DNA from: a virus
IMG/VR virus record: IMGVR_UViG_3300031730_000059
Coordinates: 1 to 53,415 of that record
Direction: 5' to 3' (one strand)
DNA length: 53,415 bases
Shown piece after piece: positions 1-53,415 of the stretch (position 1 is its first letter; every line of letters starts with the position of its first letter). Position numbers and translations under genes: made by a program. Below the pieces are notes generated by a model that was not told the origin of the DNA, did no database searches, and saw only the letters and a list, made by a program, of their open reading frames with translations.

Positions 1-158
1 CTCCGACGTTCGCCAGATCGACGCCGACATAACCGAGTCGCTGCTGGTGCTGCGTGAGGCCCTGAGCCCCATGGAAGGCTCGGCCGAAGACACGGCGATG
101 TGCGAGCTCGAAACCTTCGTCGCGGTGGCCCTGCGCGTGTTCTCCAAGACCAACCCCT
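1..158. repeat. Terminal direct repeat, left copy
   Basis: This stretch is repeated at 53258-53415 with one difference in 158 bases: A at 31 against C at 53288. The difference is a synonymous Ile codon change (ATA/ATC) inside the gene that crosses the junction. The simplest reading is a circular or circularly permuted genome assembled with an end overlap, so the unit is about 53,257 bp. A true short terminal repeat cannot be excluded. Confidence 0.9.
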
Positions 159-238
159 CGAAGCTGCGCAGCGAGAGCCGCAATGTCGAGATTCAGGCCC
201 GGCTTGACGGTATTCCGGTTCAACGAGGTGCAGCATGA
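2..238 (+). CDS. Small hypothetical phage protein (3' part; gene crosses the circular junction)
   Basis: This is the downstream part of the gene that starts with ATG at 53241. Joined across the terminal repeat, the product is 84 residues. It is hydrophilic, with no signal peptide or membrane segment and no motif I recognise. It follows the helicase gene by an ATGA overlap (53241-53244). Its own stop at 236-238 overlaps the start of the next gene, so it sits in a coupled early operon. Its place between a replicative helicase and RusA suggests a replication accessory role, which is only inference. Confidence 0.75.
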   Translation, partial: SDVRQIDADITESLLVLREALSPMEGSAEDTAMCELETFVAVALRVFSKTNPSKLRSESRNVEIQARLDGIPVQRGAA

Positions 239-486
239 CGACGACACAAGCCGCAGCGGCGCAGTGCAACGACTGCTCGTGCCCTTCGCAATTGATCGCA
301 TTGAACGGGGGCAAGTGCCCGCGCCGGCCGGTGGTTCCGCCCCTGACGCTCGACGACGAGATCGACGTGGCGACCTCTGAAGTTCCGGAGCGGCGCGGCG
401 TGCGCGGTGGTCGCCTCGTGCGGACGGTGATCGCGGTGCTGCTGGTCGCCGGTGGCGCGGTGCTTGTGTTCGGGTGGCCGCGATGA
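235..486 (+). CDS. Small single-pass membrane protein
   Basis: This 83-residue protein has a Cys-containing N-terminal part (CNDCSC around residues 11-16), an acidic middle, an Arg-rich stretch and a hydrophobic C-terminal segment of about 18 residues. That pattern suggests a C-terminal membrane anchor. The ATG overlaps the previous stop (ATGA) and has a GAGGTG ribosome site just upstream. I do not recognise a family. Confidence 0.65.
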   Translation: MTTTQAAAAQCNDCSCPSQLIALNGGKCPRRPVVPPLTLDDEIDVATSEVPERRGVRGGRLVRTVIAVLLVAGGAVLVFGWPR

Positions 487-935
487 TCGCCTTCACCGTC
501 CCAGGCCAGCCCCAAGGCAAGGGCAGGGCGAAGATCGTCAAGATAGGCGGCTTCTCGCGCATGGCCACGCCAGCGAAGACCGTGGCCTACGAAGGCCTTG
601 TTGCGCACGCGGCGCAGTTCGCCATGCGCTCGACTGGCCAGATCGAGCCGATGCAATGCGCCGTGTCGGTGAATCTCGCCATCGACTGCCAGGTACCTGC
701 GAGCTGGTCGCAGAAGAAGCAGCGCCAGGCGCTCGCAGGCGAAGTGTTCCCGACCACGAAGCCCGATGTGGACAACGTCGTGAAGGCCATCTTCGACGGG
801 CTGAACGGCGTGGTCTGGAAGGACGACGTGCAGGCGGTGGACTGCCGCATTCGAAAGCGCTACTCGGCCACGCCGGGTGTGCGGGTGGAGGTGTGGGCCA
901 TCGAGGCGCCGCTTCAAGAACGGATCGCTGCGTGA
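483..935 (+). CDS. rusA: RusA-type Holliday junction resolvase
   Basis: This 150-residue endodeoxyribonuclease of the RusA family resolves four-way junctions made during phage replication and recombination, so that linear DNA can be packaged. The N-terminal segment MIAFTVPGQPQGKGR is typical of the family. The metal-binding motif KPDVDN (residues 93-98) is followed by a lysine at 101 and WKDD (112-115), matching the catalytic aspartates known in RusA. I chose ATG 483 because it overlaps the previous stop (ATGA); an in-frame GTG at 474 is possible. RusA genes often sit at the end of the middle region just before terminase genes. Here the sugar cassette separates the two. Confidence 0.93.
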   Translation: MIAFTVPGQPQGKGRAKIVKIGGFSRMATPAKTVAYEGLVAHAAQFAMRSTGQIEPMQCAVSVNLAIDCQVPASWSQKKQRQALAGEVFPTTKPDVDNVVKAIFDGLNGVVWKDDVQAVDCRIRKRYSATPGVRVEVWAIEAPLQERIAA

Positions 936-1084
936 TGCTGATCTGCAAACCGAAAGGACGTGGCAATTGGAAGCCGATCTCTGTGTCGATCGAGGGCGAC
1001 CGCGTGTCGCCGATCTTGATCCGCGTGGGCGCCGAGTTGACGCTGGGCGGCATCGTGTTCCGGATCTGCAAGGTACTCACATGA
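935..1084 (+). CDS. Tiny hypothetical protein linking rusA to the sugar cassette
   Basis: This 49-residue, basic, beta-rich product contains two cysteines (positions 4 and 45) and no recognisable motif. Its ATG shares one base with the rusA stop, and its own stop overlaps the ATG of the PseB-like gene at 1081. This coupling on both sides is the main reason to call it real. Its function is unknown. Confidence 0.6.
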   Translation: MLICKPKGRGNWKPISVSIEGDRVSPILIRVGAELTLGGIVFRICKVLT

Positions 1085-1923
1085 AGTCAATTCTCGTCAC
1101 CGGCGGGGCCGGATTTTTCGGCCGCGGGTTCGTCCGCGAAGCGCTTGATCGAGGTGCTGAGCGCGTCTGCATCTTCTCGCGCGGCGAGTACCAGCAGGCG
1201 CTGATGCGCAGGGAGTTCGATGACGATTCCCGGCTGCGCTGGTTCATCGGCGATGTGAGATCGCAGGACCGCCTGGAAGAGGCGATGGATGGCATTGACG
1301 TGGTGGTGCACGCCGCCGCCTTGAAGCGCATCGAGGTCGGCTTCTACAACCCGGACGAAATGTTCGCGACCAACATCGACGGAACACGCAACGTGATCCG
1401 CGCGGCGAAGCGTGCCGGTGTTCGAAAGGTCATCGGCCTGTCTTCCGACAAGGCCTTCGAGCCTTGCAGCGCGTACGGAATCAGCAAGGCCGGCGCCGAA
1501 TGCTTGATCCTGGCGGCGAACAACACGCGAGGGGCATCGGGCCCGATCTTCGCCGCGGTGCGCTACGGCAACGTGTGGAACAGCACCGGCTCAATCGTGC
1601 CGACCTGGCGCGCACGCATCGCTGGCGGTGGTGTCGACTTGCCTGTCACCGACCCGGAATGCACTCGCTTCTTCATGCGGCGTGCCGAGGCGGTAGAGCT
1701 CGTGATGGAGACCGCCGACACGATGCGCGGCGGCGAACTCGCGATTCCTGCATTGCCGGCGTTCCGTGTGGGTGACTTGGCCGCGGCGTTCGGCCTTCCG
1801 ATGGCGCTGACTGGCCTTTCCGAGTTCGAGAAGAAGCACGAGTCGATGGGCCCCGGCAACAGCAGCGATCGCGCGCGGCGCATGTCCGTGGCCGAACTAC
1901 GGGAGGCGCTCTGTGAAGCATGA
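1081..1923 (+). CDS. pseB: PseB/FlaA1-like UDP-GlcNAc 4,6-dehydratase (SDR family)
   Basis: This 280-residue extended SDR enzyme should catalyse the first step of pseudaminic acid synthesis: inverting 4,6-dehydration of UDP-GlcNAc to the 4-keto-6-deoxy-L sugar. The NAD(P)-binding glycine motif is at residues 8-14 (GGAGFFG). The catalytic Asp-Lys pair (D123, K124) is followed by Y132 and K136 in SSDKAFEPCSAYGISK. The Asp to Tyr spacing of nine matches the FlaA1/PseB class rather than ordinary SDR epimerases. GNVWNSTGSIVP is another class-typical segment. It is somewhat shorter than bacterial PseB (about 330), but the core looks intact. The start overlaps the previous stop by four bases. Confidence 0.88.
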   Translation: MKSILVTGGAGFFGRGFVREALDRGAERVCIFSRGEYQQALMRREFDDDSRLRWFIGDVRSQDRLEEAMDGIDVVVHAAALKRIEVGFYNPDEMFATNIDGTRNVIRAAKRAGVRKVIGLSSDKAFEPCSAYGISKAGAECLILAANNTRGASGPIFAAVRYGNVWNSTGSIVPTWRARIAGGGVDLPVTDPECTRFFMRRAEAVELVMETADTMRGGELAIPALPAFRVGDLAAAFGLPMALTGLSEFEKKHESMGPGNSSDRARRMSVAELREALCEA

Positions 1924-2542
1924 CCCGCACGCGGTGACGCGCGAGTTCGAGGCCGCGCTCTGCGCCTACACCGGCGCTCGGTTCGCGGTGACGACCACGA
2001 GCTGCACGCAGGCGATCCTGATGGCGCTGGCGTGGCACCGTCGGCTATTTGGGGACGTTGACGACGGCCTTCCTGGGCCCTTTGTGACCATGCCGAAGCT
2101 GTCCTATGTTGGCGTTCCTGCAAGCGTGCGCAGTGCGGGCTTTGATGTTGAGTTCCGAGACCAAGACTGGATGGGTGAGTATTGGTTCGACCCACTGCCA
2201 GTTATTGACTCTGCCCGAAGGTTCACCTTTGGGATGCACTACCCCGACACGTTCCGGTGCGTCAGCTTTCACTGGGGCAAGACGCTCGGCCTGAGCCAGG
2301 GCGGAGCCATCCTTCACGACAACCCCGAGGCCGATGCGTGGCTCCGGCGCGCGCGCTTCGATGGCCGAACCGAAGGGGCCGACCCGAAGGACGACCAGGT
2401 GCAGTACCCGAGCTGGCACGCCTACCTCTCGCCTGAAGTCGCTGCGCACGGGCTGATGAAGTTGTCGATGCTGCCCAAGCACAACGCGGACTTGCCGCGC
2501 AGCGACTACCCCGATCTGTCTACCCTGAAAGCCTTCCAATGA
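1913..2542 (+). CDS. pseC: PseC-like DegT/DnrJ/EryC1 aminotransferase, compact form
   Basis: This PLP-dependent sugar aminotransferase of the DegT/DnrJ/EryC1/StrS family is expected to aminate the 4-keto product of the preceding dehydratase. The likely PLP-binding lysine is K123 in SFHWGKTLGLSQGGAI, and the pyridine-binding Asp is D99 in VIDSARR. At 209 residues it is much shorter than the usual 370 or so. The C-terminal small domain is largely missing, and the stop overlaps the next ATG cleanly, so this is not an obvious frameshift. It could be a minimal but active enzyme, a subunit needing a host partner, or inactive. The GTG start has a GGGAGG site upstream and overlaps the PseB-like gene by 11 bases. 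Confidence 0.8.
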   Translation: MKHDPHAVTREFEAALCAYTGARFAVTTTSCTQAILMALAWHRRLFGDVDDGLPGPFVTMPKLSYVGVPASVRSAGFDVEFRDQDWMGEYWFDPLPVIDSARRFTFGMHYPDTFRCVSFHWGKTLGLSQGGAILHDNPEADAWLRRARFDGRTEGADPKDDQVQYPSWHAYLSPEVAAHGLMKLSMLPKHNADLPRSDYPDLSTLKAFQ

Positions 2543-2922
2543 GCGACGAAATCGGCGAGCGCCAGATTCGCACAGACATCGAAATGCAGGTCGTCGCGCG
2601 AGATCGGAAGGTCTGGCTGCTCTTCAACGAAGAGGACCAGCAGACCCACGAGAAGCGCCCGGCGCACACGGCCAACTTCATCCTGTCGGCGCCCGATGCA
2701 TTGACCATGTCGGCGCTGATTGCTGATCTCGCCTTCGAGGCCGAGAGCGGGCTGAAGTCCGCCAGCGGTGCGCTGAAGGCCGAGTTAATCGAGCGCCACC
2801 GCACGAAGCTGGTGGACCGCCTGAGCGTGGTCTTCAACTCGATGCGCGAGAAGAAGACCACCAACAACCGCCAGCTCGCGAAGCAGGTCGTCGACATCTG
2901 CATGGGCGAGGTCTTCAATTGA
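2539..2922 (+). CDS. Unknown protein inside the nonulosonic acid cassette
   Basis: This 127-residue soluble protein is rich in charged helices in its second half and has no signal peptide, membrane segment or motif I can name. It starts by an ATGA overlap with the aminotransferase gene and ends by a TTGA overlap with the cytidylyltransferase gene, so it is transcribed and probably translated with the pathway. It may be a phage gene that predates the cassette or an accessory subunit, for example a partner of the short aminotransferase. No evidence decides between these. Confidence 0.7.
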   Translation: MSDEIGERQIRTDIEMQVVARDRKVWLLFNEEDQQTHEKRPAHTANFILSAPDALTMSALIADLAFEAESGLKSASGALKAELIERHRTKLVDRLSVVFNSMREKKTTNNRQLAKQVVDICMGEVFN

Positions 2923-3482
2923 ACGTGGCGATCATCCCGGCGCGCGGCGGCTCAGTCAGGGTGCCGCGCAAGAACGTGCGCGACTTCCGCGGCAAGCCGA
3001 TGCTGTGCTATCCGATCGAGGCGGCCAAGGCCTCGAATCTGTTCCAGCTGGTCGTGGTGAGCACCGACGACGACGAGATCGAGCAGGTCGCGCTCGAAGC
3101 GGGTGCTGTCGTCATGCGCCGCCCCACCGACGACGGCACGAAGGGCACGCAGGAGATCGCACGCGACGTGCTGCTGCAGTTGCCGCAGGCGCACTTCGCG
3201 TGCGTGATCTATCCGTGCTCGCCTCTGCTGCTGGCGGCTGACCTGGCGCGTGGGGTGCAAGCGCTGCGGGGCCTCTGCTACGTGATGTCGACATACCCGG
3301 ACGGCGCCGACGCTGGCTGCTTCTACTGGGGCCGCGCGCAGGCTTTCCGCGAGGGGTTGTCTCTCGATCACCCGTCGACGGTGTTCGTGCCGCTTCCGGC
3401 CGAGCGCTGCATCGACATCAACACCATCGGGGACTGGCATGTCGCCGAGTCCAAGTACGACGCCTTGAGGAGGGCACCATGA
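2919..3482 (+). CDS. pseF: PseF/NeuA-like CMP-nonulosonate cytidylyltransferase
   Basis: This 187-residue nucleotidyltransferase should activate the nine-carbon sugar with CTP. The family signature IIPARGGSVRVPRKN (residues 5-19), with its CTP-binding Arg and Lys residues, and the following GKPMLCYPIEAA are characteristic of PseF, NeuA and KdsB-type enzymes. The acidic C-terminal segment CIDINTIGDW fits the metal and sugar site. The length is a little below the usual 220-230. Translation probably starts at TTG 2919, seven bases after a GAGG site and overlapping the previous stop; GTG 2925 is an alternative. The cassette context favours pseudaminate over Kdo or sialate. Confidence 0.88.
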   Translation: MNVAIIPARGGSVRVPRKNVRDFRGKPMLCYPIEAAKASNLFQLVVVSTDDDEIEQVALEAGAVVMRRPTDDGTKGTQEIARDVLLQLPQAHFACVIYPCSPLLLAADLARGVQALRGLCYVMSTYPDGADAGCFYWGRAQAFREGLSLDHPSTVFVPLPAERCIDINTIGDWHVAESKYDALRRAP

Positions 3483-4060
3483 ACGCGACCGAGGAATTCT
3501 GGCAGGGGCCGTTCGGCTCCGACTACACCGCCCGCAACCGTGTGGACTGGCAGGAGCGCGTGCCGTTCTGGCAGCACATCGTCGACCTGACCGAGGCCAG
3601 CAGCTTCCTGGATGTCGGCACCAACGCCGGCTGGAACCTGCATGCGCTGCGCTCCATCAACAAGGACTTCATGATGTCCGGGGTCGACATCAACCAGGAA
3701 GCGCTGCGCGAAGCGAAGGCCGCGGGCTTCGATGTCGAAGAGATGCCGGCGCACGCGGTGGCCGAGTTCTTCGGGCCGGGCGCGGCCGAGCTTGTCGTCA
3801 CATCCGGCGTGCTGATCCACATCGCGCCCGACGACCTGCCGCAGACCCTGGCGGCACTGCACGACGTGAGCTCACGCTACGTGCTGGCGATCGAGTACGC
3901 CGGCGAGGTCGAGCAGGAGGTCGAGTACCGCGGCAACGCCGGCAAGCTCTGGCGCCGGCCGTTCGGCGAGCTGTACATGGCGCGCGGCCTGAGTCTGGTC
4001 GAGACCGGGGTAGCGCAGGGGTTCAAGGACTGCCACTACTGGCTGATGGAGAAGTCGTGA
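3479..4060 (+). CDS. Pseudaminic acid biosynthesis-associated methylase
   Basis: This 193-residue class I SAM-dependent methyltransferase starts with TEEFWQGPFGSDYTARN, closely matching the N-terminus of the Pse-associated methylase family (Pse_Me-ase). SAM motif I is FLDVGTNAGWN (residues 43-53), and the acidic residue after the second strand is in GVDINQE. Members occur in bacterial pse clusters, but their acceptor is not well established; O- or N-methylation of the nonulosonic acid is inferred. It overlaps its neighbours by four bases upstream and one downstream. Confidence 0.85.
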   Translation: MNATEEFWQGPFGSDYTARNRVDWQERVPFWQHIVDLTEASSFLDVGTNAGWNLHALRSINKDFMMSGVDINQEALREAKAAGFDVEEMPAHAVAEFFGPGAAELVVTSGVLIHIAPDDLPQTLAALHDVSSRYVLAIEYAGEVEQEVEYRGNAGKLWRRPFGELYMARGLSLVETGVAQGFKDCHYWLMEKS

Positions 4061-5100
4061 TGTTGCGCTGCACCTGCTGCGTGATGCCTTCGACGAGGCC
4101 CGACACCCCCTTCATCGACGGCGAGTGCTCGGCCTGCATCAGCTTCAAGCGCCGACCGACGATCGATTGGGCCGAGCGCAAGGCCCAGTTGCTGCAGTTG
4201 CTCGACCGCCACGACGGCCGCTGCATCGTGCCCAGCTCGGGCGGCAAGGACTCGACCTATCAAGTGCTGACGCTGCTCGAACTCGGCGCTGACGTGACCG
4301 TGGTGACGGCGCGCACGTGCCACCTGACGCCACTCGGGCGGGCGAACATCGACAACCTCGCACACTACGCCCGCACGATCGAGGTGGTTCCGAACATGTC
4401 GGTGCGCGCGAAATTGAACCGCCTGGGCCTGGAGATGGTCGGCGACATCAGCTGGCCCGAGCACGCGGCGATCTTCAGCACGCCGTTCAACGTCGCGCTC
4501 GATCTCGGCATCAACCTGATCTTCTACGGCGAGAACCCGCAGGATCAGTACGGTGGGCCTGTGGGAAGCGAAGAGGCCAAGCAACTGACGATGCGCTGGC
4601 GCTCGGAGTTCGGCGGCTTCCTCGGACTGCGGCCCGGTGACTTCGTCGGCATGGAGGGGATCACCGAGCGCGACATGGAGGACTACATGGTCCGCACCAA
4701 CCAGTCGGCGCCGATCGAGGCTCACTTTCTCGGGCAGTACCTGCCGTGGGACAGCCGGCAGAACGCCGAGGTCGCCGAGCGTGCTGGCATGCGCACGCAG
4801 TACACCCCGCCGAGCGCGGCGAACTGGTGGCGAAGCGAGAACCTCGACAACGCGCAGACCGGCCTGCACGATCACTTCATGCACGCGAAGTTCGGCTTCG
4901 GCCGCGGGTGCCAGCAGATCAGCGTAGATGTGCGGGCCGGGCGCGTCGGGCGCGAGGCGGCGCTGCAGTGGGTCGAACATCACGACCACCTGTTTCCGAC
5001 GATGTACGCCGGGGTCTCGGTCGACGAGGTGCTAGACCGGATTGGTGTGGCGCGGTATCGGCTGAATCAGCTGTTGGAGCAGTTCGGCCATGCTGGCTAA
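4060..5100 (+). CDS. N-acetyl sugar amidotransferase (WbuX/PseA/WbpG family)
   Basis: This 346-residue enzyme uses ATP to convert an N-acetyl group to an acetamidino group on a nonulosonic acid or related sugar, with ammonia from a glutaminase partner. It has an N-terminal zinc-type cysteine pattern (Cys 4, 6, 7, 23 and 26) and the PP-loop ATP pyrophosphatase motif SGGKDS (residues 60-65). RCTCCVMPSTRPDTPFI is the usual opening of the family. I prefer ATG 4060, eight bases after GGAG, to the GTG at 4057. The HisF-like partner follows directly, but no HisH-like glutaminase is visible in the window, so ammonia may come from a host subunit or free pool. Confidence 0.86.
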   Translation: MLRCTCCVMPSTRPDTPFIDGECSACISFKRRPTIDWAERKAQLLQLLDRHDGRCIVPSSGGKDSTYQVLTLLELGADVTVVTARTCHLTPLGRANIDNLAHYARTIEVVPNMSVRAKLNRLGLEMVGDISWPEHAAIFSTPFNVALDLGINLIFYGENPQDQYGGPVGSEEAKQLTMRWRSEFGGFLGLRPGDFVGMEGITERDMEDYMVRTNQSAPIEAHFLGQYLPWDSRQNAEVAERAGMRTQYTPPSAANWWRSENLDNAQTGLHDHFMHAKFGFGRGCQQISVDVRAGRVGREAALQWVEHHDHLFPTMYAGVSVDEVLDRIGVARYRLNQLLEQFGHAG

Positions 5101-5833
5101 ACGAGTCATCCCCACCATGCTCGTGCGAGGCCGAACGCTGGTGAAAGGTGAGCGCTTCAACTCCTGGCGCAGCATCGGCCACGCGCTTCAGGCCGCGAAA
5201 GTGCATGCAGCCCGCGGCGTGGATGAACTCTGCATTCTGGACATCTCCGCGACTGCTGAGGGCAGGAGCCCAGACCTTGATCTGGTGCGTGAGCTGTCCG
5301 AGGGCTGCTTCATCCCGATCACCGTGGGCGGCGGGGTGCGCACGCTGCACGACATCGACGCGCTGCTGCGCGCCGGCGCGGACAAGGTGGCGATTTGCAC
5401 CGGCTACTGGGAGGAGGCCGGTCTCATCAAGCAGGCCGCTGAGCGGTTCGGCCGCCAGGCAATCACAGCCTGCATCGAGGCGACAGAGGACGGCGGCACG
5501 TCGAAGCGTAGCGGCACGTCGCGGTCGATCGTTCCGCCTTCGATCGCGGCTATCGCGCTCGACCGATCGGGCGCCGGCGAGATCCTGCTGTCCAGCGTTC
5601 ACCGCGACGGCACCCTGCAGGGCTACGACCTCGACCTGATCCGCGAAGTCTCCGAAGCGGTATCCATTCCGGTGATTGCCTCCGGTGGGTGCGGCTCCTA
5701 CGATCACATGCTGGCCGCCTTCAAGGCCGGCGCGGACGCTTGCGCAGCTGGCGCCATGTTCGCGTTCACCGATGCAACTCCGAGGGGGGCTGCTCAATTC
5801 CTCAAACGCAACAACATCGAGGTTCGAGTATGA
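5090..5833 (+). CDS. HisF-like glycosyl amidation-associated protein (WbuZ type)
   Basis: This 247-residue (beta-alpha)8 barrel protein is related to the HisF cyclase subunit. ITVGGGVRTLHDIDALLRAGADKV and the late GDG-like repeat around IPVIASGGCGSYDHM are barrel phosphate-binding elements. The N-terminal strand reads RVIPTMLVRGRTLVK and lacks the HisF catalytic Asp at its usual place, as in WbuZ-type proteins of surface-sugar clusters. Paired with the preceding amidotransferase, it most likely channels ammonia for sugar amidination rather than making histidine. Overlap with the upstream gene is 11 bases, and its stop overlaps the next ATG. Confidence 0.83.
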   Translation: MLAKRVIPTMLVRGRTLVKGERFNSWRSIGHALQAAKVHAARGVDELCILDISATAEGRSPDLDLVRELSEGCFIPITVGGGVRTLHDIDALLRAGADKVAICTGYWEEAGLIKQAAERFGRQAITACIEATEDGGTSKRSGTSRSIVPPSIAAIALDRSGAGEILLSSVHRDGTLQGYDLDLIREVSEAVSIPVIASGGCGSYDHMLAAFKAGADACAAGAMFAFTDATPRGAAQFLKRNNIEVRV

Positions 5834-6126
5834 AGAAGCTGATTCTCCTGAGCGTGGTCGCGCTCGCTGGCTGCGGTAGTTTTCCGCTGGGCACGTCCTA
5901 CCCACAGCAAGGGCAGACCCAAGCCCAGACTGACCAGAACATCCTGGTGTGCAAAGACCGCGCGAAGGATGAAGCCAACACCGACGCCCGCGTCGCCGGC
6001 TCGTTCGTGGCCGGCTTGACCATCATCGGCGCGCCAATCGCCATTGCCGAGGAGCGGCGCAAGCAGCGCGAAGTCTTCGCGCAATGCATGACGGAGCGCG
6101 GGTACAAAGTCACGCCGCCGCAATGA
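5830..6126 (+). CDS. Small lipoprotein
   Basis: This 98-residue protein has a clear lipoprotein signal: MKK, a hydrophobic core and a lipobox LAGC ending at Cys15. After processing it begins Cys-Gly-Ser, which favours outer-membrane sorting by the +2 rule. The mature part has a Gln-rich linker, a Gly/Ala hydrophobic patch (residues 56-77) and a second Cys near the end. It is coupled to the HisF-like gene by ATGA. It could act in superinfection exclusion or envelope modification; the function is unknown. Confidence 0.78.
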   Translation: MKKLILLSVVALAGCGSFPLGTSYPQQGQTQAQTDQNILVCKDRAKDEANTDARVAGSFVAGLTIIGAPIAIAEERRKQREVFAQCMTERGYKVTPPQ

Positions 6127-6347
6127 ACAGGATCATCGTCAGCGCGTTCTTTGCTGGGCTGCTGGCCTTCGTGTGGTTGTCGTTCTGGCTGGTCGAGCAC
6201 TGGCCATTCGGCCCGAGCAGCTGGTCCGAGATGCCCAACTGGATGCAAGTGCCGTACTGGCTGACGATGATCGTCGCGGCACCCCTGTTCGCCTGGTGCT
6301 GCGCGCGGCTTGTCGCGCTGCTCCTGAAGGGAAGGCACCGAAAGTGA
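6123..6347 (+). CDS. Small two-pass membrane protein
   Basis: This 74-residue protein has two predicted membrane helices (about residues 3-24 and 46-68) separated by a Trp/Pro-rich loop, and a basic C-terminus. The ATG overlaps the lipoprotein stop, and its own stop overlaps the GTG of the acetyltransferase. The pairing with a lipoprotein suggests an envelope-located pair, such as an exclusion module or a cassette-linked membrane factor. No family is recognised. Confidence 0.7.
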   Translation: MNRIIVSAFFAGLLAFVWLSFWLVEHWPFGPSSWSEMPNWMQVPYWLTMIVAAPLFAWCCARLVALLLKGRHRK

Positions 6348-6745
6348 ACCTGCACGACCTCTACACCGACCCGCAGATGTGGGGGTTGCCCTACCAACTC
6401 CTCAAGGAACGCGAGCCCCACCAGAACATCAGCCACCGCGCGATGCCGACGTGGGAGCAGCACTGTGCCTTCATCCGATCGAAGCCGTACGACGCGTGGT
6501 ACTGGTTCAACTCGCCGGCGCAGTTCGAGGCGGGGTGCATCTACGTCACGAAGCGGCGCGAGATCGGCATCGCGGTGCTGAAGAAGCACCGCGGGCAGGG
6601 GTTGGCGCGTGAGGCGGTGCTCGAAGTGATGCGCCGCCATCCAGGCCGGCTGCTCGCCAACATCAATCCGGACAACGAGCCTTCGAAGCGCCTCTTCGCG
6701 TCAATCGGCTTCAGCCATCTGCAGGTAACCTATGCGCACGAATAG
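6344..6745 (+). CDS. GNAT acetyltransferase, PseH-like role
   Basis: This 133-residue GNAT-fold protein carries the acetyl-CoA binding motif in LKKHRGQGLAREAV and a C-terminal segment NPDNEPSKRLFASIGF typical of the fold. In the pathway an acetyltransferase must N-acetylate the 4-amino sugar made by the PseC step before hydrolysis and condensation, and this is the only candidate in the cassette. That assignment rests on context, because the sequence is not a close match to characterised PseH. The start is GTG 6344, overlapping the upstream stop, and it overlaps the synthase gene by 14 bases. Confidence 0.78.
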   Translation: MNLHDLYTDPQMWGLPYQLLKEREPHQNISHRAMPTWEQHCAFIRSKPYDAWYWFNSPAQFEAGCIYVTKRREIGIAVLKKHRGQGLAREAVLEVMRRHPGRLLANINPDNEPSKRLFASIGFSHLQVTYAHE

Positions 6746-7709
6746 CCCCTTCATCGTCGCCGAGATGTCGGCGAACCACCTGGGCAGCCTGCAGCGCGCG
6801 CTCGACATCGTGGACGCTGCGGCCGATGCCGGGGCCGACGCGATCAAGCTCCAGACCTGGAAGCCGGGCACGATGTGCATCAGCGACTACCAGTTGACCA
6901 GCGGCCCGTGGGCTGGCCGCATGCTGCGCGACCTGTACCAGGAAGCGCACACCCCGTGGGAGTGGCACCCCGTGATCTTTGCGCACGCGCGCAACCGCGG
7001 ACTGATCCCCTTCAGCGCCGCGTTCGACCGCGAAAGCGTGGACTTCCTCGAGACTCTGGATGTCGACCGCCACAAGGTGGCCAGCTTCGAGCTCGTCGAC
7101 CTGCCGCTGATCCGCTACATGGCGAGCAAGGGCAAGCCGATGATCCTGAGCACGGGGATGGCGACGTCGGCCGAGGTGGTCGATGCCCTGCACGCGACTG
7201 GACGGTGCCAGCACATCACGCTGCTCAAGTGCACCAGCGCCTATCCGGCGGACGCGAGCGACGCCAACCTGCGAACGATGGATCGATGGCCCCACTATGT
7301 GGGCATCTCCGACCACAGCCTGGGTATCGGTGTCGCCGTGGCGGCCACCGCCCTCGGCGCTACCTACATCGAGAAGCACCTGACACTGAGCCGCGCCGAC
7401 GGCGGCCCGGATGCCGGCTTCAGCATGGAGCCCGCCGAGTTCAAGCAACTGGTCACCGAGTGCCGCCGCGCCGCGTCAGCGATAGGTGTGCCTTCCTATG
7501 GTCCCGGCCCGAACGAGTCTACAGCCCTGCGCCGCAGTCTGTGGGTGGCCAAGGACATCGCCGAAGGCGAGCCGCTGCGCCTGGGCGACAACGTGGTGAG
7601 CGCGCGACCGGCGCTCGGCCTGCACCCAGATGCACCTCTCGGTGGGTGCCGCGCACGCCGAGCGCTGAAGGCCGGCACGCCGCTGACAGCAGCCGAGGTT
7701 CAGCCGTGA
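6732..7709 (+). CDS. pseI: PseI-like pseudaminic acid (nonulosonate) synthase
   Basis: This 325-residue NeuB-family enzyme condenses phosphoenolpyruvate with a six-carbon 2,4-diacetamido sugar to give the nine-carbon acid. The N-terminal barrel begins FIVAEMSANHLGS and continues GADAIKLQTW. ILSTGMAT, LLKCTSAYP and YIEKHLTLSR are family landmarks, and FSMEPAEFKQLV is typical of PseI. The C-terminal 70 or so residues form the SAF (antifreeze-like) domain. The length is near the usual 340-350. The start has a CAGGT ribosome site and overlaps the acetyltransferase gene. As the last pathway gene it also overlaps the next small gene (GTGA). Confidence 0.92.
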   Translation: MRTNSPFIVAEMSANHLGSLQRALDIVDAAADAGADAIKLQTWKPGTMCISDYQLTSGPWAGRMLRDLYQEAHTPWEWHPVIFAHARNRGLIPFSAAFDRESVDFLETLDVDRHKVASFELVDLPLIRYMASKGKPMILSTGMATSAEVVDALHATGRCQHITLLKCTSAYPADASDANLRTMDRWPHYVGISDHSLGIGVAVAATALGATYIEKHLTLSRADGGPDAGFSMEPAEFKQLVTECRRAASAIGVPSYGPGPNESTALRRSLWVAKDIAEGEPLRLGDNVVSARPALGLHPDAPLGGCRARRALKAGTPLTAAEVQP

Positions 7710-7951
7710 TCCCAGCCCAGATCGATGTCGTCCAGATCGTCGCCGACCTCAACACGTGGGGCTGGCGCGACTACAAGATCGAGGTGTGCTGTGGCCTGGG
7801 CAGCGGCTACATCGCGCAGGTGCGCTGCGGCAACATCCGCTCGCCGGCCTACGACAAGGCCGCGCGCCTGTTCAACTTCTGGGAAGAAGAGCATGCCGCG
7901 TATGTTTCACGTGGCACCTTGCAAACTCGGGCGAGTGAAGTGACAAGCTGA
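7706..7951 (+). CDS. Small hypothetical protein between pseI and terminase
   Basis: This 81-residue product has GTG overlapping the synthase stop. It contains two adjacent cysteines (EVCCGLGSGY) and an aromatic/acidic patch (FNFWEEEH). No family is recognised. It is the last member of the coupled cassette; the next gene starts after a 25-base gap. Confidence 0.6.
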   Translation: MIPAQIDVVQIVADLNTWGWRDYKIEVCCGLGSGYIAQVRCGNIRSPAYDKAARLFNFWEEEHAAYVSRGTLQTRASEVTS

Positions 7952-7976
7952 GCCGGCACCTGCCCAATCCCGCTCC

Positions 7977-8555
7977 ATGAGTGAGAAGCGGGTCATCGAC
8001 TGGGAGGGCATCGAGCGCGAGTACCGCGCCGGTGTTCGTTCGGTGCGCGAGATCGCCGCTGAGTTCGAAGTCAGCCACACCCTGATAAACCGCCGCTCGC
8101 GCGAAGAGGGCTGGGAGCGCGACCTCACGGCGAAGATTCGAGCCAAGGCCGACGCGCTTGTTTCCAAGGAAGCTGTTTCCAGTCTTGTTTCCACGGACAC
8201 CAAGGTTCCAGAGAAGGCGATCGTCGAAGCCAACGCCGCGATCCAGGCGCAGATCCGTCGCGAGCACCGCACCGACATCCAGAAGACCAAGCGCATCGCG
8301 AACAAGTTGCTCGACCGGCTGGAGGCTGTGAAGCCAAGCGAGGCGAACCTGAAGGAGCACGCGAGCGTCCTGAAGCAACTCGCTGACACGCAGCGCGTCG
8401 TCGTCAACCTCGAGCGCGAAGCCTTCGGGATCGCCCAGGTGGTCGACACGCCAGAAAACGAAGAGAAGCGCATACCGAGCGATCACCTTGAGGACGCCCG
8501 CCGCGTTGCATTCATCCTGAGCCGCGCTGCGGTACTCGCAACCTCGAAAGGCTGA
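7977..8555 (+). CDS. terS: Terminase small subunit
   Basis: This 192-residue DNA-recognition subunit of the packaging motor has an N-terminal helix-turn-helix (SVREIAAEFEVSHTLINRRS, residues 22-41) and a long charged helical region for oligomerisation. It is the first gene of the packaging and head block and stands two genes plus a possible glycosyltransferase gene upstream of the large subunit. The length fits small terminases of BPP-1-like phages. Confidence 0.82.
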   Translation: MSEKRVIDWEGIEREYRAGVRSVREIAAEFEVSHTLINRRSREEGWERDLTAKIRAKADALVSKEAVSSLVSTDTKVPEKAIVEANAAIQAQIRREHRTDIQKTKRIANKLLDRLEAVKPSEANLKEHASVLKQLADTQRVVVNLEREAFGIAQVVDTPENEEKRIPSDHLEDARRVAFILSRAAVLATSKG

Positions 8556-8558
8556 CCC

Positions 8559-8888
8559 ATGTCGATCACCGCATTCCAGATCGCCGCCGGTGCGCTGTCC
8601 GCGCTCGTGGCTGCGTCCAGTAGCACCGCTTCGACTCCGACACAGGTGTCCACCGGCAGCCAGCAGGGCATGTACATCGCCAATCCGAGCACGATCCCCG
8701 TGTATGTGGCTGCGGGGTCGTCGTCGATCCAGGCCGCCTGCCCGACCACCGCGGTGCCGTGCGTCGGCATGTGCGTGCTGCCCGGCCAGGGGATGTACGC
8801 GACGGTGCCGCCGCAAGGCTGGCTGTCCGCGGCCACCTCGGCCGGCGCTGCGTCCGTGATGGCAACGCCCGGCTTCTTTGGTTCCTGA
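8559..8888 (+). CDS. Small virion-type protein, Ala/Ser/Thr rich
   Basis: This 109-residue protein is rich in small residues, with three conserved-looking cysteines in the middle and a beta-rich pattern. It starts three bases after the small terminase stop. The composition and position fit a minor head or decoration protein. No homologous family is recognised. Confidence 0.65.
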   Translation: MSITAFQIAAGALSALVAASSSTASTPTQVSTGSQQGMYIANPSTIPVYVAAGSSSIQAACPTTAVPCVGMCVLPGQGMYATVPPQGWLSAATSAGAASVMATPGFFGS

Positions 8889-8957
8889 TCCGCCACCCGA
8901 CGGCCTCGGGCATCTCTTTCACAACAGCTCGCGCAACACCTCACAAAGGAGTCAGTC

Positions 8958-9437
8958 ATGGCTTTCCCAACAAACCGGCTTGTCACGACGATCTTCGGGC
9001 GTCGCCTCGGGCTCACCCCCTTGTCCTCGGCGCAGTCCGGCTCCGGCCGAAACGGCGAAATCCCCGACCTGCTGGTCGGCCCCGAGGCGCTGCAGAACGG
9101 CATCAACGCCGGCACCACGTCGCGCAACCTGCCCGCGTACGGCGTCAACAACATCAGCGGCACCAGTGCTGCGTCGAGTTCGGTCTACACCCTGGACCCG
9201 CCGATCCCCGGTGTGCCGGTGTTTCTGAACTTCACCAGCTCGGCCAACTCGCCTTACTACGTGAAGACTGCGAACGGCGAGACCATCGTGTCGAGCCAGG
9301 GCACCACCTTCTCGGTGATCAAGTCCACCAACGGCGCCGCCAACGGCATCCTTGGTCTGATGGGCATCACCACGTCGATCTGGGCCGCGATCTCGGGCGT
9401 CAGCACGGCGACCTTCGCACTCAGCACGACGACCTGA
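8958..9437 (+). CDS. Probable head decoration or fibrous virion protein
   Basis: This 159-residue beta-rich, Ser/Thr/Gly/Ala-rich protein has no charge-dense helix, which is typical of capsid decoration proteins. A strong AAGGAG site precedes the ATG. The segment around residues 77-140 (strands with SSQGTTFSVI and LMGITTSIWAAI) looks like a compact beta fold. The 68 bases upstream hold no other gene. Confidence 0.65.
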   Translation: MAFPTNRLVTTIFGRRLGLTPLSSAQSGSGRNGEIPDLLVGPEALQNGINAGTTSRNLPAYGVNNISGTSAASSSVYTLDPPIPGVPVFLNFTSSANSPYYVKTANGETIVSSQGTTFSVIKSTNGAANGILGLMGITTSIWAAISGVSTATFALSTTT

Positions 9438-9456
9438 CCGGACACGAGGAGGGCTC

Positions 9457-10260
9457 ATGTCCGATCAAAAGGCCGAACTGAAGATCGCGCTCGTCGGCAG
9501 CGCACCCGCATCCGCGCGCAATGCACCGTATGGCGACCCGTCGTGGCAGATCTGGGGCTGTTCGCCCGGGCTGTACGGCGTGGCCCAACGGGTCAACGCG
9601 TGGTTCGAGCTTCACCTCTGGGAGCCGGGCCAGACCTGGTTCTCGCCCGAATACGTGCAGTGGCTGAACGCGCTGCCGTCCCGCGGCGTAACGCTGTGGA
9701 CCGGCGCACCCAACCCGCTGGCGCCGGCCTATGGCCCATCACCTGTGCCCGGTGCGCAAGTGCTGCCGTGGAAGGAAGTGATCGAGAAGTACGACCCGGC
9801 GCGCTGGTTCTGCTCCTCGTCGCTCTTCTGGATGATGGCCATGGCGATCGAGGCCGGCGCCACGAAGATCGGGTTCTGGGGCGTCGACATGGCTGCGACC
9901 CAGGAGTACGAGATGCAGCGCGCCGGCATCCACTTCCTGACGTACGTGGCCCGCCAGCGAGGCATCGAAGTGGGCGCACCGGCCGAGTCGGACCTCTTCA
10001 CGCCTCGCTTCCGGTACGGCATCGACGAGTGGACCCATTCCTACCGCAAGGTGCGCGCACGCATGGCCGAGCTGTCGCAGCGCGCAGCCGAAGCGCAGGC
10101 GCTGTCAGCCGCCAAGCAGAGCGAGGTCATGTTCCTGCAGGGCGCCCTGGACGACCTGAAGTACATGGGTGACACTTGGGCTGACAAATCGGACCACTAC
10201 GGGCCGCCGGCGTTGCCGATTGTTCTGCCGACCATCACCGGCAGCACCGAGACGACGTGA
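9457..10260 (+). CDS. Putative glycosyltransferase-like protein (GT42/DUF115-like Rossmann fold)
   Basis: This 267-residue protein opens with a strand-loop motif KIALVGSAP (residues 9-17). It then shows the pattern SSLFWMMAMAIEAG (121-134) followed by KIGFWGVDMA (137-146). That layout resembles sialyltransferase-like and MptE/DUF115-like nucleotide-sugar folds, where a similar GID/GVD strand closes the CMP-binding domain. The C-terminal quarter is a charged helix. Proteins of this kind are frequent beside phage terminase genes and are usually uncharacterised. Because this phage encodes a CMP-nonulosonate pathway, a transferase role is tempting but inferred. It overlaps terL by four bases. Confidence 0.55.
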   Translation: MSDQKAELKIALVGSAPASARNAPYGDPSWQIWGCSPGLYGVAQRVNAWFELHLWEPGQTWFSPEYVQWLNALPSRGVTLWTGAPNPLAPAYGPSPVPGAQVLPWKEVIEKYDPARWFCSSSLFWMMAMAIEAGATKIGFWGVDMAATQEYEMQRAGIHFLTYVARQRGIEVGAPAESDLFTPRFRYGIDEWTHSYRKVRARMAELSQRAAEAQALSAAKQSEVMFLQGALDDLKYMGDTWADKSDHYGPPALPIVLPTITGSTETT

Positions 10261-11894
10261 GCACCCTGGACGACCTCATCGCACGAGTCAGCCTGCTGCC
10301 CGCGGAGGATCAGCAGGCGCTCTACGAGGAAGCGTTCGTCCAGACATCGAACCTCAAGTTCGTCCCGAACCCCGGGCCGCAGACCGACGCCTACTTCAGC
10401 CTAGCCGATGTCCTGCTGTATGGCGGTGAGCCCGGTGGCGGCAAGAGCTTCCTGATCGCTGGCCTCGCGATCGACTGCCACGAACGCAGCCTGATCATGC
10501 GGCGCCAGTACGGCGACCTCGACCGCATCGTCGAGGACGTGCTGAAGATCCACGGGACCAAGCAGGGCTTCAACGGCTCGCCGCCGCCCAAGCTGAAGAT
10601 CAGCGACCGCCGCATCATCGACTTCGGCGCTGCCGCGCGGATCGGCGACGAGCAGAATTTCATGGGCAAGGGGCACGACCTGCTCGCCTTCGACGAGGCC
10701 ACGCACTTCGCCGAGAGTCAGGTGCGGTTCATCATGGGCTGGTTGCGCACCGATACGCCGGGCCAGCGCACGCGTGTGGTGATGGCGACGAATCCGCCGC
10801 TGTCCGCCGAAGGGCTGTGGGTCATCACGATGTTCGCGCCTTGGCTGGACCCGCAGCACCCGAACCCGGCCAAGCCCGGCGAACTGCGCTGGGTCATCAG
10901 CAACGAGCAGGGCGGAGACACGTGGGTCGACGGACCAGGCACCTATCCGGCGCCATGGCTGAAGGAAGGCAGGATCACCGCGCTGTCGCGCACCTACATC
11001 CCGGCATCGGTCGACGACAACCCCTTCTACGTGGCCAGCGGCTACAAGAAGCAGCTCGACGCGATGCCCGAGCCTTACCGCTCGCTGTTGATGGGCGGCT
11101 TCCGCACCGCGTTCAAGGATGCGGCCGACCAGATCATCCCCACAAAGTGGGTACAGCTCGCGCAGGAGCGCTGGGAGAAGCAGCCGAAGCCACCGCGCAA
11201 CGTGCCGATGTGTGCGATCGGCGTGGACTGCTCAGGCGGCGGTGAAGACCCAATGATTCTGGCTCCTCGCCACGACGGCTGGTACGCGCCGGTGGTCGAG
11301 GTGCCCGGAAAGGACATTCCAGAGGACCGCGCCGGTGCGTATTGCGCGGGTGTCGTCATCACGCACCGACACGACCAGGCGCTGGTGATCGTCGACATGG
11401 GTGGCGGATACGGCGGCCCCTTGTACGAGCACCTGAAGACCAACAAGGTCGAGGTCAACCGCTATAAGGGCGCCGAGAAGTCGATGCGCCGCAGCCGCGA
11501 CGGCAAGCTGAGTTTCGTGAACAAGCGCAGCGCCGCGCTGTGGCTGTTCCGCGAGGCATTGGACCCAGGCCAGCCGGGTGGCTCGCCGATCATGCTGCCA
11601 CCCGACCCGCGCCTGGTAGCGGACCTCACCGCGCCGACCTTCAAGGTCACGCCGAACGGCATCAAGGCAGAACCGAAGGAGGTGGTGTGCGAGCGCCTGG
11701 GCCGATCGACCGACCGCGGCGACGCCGTGATGATGGCCTGGTTCGAAGGCCCGCGGATGCTGACCGACGCCATGGACTGGATGGACCGCACGCGGATCGA
11801 TGGCCGCCTGGTCAGGGCGCCGCAGGTGGTGACCAGCAACCGCGCACCGCTGTCCGCTGGACGCGCGCCGCTCTCGCAAAGGGGCCGGCGATGA
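10257..11894 (+). CDS. terL: Terminase large subunit
   Basis: This 545-residue ATPase/nuclease drives DNA into the prohead. Walker A is GGEPGGGKS (residues 56-64), Walker B is LLAFDEA (142-148), and an RNase H-like nuclease domain begins at GVDCSGGGEDP (about 321). Later acidic residues such as those in VIVDMGGGYGG complete the fold. The start is GTG 10257, overlapping the preceding stop. The head and packaging genes that follow have the BPP-1-like order. Confidence 0.95.
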   Translation: MSTLDDLIARVSLLPAEDQQALYEEAFVQTSNLKFVPNPGPQTDAYFSLADVLLYGGEPGGGKSFLIAGLAIDCHERSLIMRRQYGDLDRIVEDVLKIHGTKQGFNGSPPPKLKISDRRIIDFGAAARIGDEQNFMGKGHDLLAFDEATHFAESQVRFIMGWLRTDTPGQRTRVVMATNPPLSAEGLWVITMFAPWLDPQHPNPAKPGELRWVISNEQGGDTWVDGPGTYPAPWLKEGRITALSRTYIPASVDDNPFYVASGYKKQLDAMPEPYRSLLMGGFRTAFKDAADQIIPTKWVQLAQERWEKQPKPPRNVPMCAIGVDCSGGGEDPMILAPRHDGWYAPVVEVPGKDIPEDRAGAYCAGVVITHRHDQALVIVDMGGGYGGPLYEHLKTNKVEVNRYKGAEKSMRRSRDGKLSFVNKRSAALWLFREALDPGQPGGSPIMLPPDPRLVADLTAPTFKVTPNGIKAEPKEVVCERLGRSTDRGDAVMMAWFEGPRMLTDAMDWMDRTRIDGRLVRAPQVVTSNRAPLSAGRAPLSQRGRR

Positions 11895-12628
11895 GGCTCG
11901 CAACACCATCTGACGTCCAACGCATCGAGGACGTGTGCAACCACCCGCTGATCCGCGTCTGGACGGCGTGTGATGGCGCGCCGCCCTGCAGCGGGGCGCA
12001 GTACGTCACCGCGCCGTCCTTCTCGGTCGTCGGCGACGAGGGCTGCTTCCTGGCGAAGCACCTCGATCCGGGCCGCTATGCGATCCACACGAACCTGCTG
12101 CCAGAGTTTCGCGGCGAACTTGCGGTCCAGGCCGCGAAGAGTGCGCTGGCCGTTGCCTTCCTGCAGACCGACGCGACCGAACTGGTCACCTTCGTGCCGG
12201 CGACGATCCCGCACGCGAAGCTGCTGGCGCGACGCATGGGGTTCCGCTTCCTGTTCAACCGTGCGGCTATCTGGCCGGTCAACGGCGAGCGCCACGGCAT
12301 GGAGTTCTACAGCCTGAGCATCGACGACTGGATCGCGAGCGGCGTCTGCCAGGCGGCCGGGGCTGCGTTTCACGACCGGTTGCACAACAGCCTGCACGTC
12401 ACGGCGCACGCGCGCGACCCGATCCATGACGCCTACGTCGGCGCTGCGGTCGAGATGATCCGCGCCGGCAATGCGCGCAAGGCGATCACCTTTTACAACC
12501 GGTGGGCCCGCTTCGCGTTCTACGAACCGGTCGAGATTCTGTCGGAGGTGCCTTTGCGCATCGACATCCGCCAGTGTGTGCTTCGGGTCGAGGGGGACCA
12601 ATTCTTCATGGAGGCCTCACATGCCTGA
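11891..12628 (+). CDS. GNAT-like phage head-region protein
   Basis: This 245-residue protein has the central pattern of an acyl-CoA N-acyltransferase fold: HTNLLPEFRGELAVQAAKSA as the CoA-loop helix, and FVPATIPHAKLLARRMGFRF as the final strand-helix pair. Similar proteins occur in the head block of many T7-like and BPP-1-like phages, with no known substrate. It starts by ATGA overlap with terL and overlaps the next gene by eight bases. Confidence 0.65.
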   Translation: MRLATPSDVQRIEDVCNHPLIRVWTACDGAPPCSGAQYVTAPSFSVVGDEGCFLAKHLDPGRYAIHTNLLPEFRGELAVQAAKSALAVAFLQTDATELVTFVPATIPHAKLLARRMGFRFLFNRAAIWPVNGERHGMEFYSLSIDDWIASGVCQAAGAAFHDRLHNSLHVTAHARDPIHDAYVGAAVEMIRAGNARKAITFYNRWARFAFYEPVEILSEVPLRIDIRQCVLRVEGDQFFMEASHA

Positions 12629-13094
12629 AACAGCCGCTGCAGTCGTTTCATATTTCTCGGCAGGAGAAGGTGTGGCCGCTACCGCTGCTGTCGCCGAGGG
12701 CGCCTCAGCGGCCGGTGCGGCCGGGGCCACCACCACAGCAGCCGGTACAGCAACCGCAGCGGGTGGGGCTTCAGCAGCCGGCGCGACCGCCACCGGTGCG
12801 GGCGTCGCAGGAACAGCCACCACGGCCGGCGGAGTCGCTGGTGGGACAGTCGCTACGGCTGGTGGCGGTTCGTTGCTCGCAACGGCCGGTAAGGCGGTGC
12901 TGACCTCGGCACTTTCGGCTGGCGTATCGAGCCTGCTTGCGCCGGGGCGTCCCGACCTGCCGAAGCCGGTCGCGATGCCAGACGCCATGGCGCAGGAAGA
13001 AGCCCGGAAGCGAGCCATCATCGAACAGACATCGCGGCGCGGCCGGGCCAGCACCGTACTGACGGACAGCGCCGCCGGCACGCTCGGGGGTTGA
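12621..13094 (+). CDS. Ala/Gly-rich small head protein before the portal
   Basis: This 157-residue protein has residues 15-100 built almost entirely of Ala, Gly, Thr and Val. The conserved-looking tail EEARKRAIIEQTSRRGRAST is followed by VLT. Short proteins ending in an RGRAST-like motif are common directly upstream of gp8-type portals in podoviruses. The low-complexity part may be a flexible or membrane-active segment. A GGAGG site precedes the ATG. Confidence 0.7.
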   Translation: MPETAAAVVSYFSAGEGVAATAAVAEGASAAGAAGATTTAAGTATAAGGASAAGATATGAGVAGTATTAGGVAGGTVATAGGGSLLATAGKAVLTSALSAGVSSLLAPGRPDLPKPVAMPDAMAQEEARKRAIIEQTSRRGRASTVLTDSAAGTLGG

Positions 13095-13096
13095 GC

Positions 13097-14722
13097 ATGG
13101 ACGCCAAGGGCCTCCTTCAACTCGCCGACGACCTCTTCAGCAAGAAGAGCCCGCTGAACTCCTTGCACCAGGAGATCGCGGACAACTTCTACCCGGAGCG
13201 GGCCGACTTCACGATCACTAGATCGCTGGGCACCGACTTCGCGGCGAACCTGATGTCGAGCTACCCGGTGCAGTGCCGGCGCAAGCTTGGCGACCAGTTC
13301 GGCACCATGCTGCGCCCGACTGCGCGACCGTGGTTCCACGTGAAGCGCCGCTACGTCGAGATTGAGAAGGAGATCACCGACGTTCGCGTCTTTACGCAGT
13401 GGTTCGAAGAGACGCAGCGCCGGGCCATGTACCACCCGGAGGCACTCTTCACCCGGGCCACGAAGGAAGGCGATCACGACTTCGCGGCCTTCGGTCAGTG
13501 TGTGGTCAGCGTGGAGCTGAACCAGCTCGGCAACGGCATGTTGTACCGTGCATGGCACTTGCGCGACGTGGTGTGGCAGGAGAACGCCCAGGGGCGCATC
13601 GGCTTCGTGTGCCGCAAGTGGAAGCCGACGGCGCTCACGCTGAAGCAGATGTTCCGCAACAAGGTGCACCCGAAGGTCGAAAAGCTGGCCACGGGGCCGA
13701 CGCCCTTCGAAGAGGTCGACATTCGGCACTTCGTGGTCGAGGCCGAGCTCTACGGCGCCGACGCGCGCGGTCGCCCTCGCTGGTCGATCTGGTACGACGT
13801 GCAGAACGACCACGTCATGGAGGAGGTGCCGATCTGGGGGCGCCACTACGTGATCCCGCGCTGGCAGACCGTGTCCGGCTCGCAGTATTCCTACTCGCCT
13901 GCCACCGTGTGCGGCTTGCCCGACGCGCGGCTGCTGCAGGCCATGACCTTCACGCTGCTGGAGGCTGGCGAGAAGGCCACCAGCCCGCCGATGGTCGCGG
14001 TGCAGGACGCCGTGCGCACCGATCTCGCTCTCTACGCCGGCGGCGTGACGTGGGTCGATCAGGAATACGACGAACGCCTCGGTGCCGCGCTGCGCCCGCT
14101 CGAGCAGGACTTCCGAGGGTTCAACTTCGGCGTTCAGATGAACCAGGACACGAGGGGCATGCTGCACTCGGCATTCTTCCTGGACGCTCTGACGCTGCCG
14201 CAGCGTGCACCAGAAATGACGGCGTACGAGGTCGGCCAGCGCGTGCAGGAGTACATCCGCAACGCGCTCCCGCTCTTCGAGCCGATGGAGCAGGAGTACA
14301 ACGCCGCGCTGTGCGACGAGACCTTCGAACTGCTGTGGCGCAACGGCGCGTTCGGGGATCCTCGGGCGTGGCCGAAGCAACTGCGCGGCGCCGACATCGA
14401 CTTCTCATTCGAGAGCCCGCTGCACGACGCAATCGAGGAACAGAAGGGCCAGAAGTTCACGAACGGCATCGCCCTGATCGGCCAGGCCATCGCGCTCGAC
14501 CCGTCGTGTGCGTTCGTTCCGAAGGTCGAGGTGGCACTGCGCGACGCGCTGCTGGCCACCGGCACGCCGGCGGCATGGCTGAACAACGAGGCGTTCGTGC
14601 AGGAGGCCAAGGCACACCAGGCGCAGCAGGCCGCCCAGCAGCAGCAGCTCGGAAACATCGCCACGGCCGCCGGCGCGGCGCGTGACCTCGGACAAAGCGG
14701 CATGGTGCCGGCAGCAGTTTGA
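13097..14722 (+). CDS. Portal / head-to-tail connector protein (T7 gp8 family)
   Basis: This 541-residue protein forms the dodecameric portal through which DNA is packaged and ejected. The N-terminal part HQEIADNFYPERADFT and the segment QCRRKLGDQFGTMLRPTARP are typical of the Head-tail connector family. A Gln/Ala-rich tail follows the stem and wing region. I chose ATG 13097, seven bases after a GGGGG run, over TTG 13091, which would overlap the previous stop. The length agrees with T7 gp8 (about 536). Confidence 0.92.
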   Translation: MDAKGLLQLADDLFSKKSPLNSLHQEIADNFYPERADFTITRSLGTDFAANLMSSYPVQCRRKLGDQFGTMLRPTARPWFHVKRRYVEIEKEITDVRVFTQWFEETQRRAMYHPEALFTRATKEGDHDFAAFGQCVVSVELNQLGNGMLYRAWHLRDVVWQENAQGRIGFVCRKWKPTALTLKQMFRNKVHPKVEKLATGPTPFEEVDIRHFVVEAELYGADARGRPRWSIWYDVQNDHVMEEVPIWGRHYVIPRWQTVSGSQYSYSPATVCGLPDARLLQAMTFTLLEAGEKATSPPMVAVQDAVRTDLALYAGGVTWVDQEYDERLGAALRPLEQDFRGFNFGVQMNQDTRGMLHSAFFLDALTLPQRAPEMTAYEVGQRVQEYIRNALPLFEPMEQEYNAALCDETFELLWRNGAFGDPRAWPKQLRGADIDFSFESPLHDAIEEQKGQKFTNGIALIGQAIALDPSCAFVPKVEVALRDALLATGTPAAWLNNEAFVQEAKAHQAQQAAQQQQLGNIATAAGAARDLGQSGMVPAAV

Positions 14723-15039
14723 AGCCTACGCCCACCAAGCCGAAGACGCGCGCCGACGGCCCGCACATCCCGGCGCCGTACGAACTTGCTGACGCAGGCG
14801 CCATGCAGGCGCTGGCCCGCGGCGAAGCGAATTCTGATCAGCAGCAGCGTGCACTGAAGTGGCTGATCGAACAGGCCGCCGGCACGTACGAGTTCCAGTT
14901 CTACCCGAGCGATCGGGATACCAGCTTCGCCCTCGGGCGAGGCTTTGTCGGGCAGCAGATCGTCAAGCTGCTCAAGCTCAACCTTTCCAGCCTGAGGAGG
15001 CAATATGTGGAAACAGCATCACATCCTTCGGAGTCCTGA
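14719..15039 (+). CDS. Bbp19-like small phage protein
   Basis: This 106-residue protein sits between portal and scaffold, as Bbp19 does in BPP-1-like phages. The second half, ALKWLIEQAAGTYEFQFYPS followed by RDTSFALGRGFVGQQIVKLL, is the characteristic part. The start is TTG 14719, overlapping the portal stop (TTGA). It overlaps the next gene by 35 bases, and the strong ribosome site of that gene lies inside it. Confidence 0.7.
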   Translation: MKPTPTKPKTRADGPHIPAPYELADAGAMQALARGEANSDQQQRALKWLIEQAAGTYEFQFYPSDRDTSFALGRGFVGQQIVKLLKLNLSSLRRQYVETASHPSES

Positions 15040-16027
15040 AGATGCGGGTGGCGGTGGTGGCGGAGCAGCCGCTCCAGCCGCTGCGCCTGCTGCCGCACCT
15101 GCGGAAGCGCCTGCAGCTTCACCAGCTGCGGCCCCGGCTCCGAGTGCTGCGGCACCAGCACCAGGCCCAGCGGCTGCACCTGCTGCACCCGCTGCCCCAG
15201 CAGCAGCGCCGGCCGCAGCCGACACCAAGGGCTACTGGCCAGAGGACTGGCGCAAGACCGTGTCGGGCGAAGACGCGAAGGTGCTCGAACGCATGTCGCG
15301 CTACGCCTCGCCGGCCGAGGTGGCCAAGGCGCTGATCTCGGCGCAGACCAAAATCTCGAGCGGCGAGTTGCTGCCGGTGCTCGGCAAGGACGCGAAGCCC
15401 GAAGAGATCAACGCCTTCCGCAAGGCGCACGGCATCCCCGAGTCGCACGACAAGTACGACCTCGGGCCGGACATCAAGATCGCCGAGAACGAAGCGCCCT
15501 TGATGAACGAGTTCCTGAAGGCGGCTCACGCGAGCAACCAGACGCCCGAGCAGGCCAAGGCGATGATCAAGACCTGGCGCTCCATCGAGCACCAGGCGAT
15601 GGAGTACCGCAGCGAGGCCGACAAGAAGGCCCAGGAAACCACCGAGGAAGCGCTGCGCTCGGAGTGGGGTGGCGAGTACAAGCGCAACCTGACCATCATC
15701 CACAACATGCTCGACGGCGTCGGCTCGCAGGATCTGAAGGACAAGATGCTGAAGGGGCGCATGGCCGACGGCACGCCCATCGGCTCTTCAGCCGAGGCGC
15801 TGAAGTTCTTCGCCGCACTCGCGCTGATCCAGAACCCGACCTCCACCGTCGTTCCGGGCTTCGAGGCCAACCCGCTCGCCGGCGTCGAGAACCGGATCGC
15901 CGAGATCGAGAAGATGCTGCGCACCGACCGCAAGGCCTACAACGACCCGAAGATCAGCGGACCCGGCGGCGAGTACGGCCGACTCCTGGAAGCGCGGGAG
16001 CGCTTGAAGCCGCAGAAGGCCGCGTAA
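15005..16027 (+). CDS. Capsid scaffolding protein
   Basis: This 340-residue protein acts as an internal template for prohead assembly and is lost on maturation. Residues 15-75 are a Gly then Ala/Pro-rich low-complexity region. The rest is acidic and helical (KGYWPEDWRKTVSGEDAKVL onward), which is usual for scaffolds. AGGAGG stands four bases before the ATG. Position between portal and major capsid supports the role. Two long shadow frames over the Ala/Pro-coding stretch reflect only its GC-rich triplet repeats. Confidence 0.82.
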   Translation: MWKQHHILRSPEDAGGGGGGAAAPAAAPAAAPAEAPAASPAAAPAPSAAAPAPGPAAAPAAPAAPAAAPAAADTKGYWPEDWRKTVSGEDAKVLERMSRYASPAEVAKALISAQTKISSGELLPVLGKDAKPEEINAFRKAHGIPESHDKYDLGPDIKIAENEAPLMNEFLKAAHASNQTPEQAKAMIKTWRSIEHQAMEYRSEADKKAQETTEEALRSEWGGEYKRNLTIIHNMLDGVGSQDLKDKMLKGRMADGTPIGSSAEALKFFAALALIQNPTSTVVPGFEANPLAGVENRIAEIEKMLRTDRKAYNDPKISGPGGEYGRLLEARERLKPQKAA

Positions 16028-16209
16028 CTCTGAACCTACTCGGCTGATCGTTTGACGCGATCGCAGGCGGACAAGCACAGTTCGCCTGCGTTACCGAGTA
16101 GCAAGGCCCCGTTGGCGGGCCGCTGGCCCCGTGAGGACACCCCAGCGAACAGCCATGGACGGACACCCCGAGCGACGGTTGATCTCAATCGTTCTTCAAG
16201 GAGTTCGCC
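16028..16209 (+). promoter_or_regulatory. Structured untranslated leader of the major capsid gene
   Basis: These 182 non-coding bases contain nested inverted repeats: outer arms TACTCGG (16037-16043) and CCGAGTA (16094-16100), inner arms CGCAGGCG (16062-16069) and CGCCTGCG (16083-16090). A GC-rich GGCCCC/GCGGGCC hairpin follows (around 16105-16122). There is no T-run after any stem, so this is not an obvious terminator. A processed or stabilising leader for the highly expressed capsid mRNA, or a promoter region, are the likely roles. AAGGAG lies just before the capsid ATG. Confidence 0.5.
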
Positions 16210-17061
16210 ATGAGCGACAGTGCATTCCAGATCCAGTACCGCCAGGAGTTCATCCAGGCGTTCGAGCAGCACCAATCGCTGCTTCGTGACACCGTCACCA
16301 CCGAAGCCATCATCAAGGGTCAGCAGGCTGTGTTCCTGGTCGCTGGCTCCGGCGCAGCGTCTGCGGTGACCCGTGGCCTGAACGGTCGCATCCCGGCGCG
16401 CAACGACAACATGTCGCAGAACACCTGCACGCTGCAGGAGTGGCATGACCTGGTGCGCAAGACCGGCTTCAACGTGTTTGCCTCTCAGGGCAATCAGCGT
16501 TCGATCATGCAGATGACCACGATGGCCGTGCTCAATCGCAAGATCGACGAACTGATCATCAACCAGCTCAACACCGGCACGGTGGCGATCGGCTCCTCGA
16601 GCACGGTCCCGAGCGTCTTCTTGTTCCAGAACGCCCGCGTCAAGCTGTCGAACGCGTCGGTGCCGTGGGACTCGAACATCACGCTGCTGTGCCAGCCGTC
16701 GTTCCTGGCCTACCTGGAGCAGGCGACCGAGTTCGCGAACGCGCAGTACGTCGAGGTCAAGCCCTACGCTGGCAGCGACAACGCGTCGTGGAAAGACCGG
16801 CCGATGGCCTACCGCTGGCGCAACGCGCTGATCGTCGAGCACCCGAACCTTCCGGGCAAGGGCACGACCAGCGAGAAGAGCTTCCTGTACCACAAGACCG
16901 CCGCCGGCCACGCGATGGACACCGCGGGCCTGCAGTCGCCTGTCGGTCGCGATGAAGAGCAGGACTACTCCTGGGCGCGCGCCAGCGGCTACCAGGGCGC
17001 CCTGCTGCTGCAGAACACCGGCGTGGTCGTGATCACCGCCGACGGCTCGGCCCTGGCCTAA
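16210..17061 (+). CDS. Major capsid protein
   Basis: This 283-residue protein follows the scaffold and a long leader and precedes a strong terminator, as expected for the most abundant virion protein. The sequence is a HK97-like mixture of strands and helices: an N-terminal arm (FQIQYRQEFIQAFEQHQSLL), a middle region with LQEWHDLVRKTGFNVFASQG, and a C-terminal domain including PMAYRWRNALIVEHPNLP. Size and context match Bbp17-type capsid proteins. The codon pattern is strongly biased, in line with high expression. Confidence 0.87.
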   Translation: MSDSAFQIQYRQEFIQAFEQHQSLLRDTVTTEAIIKGQQAVFLVAGSGAASAVTRGLNGRIPARNDNMSQNTCTLQEWHDLVRKTGFNVFASQGNQRSIMQMTTMAVLNRKIDELIINQLNTGTVAIGSSSTVPSVFLFQNARVKLSNASVPWDSNITLLCQPSFLAYLEQATEFANAQYVEVKPYAGSDNASWKDRPMAYRWRNALIVEHPNLPGKGTTSEKSFLYHKTAAGHAMDTAGLQSPVGRDEEQDYSWARASGYQGALLLQNTGVVVITADGSALA

Positions 17062-17084
17062 GCCGCCACTCAAGGAGAAACACC

Positions 17085-17474
17085 ATGTCTTACTTTGGCA
17101 GCACGCAACTCTCGTCGGTGGCCAACCCGCCCCGCCAACTCATCGCGCCGATGGCGGTCAACCCGGCCATCGTCGGCTCGACCGAGTTCCTGTCCACGCA
17201 GGGCTCGACCGCGGCGAACAACCCCAACGGTCCGGGCGGCGGTGGCGGCGGGCTGTGGTTCTACAGCTCGACCAACCTCACGACCGACATCGTCGCGGCG
17301 AACTTCTTCTCCGACGGCTTCTACCTCGGCATGAAGGCCGGCGATGTCGTGATGGGCAACCAGTACAGCTCGCTCGGCTCCACGGTCACGACCTTCGCCG
17401 GCTCGATCGTTTCGGTGTCGACGGCGGGCGCGTCGATGACCACCGGCAGCTTGATGACGTCGACGTTCGGCTGA
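17085..17474 (+). CDS. Probable capsid cement/decoration protein
   Basis: This 129-residue, beta-rich protein full of Ser, Thr, Gly and Val follows the major capsid gene immediately, with an AAGGAG site and inside the same terminator-bounded unit. GGGGGGLWFYSSTN at the centre is a flexible hinge, and DGFYLGMKAGDVVMGNQYS is a strand pair. BPP-1-like phages encode a cement protein at this place, so that role is likely, though not shown by a motif. Confidence 0.68.
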   Translation: MSYFGSTQLSSVANPPRQLIAPMAVNPAIVGSTEFLSTQGSTAANNPNGPGGGGGGLWFYSSTNLTTDIVAANFFSDGFYLGMKAGDVVMGNQYSSLGSTVTTFAGSIVSVSTAGASMTTGSLMTSTFG

Positions 17475-17500
17475 TCTTCGGCCTTCGGGCCATTTCGTGT

Positions 17501-17535
17501 GCGGGCGCAACTCCTTGGAGAAGCGCCCGTTTTTT
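17501..17535 (+). terminator. Rho-independent terminator after the capsid genes
   Basis: A 7-bp stem CGGGCGC (17502-17508) with GCGCCCG (17523-17529) encloses a second short stem CTCC/GGAG, followed by six T's (17530-17535). It should end or attenuate the capsid transcript before the tail genes. Confidence 0.88.
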
Positions 17536-17553
17536 CAACTTCGAGGAGTGGCA

Positions 17554-18030
17554 ATGACGGACGCAACGAAGGCAGCGGAAGCGCAGGCCGAGAAGCGAGT
17601 GGTGATTCTGAACCCGCAGCGCATGGAACTGGCCGAGCAATGGCGCCAGGACTGGGTCGTCAACGCCGAGCAAGGCACGACGATCGGCGACGTGCTGGAC
17701 CCGCAGTACTGGTCGCACATGGCGTACCGCATGCAGCCTTACGACCACATCGAAGTTCGCCTGGAGACCGGCGAATGGCTGCTGCAGCTGCTCGTGCTGA
17801 GCGTCGGCCGCAACTACGTGCAGGTTTACCTGATGGTCAAGCACGACCTGCAAGGTGTCGGCGAAGACGCCCCGGTTGCGATGAAGCACAAGGTCGAGTG
17901 GAAGGGCCCGCAGCACAAGTGGGTCGTCACGCGGCTGGCCGACAGCCAGGCGATCCAGTCCGGTCTGGAGAGCAAGGAGATCGCGAACACCTGGCTCTCG
18001 AATCACGAGCGGGTCGTCGCGAAGACCTGA
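17554..18030 (+). CDS. Conserved-type phage structural-region protein
   Basis: This 158-residue, charged, mixed alpha/beta protein starts just after the capsid terminator with GAGGAG upstream. The order capsid, cement, this gene, tail tubular A suggests a head completion or adaptor role. I see no signature motif. Confidence 0.65.
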   Translation: MTDATKAAEAQAEKRVVILNPQRMELAEQWRQDWVVNAEQGTTIGDVLDPQYWSHMAYRMQPYDHIEVRLETGEWLLQLLVLSVGRNYVQVYLMVKHDLQGVGEDAPVAMKHKVEWKGPQHKWVVTRLADSQAIQSGLESKEIANTWLSNHERVVAKT

Positions 18031-18037
18031 CCCACCG

Positions 18038-18682
18038 GTGACCACCCAACTCGACCTGTACAACGGCGCGCTCCTGGTCTGCAAGGAGCGCTTCCTCGCG
18101 TCCCTGACAGAGGTGCGCGAGCCGCGCCATCTGCTCGATCACGTGTGGTCGAACGGTGGCGTGAACGCATGCCTTGAGCGCGGACAGTGGTTCTTCGCGA
18201 TGCGCACGATCCAGATCGACTACGACCCGTCGATCGAGCCGCCGTTCGGCTACAACCGCGCGTTCGAAAAGCCCGACGACTGGGTGCTCACCTCAAGCCT
18301 GTGCACGGACGAGTTCTTTCGCGAGCCGCTGACACGCTACTTCGACGAGGCCGGCTATTGGTACTCGGACCTCGACACGGTGTACGTGCGCTACGTCAGC
18401 AACGACCCGCTGTACGGGCTGAACCTGAACAAGTGGCCGGAGTCGTTTCGGGAGTATGTCGAGGCCCACTTCGCGCGCAAGATCGTCGGCAAGTTGAGCA
18501 CCTCGGACATGACCGAGGAAAAGGTCGAGAAGATCGAGGCAGCGCGCCTGGTGACCGCGAAGAGCCGCGCTGCGATGGCCGAGCCGACCGCCTTCCCTGC
18601 GCAAGGCTCCTGGTCGCGTGCGCGCAATCGCTTCCCGAATCGACGCGACGGCGGCGGCACCACCGGCAGCCTGATCGGCTGA
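18038..18682 (+). CDS. Tail tubular protein A-like (T7 gp11 type adaptor)
   Basis: This 214-residue helical protein is expected to form the ring joining portal and nozzle. LDLYNGALLVCKERFLASLT at the N-terminus, the WFFAMRTIQIDYDP segment and KWPESFREYVEAHFARKIV are typical of gp11-like adaptors. The start is GTG 18038, and the gene stands directly before the nozzle gene. Confidence 0.85.
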   Translation: MTTQLDLYNGALLVCKERFLASLTEVREPRHLLDHVWSNGGVNACLERGQWFFAMRTIQIDYDPSIEPPFGYNRAFEKPDDWVLTSSLCTDEFFREPLTRYFDEAGYWYSDLDTVYVRYVSNDPLYGLNLNKWPESFREYVEAHFARKIVGKLSTSDMTEEKVEKIEAARLVTAKSRAAMAEPTAFPAQGSWSRARNRFPNRRDGGGTTGSLIG

Positions 18683-18686
18683 TCCC

Positions 18687-21389
18687 ATGGGCCGCGAAAC
18701 CCAGACCCTCTACTCGCTGAACCGGGGAGTCATCGACCGGCGTGGCCTGGCGCGCTTGGACATCAAGCGCCTCGCGCTCGCCGCGCAGGTGCAGACCAAC
18801 TGGATGCCGCGGGTGCTCGGCTCGATGAGCCTGCGCGCCGGGTTGGGCTACCTAGGCAGCACCCTGAACAACGCCGCAGCGCGGTTCCTGAAGTTCATTT
18901 TCGCGACCTCCGACACGGCGCTGCTCGAACTCACGGCGAACGTGATGCGCGTCTGGATCAACGACGTGCTGCTGACGCGCCCTGCGGTCACGACCACGAT
19001 CACGAACGGAGAATTCACGGCCAACCTCGGCAGCTGGACCGATCTCGACGACACCGGGGGCACCTCGAGCTGGGTGGCGCCCGGCTACATGCAACTCGTG
19101 GGCAATGGGAACGACCGGGCGATCCGTGAGCAGCAGGTGACGGTCGCCGGGGCAAACCTCGGCGTCGAGCACGGCATCCGGATCATCATCGCCCGCGGCC
19201 CGGTGAAGCTGCGCATCGGCTCGACCTCCGGCGAAGACGACTACGTGCGCGAGACGACGCTCTACGCCGGCGCGCATTCGATCTCGGTCGTTCCGACGAC
19301 CGACATGTTCATCCGCTTCTTCAGCTACCAGATCCCGGTGGTCTGGGTCGACAGCTGCACGATCGAGGCGGCCGGGGTCGTTCAAGTGCCGACGCCGTGG
19401 ACCGCTGCGCTGCTGAACAAGGTGCGGATCGACCAGTCGGCCGACGTTGTGTTCGTCGCCTGCGACACGCTGCAGCAGCGACGGATCGAGCGCCGCGGTA
19501 CCCACCCGAATGCGCGGTCGTGGTCGGTGGCTCTCTACGCCACCACCGACGGCCCGTTCCGAGTTCAGAACGTGACGCCAACCACGATTGCGCCGAGCGC
19601 CATCAGCGGGAACGTGACGCTGACGGCCTCGGTTCCACTCTTCAAACCACTGCACGTCGGAGCGCTTTTCAGCATCACCTCGGTGGGGCAGAACGTCCTG
19701 ACGATCGGCTCTGCGAGCGGGATCTTCACGCCGTCGATCCGCGTGACCGGCGTGGGCAACGACCGCGACTTCGTGCTCGTGATCTCCGGCAATGCGACCG
19801 GTTCAACCGTCGACCTGCAGCGGTCGTTCGACAACTCCACGTGGGCAAACGTTGGCGGCACCCACACCTACACGGCCAACGCGACCGTCGGTGTGAACGA
19901 CGGCTACACCAACCAGATCATCTACTACCGCCTGTTCCTCACGACCCGGGTGGCGCCCGACTCGGTCACGATGGAGCTGCGAACGGCCAGCGGCAGCGTT
20001 CGCGGCGTGGCGCGCATCACCGGCTACACCAGCAACGTGCTGGTGAGCGCCGAGGTCGTGGTAGCGCTGGGTGGCGTAACGCCTTCCACGGTATGGCAAG
20101 AGGGCCACTGGTCCGATCTGCGAGGATGGCCGACGGCCGGCAAGATCCACGAGGGCCGCCTCTGGTGGGCCGGGCAGAACGGCATGTGGGGCTCGATCTC
20201 TGACGCCTTCGATTCGTTCGACGAGGTTTTCCCTGGCAACGCCGGCGCGATCAATCGGACGATCGGCGCCGGGCCGGTCGACATCATCAACTGGCTGCTC
20301 AGCCTGAAGGGCTTGATGATCGGCGCGCAGGGCACAGAGTATTCGGTGCGCGCGTCGTCCCTCGACGAAATCCTCACGCCGACCAGCTTCAACGTGAAGA
20401 GCTCGTCGACGCAGGGTTCGGGCAACGTCGACGCGGTGAAGGTGGACCAAAGCGGGTACTTCGTCGACCGCTCCGGCGTGAAGGTGTTCGATCTCTCGTT
20501 TGCGGTCAAGGACTACGACTACGCTGCGTCCGACATCATGACGCTCGTGCCCGAACTCGGCCTGCCGGGTATCGTGCGCATGGACGCGCAGCGCAAGCCA
20601 GAGACCCGGCTGCACTGCGTTCGGTCCGATGGCACGGTCATCGTCGCGGTCGCGAGCAAGACCGAAGAGGTTCTCGCCTGGATTCCGGTGACCACCGACG
20701 GCGTGATCGAGGACGTGGTGACGCTGCCAGCGTTGGACGGCGACTTCGACGACCAGGTCTATTACGTCGTGCAGCGCACCATCAACGGTGCCACGGTGCG
20801 CTACCTGGAGAAGGTGGCGCAGGAGATCGACTGCCGCGGAGATCAGCAACTGTGCTTCCTGGCTGACGCCGCGGTCTCGTACACCGGCGTGGCCACGACC
20901 GCGATCACCGGCCTGAGCCATCTCGAAGGAGAACAGGTCGTTGTGTGGGCCGATGGCTTCGATGTCGGCACTGACGACTCGGTCTCGCCATGGGTGCAGC
21001 GCTACACGGTGGCCGGCGGTCAGATCACGCTCGCAACCGCAGCTTCGAACGTGGTGGTCGGACTGGGCTACACGGCGCAGTTCAAGAGCGTGAAGCTCGG
21101 CTCGATGCTGAACAAGGAGAAGACCATCTCGCAACTTGGTCTGATCGCCGCCGACATCCACCCGAAGGGTTTGCGATACGGGTCCGAGTTCGACTCGTCG
21201 ACCTTCACGATGAACGACATGCCAGAGATTGAAGCTGGCGCCCTCGTCGGGCCCGACATGCGGGCCGACTATGACGAAGACACGATCAGCTTCCCCGGCA
21301 CCTGGAACACCGACACCCGCGTGTGCCTGCAGGCGCAAGCGCCGCGGCCGGTCACGGTGCTCGCCGTCACGATGGACCTGCAATCATGA
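18687..21389 (+). CDS. Tail tubular protein B-like nozzle protein
   Basis: This 900-residue protein has the typical N-terminus of podovirus nozzles (LYSLNRGVIDRRGLARLD, then QTNWMPRVLGSMSLRAGLGY). An inserted beta-sandwich region of about residues 100-220 resembles a carbohydrate-binding module (SWVAPGYMQLVGNGNDRAI). WHEGRLWWAGQ-like residues around 480-500 and ACRSDGTVIV-like strands near 640 form the propeller-like core. It probably forms the hexameric tail tip. The length is above T7 gp12 (794), mainly because of the insert. The stop overlaps the next ATG. Confidence 0.85.
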   Translation: MGRETQTLYSLNRGVIDRRGLARLDIKRLALAAQVQTNWMPRVLGSMSLRAGLGYLGSTLNNAAARFLKFIFATSDTALLELTANVMRVWINDVLLTRPAVTTTITNGEFTANLGSWTDLDDTGGTSSWVAPGYMQLVGNGNDRAIREQQVTVAGANLGVEHGIRIIIARGPVKLRIGSTSGEDDYVRETTLYAGAHSISVVPTTDMFIRFFSYQIPVVWVDSCTIEAAGVVQVPTPWTAALLNKVRIDQSADVVFVACDTLQQRRIERRGTHPNARSWSVALYATTDGPFRVQNVTPTTIAPSAISGNVTLTASVPLFKPLHVGALFSITSVGQNVLTIGSASGIFTPSIRVTGVGNDRDFVLVISGNATGSTVDLQRSFDNSTWANVGGTHTYTANATVGVNDGYTNQIIYYRLFLTTRVAPDSVTMELRTASGSVRGVARITGYTSNVLVSAEVVVALGGVTPSTVWQEGHWSDLRGWPTAGKIHEGRLWWAGQNGMWGSISDAFDSFDEVFPGNAGAINRTIGAGPVDIINWLLSLKGLMIGAQGTEYSVRASSLDEILTPTSFNVKSSSTQGSGNVDAVKVDQSGYFVDRSGVKVFDLSFAVKDYDYAASDIMTLVPELGLPGIVRMDAQRKPETRLHCVRSDGTVIVAVASKTEEVLAWIPVTTDGVIEDVVTLPALDGDFDDQVYYVVQRTINGATVRYLEKVAQEIDCRGDQQLCFLADAAVSYTGVATTAITGLSHLEGEQVVVWADGFDVGTDDSVSPWVQRYTVAGGQITLATAASNVVVGLGYTAQFKSVKLGSMLNKEKTISQLGLIAADIHPKGLRYGSEFDSSTFTMNDMPEIEAGALVGPDMRADYDEDTISFPGTWNTDTRVCLQAQAPRPVTVLAVTMDLQS

Positions 21390-21961
21390 GCGCGATCGAC
21401 GACCTCCTGGCCGACCCCCGCGCACTGAACCAGTGGGGCACCACGACCGATGCCTCCGGGCAGTTGATCGGTGCGATCGGTCACATCCAGTACGGGCTGC
21501 AGGCGCAGCAGGCCGCCGAGTTCCAGGCCGACCAACTCGCGCAGAACGCCAACACGGCGGCGGCGTCAGGTCAGCGGCGTGCTGCCGATGTCGACCGCAC
21601 CTCGAAGGTCCTGGCTTCGAACGCGCTGGCTACCGCGGCTGCGAGCGGCGGCGGGGCTTCTGACCCCGGCGTCGTCAGCGTGATCGCCAACGTCGCGGCC
21701 GAGGGCGCTTATCGCAAGGCCGTCGCGCTGTACGAAGGCGACGACAAGGCGCGCGCATTGAACCTGGCGGCCGACACGAAGCGCTACGAAGGCAAGGCAG
21801 CCAGGGCGAATTCGATTCTGCCGGCCTCGGCCAGCGCCTACCGCGCGGGCACGACACTGCTGCAAGGCGAGGCGCGCGACAGGTCGCTGTACCAGCGTTT
21901 CGGCATGGGCGGCCCGGCGCAGGCGAACGATGCGTGGGCCGTCAACGGCCCGGGCGAGTGA
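21386..21961 (+). CDS. Internal virion (ejection) protein, gp14-like
   Basis: This 191-residue, Ala/Gln-rich helical protein comes directly after the nozzle gene and before the transglycosylase ejection protein, the position of T7 gp14. A long amphipathic helical stretch (LQAQQAAEFQADQLAQNANT) and a Gly/Ala patch (AAASGGGAS) fit a pore-forming ejection protein. The ATG overlaps the previous stop by four bases. Confidence 0.72.
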   Translation: MSAIDDLLADPRALNQWGTTTDASGQLIGAIGHIQYGLQAQQAAEFQADQLAQNANTAAASGQRRAADVDRTSKVLASNALATAAASGGGASDPGVVSVIANVAAEGAYRKAVALYEGDDKARALNLAADTKRYEGKAARANSILPASASAYRAGTTLLQGEARDRSLYQRFGMGGPAQANDAWAVNGPGE

Positions 21962-21962
21962 C

Positions 21963-24239
21963 ATGGCCACACTGCCTGACGCCACCGCGCTCGGCGAGCG
22001 ACCAGTCCCACAAGGGGCAGGGGGAGTGTCGGGCTACTCGCCGCAGAACTCGCTGCGCGAGACCGGCCAGATCGTCTCGGGTGCGGGTCGGGAGATGCTC
22101 GACGCGTCGCAGATCGTCGCCGCCACGAACGAGCGCCAGGACACGCTGGTCGCGCAGAGCGCCGGCAACGCGCTGCAGCAGGCTCGCATCTCGGCTGAGT
22201 TCGACCCGAAGTCCGGGTTCCGCAACATCAAGGAGGGCGGGGCAGTCGGCCAGCAGTTCGTCGACACCTACACCCAGAAGTTCACGGCAGCGCAGACGCA
22301 ACTGCGCGAGAACCTGGCGAACGAGAACCAGAAGCGCATCTTCGACCAGCACGCGGCCATGCAAGGCCTGTCGTTCAAGAGCGCATTGCTGCAGCACCAG
22401 GCACAGCAGACCGAGGCCTTCAACGACTCGACCGCGAACGGCACCGTCGACCTCGCGCTGCGCACGATGGCGCAGCGCCCGAGCGACGAACTGACATTTC
22501 AGATGGGCCTGGCCCAGATCAACGGCACGGTCGAGCAGACCGGCAAGCGCAAGGGCCTGCCACCCGAGGCCATCGAAGCGACGAAGGGCAAGATGCTCGA
22601 CGCCGCCTACACGACGCGCATCACGTCGATCATGGACGGTGTGCCCGGCTTGGCGCCGGCGAACCCGTATCTGGCCGAGCGGATGTTCAAGCAGGTGCAG
22701 GACCGTCTTGGCCCGGCCTCGCAGGTGAATCTGGCGAACCAGGTGCAGAAGGCTGTGATGTCGGTGCAGGCGCGCGATACCGCCAGCGGGTTCATCTTCG
22801 GCTCGAAGACGCCTCTCGCGCCTTCTGCGATCGCCCCGGCCGTCAGCGGCCCGCCGCTGGAAGGTGTGATCAAGGACATCGAGAGCGGCGGAAAGCGATA
22901 CGGCGCCGACGGCGAGCTGCTGACCAGTCCCAAGGGTGCGCAGGGCGAGATGCAGGTGATGCCTGCGACCTCGAAGAGCCCGGGCTTTGGGGTGGTGCCG
23001 GCCCGCGACGACAGCCCCGAAGAGCTCGCACGTGTCGGGCGCGACTACCTGGGCGCGATGAGCGCGCGCTACAACGACCCGGCCCTGATCATGGCCGCTT
23101 ACAACGCAGGGCCGGGTAAGGTCGACCAGTGGATCGCGAAGTACGGTGACCCGCGCACCGGGCAGGTCTCCACCGAAGACTGGATCTCGAAGATCCCGTT
23201 CGCCGAGACGCAGGCCTACGTGGCGAAGGGCTTGAAGAAGCTCAACGCCGACGGCACGCCGAACGCGTCGATCCAGGCGCCGACCGCGAACCAGCTGAAA
23301 ACCGACCTCTACGCTCGCGTGCAGGCCGCGCGCAAGGTCGCTGAAGAGCAGTACCCGGGAGATACCGCCTATGCCGACTCGGTCGCCTCTCGGGTTGAGA
23401 ACTACGGGCGCACCGTGGTCGCGAACCAGCAAGGCATCGAGGCGGGTGCCCGAGATGGCTTGTTCCAGGGCATCGTCGGCACGCAGCCCAACGGCTCCGA
23501 CAAGCCGAAGACGATCGACCAGCTGCTCGCCGATCCGCAGCAGAAGGCGAACTGGGACAAGGCCACGCCCGAAACGAAGATGGCGATCCAGGCGCACTTC
23601 AAGAACGGCGCCGGCGACACGCCGCGCAGCGCCGAGACGCAAGCGCTTCTCTACCAGTACATGGGCAAGTTCTCGAACGACCGCGAAGGCTTCGCGAACG
23701 AGGATCTGGCTCCGCTGATCACGCAACTGCCGCACGCGGACTTCGACCGCCTCGCGACCATGCAGGTGCAGGCGCGCAACAAGCAGGACCTCGACGCCGA
23801 CAAGGCGACGAACCTGCAGCATGCGCTGACCTTGTCGACCAGCTACGTTCTGCGCCCACTCGGGATCGACACGCCGACGAAGAACACATCGGAGACAAAA
23901 CGCAAGGTCTACGAGCAGTTCACCGGTGCGCTGATGGAGCAGCTCGACGGGTTCCAGAAGCTCAACGGCAAGCGGCCGAACGACGCCGAGATCATCTCGA
24001 TGGCAAAGAACCTGTCCGCCACCGTGCAAGTGCCAGGCCTGTTCTGGGGCACGAACGACAAGCGAGCGTTCGAAGTTCCTCCCCGTGATCAGGCGAAGAT
24101 CACGGTGCAGGTGCCTGACGACTTCCGTGCCGGCATCGCGAAGGCCTTGGCCACGCGACTCGGGCAAGCGCCGAGCGAGCAGCAGGTGCAGGCGGCTTAC
24201 CTCGACTACCTGCGCACACCACCGAAGGTGAAGCGATGA
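21963..24239 (+). CDS. Internal virion protein with lytic transglycosylase domain
   Basis: This 758-residue ejection protein opens the peptidoglycan during DNA entry. The SLT domain spans about residues 298-400. The catalytic Glu is E307 in KDIESGGKRYG, followed by GEMQVMPAT and AAYNAGPGKVD, the three classic lytic transglycosylase motifs. The flanking regions are long, Gln-rich and helical. It corresponds to the murein-degrading part of T7 gp16. Its stop overlaps the ATG of the next ejection protein. Confidence 0.92.
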   Translation: MATLPDATALGERPVPQGAGGVSGYSPQNSLRETGQIVSGAGREMLDASQIVAATNERQDTLVAQSAGNALQQARISAEFDPKSGFRNIKEGGAVGQQFVDTYTQKFTAAQTQLRENLANENQKRIFDQHAAMQGLSFKSALLQHQAQQTEAFNDSTANGTVDLALRTMAQRPSDELTFQMGLAQINGTVEQTGKRKGLPPEAIEATKGKMLDAAYTTRITSIMDGVPGLAPANPYLAERMFKQVQDRLGPASQVNLANQVQKAVMSVQARDTASGFIFGSKTPLAPSAIAPAVSGPPLEGVIKDIESGGKRYGADGELLTSPKGAQGEMQVMPATSKSPGFGVVPARDDSPEELARVGRDYLGAMSARYNDPALIMAAYNAGPGKVDQWIAKYGDPRTGQVSTEDWISKIPFAETQAYVAKGLKKLNADGTPNASIQAPTANQLKTDLYARVQAARKVAEEQYPGDTAYADSVASRVENYGRTVVANQQGIEAGARDGLFQGIVGTQPNGSDKPKTIDQLLADPQQKANWDKATPETKMAIQAHFKNGAGDTPRSAETQALLYQYMGKFSNDREGFANEDLAPLITQLPHADFDRLATMQVQARNKQDLDADKATNLQHALTLSTSYVLRPLGIDTPTKNTSETKRKVYEQFTGALMEQLDGFQKLNGKRPNDAEIISMAKNLSATVQVPGLFWGTNDKRAFEVPPRDQAKITVQVPDDFRAGIAKALATRLGQAPSEQQVQAAYLDYLRTPPKVKR

Positions 24240-26341
24240 GCGGCGAGATCGACTTCGACGCCCTGGCCGACCGCGCGCTCGCTCCGCCAGCACCGGGTTC
24301 CGCTCCGGTGGGCAACGTCGTGCAGTTCCCGGGCCAGCCCGACTTCGGCGCGCTCGCTGATCGCGTGGTGGGCGGCGGGAAGGCGTCGGCGCAGCAGAAC
24401 CTGGTCAGCGCGCAAGGCACGAACCCGGACAACGCAGCGAAGGCGATGGCGCTGTCCAAGCAGATCGGCGTGCCGGCGCCGGCGGTCGAAGAGAACCTCG
24501 TGCAGGCGCAGCAGGCCGCCGACCTGAAGAAGAGCACCGTCACGCTCGATGCGAACCCCGGGTTGCAGGCCTTCGTGGCCGGCGACGCGCAGGCCGCACG
24601 CCTTGCGCACGACGACCTCGACAACATGTCGATGCTGGAAACGCTGGTCAACTCGTTCCGGCGCGGCATCCCCGGGCTGTTCCAGATCGGCTCGGGCATC
24701 AAGTTGACCGCGAACGCCAGTGCTCTGGCGCAACTCGACAGCGCCGAGGCTCTGCTGAAGGCCGGCAAAAAAGGGCTGACGATCGATCAGGACCCGCTGG
24801 CGATCGAGTTCATGTCGCCGGCTCAGCGCATTGGCTATCGGGCGCGCCTTGGCCAAGTGATCGGCGGGAACGCCGCAAGCATCGCTGCGGCACAGGCAAC
24901 GAAGGCTGAGTACCCGGCGCCCGGGGTGGTCGGCGAGGTGATGAAGGCCAAGACCTTCGGCGCCGCGTTCGATGCGTTCATGACCGACCCGGTGAAGTTC
25001 ATCGCAAGCGTCGGCCCCGAGAGCCTGGTGACCAGCGGTCCCGGCCTGATCGGTGCGGCAGTCGTTCCCGGCGGCGTCGGCATCAAGGTCATCACGGCCG
25101 GCGTCGGCTCGGCGGCGGCGGACTACGGCTCGAGCATCATCGAGGCGCTTGGCAAGGAGGGCGTCGACGTTTCGAACGCTGAGGCACTCCAGGCCGCGGC
25201 AAAGGATTCAGCGCTGATGCGCCGCGTCGCTGGCCAGGCCATCGCGCACGCGGCGGTGGTCGGCACGCTTGATGCCGCGAGTGGGCGGGTGGCCTCGAGT
25301 CTGGTCCTGCCAGCAAAGCTCTCCGCCAAGATGGCCGCGGCGCCGGTCACACGCGAAGTGGCCGGCGTGGTCGCGCAGATGCCGGTGCAGGGCGCCATGG
25401 GCGCAATCGGCGAAGCGGGTGGTGAACTCGCCGCCGGCCAGCCGCTCGACCCGGGCAACATCCTTGCCGAGTTCGCGGGCGAGGCTTTCGGCACGCCGGG
25501 CGAGATCGCCGCGATCGCGCACAGCCAGGTCGCCGAACGCGTGCAGGCCGCGCGCACCGCACAGAAGACCGCGCCGCTGCTCGCCGAGATGACCAACCTC
25601 TCGACCGCGAGCAAGGTGCTGCAGCGCGACACGACGACGTTCGAGGCCTTCGCGCAGCAGATCACCGAAGAGGGCGGGCAAGATCTGTGGATCAACCCGG
25701 CCGCGCTCCAGCAGTCCGGCGTTGCCGAAGCGATCGCCATCGCATCACCGAGCGTCGCAGCGCAGATCCAAGGCGCGATCGAGACCGGTGCCGACATCCG
25801 CATTCCGACGGCAGAGTTCCTCGGGCGCATGACGAAGGACGGCACCGCGCAGGCGCTGGTCGACCACGTCAAGACTGAGCCCGACGGCATGAGCAAGGTC
25901 GAGGCCGACGCCTATATGCAGGAGCACGGCGAGACGCTGAACGCCGAAGTCGAGAAGGTGCTCGCGCAGCAGCTGGGCGACACCTCTTTCGCGGCCTCGC
26001 GCGACGAGGTGCAGTCCGACCTGGTCGAAAAACTCAACACCGCAGGCCGCTTCACCTCGGACGTGAACACCGCCTACGCGACGCTGATGTCCAACTTCTT
26101 CGCGACGCAGGCCGGACGGCTGGGCGTCACGCCGAAAGAGCTCTATCAGCAGTACGCGCCGAGCATCGTTGCCGAACCGATCGCAGGCAGCGCGACCCTT
26201 GAACAGGGATCGCCAGCGAACACGCTCAAGCAGCCCGAGGCGGCGAAGTCGCTGAACCGGGTGAAGGCCGAGCGCGCCGAAATCGTTGACATGCGCAAGC
26301 GCCAGTCGGTCCTGAAATCAATCATGGAGTGCCTTGCATGA
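24236..26341 (+). CDS. Large internal virion protein, N-terminal part of a split polyvalent-type protein
   Basis: This 701-residue Ala-rich protein has hydrophobic patches around residues 265-320 (SLVTSGPGLIGAAVVPGGVG) that could insert in membranes. The C-terminal region (AFAQQITEEGGQDLWINPAALQ, then YATLMSNFFATQAGRLGVTP) is typical of the middle of giant ejection or polyvalent proteins. In related phages it is continued by a metallopeptidase-containing part. Here that continuation appears as the separate gene at 30032, and this one ends in its own short tail (KRQSVLKSIMECLA). It is coupled upstream and downstream by ATGA. Confidence 0.75.
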   Translation: MSGEIDFDALADRALAPPAPGSAPVGNVVQFPGQPDFGALADRVVGGGKASAQQNLVSAQGTNPDNAAKAMALSKQIGVPAPAVEENLVQAQQAADLKKSTVTLDANPGLQAFVAGDAQAARLAHDDLDNMSMLETLVNSFRRGIPGLFQIGSGIKLTANASALAQLDSAEALLKAGKKGLTIDQDPLAIEFMSPAQRIGYRARLGQVIGGNAASIAAAQATKAEYPAPGVVGEVMKAKTFGAAFDAFMTDPVKFIASVGPESLVTSGPGLIGAAVVPGGVGIKVITAGVGSAAADYGSSIIEALGKEGVDVSNAEALQAAAKDSALMRRVAGQAIAHAAVVGTLDAASGRVASSLVLPAKLSAKMAAAPVTREVAGVVAQMPVQGAMGAIGEAGGELAAGQPLDPGNILAEFAGEAFGTPGEIAAIAHSQVAERVQAARTAQKTAPLLAEMTNLSTASKVLQRDTTTFEAFAQQITEEGGQDLWINPAALQQSGVAEAIAIASPSVAAQIQGAIETGADIRIPTAEFLGRMTKDGTAQALVDHVKTEPDGMSKVEADAYMQEHGETLNAEVEKVLAQQLGDTSFAASRDEVQSDLVEKLNTAGRFTSDVNTAYATLMSNFFATQAGRLGVTPKELYQQYAPSIVAEPIAGSATLEQGSPANTLKQPEAAKSLNRVKAERAEIVDMRKRQSVLKSIMECLA

Positions 26342-26718
26342 GCAATCCCATCGACGACATCAAGTCAATGCTCGACGCAATTGGCAACCGCAAAGACGAA
26401 CTCGCAAAGTTCGAGGGCCTGCTCAGTGAGGTCGCGGTGGCCATGCAGGACATCGTCAGCCTCATGGAGCGGCCCGACGAAGACACCGGCCTGGCCGCAG
26501 CCCTCGTTGCCGGGCTCAAGAACCTGACGTTCCCCACCCCGACCGTGCAGGTCGCTGCCGCAGCTGCGCCCGACGTGCACGTGACCGTGCAACCCGCTCA
26601 GGTCGTAGTGATGCCGGCCACCGAGGCGGCCGGCCCCATCAAAGGCTGGAACCTCACCGTGACCTCGCATGACGGCAATGGCCGCATCCGATCCCTTTCG
26701 TTCAAACCGGAGAACTGA
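26338..26718 (+). CDS. Hypothetical protein of the fibre region
   Basis: This 126-residue protein has an N-terminal amphipathic helix pair (residues 1-45), an Ala/Val/Pro linker and a C-terminal strand-rich part. The ATG overlaps the ejection protein stop. It may be a virion attachment or assembly factor for the following fibre-like proteins; no motif is known. Confidence 0.65.
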   Translation: MSNPIDDIKSMLDAIGNRKDELAKFEGLLSEVAVAMQDIVSLMERPDEDTGLAAALVAGLKNLTFPTPTVQVAAAAAPDVHVTVQPAQVVVMPATEAAGPIKGWNLTVTSHDGNGRIRSLSFKPEN

Positions 26719-26719
26719 C

Positions 26720-27151
26720 ATGCCACTGGGTTCAACTCTCGAAGGCGACATCCTCAACTTGCTGCTGTGCGGCAAGCCCATCTCCAGCCTGGCCACTTCG
26801 GCCGGCTCGACGCTGACCTGGCAGGCGCTGCACACCGCCGATCCATCGAGCGGAGCGGGCCAGACGGCCAGCGAACTCGCTGTGACCGGCTACGTGCGCG
26901 CGAGCGTGGACCGCAGCACGTCCGGGTTCACGGTAGGTGGTTCCGGCCCGGCCGTGGCTTCACCGGTATCGGCCATCAACTTCCCGCAGTGCACCAGCAC
27001 CAGCACGGCCACGGTCACGCACTGGAGCGTCGGGTTCTCCAGCGCCGGCACCGGAAAGATCATCGCGAGCGGCGTGGTCACGCCGAACATCAACATCGGT
27101 CAGAACGTGACTCCGCAGTTGACCACCTCGAGCAGCGTCACGCTGAATTAA
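26720..27151 (+). CDS. Phage tail/fibre structural protein (Gp80-like)
   Basis: This 143-residue protein matches a common phage pattern: LTWQALHTADPSS, then ELAVTGYVRASVDRSTSGF, and a C-terminal ATVTHWSVGFSSAGTGKI. Such proteins form small beta-sandwich units of tails or fibres. An AGAACTG sequence precedes the ATG, and neighbours are all structural-looking. Confidence 0.7.
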   Translation: MPLGSTLEGDILNLLLCGKPISSLATSAGSTLTWQALHTADPSSGAGQTASELAVTGYVRASVDRSTSGFTVGGSGPAVASPVSAINFPQCTSTSTATVTHWSVGFSSAGTGKIIASGVVTPNINIGQNVTPQLTTSSSVTLN

Positions 27152-27161
27152 GGAGAACGCC

Positions 27162-27620
27162 ATGCCTCTCTACACAGTCGGGCGTTCCGCCTTCACGCTC
27201 AGTTCGGCGGCGGACTCGCTCACCATTTGTTCGAGCGCCAAGCCGCTGAGAATCATGATCGCCGACTTCAAAGGGCTTGCTGTTGCAAGCTCTGCGAACG
27301 AGGTGATCATGTACCGCGCCACCACCGCAGGCAGCAGCCTTGCGAGCGGCGGCATCACGCCGGCTCCGGTCAACAGCGGCAGCGCAGCCGCGGCGTTCAC
27401 GGTGTACACCGTGTTCGGCTCCAGCCTTGAGTCGACAGCGGGCGCTGTGATGTGGCGCTTCGGTGTCAACGGCAACGGTGGTCAGGACAAGTTCGTCTCG
27501 CTGCCGGGCGGCGAGATCAGCATGCCGAGCAGTTCCTACATGGGGTTTCGCTCGTCGACCGGCGTCAGCGGCGCAGGTGTCGCGACGGCGAACCTGTTCA
27601 TCGAGGAAGTGGACGGCTGA
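27162..27620 (+). CDS. Beta-rich virion protein
   Basis: This 152-residue protein is rich in Ser, Gly, Ala and Val with alternating strand pattern, likely part of the fibre or tail surface. AAGGAG lies upstream of the ATG. It has no catalytic motif and no recognised family. Confidence 0.65.
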   Translation: MPLYTVGRSAFTLSSAADSLTICSSAKPLRIMIADFKGLAVASSANEVIMYRATTAGSSLASGGITPAPVNSGSAAAAFTVYTVFGSSLESTAGAVMWRFGVNGNGGQDKFVSLPGGEISMPSSSYMGFRSSTGVSGAGVATANLFIEEVDG

Positions 27621-27622
27621 TC

Positions 27623-28321
27623 ATGTACGGCCGCGGGCTTCGTGCTGTTCGCATGCCCGGGCGGCGGTTGCCGCCGCGGATGGTTGCGCGCTCGAGCCTT
27701 GTCGTCCAGACGTTGCCTTTCACCGACACGTTCGGATCCACAGCAAACCCACTCGGTAGCCCGTGGATCGGTGGTGGAACAACCGGCCTGGTCTGGCACG
27801 ACATGCAGTCCAACGGCGCTGATGCGCTCGGCACCCAGCCGGCCCCCAGCGAATTCGATGACAACGTCGCCTGCATCAACCCGGCCATCTTCACCTTCAC
27901 GCGGCGCCAGTACATCAAAGGCATCGTCAGCCGCGAGGTCGGCTACAACCCGGCGCAGAACCACGAGCTCGAGTTGCAACTGCTTTGCACGATCGGCGCG
28001 AACTCGATCACCACATACGAGCTGCTGATGGACACAGCCGGCAACTCGACCATCAACCGCTGGAACGGCGCGCTCAATGACGTGTCGTTTCTGAGCCCGG
28101 CCGGCAGCGGCATCGGGGCGATTGCAGACGGTGACGAGATCCACTTCCGGGTTGATGAGAACGGCAACTTCACCGCCTTCAAGAACGGCGCCTCCGCTCT
28201 CACGCTGACCGACGCCACCTACACGTCAGGCACGCCCGGCATCGCCGCGTTCTGGCGCCCGCACGCCAGCATCGTGATCGCGAGCCTGGGGTTCAAGTCG
28301 ATCGAAACGGGGCTTTGGTAG
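27623..28321 (+). CDS. Putative concanavalin/LamG-like virion protein
   Basis: This 232-residue protein has a basic N-terminus (RMPGRRLPPRM) that may anchor it. A beta-sandwich-like body follows with DEIHFRVDENGNFTAFKNG and PGIAAFWRPHASIVIASLGF, a layout seen in lectin-like jelly rolls. A carbohydrate-binding or receptor-contact role is possible. It stands in the fibre block. Confidence 0.6.
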   Translation: MYGRGLRAVRMPGRRLPPRMVARSSLVVQTLPFTDTFGSTANPLGSPWIGGGTTGLVWHDMQSNGADALGTQPAPSEFDDNVACINPAIFTFTRRQYIKGIVSREVGYNPAQNHELELQLLCTIGANSITTYELLMDTAGNSTINRWNGALNDVSFLSPAGSGIGAIADGDEIHFRVDENGNFTAFKNGASALTLTDATYTSGTPGIAAFWRPHASIVIASLGFKSIETGLW

Positions 28322-28323
28322 CC

Positions 28324-28533
28324 ATGGGAACGAAGCGCAGCGTTTACGCCATCTGGATCGAACTGGATTCCGGCAATCAGTTCGTCGGCCACTCGTTTGA
28401 CGAGTCGTTCGAGGACGCCTGCGACCTGTTCGCCAAGACCGTGGCGGCCGAGCCGTGGGCGCAGCAGTGGGGCGAGTACGCGCCTGCGCCGCCGCGGTTC
28501 GGTCAGCATCAGTTGTTCGAGGGCCGGCCATGA
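28324..28533 (+). CDS. Small hypothetical protein in the fibre block
   Basis: This 69-residue acidic, aromatic protein (AIWIELDSGNQF, then AEPWAQQWGEY) starts three bases after the previous stop and is coupled by ATGA to the next fibre gene. It could be an assembly helper. No family is recognised. Confidence 0.6.
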   Translation: MGTKRSVYAIWIELDSGNQFVGHSFDESFEDACDLFAKTVAAEPWAQQWGEYAPAPPRFGQHQLFEGRP

Positions 28534-30044
28534 CCTTCGCGCGCATCGGTACGGGCAGCGGGAAGGTCCTGCTCGACTCAGCGGCAAACCCCGCCGTCGT
28601 GACAGGCTTGGCGGCGACGGCGGGTGGCGAGCTGGTTGTCTGCTGCGGGTCGTTCAACGGCGCGAGCGTCAACATCACGTCGGTGACATCGAATGTCGGT
28701 GGCACCTGGTCGTTCTACCAGTCGGCGCTCTCGGCGGGCAACAACCGCACCTTCACGGCTTGGTGCCTGAACGCTCCGGCCGGGGTGACGCAGGTCTCCC
28801 TCACGGGGACCGGTGGATCGCCCTACGGCGTCGCATCGCTTGACAAGTATTCCTTCTCTGGATCTGCCACCAAGGACCAGAACAACAGTGCCGTCAATGT
28901 CAGCGTTTCGACGACGGTTCCGCTGAGTTCTGGAACGATCACCAACTCGCAGGCTGCCGCTCTCCTGGTCGGGGCGTATGGCTCAGACGACAGTGCCGCT
29001 GGCACCGTAACCCTCGGTGGCAGCGGCACGTGGACGACTCTGCACACCGAGGGCGACACCACCACACACCACGCAAGCGGTGCTGCTTTTCAGATCGTCA
29101 GTGGCTCGACCGGCCCGTACAACTTCACCGGTCTCTATGACCAGGAAACCGCGCAGGGCGCGTGCTCCATCGTCTCGTTTGTCGAGAGCGGCGGGGGCGG
29201 CGGCGCGGTCGACAACCCGCGTAACTATCAGGACGGAGTTCCGGGGGCGTATTACACCGATCCTGGCTACTCTGCCCTGTACGGCCGTGAGCAGCAGGGT
29301 ATTCCGCTTGCGAACCGGGACAGCGCCGCGGCACCAACGATCGCCGCTGGCGCGGGATCGATCGCAAGTGCGGCAACCGTGCAAGGCGTCGGCGCGTCGA
29401 TCAACTCGGGCGCGTTCAGCGAGACATCGGTCGCCACCGTCACCGGTGTACCGAACGCGATCAGCGCCGCCTCGGTTATCTCGCAAGCAGTCTCGGCACT
29501 GACTGGAGTTGGAGCATCGACGAACGCTGCCGTTATCTCGGCGGCTGGTTCCGTGACCGTGCTTGGCGTGAGCAACAACGGCGGCACGATCAGCGCCGGA
29601 GCCGGCTCAATCTCTTCCATCGCGACAGTCCAGGGTGTTGGCGCATCGACCGTCTCGGCCGACATCAGCGAGGCAGCCACGGCCAGCGCGACCGGCGTTG
29701 GCGCATCGACAGCCGCAGCGGTCATCAGTGCGGCCGGAACGCTTGTGGCGACCGGTGACGGCAGCAACGGCGTCGTCGTGGTCAGCGCAGCCGGGTCGAT
29801 TTCGATCAGTGCCTCGGTCAACGGGGAGGGGGCATCTTCAGTGACCGCTGTCGCTCAGGCTGCGGCGGTTGTCACGGTCACGGGCGCCTCGACGACATCG
29901 AACTTGGCGGCGAACACCTGGGGCAGCGCTCGCCGACACGCCATTCGGGCGCAGCAGCAAGCCGATGATGATGCCGCGCTTCTTGATCTGGCCGCCCTTC
30001 TGGTGCCGCTGATTTCCCAAGGGGGGCCGCTGTGGGCTCACTGA
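28530..30044 (+). CDS. Fibre-like protein with tandem small-residue repeats
   Basis: This 504-residue protein has a beta-sandwich-like N-terminal region (residues 1-220) with many Ser, Thr and Gly and a poly-Gly linker (SGGGGGAV). It continues with a tandem repeat region (residues 286-451) and a short charged C-terminus (RRHAIRAQQQADDDAALLDL). The composition is that of a surface fibre or adhesin-like virion protein. It overlaps the next gene by 13 bases. Confidence 0.68.
   Translation: MTFARIGTGSGKVLLDSAANPAVVTGLAATAGGELVVCCGSFNGASVNITSVTSNVGGTWSFYQSALSAGNNRTFTAWCLNAPAGVTQVSLTGTGGSPYGVASLDKYSFSGSATKDQNNSAVNVSVSTTVPLSSGTITNSQAAALLVGAYGSDDSAAGTVTLGGSGTWTTLHTEGDTTTHHASGAAFQIVSGSTGPYNFTGLYDQETAQGACSIVSFVESGGGGGAVDNPRNYQDGVPGAYYTDPGYSALYGREQQGIPLANRDSAAAPTIAAGAGSIASAATVQGVGASINSGAFSETSVATVTGVPNAISAASVISQAVSALTGVGASTNAAVISAAGSVTVLGVSNNGGTISAGAGSISSIATVQGVGASTVSADISEAATASATGVGASTAAAVISAAGTLVATGDGSNGVVVVSAAGSISISASVNGEGASSVTAVAQAAAVVTVTGASTTSNLAANTWGSARRHAIRAQQQADDDAALLDLAALLVPLISQGGPLWAH
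29385..29882 (+). repeat. Eight degenerate 20-23-residue coding repeats
   Basis: Eight consecutive units begin with a Gly-Val-Gly-Ala-Ser-like motif and continue with an Ala/Ser/Val stretch. Units 4 and 7 are 23 residues, the others 20, giving 498 bases in all. Unit ends read like SVATVT, VSALT, SVTVL, ASAT and VVTVT. They probably form a repeated beta element in the fibre. Confidence 0.8.
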
Positions 30045-33000
30045 CCGGCTGCATCAAGAAGGCAGGCGCGTTCCTGCACCCGGAAGACAAAGCCGCGCTG
30101 ATCGAGCGCGTGCGCGAGTTGCGGGCCAGTGGTCTGAAAAGCGCAGCCGCGCAGCTTCAGGCGGTCGAAGAGCGCGTGAATCATGTGGCGGGCCTTCTTG
30201 ATGGGCTGGAGCCGAAACCAGCACAACCGAAACCTCTTGCGCAACGCGGCCCCGTTGTGCGCGGCACATTCGATCCAAGCACGAACACGATCGCGCTGCT
30301 CAAGGGTGCTGATCTTTCTACGTTCCTGCATGAGTCAGGACACTTCTACCTTGAAGTGCTTGCCGACCTTGCCAGCAAGCCAGACGCGCCACAGGCGATC
30401 CGAGCAGACATGGACCATCTGCTCGCGTGGTTCGGTATCTCCAGCACCGAGGCCGCCGCCGGCCGCACGCCGTTGGAGTCGTGGCACATGCTGACGCTCG
30501 ACGAGCAGCGCCAATACCACGAGCAGTTCGCTCGGGGCTTCGAGGCCTACCTCTTCGAAGGCAAGGCACCGAACCCCGAACTGCAAGGGCTGTTCCAGCG
30601 CTTTCGCAGCTGGATGCTCAGCGTCTACCGCTCGCTGTCGAAACTGGACGTCGATCTCACCGACGAGGTGCGCGGCGTGATGGACCGGCTGATCGCGACG
30701 GAAGATCACATCCGGGCGGCCGAGGCGGCGCGCGGTATGGGCCTGATGTTCAAGGACGAGGCCGAAGCTGCGAAGTTCGGCGTCGAGTGGGCGAACTACC
30801 AAGCGCTCGGCTCCGAGGCTACCGCCGACGCGATCGATTCCCTGAACGCCGCCGGCGTGCGCGACATGAAGTGGCTGTCGAACGCGCGCAGCAAGCGCCT
30901 GAAGGAGATGCAAAAGCAGGCCGAAGCACTGCGCTCGGGCATCGAGTGGGACGCACGCGCCGAGGTGATGAGCCAACCGGTCTACCAGGCCTGGCAATAC
31001 CTGACCGGCAAGGACGAGACGGGCGAGAGCGCCGGCAAGCTCAGCACGCAGGCGCTGCGCGAGCAGTACGGCTCCGGGCCCGACGCGGTGTGGCGCAAGC
31101 TCTCTGCGCAGCGCATGACCAGCGACACGGTCGGCGAGAACCCCGAGGTGGTGGCCGAGCTGTTCGGCTTCACGTCCGCCGATGAGATGGTGCAGGCCAT
31201 CGCCAACGCGACGCCGCCAAAGGAGGCAATCTCCGCGGTCACCGACCAGCGCATGCTCGAGCAGCACGGCGACCTGGCGACTCCCGAAGGCGTGCAGCGC
31301 GCGACCGACGCAGCGATCCACAACGATGTGCGCGCGCGGATGGTGGCGACCGAGCTCGCCGCGCTGGAGAAGGCGTCGAACCCGCGCGAAGAGACCGGCA
31401 AGCTGGTGCGCACGAAGCTGAAGGACGGCACGACCGTCACGCGCAAGCAGACCGCCGCCACGCTGCCCCGCGCAGCCCGTCAGCTGGCCTCCGAGATCAT
31501 CAACCGCACGAAGGTGCGTGACATCCTGCCGGGCCAGTTCTCCTCGGCGGAAGGACGCGCCGCGCGCGCCGCCGAGAAGGCGTTGAAGGCCGGTGCCCTC
31601 GCCGAGGCGGCAGCGCAGAAGCGGGCCCAACTGATCAACGGCTACGCGAACACGGCTGCGCACGACGCGAAGGCCTACGTCGACAAGCAGCTCGACTACC
31701 TGCACGGCTTCGAGAAAGCCCGCAAGTCGATCGACCCGGACTACCAGGACCAGATCGACAGCATCCTCGAGCGCTTTGATCTGCGCCGCGGACAGTCGCT
31801 CAAGAGCATCGACCAGCGCAAGAGCCTGGCGCAGTGGGTGACCGCGCAGGAGGACCTCGGCATCGGCGTCGAACTGCCGGAGAAGGTGCGCGCCGAGGCC
31901 TTCCGCCAGAGCTACAAGGACATGACGGTCGAGGAGTTTCGGGGTGTCGTCGACTCGGTGCGGCAGATCGAGCACCTGGGTCGCCTGAAGGCAAGACTCC
32001 TGACCGCCAAGACGAACCGCGACTTCAACGAGACGGTCTCCGACCTGGTCGCGAGCGTGACGTCGCACGCCGACGGGCGCAAAGCCGACACCCGGTCGCC
32101 GACCACCGCCCCCGGCCGCTGGTTGCAGGCGGTGCGCAACTTCGGCTCGGCGCACATCAAGGCCGCGACCTGGGCCCGCATCATGGACGGCGGCAAGGAC
32201 GGCGGCCCGATGTGGGAAGCCTTCGTGCGCGCCGCCAACGAGCGCGGCGACCAGGAAACGAGCCAGCGCGCTGCGGCCACGCTGGCCCTCACCGAGATCA
32301 TGAAGCCGGTGCTCAAGGGGCTGACGAAGAAGACGTTCTTCGCGTCGGTCGGGCGCAGCTTCACGCGCGAATCGGTGCTGACCATGGCGCTGAACACCGG
32401 CAACGAGGGCAACCTGCAGCGCCTGCTGGGCGGTGAGGGCTGGACGGTCGACCAGTTGAAGCCGATCCTCGACACGCTGTCCGCCGAAGACTGGCAGACG
32501 GTGCAGAAGGTCTGGGACTACTTCGAGACCTTCCGGCCCGAGATCGCCGCGAAGGAGCGCCGCGTCTCCGGGGTCGATCCGAACTGGATCGAGCCGACGC
32601 CGGTCGTCACAGCGCACGGCACCTTCAGGGGCGGCTACTACCCGATCCAGTACGACCCGGCGGCCAGCGTGCATGCCGAGCAGCACGCCGATGCGGAAGC
32701 CGCGCGCCAGCAACTCAAGGGCGCCTACACCGCGGCCACCACCCGGCGCAGCTTCACGAAGACACGCGTCGAAGAGGTCAAGGGTCGACCGCTCCTGTAC
32801 ACGCTCAGCGGACTGTATGGCGGCGTGAACGACGTGATCCACGACCTCGCGTGGCACGAGTGGCTGATCGACACGAACCGGCTGCTGCGCTCCGAATCGC
32901 TGGACTCGGCGATGCGCAATGCCTACGGCCCGGCCGCGGTGCGGCAGTTCAAGACCTGGGCCGAGGCCGTGGCCACCGGTGACCAGCCGGCGCAGGGCGC

Positions 33001-34033
33001 GGTCGATCAACTGGCTTCCGTGGTGAAGCGAGGCGTCGGCGTCGCCGGGCTCGGGTTCAACGTGATCTCGGCCGCGATGCAGCCGCTCGGCATCACGCAG
33101 TCGATCGTGCGGGTCGGCCCGAAGTGGATCGCACGTGGAGTGATGGACTACATCGGCGCCCCGATCGGCAAGACCCGCGAGGTAAACGAACAGAGCAGCT
33201 TCATGGCGAACCGCTCGCGCACGCGCTTCCGGGATCTGAACGAGCTGCGCAACCAGGTGCAGGGGCAGAGCACGGTGAACGAGTTCGTGGGCCGCTACGC
33301 CTACTGGCTGATGATGCGACTGCAGCAGGCGGTCGACGTGCCGACCTGGATCGGCGGCTACGAGAAGGCCATCGCCGAAGGCAACGACGAAGAGCGCGCG
33401 ATCGCACTGGCCGACCAGGCGGTGATCGATTCGCAAGGCGGTGGCCAGACCAAGGACCTCGCGGCGATCGAGCGCGGCACCTCGACGCAGAAGCTCTTCA
33501 CGGTGTTCTACAGCTTCATGAACACCGCGCTGAACATCGGCGTGGCCCAGGGCATGACGAACAAGGACGCGGCGAAGACCTCGGTCGACATGCTGCTGCT
33601 CTACGTTGTTCCTGCCGTGCTCGGCGCGCTGCTGAAGAACGCGATCATCCCCGGCGACTCGGGCGATGACGAAGACGAGGCGAAGCTCGCCCGCAAGCTC
33701 GCCGGCGAGCAACTGGGTTTTCTGTTCGGCCTCTTCGTTGGCGCCCGCGAGCTCGGTGATCTGGCCAAGACGATGGCCGGCGGCGACCGCGGCCGCGACT
33801 ACGGCGGCCCGGCAGGGCTGCGCATCTTCGGTGACACCGGCAAGTTCGCGCAGCAGGTCCGTCAGGGCGAGTTCGACGACGCCTTCCGCAAGACCGCGAT
33901 CAACCTGACCGGCGATCTGCTAGGCCTGCCGTCGGCGCAGATCAATCGCTCGATCACCGGCGCGCAGGCGCTGAGCGAAGGCAAGACCCAGAACCCGGCA
34001 GCCCTGCTGTTCGGCTACCAGGAGCCGCACTGA
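30032..34033 (+). CDS. Giant ejection/polyvalent protein with zincin-like metallopeptidase motif
   Basis: This 1333-residue protein is the largest gene product. A short N-terminal helical module (residues 1-60) leads to GTFDPSTNTIALLKGADLST and the zinc-protease motif HESGH (residues 100-104). YHEQFARGFEAYLFEG further on probably supplies the third ligand, as in polyvalent-protein metallopeptidase domains. Most of the rest is long helix. A hydrophobic stretch near residues 1190-1215 (LLLYVVPAVLGALLKN) could span a membrane. It is likely injected with DNA and may process phage or host proteins on entry. The start is GTG 30032 with GGGGGG upstream. It looks like the continuation of the protein encoded at 24236. 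Confidence 0.82.
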   Translation: MGSLTGCIKKAGAFLHPEDKAALIERVRELRASGLKSAAAQLQAVEERVNHVAGLLDGLEPKPAQPKPLAQRGPVVRGTFDPSTNTIALLKGADLSTFLHESGHFYLEVLADLASKPDAPQAIRADMDHLLAWFGISSTEAAAGRTPLESWHMLTLDEQRQYHEQFARGFEAYLFEGKAPNPELQGLFQRFRSWMLSVYRSLSKLDVDLTDEVRGVMDRLIATEDHIRAAEAARGMGLMFKDEAEAAKFGVEWANYQALGSEATADAIDSLNAAGVRDMKWLSNARSKRLKEMQKQAEALRSGIEWDARAEVMSQPVYQAWQYLTGKDETGESAGKLSTQALREQYGSGPDAVWRKLSAQRMTSDTVGENPEVVAELFGFTSADEMVQAIANATPPKEAISAVTDQRMLEQHGDLATPEGVQRATDAAIHNDVRARMVATELAALEKASNPREETGKLVRTKLKDGTTVTRKQTAATLPRAARQLASEIINRTKVRDILPGQFSSAEGRAARAAEKALKAGALAEAAAQKRAQLINGYANTAAHDAKAYVDKQLDYLHGFEKARKSIDPDYQDQIDSILERFDLRRGQSLKSIDQRKSLAQWVTAQEDLGIGVELPEKVRAEAFRQSYKDMTVEEFRGVVDSVRQIEHLGRLKARLLTAKTNRDFNETVSDLVASVTSHADGRKADTRSPTTAPGRWLQAVRNFGSAHIKAATWARIMDGGKDGGPMWEAFVRAANERGDQETSQRAAATLALTEIMKPVLKGLTKKTFFASVGRSFTRESVLTMALNTGNEGNLQRLLGGEGWTVDQLKPILDTLSAEDWQTVQKVWDYFETFRPEIAAKERRVSGVDPNWIEPTPVVTAHGTFRGGYYPIQYDPAASVHAEQHADAEAARQQLKGAYTAATTRRSFTKTRVEEVKGRPLLYTLSGLYGGVNDVIHDLAWHEWLIDTNRLLRSESLDSAMRNAYGPAAVRQFKTWAEAVATGDQPAQGAVDQLASVVKRGVGVAGLGFNVISAAMQPLGITQSIVRVGPKWIARGVMDYIGAPIGKTREVNEQSSFMANRSRTRFRDLNELRNQVQGQSTVNEFVGRYAYWLMMRLQQAVDVPTWIGGYEKAIAEGNDEERAIALADQAVIDSQGGGQTKDLAAIERGTSTQKLFTVFYSFMNTALNIGVAQGMTNKDAAKTSVDMLLLYVVPAVLGALLKNAIIPGDSGDDEDEAKLARKLAGEQLGFLFGLFVGARELGDLAKTMAGGDRGRDYGGPAGLRIFGDTGKFAQQVRQGEFDDAFRKTAINLTGDLLGLPSAQINRSITGAQALSEGKTQNPAALLFGYQEPH

Positions 34034-34128
34034 TGGCTCGCAGTTTCAAACGTCACGCCCGGCCCCAAAGGCGGTATCCCTCCTCGCTGTCGGCGGGGTC
34101 GGTGCGTGGCGACCCACAGGAGAAGTAG
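34033..34128 (+). CDS. Arg-rich mini-protein (tentative)
   Basis: This 31-codon frame starts with ATG sharing one base with the preceding stop, with GGAG eight bases upstream, and ends directly before the tailspike ATG. The product is strongly basic (SFKRHARPQRRYP). It may be real or merely a coupling device for the tailspike gene. Confidence 0.35.
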   Translation: MARSFKRHARPQRRYPSSLSAGSVRGDPQEK

Positions 34129-36186
34129 ATGGCATCCCCCACCACTGATCGCCGCCTCGGGCTGGCGGGCAACACGGCTTACAAAGCAGCTGCCACGGTT
34201 ATCGCGACGGCCAACATCACGCAGTCCGGCGAGCAGACGATCGACACCGTGGCGCTGCTTGCGAGCAACGCCGCCGGCGTGCCGGATCGGGTGCTGTGCG
34301 TGGGCCAGACCGACACGACGAAGAACGGCCTTTGGGATGTAAGCACCGCGGCCTGGACACGCTCCATCGACGCCAATGGGAACTACGACCTGGCGCAGGG
34401 AACGCAGGTGATCATGGCGAGAGGAACGCACGCGTTCCAGATCTGGGTGCTGACCACGGCGAACCCGATCACGGTCGGCACGACCGGGCTGTCGTTCAGC
34501 CAGTCACTGTCGGCGGGGTCGTTCGCGATACTGGCTGCTTCTGGCGGCGCGGCCCTTATCGGCACGGCTCAGCCCGCCACTGGCGCCGCAACGCTGACGC
34601 AAGCGCAGAAGAACCAGCAGGTTCTAAGCATCACCGATTTTTCAGGCGCCGATCCAACCGGCGTGGCCGACAGCGCGACAGCAATCAACTACGCCTTGGC
34701 AGCGGCCACCGTGCTCAAGATGCCTGTGCATGTGAACGGGCACTTTCTGCACAACTCGCAGATCATCGTGCCGGCGCGCGTGACCATGCTCGGCTCGGGT
34801 TGGACGAGCGACAAGGCGACGGCGAGCCGCTCGCTGTCGTGCTTCATCAAGAACTTTAACGGCGTCGGGTTCCTGTTCTCAGGGGATGACGCCTGCGCGG
34901 ACGGCGTCCAGTTCGACAGCGCGGCGGCGAAGACCGGCGACATCCTGCAAGTCACCGGGTCGCGTGTGCGGCTGATGAACGGCGCCAGCACGAACGGTGG
35001 TGGTGACGGTGTTCGCATCGGCAAGACCGAAGCAGGAGCGTCGTCAATCAATGCGAACTGCGGTGTCTTGCGCAACTGGCAGTGCCTGAATAACGGCGGG
35101 TGGGGATTGCAGTTCGACCACACCAACACCACCACCTCGGGCACGTTCCCGCTCGGCGCGCCTGACTGCAACGCATGGACGGTGGATCACGTCCTCTTGG
35201 GCGCTTCGACACAGCCCAACGTCTCGGGCGGCTTGAAGGTCGCCAACTCCATCGACAACGTTTTCCGCAACGTGGTGAGCCAGGACAACACCGGCCCATC
35301 GGCGAAGTTCACGACCTCGGCGCGCGGGCATGTGCTGGAAATCTACAGCGAGGGCAACGGCAGCGGGCCTACCTTCGACTCGGGCGCGACGAACAACACG
35401 CTGGTTGTGCTCAACACGTTGATCACCGGCAACGACCCGGTGGACAACGACGGCAGCAACATGGTCACCCGGGCGGTATCTGCGGTCGCCGGCCGGTTCT
35501 CCAGCTTCATGCGGGTATGCAACCCCACGGCGGCCGGGTTCGCCGACCTGTCGCTGCACGCCGACACCAACTTCATTGAGGCCGCGAAGCTGCGCGGCAG
35601 TCAGCCGAGCGGAACGCGTGGTCGGGCGACCATCCAGACCAAGGCCAATGGTGGGGCGCTTGCAGACCGAATTTACGTTGACGAAACGCAAATGGTTGTG
35701 ACCGGCCTCAGTACCGGAATCCTGCTCGGGAAGACTGCGTTCGACACGACCACGGCGGGCATCCAACTACTCGACGGCGCGCTCGGCCGGGTCAATATTG
35801 TCAACACCGGCACAGGCTCGCAGGTCGTCGAGGGCTTCTACAACGGCAACGGGCTGGTCGGCTCGATCACAACGAACGCATCAGCCACGACCTACGCGAC
35901 CAGTTCGGACTACCGGCTGAAGCAGGACGCAGAAGCGGCAGACGGTGCGGACGCTCTCGCTGCGGTCATGTCATGGCCGATCCGATCGTTCACATGGAAA
36001 TCCAGCGGGGTGCGCGATGTCGGCGTGATTGCGCACGAGTTGCAGGCCGTCAAACCCGCAGCAGTTACCGGCGAGAAGGACGGCGAGGAAAACCAGGGCG
36101 TGGACTACTCGAAGCTCGTTCCTGAGCTTGTGGCGGCGGTGCAGTACCTGGCAGGGCGCGTGCAGCAACTGGAGTCGCGCCCGTGA
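34129..36186 (+). CDS. Tailspike/tail fibre with beta-helix and S74 auto-cleaving chaperone
   Basis: This 685-residue protein begins with a head-binding part of about 150 residues. A pectate-lyase-like right-handed beta-helix follows (SITDFSGADPTGVADSATAI at about 166 onward, the usual entry motif of tailspikes). The C-terminal intramolecular chaperone has the S74 site SSDYRLK (about 592-598) and the typical DVGVIAHELQAV. The Ser/Lys pair cleaves the chaperone off after trimer folding. It is the likely receptor-recognition or glycan-degrading protein. The 15-base upstream region has ACAGGAGA as ribosome site. Confidence 0.9.
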   Translation: MASPTTDRRLGLAGNTAYKAAATVIATANITQSGEQTIDTVALLASNAAGVPDRVLCVGQTDTTKNGLWDVSTAAWTRSIDANGNYDLAQGTQVIMARGTHAFQIWVLTTANPITVGTTGLSFSQSLSAGSFAILAASGGAALIGTAQPATGAATLTQAQKNQQVLSITDFSGADPTGVADSATAINYALAAATVLKMPVHVNGHFLHNSQIIVPARVTMLGSGWTSDKATASRSLSCFIKNFNGVGFLFSGDDACADGVQFDSAAAKTGDILQVTGSRVRLMNGASTNGGGDGVRIGKTEAGASSINANCGVLRNWQCLNNGGWGLQFDHTNTTTSGTFPLGAPDCNAWTVDHVLLGASTQPNVSGGLKVANSIDNVFRNVVSQDNTGPSAKFTTSARGHVLEIYSEGNGSGPTFDSGATNNTLVVLNTLITGNDPVDNDGSNMVTRAVSAVAGRFSSFMRVCNPTAAGFADLSLHADTNFIEAAKLRGSQPSGTRGRATIQTKANGGALADRIYVDETQMVVTGLSTGILLGKTAFDTTTAGIQLLDGALGRVNIVNTGTGSQVVEGFYNGNGLVGSITTNASATTYATSSDYRLKQDAEAADGADALAAVMSWPIRSFTWKSSGVRDVGVIAHELQAVKPAAVTGEKDGEENQGVDYSKLVPELVAAVQYLAGRVQQLESRP

Positions 36187-36428
36187 ACGAAGAGCAGATC
36201 AAGCACCCCGTGCTGAAAGTCGCCAGCAGCATCGGCACTGCCGTGGGCGCGCCGCTCATGCCGCGCACATGGAGTGAAGCGGCGGCAATGCTGTCCGCGA
36301 TCCTGACCGCGCTGTTCATCATCGAATGGCTTTGGAAGCGCCTTGTCAAACCACTGGCGATCCGGCGCGGGTGGGTCAAGGGCAAGCCGCGTGACTTCAT
36401 GGACACGACGCGAACGGGGGATCTGTGA
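36183..36428 (+). CDS. Holin-like one-pass membrane protein
   Basis: This 81-residue protein has one hydrophobic helix (about residues 32-50, AAAMLSAILTALFIIEWLW) and a basic C-terminal half. The GTG start overlaps the tailspike stop, and its stop overlaps the next GTG. Its place before the endolysin and Rz genes supports a holin, antiholin or pinholin role. Confidence 0.68.
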   Translation: MNEEQIKHPVLKVASSIGTAVGAPLMPRTWSEAAAMLSAILTALFIIEWLWKRLVKPLAIRRGWVKGKPRDFMDTTRTGDL

Positions 36429-36694
36429 AGCACATCGGCAAATTGCAGGCGGCGGTGACTGTCCTTGTTCTGTGCGGCTTCTTCGGGGTGTTGTGGACGC
36501 TGATTCACACCTCGGTTGCCGAGGGCATGAAAGAGGTGCTGCTGGTGATGGTCGGCACGCTGGCCGCGAAGTTTGGTGACGTGGTGACCTTCGTTCTGAA
36601 GGCGCGCACGGATGAACTGCTGGCGAGCAGCACGCCCGTGGACATGAACGCGGCGGTGGTGACGCAGACCACTTCGGTGACGGAGGCGAAATGA
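36425..36694 (+). CDS. Holin-like two-pass membrane protein
   Basis: This 89-residue protein has two hydrophobic helices (about 8-28 and 38-58) with a short loop and a polar tail, the class II holin layout. It is the second small membrane protein before the endolysin, so the pair may act as holin and antiholin. Coupled to both neighbours by GTGA and ATGA overlaps. Confidence 0.72.
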   Translation: MKHIGKLQAAVTVLVLCGFFGVLWTLIHTSVAEGMKEVLLVMVGTLAAKFGDVVTFVLKARTDELLASSTPVDMNAAVVTQTTSVTEAK

Positions 36695-37083
36695 TCACTC
36701 TCGCCGATTACTGGATGGGCCGCGACCGAAGCAATGCGCTTGACCTGACGCCAGAGATCGAGAAAAACGCCGCGCTGACGATCAAGCTGGCGAATGTGCT
36801 GCTGGCTCGCTTCGGCGAAGGGCGGCATGTGAACAGCGGATGGAGGCCGCCGAGCATCAACGCGGCCACGCCAGGCGCAGCGCGCAAGTCGCTGCACATG
36901 ACGGGCCAGGCGATCGACTTGGAAGACGGGGACGGACTGCTCGACGACTGGTGCATGAGCGACTTCGGCCTGGCGCAACTCGCCGACATCGGCCTGTGGC
37001 TTGAGCACCCGAGCTCGACAAAGGGTTGGTGTCACTTGCAAGTGGTGCCGCCACGGTCGGGCAAGCGAGTGTTCTATCCATGA
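36691..37083 (+). CDS. Endolysin, M15-type peptidase
   Basis: This 130-residue peptidoglycan peptidase of the M15/VanY class has zinc ligands H69 and D76 in SLHMTGQAIDL and H115 in WCHLQ. The SGWRPPSINAAT segment precedes the active site, as usual. There is no signal peptide, so it needs a holin for export. GGAGG precedes the ATG. It cuts the peptide cross-links of the host wall at the end of infection. Confidence 0.88.
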   Translation: MITLADYWMGRDRSNALDLTPEIEKNAALTIKLANVLLARFGEGRHVNSGWRPPSINAATPGAARKSLHMTGQAIDLEDGDGLLDDWCMSDFGLAQLADIGLWLEHPSSTKGWCHLQVVPPRSGKRVFYP

Positions 37084-37511
37084 TCGCCCTGCTGAATCCG
37101 ACAGTGTGGCTCGTGGCGCTGGCCCTGATGGTTAGCAGCTACGGCGCCGGCCGCTGGCAGCAGTACCAGAGCGACCACAAAGCCCAAGTGGCCGAAGTGC
37201 TGAAAGTCTCCGAAGCTGCCCGCGAGAGAGAGAAGGCGTGGCAGTCCGATGCTCAATCAATCGAAGAGGTGCATGCAGATGAACTACGCCGCGTTGCTGC
37301 TCAGCATGTTCGTGATCTTGCCGGGGTGCGCAGTCGTGCCGCCCGCCTGCCCGAGTCTGCCCAACAAGCCTGCGCTGGGGCCAGTCCCGCCGCCCTTAGC
37401 GCCCCGGATGCAACTGTACTTGTCGGGTACGCCGCAGAGTTCGACCAGCTTCGAGCTGACTACGGCGCCTGCAAATCGTGGATTGAAACCGTAACCAAGG
37501 AAAAACCATGA
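37080..37511 (+). CDS. Rz: Rz-like inner membrane spanin
   Basis: This 143-residue protein has one N-terminal membrane helix (residues 2-22) followed by a charged, coiled-coil periplasmic domain, the layout of i-spanins. It overlaps the endolysin stop by ATGA and contains the Rz1 frame inside its second half. With Rz1 it would fuse the inner and outer membranes at lysis. Confidence 0.85.
   Translation: MIALLNPTVWLVALALMVSSYGAGRWQQYQSDHKAQVAEVLKVSEAAREREKAWQSDAQSIEEVHADELRRVAAQHVRDLAGVRSRAARLPESAQQACAGASPAALSAPDATVLVGYAAEFDQLRADYGACKSWIETVTKEKP
37273..37494 (+). CDS. Rz1: Rz1-like outer membrane spanin lipoprotein, nested in Rz
   Basis: This frame lies +1 relative to Rz and encodes a short lipoprotein with lipobox LPGC and a proline-rich mature part (VVPPACPSLPNKPALGPVPP), the hallmark of o-spanins. 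ATG 37273 and ATG 37279 are both possible; a GAAGAGG site suits the latter. It lies entirely within the Rz gene. Confidence 0.85.
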   Translation: MQMNYAALLLSMFVILPGCAVVPPACPSLPNKPALGPVPPPLAPRMQLYLSGTPQSSTSFELTTAPANRGLKP

Positions 37512-38182
37512 GACTCGCCCGCGCAATGGCCTTCGCTGCCATCCTGTTCCTCATTGCTGCCTTCCACCAGGCGCACGCGGCTCCGGTGTGTCTTGCAGGC
37601 TATGGCGGAACCCCTGCCGCATTCATGCCCAGATGGGAAAGGGGCAACGAAGGCCACCATGTATTTTGGTGGTGCAAGAAGCCTGATGGAGTTGTTACGA
37701 ACGGCGGCTTCTCCTGCCGGCATGGCACCTGTGATTTCAGCCTTTTCTCCACAACCATGCAGACGATCACGGCATCCGCATCGAAGGAAGCCGCAGCTTC
37801 AGCAGCATGGGCGGCGAACATCAAGAAACAGTGCGACAACCCGGCAGACCTTGCGGCAGATGCGGCGTTTAAGGCGCTCTGCGTCGAGAGAGATGCAATC
37901 CTGGCCGCGAATGCTTCTGTGTGGCTTGCTGGGCTTGTTCAGCCTGTTCCTGCGCCTCCTGCTCCGACCTACACCCACGCGGTGAAGGTGAACAGCACCA
38001 GCACCACCCGACCGGCCTACGCGCTCACGAATGGCGTCCGTGGCACAAAGGAAGTCGCCCGGGCAACAGTCGGCCAGCCCTGCAAAGACGCAACCGGGAC
38101 CACTGACCAGTGGCTGATGTTCGGCCCGATCTTCACCGCAAACGTGGTGGCACTGTGCGCAAGAATTCCCACAACCCCGTGA
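37508..38182 (+). CDS. Secreted protein of unknown function after the lysis genes
   Basis: This 224-residue protein has a Sec signal peptide with likely cleavage after AHA near residue 24. The mature protein has six or more cysteines (for example WWCKK, SCRHGTCDF and QPCKD), so disulfides in the periplasm are likely, plus a Pro/Ala linker. AAGGA precedes the ATG, which overlaps the Rz stop. Position after the lysis genes suggests a lysogenic-conversion (moron-type) or envelope role. No family is recognised. Confidence 0.7.
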   Translation: MRLARAMAFAAILFLIAAFHQAHAAPVCLAGYGGTPAAFMPRWERGNEGHHVFWWCKKPDGVVTNGGFSCRHGTCDFSLFSTTMQTITASASKEAAASAAWAANIKKQCDNPADLAADAAFKALCVERDAILAANASVWLAGLVQPVPAPPAPTYTHAVKVNSTSTTRPAYALTNGVRGTKEVARATVGQPCKDATGTTDQWLMFGPIFTANVVALCARIPTTP

Positions 38183-38328
38183 ACTACGGAACTGCCTACG
38201 GGCAGCAGGGAAAGAAGGCGCAGACCGTACAAACGCCAGACCAGAAGGCGCGCGAGGACGCGCAAGTCAAGCTGCTGGAGGAGGCGCTGACCACCCAAGC
38301 CGGGCGAACTGCTCCGCACGCTCAATAG
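38179..38328 (+). CDS. Small hypothetical protein ending the late operon
   Basis: This 49-residue hydrophilic protein (GQQGKKAQTVQTPDQKAR) starts at a GTG overlapping the previous stop. Its last 62 bases overlap a convergent gene on the other strand. It is the last rightward gene before the integration module. Confidence 0.5.
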   Translation: MNYGTAYGQQGKKAQTVQTPDQKAREDAQVKLLEEALTTQAGRTAPHAQ

Positions 38329-38518
38329 GCGAATGGTCGTCAGCCAGGAAGGCAACCGCCTCCGCAAGCGTTGCGAACACCATGAGCGGGCCGCACTCGT
38401 CGTTGTCTTCGATTCGCGCTTCCGCGTCCTCAAGGTCTTCTTGCGTCTCGATCTTGTATAGATCGAGCAAACAGCATTCCGCTTGGTAGTAGCCGATCTG
38501 TGGTTTTGGGTACTGCAT
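38267..38518 (-). CDS. Acidic hypothetical protein next to attP
   Basis: This 83-residue acidic protein (EDLEDAEARIEDNDECGP) begins at an ATG with CAGGAG upstream. It is convergent with the late operon and overlaps its last gene. It lies downstream of the integrase in the same direction, beyond the attachment site, so it would be separated from the integrase after integration. Function is unknown; a DNA-mimic character is conceivable from the charge. Confidence 0.6.
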   Translation of the reverse strand: MQYPKPQIGYYQAECCLLDLYKIETQEDLEDAEARIEDNDECGPLMVFATLAEAVAFLADDHSPIERAEQFARLGWSAPPPAA

Positions 38519-38658
38519 TCCTGCTCCTGTAGTGCGTCGGGAGACGCGGTGACTGTGCGGGGGAATTTGGCACAAACAGCGCGCTAGGTGCCCGCAGCGC
38601 CACCCAAGCGCACATTCTCCACCTATGACAGCACCCTGCGCCAAGTGCGCGCATCGGG
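38519..38658. other. Non-coding spacer between the acidic gene and attP
   Basis: These 140 bases hold no gene I can support. No tRNA 5' half is present, and no clear terminator stem is visible. It probably includes arm-type integrase sites, which cannot be identified by eye. Confidence 0.4.
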
Positions 38659-38714
38659 CTCGAAATCAGGCGAACCGCAAGGTTCCGAGGGTTCGAATCC
38701 CTCCCTCTCCTCCA
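38659..38714 (+). other. attP core: 3' part of a class II (serine-like) tRNA gene
   Basis: The segment reads as tRNA from the anticodon loop CTCGAAA (38659-38665) to CCA (38712-38714). A long variable arm GAACC-GCAA-GGTTC is at 38672-38685, and the T stem-loop GAGGG-TTCGAAT-CCCTC at 38687-38703. The acceptor strand CCTCTCC is followed by the discriminator T. The loop gives anticodon CGA (serine). The 5' half is absent, so this is not a gene but the sequence that restores the host tRNA after integration. It lies six bases from the integrase stop. A T discriminator is unusual for serine tRNA. Confidence 0.85.
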
Positions 38715-38719
38715 GTGAA

Positions 38720-39733
38720 CTAGGCCGCCTTCGGGCGGTCTTTCTCTTTGGCGGTGTGCGGGGATTTTCGCCTTCCAATCGTGCCAACAGCGTCCGCCAG
38801 CGTGTCGGAAGTCAGGTGGCTGTAGCGCTTGGTCGAGCGCGCGTCCTTGTGCCCAAGCACCGCCCCGACCGTGAACAGCCCGACCCCGGCGTTCACCATT
38901 TCGCTGGCCGCGCTGTGCCTCAAGTCGTGAATGCGGACGTGCCCCAGCCCAACGGCCCGCCGCGCGCGCGCATAGCCCGCCTGGAGCGTTCGTTTGCCTG
39001 CGGCGAGGGGAAGGTAGCGCAGGCAGGTTGCGATGCGCGGATGGGCCGGGATGCTCCGACGATCCCCGTTCTTGGTGTCGGACAGGTGCAGCGCCCCGCC
39101 TGACACCTCGACGCGCATCAGCTCCCCGAGCCGCATGCCGGTGTAGAACGCTGTGCGGATCAAGGCCCGCACATCCGGCCGGTCTGCCGCCCGGGCAAGC
39201 TGGAGCATCTGTTTGCGGCTGGCGTAGACGTGGCGCTCGTTCCTCACCTCGGGCAGTTGCATGCGCCCGGTCGGGTCGGATTGGCACATGGCGTGCTTCT
39301 TCCATCCCCAGCGACATGCGGCCTTGAGCAAGGCCAAGCGGTTTTTGATGGTGGCGGGCTTGAGGATCACGCCGGCCCGCACACCCTCCCGGGTGTCGCT
39401 GATGAGCTTGGCGACCTGTGGCAGCGCGGAGAAGGGCTTGCCGCTGTACGCCCACGCGATCTGCCCCAGGTTCTCCCGGGCGCTCACGAAGCTCTTGAGG
39501 TGCGACTTGTCGCGGAGGTAGTGCAGCACGGCGTCATCGATCAGCGGGTCGGCTGGCTGGATACCAGTTCCAACAGCGTAGAGGCGCCCGCTCTCTTTGC
39601 GGTCGAAGGCGTCGGCCTGGGCTTGAGTCCAGCCTTGCGGAAGTAGGCGGCTAGTTCGCTGCCTGCGGCCTTCAATGACACGGTCGAACTCGAAGCGCCA
39701 GCGCTTGTTTCTGGTGTCCCAGCGGATCGACAT
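38720..39733 (-). CDS. int: Tyrosine integrase
   Basis: This 337-residue site-specific recombinase has catalytic residues R201 (TGMRLGEL), K221 (DTKNGD), H269 and R272 (IHDLRHS), H295 (GHKDARS) and the nucleophile Y304 (KRYSHL). The N-terminal part has an arm-binding start (RWDTRNKRWRFEF) and a core-binding domain at about 65-160. Its 3' end abuts the tRNA-like attP. The first 193 bases of the gene overlap the upstream HTH gene in another frame, and no ribosome site is seen, so its translation may depend on that gene. Confidence 0.95.
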   Translation of the reverse strand: MSIRWDTRNKRWRFEFDRVIEGRRQRTSRLLPQGWTQAQADAFDRKESGRLYAVGTGIQPADPLIDDAVLHYLRDKSHLKSFVSARENLGQIAWAYSGKPFSALPQVAKLISDTREGVRAGVILKPATIKNRLALLKAACRWGWKKHAMCQSDPTGRMQLPEVRNERHVYASRKQMLQLARAADRPDVRALIRTAFYTGMRLGELMRVEVSGGALHLSDTKNGDRRSIPAHPRIATCLRYLPLAAGKRTLQAGYARARRAVGLGHVRIHDLRHSAASEMVNAGVGLFTVGAVLGHKDARSTKRYSHLTSDTLADAVGTIGRRKSPHTAKEKDRPKAA

Positions 39734-39882
39734 GATGCAAGGTAGGCGGCTACGTCAGAAGGGTCGAAGCGTACCGCATCGCCAAAACGCAGCGACGGCA
39801 ACTCACCCCGGGAGGCGAGCGCGTAGACGTGGCGCTTGCTGATCCCGAGTTGAACTGCGACGGCGTTGGCGGTAAGCATCAT
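39541..39882 (-). CDS. Excisionase/AlpA-like helix-turn-helix protein overlapping int
   Basis: This 113-residue protein has an N-terminal MerR/excisionase-type HTH: LTANAVAVQLGISKRHVYAL followed by ASRGELPSLRFGDAVRFDPS (residues about 3-45). Such proteins bend DNA for excision or regulate integrase. The final 60 or so residues are Ser/Ala/Pro rich and come from reading the start of int in another frame. It starts at ATG 39882, sharing one base with the stop of the upstream mini-gene. The 193-base overlap with int is unusually long. Confidence 0.75.
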   Translation of the reverse strand: MMLTANAVAVQLGISKRHVYALASRGELPSLRFGDAVRFDPSDVAAYLASCRSAGTPETSAGASSSTVSLKAAGSELAAYFRKAGLKPRPTPSTAKRAGASTLLELVSSQPTR

Positions 39883-39971
39883 CAATCTTCTGCGTGGGTC
39901 TGAAACACTGTCCTGTTGCACTCCACGGACCCCCTGCTAGACATGAGAGCCCGCAGGAGAGCCTTGTTCAT
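39882..39971 (-). CDS. Mini-protein between transporter and HTH gene
   Basis: This 29-residue product (MNKALLRALMSSRGSVECNR and nine more) is linked by an ATGA overlap to the transporter stop and by TGATG to the HTH start. The double coupling suggests it is translated. Its function is unknown; it may serve as a coupling leader. Confidence 0.45.
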   Translation of the reverse strand: MNKALLRALMSSRGSVECNRTVFQTHAED

Positions 39972-40012
39972 CTGGCCTGAGCGCTTCGGCTTGTCCACTG
40001 GCGCGGTTGGTG
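39963..40012. repeat. Approximate 50-bp repeat, copy A (transporter 3' end)
   Basis: About 80 percent identical to 44424-44473. The shared core is ATCTGGCCTGA, then GTCCACTGGCGCGG (plus strand). In this copy it covers the last codons of the VUT gene and the start of the following mini-gene. Confidence 0.6.
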
Positions 40013-40474
40013 TCGCGAAAGTGCCCACGCCCATAGCGCCCCGCCCGCCACCTTCGCCACGAACTGCAAGAGCACGATGTGCGGCATCAGAGCACCGAAC
40101 GCCAGTGTCGGGAAGATCAGCGAGTCCACTGCCGCGCCGGCCACGTTCGAGCCGTTCGCGCGGAACAGCCACGAACCTCGCAGCTTGGTGAACGTCGCCC
40201 AGTCCACCAGAGCGGCAGCACTGAAGGCGCACGCGCTCGCCACCGCGATCATCCCTGCTGCCGGGTTCAGCACGTAGGTGAGCATGCCCGTGCAGGCGAT
40301 CAGCGCGCCCATCTGCCACGCCTTCATGCGGACTTGCAGCCAGTCCCGAAGAGCCAGGTCGAGACCGATCAGCACAAAGGCATTCACCGGCGAGATTGCA
40401 GGCCCGAAGGCGGCGACGCTCAGGTTCGCCAGCGTCATCGCGGCGGCGTAGATCAGGATTGCAAGGATCAGCAT
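39968..40474 (-). CDS. VUT-family queuosine precursor transporter (YhhQ-like)
   Basis: This 168-residue integral membrane protein has about five or six helices. AFVLIGLDLALRDWLQ and NVAGAAVDSLIFPTLAFGA are typical of the VUT/YhhQ family, whose members import preQ0 or preQ1. It is shorter than bacterial YhhQ (about 220), as phage forms often are. The ATG has an AGAGG site and overlaps the DpdA-like gene by seven bases, so the two are co-translated. This supports a salvage route feeding 7-deazaguanine to the transglycosylase. Confidence 0.82.
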   Translation of the reverse strand: MLILAILIYAAAMTLANLSVAAFGPAISPVNAFVLIGLDLALRDWLQVRMKAWQMGALIACTGMLTYVLNPAAGMIAVASACAFSAAALVDWATFTKLRGSWLFRANGSNVAGAAVDSLIFPTLAFGALMPHIVLLQFVAKVAGGALWAWALSRHQPRQWTSRSAQAR

Positions 40475-41145
40475 AGGGCCTCTTGAAGTGGTCGCTCCGT
40501 CCAAAGACTCGGCGGGTTGGTTGCGTCGATAGGTCGGGCTTTGCACTCTGCGCAGCCGGTGTCACGTTTGAAGTTCTGAGCCACGTTCGTGCTGTCGGCG
40601 CTGGCAAGCGGCCACGGCCCGGAAGCCTGCCCAAGCATCCGCAGGCCGTGAACCCAAGGCAGGCGCCCGAAGGTGCGGACAAGCGCGTTGAACGCCTCGT
40701 CCATGCGGCCATTCCAGGCCGGCGAGCCAATCTCCCAATACTGCCCGGCGCTGCCGAAGCACACGCGGCCCCAGTCCTCGCACAACTCCAGCAGGTAATC
40801 GACGGGCAGGCCAAGGTGCCACACGGGAATCCCGAACTCTCGGCGGTGCGGCCACGTTGCAACCATCTCGCGTTGTTGCTCCACCGTGCCGTCGATCACG
40901 TCAGGAACAACAGCCCAATGCGGGTGCGCCAGGATCGGATCGATCCATTCATAGAAGCCGTGCAGGTCGAACTCATCGCCGCGCGTCTTCACGCTGAAGG
41001 CCCCGTTGTCCAGCATGAGCGACTGCCCAATCCGAAGGCAGTGATCGAGGTTGTCAGGTCGCGCGAAGGACACACAGAAGTTCCGCCCGCTCATGCGTTC
41101 GAGCTGGGCCTTCGGTGTTATCGGCGTCCCGTGGTAATGGATCAC
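40468..41145 (-). CDS. DpdA-like DNA transglycosylase (TGT superfamily)
   Basis: This 225-residue protein carries a family pattern common to phage DpdA/TGT-like proteins: SLMLDNGAFSVKTRG (residues 42-56), WAVVPDVIDG (77-86), IPVWHLGLP (106-114), HGLRMLG (166-172) and ASADSTNVAQN (181-191). Asp 46, 82 and 184 are candidate catalytic or base-binding residues. A late CAEC may bind zinc. DpdA enzymes exchange guanine in DNA for a 7-deazaguanine. No preQ0 synthesis genes (folE, queC, queD or queE) are visible. The start is GTG 41145 behind AGGAG. Confidence 0.75.
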   Translation of the reverse strand: MIHYHGTPITPKAQLERMSGRNFCVSFARPDNLDHCLRIGQSLMLDNGAFSVKTRGDEFDLHGFYEWIDPILAHPHWAVVPDVIDGTVEQQREMVATWPHRREFGIPVWHLGLPVDYLLELCEDWGRVCFGSAGQYWEIGSPAWNGRMDEAFNALVRTFGRLPWVHGLRMLGQASGPWPLASADSTNVAQNFKRDTGCAECKARPIDATNPPSLWTERPLQEALC

Positions 41146-41221
41146 TTTGCTCCTATCTCACATAAACCGCCTTCAGGCTTCTCCCCGAAGGCGCGCAGAT
41201 CAAATCAACAAACAAACCCTC

Positions 41222-41797
41222 TCACCCACCCCCTGCGGCAGCACGAATGAGGGCGCGAACATCGTCAGGTGTGTAGAACGACTTACTGCGAGCAAGGCTG
41301 TACGTTGACTTCCAAATTGCATCGCACTGAGCATCTGACAGCGTGGGTGGGGCGGCATGGGCAGCGGTGGCGTCCAACAAAACCTTCGCTTCCGAGTACC
41401 AATGCTTCGGCCCGATCAGCGATAGGTCGAGACCGTCATAGGCAACCGCTTGGTGCATGGCCTCACGGAGCGCACCCGCGAGTTTTTTCGCCACCGGCTC
41501 TGCTCCCGCATCGGCTAGTGGGGCTGGCTTCGGGTTGTAGTGATCGAAGTGACAGCGGCCGGTCTGCATGCAAAGACTGCGCTCGCACGTCGCCACGTCG
41601 CAGATCGTCTTGCCTACCTGTGCGATCAGGGCTGGCTGTGCTGGTGCGGGGGTGAGAGCGGCACGGGCTTGCCATGCATGCCAAACGTCGAATGCAGTTA
41701 TGCCGTCACTTTGGTAGAGCTTGTACGGACCCCACCACGCCTCAAACTTGTCGCGTTCGCTCGGCTCACTGGCTGCGATGGGTTGGGGAGTGGTCAT
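41222..41797 (-). CDS. Hypothetical accessory protein with Cys-rich middle
   Basis: This 191-residue protein has an N-terminal segment DKFEAWWGPYKLYQSDGITA followed by FDVWHAWQAR, a pattern frequent in small phage accessory proteins. A Cys/His cluster (CDVATCERSLCMQTGRCHFD) could bind metal. The C-terminal region is helical. It starts by ATGA overlap with the upstream HTH gene. Between its stop and the DpdA-like start are 76 bases containing a GCCTTC/GAAGGC hairpin without T-run. Confidence 0.6.
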   Translation of the reverse strand: MTTPQPIAASEPSERDKFEAWWGPYKLYQSDGITAFDVWHAWQARAALTPAPAQPALIAQVGKTICDVATCERSLCMQTGRCHFDHYNPKPAPLADAGAEPVAKKLAGALREAMHQAVAYDGLDLSLIGPKHWYSEAKVLLDATAAHAAPPTLSDAQCDAIWKSTYSLARSKSFYTPDDVRALIRAAAGGG

Positions 41798-41994
41798 GTT
41801 GGGGCTTTCGCTGTTCGTTCGTAGGTGACAACGCGGCGCAACTTGAGCTTCTTCAGAAGGGCCGGGCTCGGCTCGGTTTTCCCACCGCTGCCAAGTCGGT
41901 ACAGGTAGCTGTGGTCGATGCCGAGCACCAAGGCGGCGGCTCTCACGCTCCCATGCTTCGCGACCAATTCGGCAACACGTTCTTGCAGGCTCAC
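41794..41994 (-). CDS. Small HTH DNA-binding protein
   Basis: This 66-residue protein has a helix-turn-helix pattern (RVAELVAKHGSVRAAALVLG, then IDHSYLYRL) followed by a basic tail. It reads like a YdaS/Cro-type repressor. The GTG start is eight bases after AAGGAG and overlaps the previous stop. It may regulate the accessory operon, possibly at the palindromic operator at 45180. Confidence 0.72.
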   Translation of the reverse strand: MSLQERVAELVAKHGSVRAAALVLGIDHSYLYRLGSGGKTEPSPALLKKLKLRRVVTYERTAKAPT

Positions 41995-42323
41995 GGTGTC
42001 TGCTCCTTCGGTGTTGTTTGTTGCGAGGGGGAATAACCCGCCGGTGCAAACGACGATCGTTTCTCGGCCCACACGCGAACCTTGCGCACCTCGGCGCGAA
42101 TCGCCGCCCGCCGCTGCTTCGCGTTGCCGGTGAACCTTTTGCCGCACCAGTCGAGATGGGCAATCGTGTTGCACCAAGGGCACGGCGTGTCGCCTCCGCT
42201 GGTCAGCCCATCCGCGTCACCGCTGTCCAAGTCCCACATGAAGCCGTCGATGCAAGTTCCATCCGGGTAGAAGGCTCCGAAGGTCGGCGCTTCGTACTGA
42301 CAACCGAGTGTTGGCGTGCTCAC
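41991..42323 (-). CDS. Cys-rich hypothetical protein
   Basis: This 110-residue protein has several cysteines, with CPWCNTIAHLDWCG resembling a zinc-binding knuckle, and a basic C-terminal half. The GTG start has AGAGGTGAAG upstream and overlaps the previous stop (GTGA). No family is recognised. Confidence 0.62.
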   Translation of the reverse strand: MSTPTLGCQYEAPTFGAFYPDGTCIDGFMWDLDSGDADGLTSGGDTPCPWCNTIAHLDWCGKRFTGNAKQRRAAIRAEVRKVRVWAEKRSSFAPAGYSPSQQTTPKEQTP

Positions 42324-42643
42324 GACTTCACCTCTGGCACTGTGGGGGCGGGCAGGGTCAGGTACTTGGCGATGAAGTCGGAGACTGACAGCCGAGATTC
42401 GCCCGGCCCGGCGCGGTTGCAGAAAATGCAGCCTTCAAGCGTGTCGCCGTCGAGAGCGCTGCACCCGGTTCGGTGGGCGCGTTCCAGCCGCGCCGGAAGT
42501 TCATCGACGGCACGCTGGCCGCCTTCAAACCGTAGCGCTTCGGTCAACTCGTCCAGCGTCAGGGCGCTCTCGTAGCAGGCGCCATCAGCGATGGTCGTGT
42601 AGAGGTTGTAAGCCCCGTCCTTGTGGAGAATCAATCGCGGCAT
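42320..42643 (-). CDS. Hypothetical accessory protein
   Basis: This 107-residue protein begins MPRLILHKDGAYNLYTTIAD, with helices in the middle and a CxxC pair (GCIFCN). CAGGAG precedes the ATG. It overlaps its upstream neighbour by 13 bases and the next gene by GTGA. Confidence 0.65.
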   Translation of the reverse strand: MPRLILHKDGAYNLYTTIADGACYESALTLDELTEALRFEGGQRAVDELPARLERAHRTGCSALDGDTLEGCIFCNRAGPGESRLSVSDFIAKYLTLPAPTVPEVKS

Positions 42644-43035
42644 GGTTGCTCCTGCTCTGGTGCGGGTGGGGCGGGAGGCAGGGGCATCCAGTGGGTAACG
42701 GATTCGCCGGCCGCCAATTCGCCAAGCTCGGACCAAAACATTCCGTCTTCCGGGTCGTGAGCGAGGTTGTCCTGAAAGACGTTGTTCCACTTTGAGCGAC
42801 GCCAAACGAGCACTTGCTCACCCTCGGCCGGCAACCGAACCTCAACGCTGATCCACCCCGCCTGCTCTGGCACGGCAGGCCAGCCCATAGCGGCGGCAAT
42901 GGCGTCGTGCACGACTTCGGTTGCGTCGCAATAAGGGCGGGGCGCGGGGAAGTGTTTGAGCAGTTCAACGGCGTAATGCTCCGTCATCCACCGATACGCA
43001 GCCGCCTCGAACTCTGTGCGGGTGGGGGTGGTCAT
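42631..43035 (-). CDS. DUF551-containing protein
   Basis: This 134-residue protein has a C-terminal half of the DUF551 type: WISVEVRLPAEGEQVLVW at residues about 67-84, ending with ESVTHWMPLPPAP. The family is common in phage accessory regions and has no known function. AAGGAGG precedes the ATG, which shares one base with the previous stop. Confidence 0.78.
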   Translation of the reverse strand: MTTPTRTEFEAAAYRWMTEHYAVELLKHFPAPRPYCDATEVVHDAIAAAMGWPAVPEQAGWISVEVRLPAEGEQVLVWRRSKWNNVFQDNLAHDPEDGMFWSELGELAAGESVTHWMPLPPAPPAPEQEQPCRD

Positions 43036-43388
43036 CAGAGTCCTCCTTCGTTTTCGTCGGACGGCAGGATGCGGTAGGTGCGAGCCGTCACCCCGTTGAT
43101 GCCCAACGTCAGCGCGCTCGCCAAGAAGCGATCCCAGGCGGTGCCGGCACCCTTCCGCTCTGCAATCGCGCAGGCCGAGCTGAGCAGTTCTGCCAGCGCG
43201 ACTTCGCGGGCGTTCTTCGGTCGCGGCACGCCGAGCAATTCGGCCTTGCGGCTCATGTCCGCGAGCATGCGAAGCCCATCTGCGCACTCGCGCAGCGTTT
43301 CACTGCGGCCGGGCTTGGCCCCCTGCTCCATTTCGGCCATGACTTCCCATGTGCCGGCCAGTTCATCGAGAATTGCGTTGGTGCTCAT
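43035..43388 (-). CDS. Hypothetical helical accessory protein
   Basis: This 117-residue, mostly helical, charged protein (ILDELAGTWEVMAEMEQG) has CGGAG upstream of the ATG. Its start overlaps the preceding stop by four bases. No motif is recognised. Confidence 0.65.
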   Translation of the reverse strand: MSTNAILDELAGTWEVMAEMEQGAKPGRSETLRECADGLRMLADMSRKAELLGVPRPKNAREVALAELLSSACAIAERKGAGTAWDRFLASALTLGINGVTARTYRILPSDENEGGL

Positions 43389-44101
43389 GTGGGCTCCGTA
43401 GGTGCGGTGGGGGTGGCGAGGGCTGCACGGATGTCTGGCAGCAAGCGCGATAACGGCATGAGAACCCACCCAAGTGGCAGACCTACGGCTCGGATTACGG
43501 CTCTTGCTTTGTCTTCGCTGTCGTAGGTGCTGGCGTGTGCGATCAGCGCGTATCCGAGTGCCGGACGCCCGCCTGTGCGAACGTCGTCACCGTGACCGAC
43601 ATCAAGCACTGTTTCGCACACAACAACCCAGCGCTCGGCCGGCTCGGCTTGGGGCTGCGCCGTGGGGGTGGCAGCATCCCATCGAGCAAGAGCTTCGGCC
43701 CCGTAGGCGTGCAGCACGTCCCGTATCGGCGGTCGGGCAATCTCGCCACGCACCATGGCAACGTGCACGGCAACCGGGTCTTGCAGCTTTGCCCGGATGT
43801 CCTCGGCTTGGGGCTGTGTGGTTAGAGCTGCCTCAAGCTCGTCGGCCGCCGTCGCCATTTCTGCTGCGGTGGTCATTAGTCGATAGGATTGCAAAGTTGG
43901 TATGCAACCTCGAAGGTCTGCGATGTGGGCAAGTACCACGCCCCGCAAGTCTGCCCCGCCCTGCTCAGCAGTAAGGCGCTCAAATGCTTCGGCGGCTTGC
44001 TCTACTTCGGGGATGTAGTGCCACGTTTCATAGTCGCGGCTCATCTTTATCAACTCGACGTAGGCGCGCAGCATTGCGGCTACTGTTTTGGGCTCGGTCA
44101 T
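43385..44101 (-). CDS. Hypothetical accessory protein, Ead/Ea22-like layout
   Basis: This 238-residue protein has an N-terminal helical half, a repeated Pro/Gln linker (TQPQAED, TAQPQAEPAE) and a strand-rich segment ERWVVVCETVLDVGHGDDV. The patchwork of modules is typical of variable phage accessory proteins. Coupled to both neighbours by ATGA overlaps. Confidence 0.65.
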   Translation of the reverse strand: MTEPKTVAAMLRAYVELIKMSRDYETWHYIPEVEQAAEAFERLTAEQGGADLRGVVLAHIADLRGCIPTLQSYRLMTTAAEMATAADELEAALTTQPQAEDIRAKLQDPVAVHVAMVRGEIARPPIRDVLHAYGAEALARWDAATPTAQPQAEPAERWVVVCETVLDVGHGDDVRTGGRPALGYALIAHASTYDSEDKARAVIRAVGLPLGWVLMPLSRLLPDIRAALATPTAPTEPT

Positions 44102-44412
44102 GCTGTCTCCTTAAGGGTGCTGTCGATCAAGGCCAGAAGTTCCTCTTGGCACAGCGCCTGCCCGACATCGCCCTTGAACTTGCGAACGCCGAACCACCAG
44201 TCCAGCAGGAGCGCCAAACGCTGCGAGTCGGTGGGCTGCTCAGCAGTAAGGCGGCGGCGATCAGCGTCAGCCGCGAGAATGGCGCGGGCAATCGGCACGC
44301 GCTCGCTGTGGGTTGTCGAGCCGATCAGGCCGCTGAAATACAGGTCGTGATAGACCTTGAGAATGTCGGCGTCCGATAGGCTCAGTCCCGCCTCTCCCTG
44401 GGTGGCTTTCAT
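44098..44412 (-). CDS. Hypothetical accessory protein
   Basis: This 104-residue helical protein (LSLSDADILKVYHDLYFSGL, then RLALLLDWWFGVRKF) resembles the short helical segments found in many phage and plasmid accessory proteins. The ATG follows a GGAATAG sequence. Between it and the next upstream gene is a 66-base spacer with a 50-base repeat. Confidence 0.65.
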   Translation of the reverse strand: MKATQGEAGLSLSDADILKVYHDLYFSGLIGSTTHSERVPIARAILAADADRRRLTAEQPTDSQRLALLLDWWFGVRKFKGDVGQALCQEELLALIDSTLKETA

Positions 44413-44423
44413 GCTGCTATTCC

Positions 44424-44473
44424 TTTGTTAATCTGGCCTGATCGTTTCTGGGGGTCCACTGGCGCGGCTGTTG
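44424..44473. repeat. Approximate 50-bp repeat, copy B (gene junction)
   Basis: The second copy of the element at 39963-40012. Here it fills the spacer between two small genes. Both copies lie at gene boundaries of the leftward operon. Confidence 0.6.
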
Positions 44474-44478
44474 ATAGA

Positions 44479-44637
44479 TCAGAGCTTGTCGCGCCGCTCG
44501 TTCAGCCGCTTGATGTAGTGCGCCAGCTTTGCCCGGTCGTCGGGGTGCACCCATACCTGCACCACCACACGGCCGAGTTCCCGCTGGCGCTGGCGCTCTG
44601 CGGCCTTGCGCTCCGCTGGTGTCAGCGCCGGGCTCAT
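44479..44637 (-). CDS. Small basic protein, Arc/RHH-like
   Basis: This 52-residue protein has an N-terminal charged helix (SPALTPAERKAAERQRQREL), a short strand VVVQVWVHPDD and a helix with RLNERR. The layout suits a small ribbon-helix-helix-type DNA-binding protein of phage accessory regions. It starts by ATGA overlap with the gene upstream. Confidence 0.7.
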   Translation of the reverse strand: MSPALTPAERKAAERQRQRELGRVVVQVWVHPDDRAKLAHYIKRLNERRDKL

Positions 44638-44921
44638 CGCTGCGGCCTTTGCTTGCCAAGCGCATCTGCCACCTCGTCTCGGATGTCCTTCAAGAACTCG
44701 CGTGCGCTGGAGAGCGTGAAGTAGCAAAGGCCGGCCTGCGCTTTGATTTCGATGCTCTCAAGGGCCGCCGAATGCCTTCCTGCTGCTGTAGCTTGTTCGA
44801 TAGGGTTCGCCCAATCAAATTCGTCGCCGTGGCAGCCGCCGCAACGCGGGTGATGGTTGCCGGCCACCACTAGCTTTTCCGCGCCGCAGTTGGTGCAGCG
44901 GTAGGAGGTGGCGTCGCTCAT
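44634..44921 (-). CDS. Zinc-ribbon protein
   Basis: This 95-residue protein has a two-knuckle zinc ribbon: YRCTNCG at residues 7-13 and HPRCGGCHG at 24-32. A helical C-terminus follows. It could bind nucleic acid or mediate protein contacts. It is joined by ATGA overlaps on both sides. Confidence 0.72.
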   Translation of the reverse strand: MSDATSYRCTNCGAEKLVVAGNHHPRCGGCHGDEFDWANPIEQATAAGRHSAALESIEIKAQAGLCYFTLSSAREFLKDIRDEVADALGKQRPQR

Positions 44922-45139
44922 GACTTTGCTTCCCGGTGTCCGCTCAGCGTCTCAGCCCAATCGCCGTAGTGCCCGAACATCACGCCGTCGCTGAACTCGA
45001 TGTAGCCATCGCGGGCCACTTTGTAGGTCAGCCCCTTGTCTTTGCAGTAGGCGCGGAACTCGGCATAGGCCGGGTCGGCGGCCTTCCTAGGTGCCGGTGC
45101 CTTGAAGTAGCTGCTCAGCGCGTTACTCAGTTGCCGCAT
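44918..45139 (-). CDS. First gene of the accessory operon, hypothetical
   Basis: This 73-residue basic protein (SSYFKAPAPRKAADPAYAEF) follows the strong promoter at 45168-45196 with an AAAGGAG site before its ATG. A leader of about 22 bases would precede it. Family unknown. Confidence 0.7.
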   Translation of the reverse strand: MRQLSNALSSYFKAPAPRKAADPAYAEFRAYCKDKGLTYKVARDGYIEFSDGVMFGHYGDWAETLSGHREAKS

Positions 45140-45167
45140 GTCGTTCTCCTTTGAAGTTGGCAAGGCC

Positions 45168-45196
45168 ATTATAGCACAGGTGACATGTCACGTCAA
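45168..45196 (-). promoter_or_regulatory. Consensus sigma70 promoter with palindromic operator
   Basis: On the minus strand TTGACG (45196-45191) and TATAAT (45173-45168) are 17 bases apart. A perfect 12-base palindrome GTGACATGTCAC (45180-45191) occupies most of the spacer and touches the -35. It drives the leftward run from 45139 and is likely repressed by a dimeric regulator. That regulator is not the one of the 50-kb switch, whose operator differs. Confidence 0.9.
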
Positions 45197-45283
45197 GAGG
45201 GCACTATTTACAAAAGTCGCCTCTGGTTCCATGCGAAGCGCGCCGGCCTGATCAACAAAACGACTCCGCCTCGGGTTGTTCAT
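45188..45283 (-). CDS. Tentative mini-protein overlapping the promoter
   Basis: A 31-codon frame begins with ATG behind AGAGGACACC and ends inside the -35 region of the promoter. The product is basic and then hydrophobic (NNPRRSRFVDQAGALRMEP). It may be real, but the non-coding nature of the promoter makes this uncertain. Confidence 0.3.
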   Translation of the reverse strand: MNNPRRSRFVDQAGALRMEPEATFVNSALLT

Positions 45284-45301
45284 GGTGTCCTCTTGCTCAG
45301 T

Positions 45302-45538
45302 TCAAAGCCACGCCATTGCATCGAGCAGGCTCTCGCCGGCCGGTGTAAGGCGCGCACGCCCACGGCCTTCGTCGCCAACCCTGTTCACCTCAATCAGCGC
45401 ACCCGGCATCGCTTCCAGAAGCGGGTAAACGATCTTGCTCACGGGCGCCCAGCCTTCCGCGCATTGCTGCTCCTTGGCAATCAGCTTCAACAGGTGCTTT
45501 TGCCCAGCATCCAGCTTCTTCGGTTCTTCGGTGTTCAT
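45302..45538 (-). CDS. Winged-helix-like hypothetical protein
   Basis: This 78-residue protein has the pattern helix, helix, strand pair (VSKIVYPLLEAMPGALIEVN, then RARLTPAGESLLDAM) seen in small winged-helix proteins. It could be a DNA-binding regulator, perhaps of the promoter just downstream. The ATG follows GAGGACGC. Confidence 0.65.
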   Translation of the reverse strand: MNTEEPKKLDAGQKHLLKLIAKEQQCAEGWAPVSKIVYPLLEAMPGALIEVNRVGDEGRGRARLTPAGESLLDAMAWL

Positions 45539-45583
45539 GGGTGGCGTCCTCTTGCTTGTATGGGGCGGGGTGGGGGTTAGGCG

Positions 45584-45763
45584 TCACTTCACCTGCACGC
45601 AGACGAAGGACATTTCCTTCACAGTGCCCTTCACGAGCTTCTTGGCCTCTTCGCCTGCGGCTTGGCAAACAGCGACGCTGGAGAATCCCTGCACCGATGT
45701 CGTCGCGTTGGAATCAGTCTTGCCGAGCATGCCGACATGGAAAAACAGAATCAAAGTCCACAT
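45584..45763 (-). CDS. Small protein with N-terminal hydrophobic segment
   Basis: This 59-residue frame starts with ATG behind GGAGAG. The first 14 residues are hydrophobic (MWTLILFFHVGMLG) and the rest is polar with two cysteines. It could be a short secreted or membrane-associated protein. Its clear ribosome site and its fit between two genes support it. Confidence 0.55.
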   Translation of the reverse strand: MWTLILFFHVGMLGKTDSNATTSVQGFSSVAVCQAAGEEAKKLVKGTVKEMSFVCVQVK

Positions 45764-45796
45764 GGTTGTTCTCTCCGTTTGGTGGGGCTAGGGTGG

Positions 45797-46537
45797 CTAC
45801 AGGCTGTGGGTGCCAGGAGCACCCGCCGCCAGTGCTGCCGCTGTCTTCTCGCGCCCGCGCGCCGTGCGTGAGCCGGCAGGGCTGCGGGTGGTCTGCGCTG
45901 CGTCAAGCGCTCCCTCAAGCCGGTCCTCAAGATCCTGCGGCGCGCCCTCGTCGTCGCCGTCCTTCTCGACATTGGCACCTGCTGCAAACAGGTCGCCAGC
46001 ATCCGGGTGGTCCTTCTCGAAGGCCTCGGTCGTTCCGTCGATCGCATCGACCGGCTTCTCTGGCGCCACCAGCGTGACCCAGATCGGCTGACCGACGTGC
46101 ATGCCCAGCATGCCGCTGCGCGCTGCGTCGAGATCGCTTGTGCCAACACGCAGCCGCAGCACAACGGTGCCGCCTTGCTTCGGTTCGCAGCTGAACTTGT
46201 CGATCTTGCAACCGCCGAAGCTCATCGGCTTGGTGTCGTCGATGCCGTCGTCGACTGCGAGCGTCCAGCCTTCGTGCTTCGTGGGTAGCAGCACGCGGTC
46301 GATGCTGTTGCACTGCAGGACCGACAGCACCTGCTCGACGCCTTCGAGATCGGGCTGATCGTCATGGCGCTTGTACAGCGTCGGGCGCAGCTTCGGGTCG
46401 ATCAGGTCGAGGATCGTATTGCCGGTCGTGATCTCGAGGCCGAGAGATACGGCGGGCTTGTCATCGTCGCCGTGCTTCTCCACGCGGTTGGTCACGGTGG
46501 CGAGGTGGGCTTCGGTGAACGTGAGGATCTGAAACAT
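45797..46537 (-). CDS. Conserved-type phage protein of the recombination module
   Basis: This 246-residue protein begins MFQILTFTEAHLATVTNRVE and has a beta-rich body (KPAVSLGLEITTGNTILDLI) with an acidic, low-complexity C-terminal third. Similar proteins accompany phage recombinases and may bind single-stranded DNA, judging by the acidic tail and position. That is inference. CAGGAG precedes the ATG. Confidence 0.65.
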   Translation of the reverse strand: MFQILTFTEAHLATVTNRVEKHGDDDKPAVSLGLEITTGNTILDLIDPKLRPTLYKRHDDQPDLEGVEQVLSVLQCNSIDRVLLPTKHEGWTLAVDDGIDDTKPMSFGGCKIDKFSCEPKQGGTVVLRLRVGTSDLDAARSGMLGMHVGQPIWVTLVAPEKPVDAIDGTTEAFEKDHPDAGDLFAAGANVEKDGDDEGAPQDLEDRLEGALDAAQTTRSPAGSRTARGREKTAAALAAGAPGTHSL

Positions 46538-46558
46538 TGGGGCTCCTGTGGTTGGCCT

Positions 46559-47074
46559 TCAGGCCGGGTGGGTTTCTGGCTCGGTGACCTTCTTCGCGCG
46601 CACCGGCGGCTGATACCGCACGGCCTCGCGCTCGCTCACCTCGAAGCGGAACTGCACGCTCCATTCGAGGGTCGCGTAGTCGATGCACTCGTCGATGAAC
46701 TTCGAATAGGCTCGAACACCGAGGCGTTCTGTCTCGCGGTAGACGCGCCGCGGCGTCGCGCGCTTGGCGCCTGGCAGCTTGACCATCTCGTACTTCGGCT
46801 CGCGTTCGAGAATCACGTTCTTCAGGTGGCGCTTCCAGATGTCCGTCGTGAAGCGCTCGCCGTTGACGCGCACCTGCTCCGAGATCTGGTTCAAGACCGG
46901 CCCGTGGAAGAACTTGCGCTGTTGAATGCCGATCGGCTCGATCGCTGGGCCGACGGTGATCAGGACGCTGCCGCCGTTGTCTAGCATGGCCTTCGCGTGC
47001 TCGTAGCCGCGCGTGATCGCCTCGTGCGCGGCGTGGCGGGTCAGCGCGATAGCGCGGAACTCGACGTCGCTCAT
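46559..47074 (-). CDS. ninB: NinB-family recombination protein
   Basis: This 171-residue protein matches the NinB layout: an N-terminal helix (AAHEAITRGYEHAKAMLDNG), the central QRKFFHGPVLNQISEQ, and a tail RETERLGVRAYSKFIDECID. NinB binds single-stranded DNA and helps lambda-type recombination. The ATG follows GGCAGG and overlaps the upstream stop by ATGA. Confidence 0.85.
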   Translation of the reverse strand: MSDVEFRAIALTRHAAHEAITRGYEHAKAMLDNGGSVLITVGPAIEPIGIQQRKFFHGPVLNQISEQVRVNGERFTTDIWKRHLKNVILEREPKYEMVKLPGAKRATPRRVYRETERLGVRAYSKFIDECIDYATLEWSVQFRFEVSEREAVRYQPPVRAKKVTEPETHPA

Positions 47075-47544
47075 TCCTGCCACCTGGGCAGCCGCGCCGG
47101 CCACTTGCCGGACGCGATGATCAATGCACGGGTGCTATCGCCGGCGCTCCTCTCGAAGGCGCGCCGGCTGGCCCGCGGCATTTCGCCGGACGTTCCGACG
47201 TACCAGTGGCAGCCCATGCGCGAGTCGTGCGGCGCGCAGCCTGGCCAGCCGAGGCGGCAGTCGGTCTTGATCGCCATACCCTTGCCCTCGTCGGCGTGGC
47301 AGAACTGAATGAAGCCCTTGCGGAAGAAGCCGCAGCGCGCGCATGGCAACTGGCGCACGAGGGCCATGTAGCCCTGATGCTGCAGCGCGTTCTCCTTCGG
47401 CAGCGGAACGACCAGACGAGCCTTGCCGTCACTGATCTGGACGGGCTGCGCGCGCGGCGTGCTCGGGTTCGCACCGGTGTACTGCGTGCACGGACGCGCC
47501 GGCGGCAGCTTCGGACGAAACGCAACGCGGCGCAGCATGATCAC
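47071..47544 (-). CDS. Putative HNH-like zinc-binding nuclease
   Basis: This 157-residue protein has an N-terminal Pro/Arg-rich stretch and a Cys/His core: PCARCGFF, then QFCHADEGKGMAIKTDC and GCAPHDSRMGCHW. That order of Cys and His resembles HNH/DUF968-type phage nucleases linked to recombination. The catalytic assignment is uncertain. The start is GTG 47544 after GAGG (ATG 47538 is possible). Confidence 0.65.
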   Translation of the reverse strand: MIMLRRVAFRPKLPPARPCTQYTGANPSTPRAQPVQISDGKARLVVPLPKENALQHQGYMALVRQLPCARCGFFRKGFIQFCHADEGKGMAIKTDCRLGWPGCAPHDSRMGCHWYVGTSGEMPRASRRAFERSAGDSTRALIIASGKWPARLPRWQE

Positions 47545-48149
47545 GCCACGGCCTCGATGTACAAACGAACGAACCGGGCGAAACGCGTCACCAGCGCAAG
47601 GCAGTCAGCCTCCAGCGCCGGGTAGCGGTACTGCTCAAGCCGATGGGCCGCCGTGACGGCATAGGTTGGAACCGTGTCGCTTTCGTCGTCAAGCTCACGA
47701 AGCTCGAACACGTTCCATCGGAACAGCGATGCGCCGAAGATGTCGAGGTAAAGGCGCCACTGGTAGCCGGCGAGAAATCGGTCGGGGTCGAAGCGCGCCG
47801 TCGTCTTGTGGTCTTCGATCCGCAGGCCTTCGATGGCGTCTACTTGCCCGCTGATGACGATCGGCTCGCCATCGACGATGTAGGTTTTTGATGCGCGCAA
47901 CTCACGGATCGGCGTGACCTCGATTTCCACATCGGACGAGAAGATGAAGCGGTGGCCCAGCTCCTCGGCCTCGTTCAATTCCAGGCCGCTGGTGGCGTTC
48001 TCCAGCACCTTGTGAAACGCGGTGCCGGCCAGCATGGCAGCGGAGGGCACAAACTCGCCGCTGATCTTGTCGATCAGGTCGGCGAGTTCCGCCTCTTCGT
48101 CGGCCTCCCACTGCCGGAAGGCTTCGACGTTGGAGACTCGGTACTTCAT
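47541..48149 (-). CDS. PD-(D/E)XK exonuclease-like protein (RecB/Cas4-type fold)
   Basis: This 202-residue nuclease has GTAFHKVLE (residues 42-50), D104 in GQVDAI, E112 and K115 in EDHKT, and the helix YQWRLYL (129-135). These are the motifs of RecB-like PD-(D/E)XK nucleases. Paired with the following ATPase it forms a phage recombination or end-processing module. It overlaps both neighbours by four bases. Confidence 0.82.
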   Translation of the reverse strand: MKYRVSNVEAFRQWEADEEAELADLIDKISGEFVPSAAMLAGTAFHKVLENATSGLELNEAEELGHRFIFSSDVEIEVTPIRELRASKTYIVDGEPIVISGQVDAIEGLRIEDHKTTARFDPDRFLAGYQWRLYLDIFGASLFRWNVFELRELDDESDTVPTYAVTAAHRLEQYRYPALEADCLALVTRFARFVRLYIEAVA

Positions 48150-49045
48150 GCCGCCTCGCGCACCGGATCGGCGTACGCGCTGGCCTTCTTGTCGTAGATC
48201 AAGCCCTTGGCTGCCGCAGCGTCGGCGAACATGGCTTGCACGGCCTTGGGCTGCTTCTTCACGTCGGCTAAGTTGGCGTTGAAGTCCGCAGCCTTCGTCA
48301 TGGTGCCGATCGACAGGCGCCACACCTCGATGCTTTTTTGCGACTCGACCTGCTCCTCGGTCATCGTGTTGAGCCGGTCCTTGATCGACTGGACGACATC
48401 CGCGAGGAACGTCGGGTTGCGATCTGGGTGTGGAATTTCGAGCATCTCCAACTGGCCAGGGTTCTTGCCGAACGCGGCTTCGGTCGGATTGAAGTTGAGC
48501 GTGCGCGCGCCGTTCTTCACGGCGACTCGGCCCATTGCATCCGCGGCCTTGTAGATTTCGCCCTTCGATCCGCCTTGCACGTCCAGGCGCTCGAGCACGT
48601 CGTCCCCGTTGCGCTGCTCGTCCATGTGGGCGATCAGGATCACGTCCTTGCCGAAGGTGTTCAGTTGCTTGAGCCACGCGACGAACTCGGCTTTGAGCGT
48701 GCCGTAGCCTTGCAATGTGAGCGCGCCTCCGCGCCCAGCCTTCGGGTTGCGGCGGATGATGTCGGCGGTGAGCTGGTCGAGGGCTCGGCCCGCGGTGTCG
48801 ACGACGACGGTGCTGTACTGCTCAATGTCAGCCGCGCTCATGTCGGCCACGTCGGTCCACGAGGTGACGCGCACGGTGTCTTTGCGGTTCGCAGCGCGGT
48901 GCGCGCCTTGGTCGAAGTCCAGCAGAAGCGGTGACTCGGCGGTGAACGCGAGCGACGACTTGCCGGCGCCGGGCTGGCCGTAGATGCAGAGGTTGAGCCT
49001 ATCGACCCGGATCGGCTCGGACGACTTGATGATTCGTAATGTCAT
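48146..49045 (-). CDS. Sak4-like RecA-fold ATPase (AAA_24 type)
   Basis: This 299-residue protein has Walker A GQPGAGKS (residues 23-30), a Walker B-like strand TVVVDTAGRA and the sensor segment VILIAHMDEQRNG. This matches Sak4-type single-strand annealing/recombination ATPases common in phages. AAGGAG precedes the ATG at 49045. The nuclease gene follows directly. Confidence 0.85.
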   Translation of the reverse strand: MTLRIIKSSEPIRVDRLNLCIYGQPGAGKSSLAFTAESPLLLDFDQGAHRAANRKDTVRVTSWTDVADMSAADIEQYSTVVVDTAGRALDQLTADIIRRNPKAGRGGALTLQGYGTLKAEFVAWLKQLNTFGKDVILIAHMDEQRNGDDVLERLDVQGGSKGEIYKAADAMGRVAVKNGARTLNFNPTEAAFGKNPGQLEMLEIPHPDRNPTFLADVVQSIKDRLNTMTEEQVESQKSIEVWRLSIGTMTKAADFNANLADVKKQPKAVQAMFADAAAAKGLIYDKKASAYADPVREAA

Positions 49046-49068
49046 GAAGGTTCTCCTTCGGTTGAAAT

Positions 49069-49254
49069 TCAGTTGAAGATGGCGTTCCACACCCGCAACC
49101 ACCAAGGCGTGCGCGTGCGAATGACGACCGGCCCAGTGACGCCGATGGCGCTCTCGCGGTAGTCGATCGGGAAGGCTTCGCGCAGTGAGCGCGGATAGCT
49201 GCGGCACGTGTCGATGACGTGAAGGCCGTTGCGGGTGTTCAGGCGCGTGCTCAC
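49069..49254 (-). CDS. Small hypothetical protein of the early leftward operon
   Basis: This 61-residue basic protein (GLHVIDTCRSYPRSLREAFP, ending WWLRVWNAIFN) starts with GTG overlapping the previous stop (GTGA). The aromatic C-terminus may associate with membranes. No family is recognised. Confidence 0.6.
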   Translation of the reverse strand: MSTRLNTRNGLHVIDTCRSYPRSLREAFPIDYRESAIGVTGPVVIRTRTPWWLRVWNAIFN

Positions 49255-49508
49255 GAGGCGACCCTCGCGAAAAGGTGCGAGGCCAGCAGCGTCAGGAAGA
49301 ACACCACGACCGCGGCCGGGATGAACCACGGTGTGTCGAGCTCCACGTCGACCATGCGCGACGGCGCGGGCTCATTGAAGGTGGCGCCCGGCTTGAGCAC
49401 GCCGAAGTCGCTGGTGTGCTCGATCGGGCCGGTGAAGAAGGTCGGCGCGGGAACATCCTGCGACGGCTCGAAGTCGCGCCAAGTGAGGCGCCCGGTACGG
49501 TGGTTCAC
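49251..49508 (-). CDS. Small membrane-anchored early protein
   Basis: This 85-residue protein has a soluble N-terminal part and one C-terminal membrane helix (WFIPAAVVVFFLTLLASHLF). The GTG start overlaps the previous stop. Placed second after the early leftward promoter, it might act in host takeover or exclusion; not known. Confidence 0.62.
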   Translation of the reverse strand: MNHRTGRLTWRDFEPSQDVPAPTFFTGPIEHTSDFGVLKPGATFNEPAPSRMVDVELDTPWFIPAAVVVFFLTLLASHLFARVAS

Positions 49509-49756
49509 GGCCGATCCTCCAGACCGCGATCGGCGTCGCACATCTCGTTGAAGTGGTCGCGCTCATCTTCGGCGCGCTCTTCGTAGGTGCGGTCGTCTTC
49601 GAAGTCGCCGAAGCCAGTCATCGGCTCGCCCGTGAAACGGCGCGGTGATGCCTTGTCGAAGGCGGCGACGCGCACGTCTGGCTTTGGTGTCGCGAAGATG
49701 CGGCGGAGCGCGGGGTCTACGTTGGGATCGTTGGCGAGGGCGGCGAAGAGGTCCAT
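49505..49756 (-). CDS. First gene after the leftward early promoter
   Basis: This 83-residue, strongly acidic protein (DFEDDRTYEERAEDERDHFN) has ATG 49756 with GGAG six bases before. An upstream ATG at 49762 is possible. It is about 40 bases downstream of the leftward promoter. Small acidic early proteins of phages are often inhibitors or DNA mimics; here this is only a suggestion. Confidence 0.68.
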   Translation of the reverse strand: MDLFAALANDPNVDPALRRIFATPKPDVRVAAFDKASPRRFTGEPMTGFGDFEDDRTYEERAEDERDHFNEMCDADRGLEDRP

Positions 49757-49795
49757 CTGCATCTCCAGGCACCGAACCGTTCAGTGCATGGTTGC

Positions 49796-49834
49796 AGTGT
49801 AGCGAAACGCTAGTGCGTGTCAAGCGTTTCGCTA
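49796..49834 (-). promoter_or_regulatory. Leftward early promoter with two operators
   Basis: On the minus strand TTGACA (49823-49818) and TACACT (49801-49796) are 16 bases apart. Operator copies TAGCGAAACGCTA (49800-49812) and its near-inverse AAGCGTTTCGCTA (49822-49834) overlap the -10 and the -35, with centres 22 bases apart. A repressor bound here would shut the recombination operon, as at lambda PL/OL. Confidence 0.85.
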
Positions 49835-49845
49835 GATGTGGTGCG

Positions 49846-49870
49846 AAAAAATACCCGCACAGTGGCGGGT
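49846..49870 (-). terminator. Rho-independent terminator after the repressor gene
   Basis: Read leftward, the stem ACCCGC/GCGGGT (49870-49865 with 49858-49853) is followed by ATTTTTT (49852-49846). It separates repressor transcription from the leftward promoter just beyond it. Confidence 0.82.
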
Positions 49871-49924
49871 GTGGCCGTTTTGCGAGCCGCGGCTATCCCA
49901 TATTGCGGTATTGCAGGGTGAGTT

Positions 49925-50317
49925 TCATACGCGCCTTTTCACTTGTGCGAGCCGCTCTTCGACGCGGCGTTCGATCTCGGCCGCACGCTCGCGAATCTCG
50001 GTCAGCTCTTTGTCGGAAAGCACCGTCTTCACGGCCTGAAGTGTCGCCCAATCGCTTTCGTTCACTTCGTGGCGGTCCTCGAACTTCTTGCCGGGCGCGC
50101 GCGGGATGTCGCTGTCGGCCCAGTTCGGATACTTCGCTTCGAGCTTGCGCTGCAGGGTTGGCCCGACGCCGCGCGGCGCACCAGAAGGCAACTTCGTCCC
50201 CGCGATGATCTGCTTCAGGTTGTCGACGTTGGCGCGAATCTCACGCGCAATCACGTCAACGCCGTGCCTTTTGCACAGCGCCTTGAAGCGTTCGATCAGC
50301 CGGTCCTTCGGAGTCAT
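49925..50317 (-). CDS. Short CI-like repressor without peptidase domain
   Basis: This 130-residue protein has an N-terminal HTH region (RLIERFKALCKRHGVDVIAR, then ANVDNLKQIIAGTKLPSG) followed by a helical, charged C-terminal region suited to coiled-coil pairing. No S24/LexA Ser-Lys peptidase domain is present, unlike lambda CI. It faces the Cro-like gene across three operators, and one of these lies 12 bases from its ATG. No ribosome site is visible. It is best read as the lysogeny repressor. Confidence 0.78.
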   Translation of the reverse strand: MTPKDRLIERFKALCKRHGVDVIAREIRANVDNLKQIIAGTKLPSGAPRGVGPTLQRKLEAKYPNWADSDIPRAPGKKFEDRHEVNESDWATLQAVKTVLSDKELTEIRERAAEIERRVEERLAQVKRRV

Positions 50318-50328
50318 CGGCCGATTGA

Positions 50329-50391
50329 AGCAAAACGCTAGAGGGCTTTCCGAGCGAAACGCTTGACGAGTAGCTAGCGAAACGCTAGGCT
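50329..50391 (+). promoter_or_regulatory. Rightward promoter and three operators of the genetic switch
   Basis: TTGACG (50363-50368) and TAGGCT (50386-50391) are 17 bases apart. Operator copies lie at 50375-50387 (TAGCGAAACGCTA, over the -10), 50353-50363 (AGCGAAACGCT, at the -35) and 50329-50339 (AGCAAAACGCT, one change, next to the repressor start). Centres are 23 and 24 bases apart. The expected transcript start is at or within a base of the Cro ATG at 50398. Confidence 0.85.
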
Positions 50392-50397
50392 TCACGT

Positions 50398-50613
50398 ATG
50401 GCACTCCCCAAATACACACCGGAACGGCGCCGGGAAATCGCCGCTGCGTTGGGCATTGATGAGCAGTACGTCTATCAGGTGTTCGCGGGGATCAAGACCG
50501 CGAGCCCTGCGCTGGCGCGACAGTTCCATACGCTCGATCCCACGGCGCGCCTTCAAGACCTTCGGCCTGCGGACTGGTCGCAGATCTGGCCCGACCTGGC
50601 GCAGGTTGCCTGA
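50398..50613 (+). CDS. Cro-like HTH regulator, probably leaderless
   Basis: This 71-residue protein has a compact HTH (ERRREIAAALGIDEQYVYQV, then FAGIKTAS) of the Cro/YdaS type. The ATG is seven bases from the -10 box, so the mRNA should start at the initiation codon without a Shine-Dalgarno sequence. It stands opposite the repressor gene and is the first rightward early gene. Confidence 0.8.
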   Translation: MALPKYTPERRREIAAALGIDEQYVYQVFAGIKTASPALARQFHTLDPTARLQDLRPADWSQIWPDLAQVA

Positions 50614-50793
50614 TCCATGCGCTCTCACAGCCGCGTCCCGCGGTCGATCAACCGGTACAGCTTGCGCATCAAGTCGCGCAGCTTGCGTCGGGCCCATTCG
50701 AAATCCTCGTTGGTGGTTTGCATGTCGGCATCGTCTTTTTTTTGGCCGAGCGGGCAAACCCTAGCCGGCCCTAGAACCTAGGAACGATCAGGA
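50614..50793. other. Spacer between cro-like gene and the next rightward gene
   Basis: These 180 bases have no well-supported gene. On the minus strand a 32-codon frame (50625-50723, MQTTNEDFEWARRKLRDLMR onward) lacks a ribosome site. A T8 run is at 50735-50742 without a convincing stem. CCCTAG occurs twice (around 50760 and 50770) with CCTAGG following, possibly a regulator site for the downstream genes. Confidence 0.4.
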
Positions 50794-51168
50794 ATGGACA
50801 CCGCCCGCCTGTTCTACGAAGACGAGTACGACGCCCTGCAAACCATGGTCGGCAGCAGCGGCAAGACAGTGAAGCAATGCGCCTTGCACCTGTGGCCGGA
50901 GATGAAGGCCGAGAGCGCCTACGCGAAGTTCAAGGACTGCCTCAATGCGAACGGCAGCGAGCAGTTCAAGTTCGGCCAGGTCGTCGAGCTGATGCGCTTC
51001 TGCGAGCGCTACGACCCCCTCATGTACCAGTGCGACGAGACGCTGCACGCTCGCCCAGATCGCAAGACCGTCGACGACGAGTCGGTGAAGCTGGTGGAGA
51101 CGATCAACTCCGCGGCGCACGTTCTGAGCAAGGCCATGGCCCAGCTCGAGCGGCTGAGGATCCGATGA
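50794..51168 (+). CDS. CII-like or replication-region regulator
   Basis: This 124-residue helical protein has a segment DALQTMVGSSGKTVKQCALH followed by LWPEMKAESAYAKFKDCLNA. It resembles the CII-like regulatory proteins of Burkholderia and Bordetella phages, which pair an HTH with an oligomerising region. Placed after the Cro-like gene and before the initiator, it is a good candidate for the lysogeny activator. CAGGA precedes the ATG. Confidence 0.62.
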   Translation: MDTARLFYEDEYDALQTMVGSSGKTVKQCALHLWPEMKAESAYAKFKDCLNANGSEQFKFGQVVELMRFCERYDPLMYQCDETLHARPDRKTVDDESVKLVETINSAAHVLSKAMAQLERLRIR

Positions 51169-51977
51169 GGGACTTCGCCAAGATCAGCCCGTCGTTCTGG
51201 ACTGGCACTACCGGCAAGGAACTGCGCCGAAGGGGCTCCGAAGCCCTAGTTGTAAGCGTCTATCTGATGACTTCGCCCCATTCCAACATGCTCGGCCTGT
51301 ATTACCAGCCCGAGTTGTACATGGCGCATGAGACAGGGCTGGGCATCGAAGGGGCATCGAAGGGGCTACAGCACTGCATCGATGTCGGCTTTTGCAAGTA
51401 TGACCAAGCCACGGAAATAGTGTGGGTGGTCGAGATGGCCGCCTACCAGATTGCGGAGTCGCTCAAGGCGACAGACAAGCGCTGCAGCGGCATTCAGAAG
51501 GACTACGACGCACTGCCGAACAACCCGTTCGTCGGTGAGTTTTTCGATCGGTACAAGGGCGCATTCAATCTCCAGCGTGGTCGGATTTTCGAAGGTGCGA
51601 ACACTTCAATTTTGCAAGCCCCTTCGATGCCCCATCGAAGCAAGGAGAAGGAGAAGGAGAAGGAGAAGGAGATAGTAGGTCCTTCGGAAGGGGCTTCCGA
51701 AAGCACCGCGAATCTCACGGTTTCTGACCTCATCGCGGAAGGGATCGATTCCAAACTCGCAGGGGACTGGCTGAAGGTTCGAAAGGCGAAGAAGGCCCCT
51801 TTGACCAGAACCGCCTGGGATGGCGTCAAGCGGGAAGCTGCCATCGCTGGCCTGACACCACCCGAGGCGGTGAAGATCGCCGCGGAGAACAGCTGGCAGG
51901 GCTTCAAGGCCTCTTGGCTCCAACCGAAGACGCACAACGGCCAGAAGGTTGTCGACCCCTTCGAGGTGGCCCACTGA
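51165..51977 (+). CDS. Replication initiation protein (lambda O/DnaT-like layout)
   Basis: This 270-residue protein has an N-terminal winged-helix-like domain (residues 1-130; KISPSFWTGTTGKELRRRGS and AAYQIAESLKATDKR). A highly charged linker of alternating Lys-Glu (KEKEKEKEKE, about residues 159-169) leads to a C-terminal helical part (WLKVRKAKKAPLTRTAWDGV). The order initiator then helicase, and the repeated sites within the gene, match phage O-type initiators. The start overlaps the upstream stop by ATGA. Confidence 0.75.
   Translation: MRDFAKISPSFWTGTTGKELRRRGSEALVVSVYLMTSPHSNMLGLYYQPELYMAHETGLGIEGASKGLQHCIDVGFCKYDQATEIVWVVEMAAYQIAESLKATDKRCSGIQKDYDALPNNPFVGEFFDRYKGAFNLQRGRIFEGANTSILQAPSMPHRSKEKEKEKEKEIVGPSEGASESTANLTVSDLIAEGIDSKLAGDWLKVRKAKKAPLTRTAWDGVKREAAIAGLTPPEAVKIAAENSWQGFKASWLQPKTHNGQKVVDPFEVAH
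51229..51694. other. Candidate replication origin: GAAGGGGC iterons inside the initiator gene
   Basis: Exact copies of GAAGGGGC lie at 51229-51236, 51348-51355, 51359-51366 (11 bases after the previous one) and 51687-51694, with an inverted copy at 51618-51625. Five copies of an 8-base word in this interval is far above chance. A (AAGGAG)5 run is at 51642-51671. The position inside the initiator gene copies the lambda O/ori arrangement. Function is inferred. Confidence 0.55.
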
Positions 51978-52324
51978 TGCGCCACCACCAAGACCTGATC
52001 GCGATGCGCCTGCACGGGGAAACACCCGGTGTCGTGTTCATCGACACCGACGACAGCGGCGCCGTCAAAACGCTTTCAGCCACGAGCCTCTGGGTCGAAG
52101 GCAAGGACGCGATCAAGCGGCTGGACCTGCGCTGCCTCGTGGGCTTGAACGTGGTCGTCAACGGCTCCGACAGGGCGCGGGTGAAGGCCACCTTCGAAGC
52201 CGCTCAGCAAGCCGGTGCAGCACGCGTCCGAGCCTTCGTCATCACGACCACCGGCAAGGGCGAATTCATGCGGTACGCAGCCGCTCAACACGCAGACACG
52301 CAAGGGGAAATCTCGTGGCATTGA
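51977..52324 (+). CDS. Hypothetical protein between initiator and helicase
   Basis: This 115-residue mixed alpha/beta protein (GVVFIDTDDSGAVKTL, then DLRCLVGLNVVVNGSDRARV) shares one base with the initiator stop. Its end overlaps the helicase start by ten bases. It could be a helicase loader or accessory factor by position. No motif is recognised. Confidence 0.62.
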   Translation: MRHHQDLIAMRLHGETPGVVFIDTDDSGAVKTLSATSLWVEGKDAIKRLDLRCLVGLNVVVNGSDRARVKATFEAAQQAGAARVRAFVITTTGKGEFMRYAAAQHADTQGEISWH

Positions 52325-53244
52325 TGATCGAAGATGCGACCGACTTCCGGGCGTACATGGCCCGGACGGAGCCCGCTGCGAAAGTGCGCAAGGCAGCTGA
52401 TTTCGCCGAGGAACTCGATGCCGAGTTCGCCCCGCGGTCCGGGTCGAAGAAGTCGCGGATGTTCTCGACCAAGCTGCGCGACGCGATCGAGTTCCGTCCG
52501 GGGGAGGTCACGGTCTGGGCAGGCTTCAACGGGCACCGGAAGTCGATGTTCACCGGCCAGGTGGCGCTCGACCTGTGCGTGCAGCGCGAACGGGCGTTGT
52601 TGATCTCGCTCGAGATGCTGCCGGGCAAGACGCTGGCTCGCATGCTGCGCCAGTCCACCGCAACCGACTGGCCGAGCCGTGAGCAGCGCGACGGGTTCAA
52701 GGACTGGACGAACGGCCGGCTCTGGCTCTTCGATCACATCGGGCGCCTGAACCCGCCGCTGTGCCTGGCGGTGTGCCGCTACTTCGCGGAAGAGTTGCAC
52801 GGTCGGCACGTGTTCATCGACAGCCTCATGAAGGTCTGCCAGTCCGAAGAAAGCATGGACGAGCAGAAGCAGCTGGTCGGGGATCTGTGCGACGTGGCCG
52901 AAGAGACCGGGCTGCACGTTCACCTGGTCGCGCACTGCCGCAAACCCGGCGGGGCAGGAGAGGACAACCCGCCGTCGAAGTACGACATCCGTGGCAGCGC
53001 GTCGATCAGCGACCAGGCGCACAACATCATCACGGTCTGGCAGAACAAGGTGAAGCGCGCCGAGCGCGAGAAGGCCAACCCGGACACCGACAAGATGGCC
53101 AAACCCGACGCGCTCGTGACGATCGAGAAGCAGCGCAACGGGGAATTCGAAGGGCGCTTCGGCCTGTGGTTTCACGACGCGAGCCTGCGCTTCTGCGACG
53201 ACCGGATGACCGCGGTCGAGCCCTACGTGCTGGAGGCGGCATGA
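52315..53244 (+). CDS. DnaB/T7 gp4-type replicative helicase
   Basis: This 309-residue RecA-fold ATPase lacks the N-terminal DnaB domain and any primase domain. Walker A is GFNGHRKS (residues 70-77, with Arg in place of the usual Gly before Lys). EMLPGKTLARMLRQ is the next helicase motif, the Walker B strand is HVFIDSLMK, and LVAHCRKP plus SISDQAHNIITVW follow. The start is GTG 52315 with GGGGA seven bases upstream; ATG 52324 is possible. Confidence 0.85.
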   Translation: MALMIEDATDFRAYMARTEPAAKVRKAADFAEELDAEFAPRSGSKKSRMFSTKLRDAIEFRPGEVTVWAGFNGHRKSMFTGQVALDLCVQRERALLISLEMLPGKTLARMLRQSTATDWPSREQRDGFKDWTNGRLWLFDHIGRLNPPLCLAVCRYFAEELHGRHVFIDSLMKVCQSEESMDEQKQLVGDLCDVAEETGLHVHLVAHCRKPGGAGEDNPPSKYDIRGSASISDQAHNIITVWQNKVKRAEREKANPDTDKMAKPDALVTIEKQRNGEFEGRFGLWFHDASLRFCDDRMTAVEPYVLEAA

Positions 53245-53415
53245 CAGCCCGCGCCCGCTCCGACGTTCGCCAGATCGACGCCGACATCACCGAGTCGCTG
53301 CTGGTGCTGCGTGAGGCCCTGAGCCCCATGGAAGGCTCGGCCGAAGACACGGCGATGTGCGAGCTCGAAACCTTCGTCGCGGTGGCCCTGCGCGTGTTCT
53401 CCAAGACCAACCCCT
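53241..53415 (+). CDS. Small hypothetical protein (5' part, cut by the window end)
   Basis: The N-terminal 58 codons of the gene continue at position 159 of the window start through the terminal repeat. The full product is 84 residues. The ATG overlaps the helicase stop (ATGA). Function is unknown. Confidence 0.75.
   Translation, partial: MTARARSDVRQIDADITESLLVLREALSPMEGSAEDTAMCELETFVAVALRVFSKTNP
53258..53415. repeat. Terminal direct repeat, right copy
   Basis: This repeats 1-158 with one synonymous difference (53288 C against 31 A), which shows the circular joining point of the genome. Confidence 0.9.

Follow-up and report, generated by a model that had tools for sequence, protein, structure and literature searches.

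A dpdA–vut gene pair in a temperate tailed phage as a candidate minimal cassette for 7-deazaguanine salvage and DNA marking

In a viral contig from IMG/VR (53,415 bases, 64.9% G+C; hereafter the window), a gene assigned to the DpdA family of 7-deazaguanine DNA transglycosylases overlaps a gene for a YhhQ/Vut_1-family membrane protein, and we propose that the two genes serve a temperate tailed phage as a minimal cassette for 7-deazaguanine salvage and DNA marking. The proposal starts from what can be observed directly, namely the two protein families, the retained catalytic positions, purifying selection on both genes, their overlap, their repeated pairing in other phages and the interchange of the transporter gene with preQ0 synthesis genes. 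We consider it probable that Vut imports preQ0 or a related base, which DpdA then exchanges into DNA. During infection, the cell would take up a 7-deazaguanine base through the Vut/YhhQ-like protein, with preQ0 as the likeliest candidate, and DpdA would swap the imported base for guanine in DNA by a TGT-type base exchange. If the related systems of phages 7-11 and MED16 are a guide, the final base would be dADG and the mark would be sparse instead of a bulk replacement; any benefit to the phage is inferred. The kind of system, base exchange by a phage DpdA, is already known, while the two-gene version consisting of dpdA and a probable importer proves to be widespread.

Table 1. Features of the dpdA–vut locus and of the leftward gene run in the window.
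Feature	Position	Strand	Description	Evidence
dpdA	40468..41145	-	225 aa, DpdA (7-deazaguanine DNA transglycosylase family)	PHROG 887, hhalign, invariant residues, barrel model
vut	39968..40474	-	168 aa, membrane protein of the YhhQ/Vut_1 family with six long helices predicted	PF02592, profile match, model
ATGCTGA	40468..40474	-	vut start and dpdA stop (7-base overlap)	read directly
Excisionase-like helix-turn-helix gene	39541..39921	-	downstream, same run	PF12728 2.8e-11, TIGR01764 7.5e-11
Tyrosine integrase	38720..39733	-	end of run	PF00589 3.6e-15, phrog_1 1.2e-36
Likely promoter of leftward run	45168..45196	-	TTGACG-17-TATAAT with TG	11/12 matches

A preliminary description of this DNA had placed two open reading frames here with a seven-base overlap, and reading the sequence gives the same result (ATGCTGA, 40474-40468). 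The dpdA gene starts with GTG and has AGGAG just 5' of this codon; the vut start that produces the seven-base overlap is the ATG at 40474, with AAGAGG just 5'. The longest open reading frame for vut covers 39968-40546, and use of its in-frame GTG at 40546 would lengthen the overlap with dpdA. The pair sits within a run of leftward genes, the last of which are the excisionase-like and tyrosine integrase genes, and the promoter match assigned to this run (45196-45168, minus strand) is suggestive at most, with 1 site found versus 0.9 expected in shuffled sequence. On its plus strand the window encodes a terminase, a head-tail adaptor and a major head protein and has endolysin-like genes; its right end holds replication genes along with one for a DnaB-like helicase. 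The preliminary description had regarded the position of dpdA beside int as unusual, a view that does not hold: the temperate phages SfI, HK106 and BTP1 have a dpdA of the same family in a leftward run ending in xis and int, as in the window, and in the IMG/VR relative L037 dpdA is a few genes away from int. Unlike the window, SfI, HK106 and BTP1 have no vut adjoining dpdA.

Relative to their counterparts in L006, both genes are under purifying selection (dN 0.21 and dS 1.09 for dpdA; dN 0.16 and dS 0.71 for vut), with synonymous sites being saturated in comparisons to some of the other relatives. Both are real genes under selection. That the cassette is a neutral passenger, decayed or unexpressed, we regard as very improbable: both frames are intact and have a ribosome-binding site, dN is far lower than dS in each gene, and our scans found hundreds of relatives. 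What speaks for this explanation is the relative L090, where vut is split into two frames (L090:2155-2456) next to an intact dpdA, indicating that phages can lose or replace the transporter.

The earlier observation that the window lacks preQ0 synthesis genes was borne out by searches for FolE, QueD, QueC and QueE, none of which was found. The QueC, QueE and TGT profiles have no match in the window, and neither does a tblastn search with FolE, QueD, Gat-QueC and QueE of phage 9g, bearing in mind that the contig may be a fragment with further genes beyond its ends. PADLOC likewise gave no match, and neither a preQ1 riboswitch nor any other Rfam family was found near the cassette in the window. 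A 10-pair GC-rich hairpin without a T run is present approximately 25 bases upstream of the dpdA start (41168-41193, minus strand); it may influence translation of dpdA or be due to chance, given that the window has 8 terminator-like sites versus 8.0 expected. Near the left end, a nucleotide-sugar epimerase-like gene (877-1923, plus strand; phrog_540, 1.3e-29) is unusual company for replication or packaging genes.

The assignment of the first gene to DpdA is based on several lines of comparison, all of which agree with the preliminary description. The window protein matches PHROG 887 (queuine tRNA-ribosyltransferase) with E = 4e-47, and the same PHROG also matches the DpdA proteins of phages 9g (2e-98) and 7-11 (7e-74). 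A profile built from 28 relatives (A1) aligns in hhalign with 7-11 DpdA over nearly the full length (E 7.5e-42) and with 9g DpdA (E 6e-10, probability 96.6), while the reversed A1 alignment, used as a control, matches neither. Pairwise identities are 37% over 180 residues to 7-11 DpdA (BLASTP) and 39% to MED16 DpdA. Base exchange into DNA has been shown for Enterobacteria phage 9g, whose DpdA shares the PHROG and the Asp, Asp and His196 positions with the window protein: Asp46 (LDNGAFS), His166 (VHGLR) and Asp184 (SADST) are invariant in the 28 sequences and align with 9g Asp72, His196 and Asp215. By contrast, 9g has its own precursor synthesis (FolE/QueD/Gat-QueC/QueE) and is heavily modified, whereas the DpdA of the window is shorter and has no synthesis gene alongside it in the window. 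No Pfam or NCBIfam model matches the window DpdA. Taken together, the 225-aa protein can be assigned to the DpdA family from its sequence.

Two related enzyme types were considered and rejected. DpdA2 proteins, of the type found in Vibrio phage nt-1, do not have the conserved His196 (Hutinet et al., PMC6884629), and since its equivalent (His166) is present and invariant here, we assign the window protein to DpdA and not to DpdA2. A tRNA TGT was rejected as well, as the Pfam TGT model does not match the window DpdA and the CxxC at residues 198-201 is not conserved in the 28-sequence alignment, leaving no conserved zinc-site cysteines; the A1 profile, moreover, has no match among 10 host TGTs. 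The structure model (pLDDT 85.8) is barrel-like, and its best annotated viral structural matches bear the name queuine tRNA-ribosyltransferase (E 2e-8 to 1e-5). Against the PDB the model retrieves TIM barrels in general, with mouse TGT in fifth place (probability 0.97, TM 0.47), and the fold alone is therefore no proof of family. Direct PDB sequence searches with either protein or either profile yielded nothing useful, and RNase H matches with E values of about 0.3 were dismissed.

The kinship of the second gene to YhhQ, also put forward in the preliminary description, is supported by a match to Pfam Vut_1 (PF02592; 6e-11, 43.3 bits versus a gathering score of 27.2), which involves only the C-terminal half of the profile, and by one to phrog_4899 (7e-38). 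A profile of 20 relatives (A2) matches chromosomal YhhQ homologues of the hosts at 2.9e-10, with a negative reversed control. The structure model has six long helices (pLDDT 89.4), and its best PDB matches, which are weak, are ECF S-components such as RibU. Scores below the cut-offs of the queuosine precursor transporter equivalogs (TIGR00697, 21.6 versus 50.95 bits; NF008406, 18.4 versus 252) indicate that vut belongs to a divergent phage branch of the YhhQ/Vut_1 family. E. coli YhhQ (COG1738) is likewise a PF02592 protein with six predicted membrane helices, but has approximately 220 residues compared to the 168 of the window protein. In E. coli, preQ0 transport requires YhhQ, and YhhQ subgroups apparently differ in specificity (PMC5372724).

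How often do the two genes occur together? Among the 80 nearest IMG/VR relatives, vut is directly downstream of dpdA on the same strand in 59; about a quarter of the close dpdA relatives lack vut. In a second, profile-guided scan, the contigs of which partly duplicate those of the first, vut is downstream in 51 cases, upstream in 12, near in 1 and absent in 12. Both orders occur in named phages, with vut preceding dpdA in PEAT2, Flyfo Tbat1_6, ECO111 5-P, Opt-79, LHE71, Phc and RCIP0319 and following it in Pam5, RHph_N3_2 and AB3P2. Among the gene families near dpdA, vut ranks first (67 of 114 loci, mostly at a tight distance; the next family reaches 32), and the genes that flank the pair are hardly common to different phages. 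Mapping the downstream position of the transporter onto the DpdA tree requires 12 changes, and well-supported branches force no fewer than 9 of them; near copies and fragmentary contigs limit both the tree and the pair counts. With at least 9 to 12 changes of state, the pair has been gained or lost repeatedly and not inherited once, and dpdA–vut is a mobile cassette found in otherwise unrelated phages.

The strongest evidence that the DpdA branch of the window uses a 7-deazaguanine supplied by a neighbouring gene comes from relatives in which queC, queD or queE occupy the vut slot, in place of vut or together with it, an interchange that ties this group of DpdA proteins to 7-deazaguanine supply. 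The relative closest by identity (L037, 82%) has no vut, but the order dpdA, a nucleoside deoxyribosyltransferase-like gene (NDT), queE and, further on, an integrase; its QueE matches TIGR04508 at 9e-29, which is below the curated cut-off, and a QueE-like PHROG at 2e-21. A search starting from this QueE returned 20 loci, 10 of them with a nearby DpdA of this superfamily and none of those 10 with vut; some DpdAs in this set are distant, and its loci cannot be counted as independent cases. In L246 (53% identical to the window DpdA), the order is queD-dpdA-queE, with a QueE above the curated cut-off (293 versus 240 bits), and in L243 (55%) it is vut-queC-dpdA with all genes overlapping, the QueC being identified by Pfam at 1.2e-41. 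Further arrangements are dpdA-queE (L156), queE-dpdA (L158), dpdA-queC-queE (L157) and, in the more distant L159, queE-queC-folE-dpdA. Of the preQ0 pathway, L156 and L158 show just queE beside dpdA and L246 shows queD and queE, as if to boost single host steps, but these contigs are fragments and other genes may lie outside them. A QueD annotated beside dpdA in Caulobacter phage DMCA has weak support (E 0.0015) and was not used as evidence.

These arrangements bear on the idea that DpdA marks DNA using preQ0 made by the host, with a dispensable Vut that serves some other import or export. Neither the overlap of vut with dpdA in two orders and its repeated gains or losses, nor the occupation of the same slot by preQ0 synthesis genes, would be expected for a bystander, and we consider this alternative rather unlikely. 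It does account for the many relatives without vut and for phages 7-11 and MED16, which are modified without having a vut (PMC6884629, PMC8306585). In addition, phage mEp021 has a vut relative (L139:3929-4441) with a phosphofructokinase-like PHROG gene on one side and DNA methyltransferases on the other, and no DpdA was detected in this 8.4-kb locus (L139).

The hosts provide a further argument for use of host preQ0. Of 16 bacterial genomes found to contain a dpdA of this kind, 14 have a full-length queC. The two queC-less hosts, Rhizobium subbaraonis and Devosia ginsengisoli, possess a chromosomal Vut_1 gene besides the one at dpdA, so that all 16 are equipped with queC or, failing that, with Vut_1 on the chromosome. 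All the hosts thus have some route to a precursor, and vut is not simply a marker of hosts that are unable to make preQ0. These data are compatible with import as a booster and with a DpdA that draws on the host pool. As most hosts make preQ0 themselves, a need for import is not obvious; the vut-less fraction of close relatives, a transporter that is short and scores below curated cut-offs, and the mere traces of modification in relatives also count against import followed by exchange. Our preferred explanation, import by Vut followed by exchange into DNA, retains from the salvage model of the preliminary description the link of the two genes through precursor supply, which is supported by the repeated pairing and the interchange with queC, queD and queE; the imported base may be preQ0, preQ1 or queuine.

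The same genomes are relevant to a third possibility, namely that the substrate of the enzyme is RNA (tRNA) and that the two genes adjust queuosine levels in the infected cell or lysogen. The protein is a member of the TGT superfamily, and since tgt is present in all 16 hosts, the Q pathway probably is as well. In Ideonella livida, which has queC, the sole Vut_1 match is the gene beside dpdA, so that lysogeny might confer uptake of the precursor. A dpdA of this kind is uncommon in that host family, where 2 of 301 genomes carry one. Set against this are the lack of profile matches to tRNA TGTs and of conserved zinc cysteines and the clear match to DpdA proteins whose action on DNA has been demonstrated or implied (PMC6884629), making action on tRNA distinctly unlikely, more so than the use of host preQ0.

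Measured modification in related phages gives an indication of the extent of marking. The singleton DpdAs of 7-11 and MED16 belong to the same branch as the window DpdA (37-40% identity), with the catalytic positions kept, and like the window these two phages have no preQ0 synthesis genes. Salmonella phage 7-11 contains 50 dADG per million nucleotides, corresponding to 0.02% of G (PMC6884629), and in Pantoea phage MED16 dADG amounts to 0.13% of G, with the DNA still being cut by most restriction enzymes tested (PMC8306585). For Orion, the host of which lacks preQ0 synthesis, no dADG was found (PMC6884629). Bulk modification with protection from restriction is unproven and perhaps overstated, and these two measured relatives do not support it. 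However, we searched 7-11 and MED16 for a Vut homologue and neither encodes one, whereas the window does, so that a dpdA–vut cassette may still give bulk protection. We found no DNA-modification or transport test on a dpdA–vut phage in the literature. Haloviruses HCTV-1 and HCTV-16 resemble the window in combining 7-deazaguanine machinery with YhhQ in one virus, but also carry the preQ0 pathway (PMC8651126); in the window, no supply gene other than the transporter was found. A broader proposal, which we put forward tentatively and with clearly less confidence than import by Vut, is that a transglycosylase and an interchangeable supply gene (an importer or partial preQ0 synthesis) form a mobile cassette of temperate and other phages that places a sparse, perhaps site-specific mark and does not serve bulk anti-restriction.

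Hutinet et al. (2019) grouped together 76 phages that have dpdA and lack precursor genes, and left open what such phages use; they noted YhhQ in some phages, without correlation to any phage group (PMC6884629). In many phages with a small DpdA, dpdA overlaps or directly adjoins a gene of YhhQ type, the position of which queC, queD or queE take or share in relatives, so that the question of salvage becomes testable with two genes in E. coli. The single locus is ordinary among hundreds of relatives, and what is worth testing is the wider pattern of a small DpdA accompanied by a supply gene that can be exchanged. Such a test would bear on whether import raises modification above the trace levels of 7-11 and MED16, and on whether a lysogen gains a new uptake of queuosine precursors.

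Other genes near dpdA include PAPS-reductase-family genes, which are frequent (22 loci, e.g., L007:4913-5992); in Rhizobium subbaraonis, such a gene ends right at the dpdA start. We considered these neighbours as substitutes for QueC, but the two that were tested score as PAPS_reduct and match QueC only weakly or not at all. Finally, L090 has a Mom-like gene near dpdA (L090:3885-4412; PF25680, a weak match tested in L090 only), and similar genes occur in L011 (L011:5247-5774, same cluster) and L157 (L157:200-727, alike by eye), possibly representing neighbouring DNA-modification functions.
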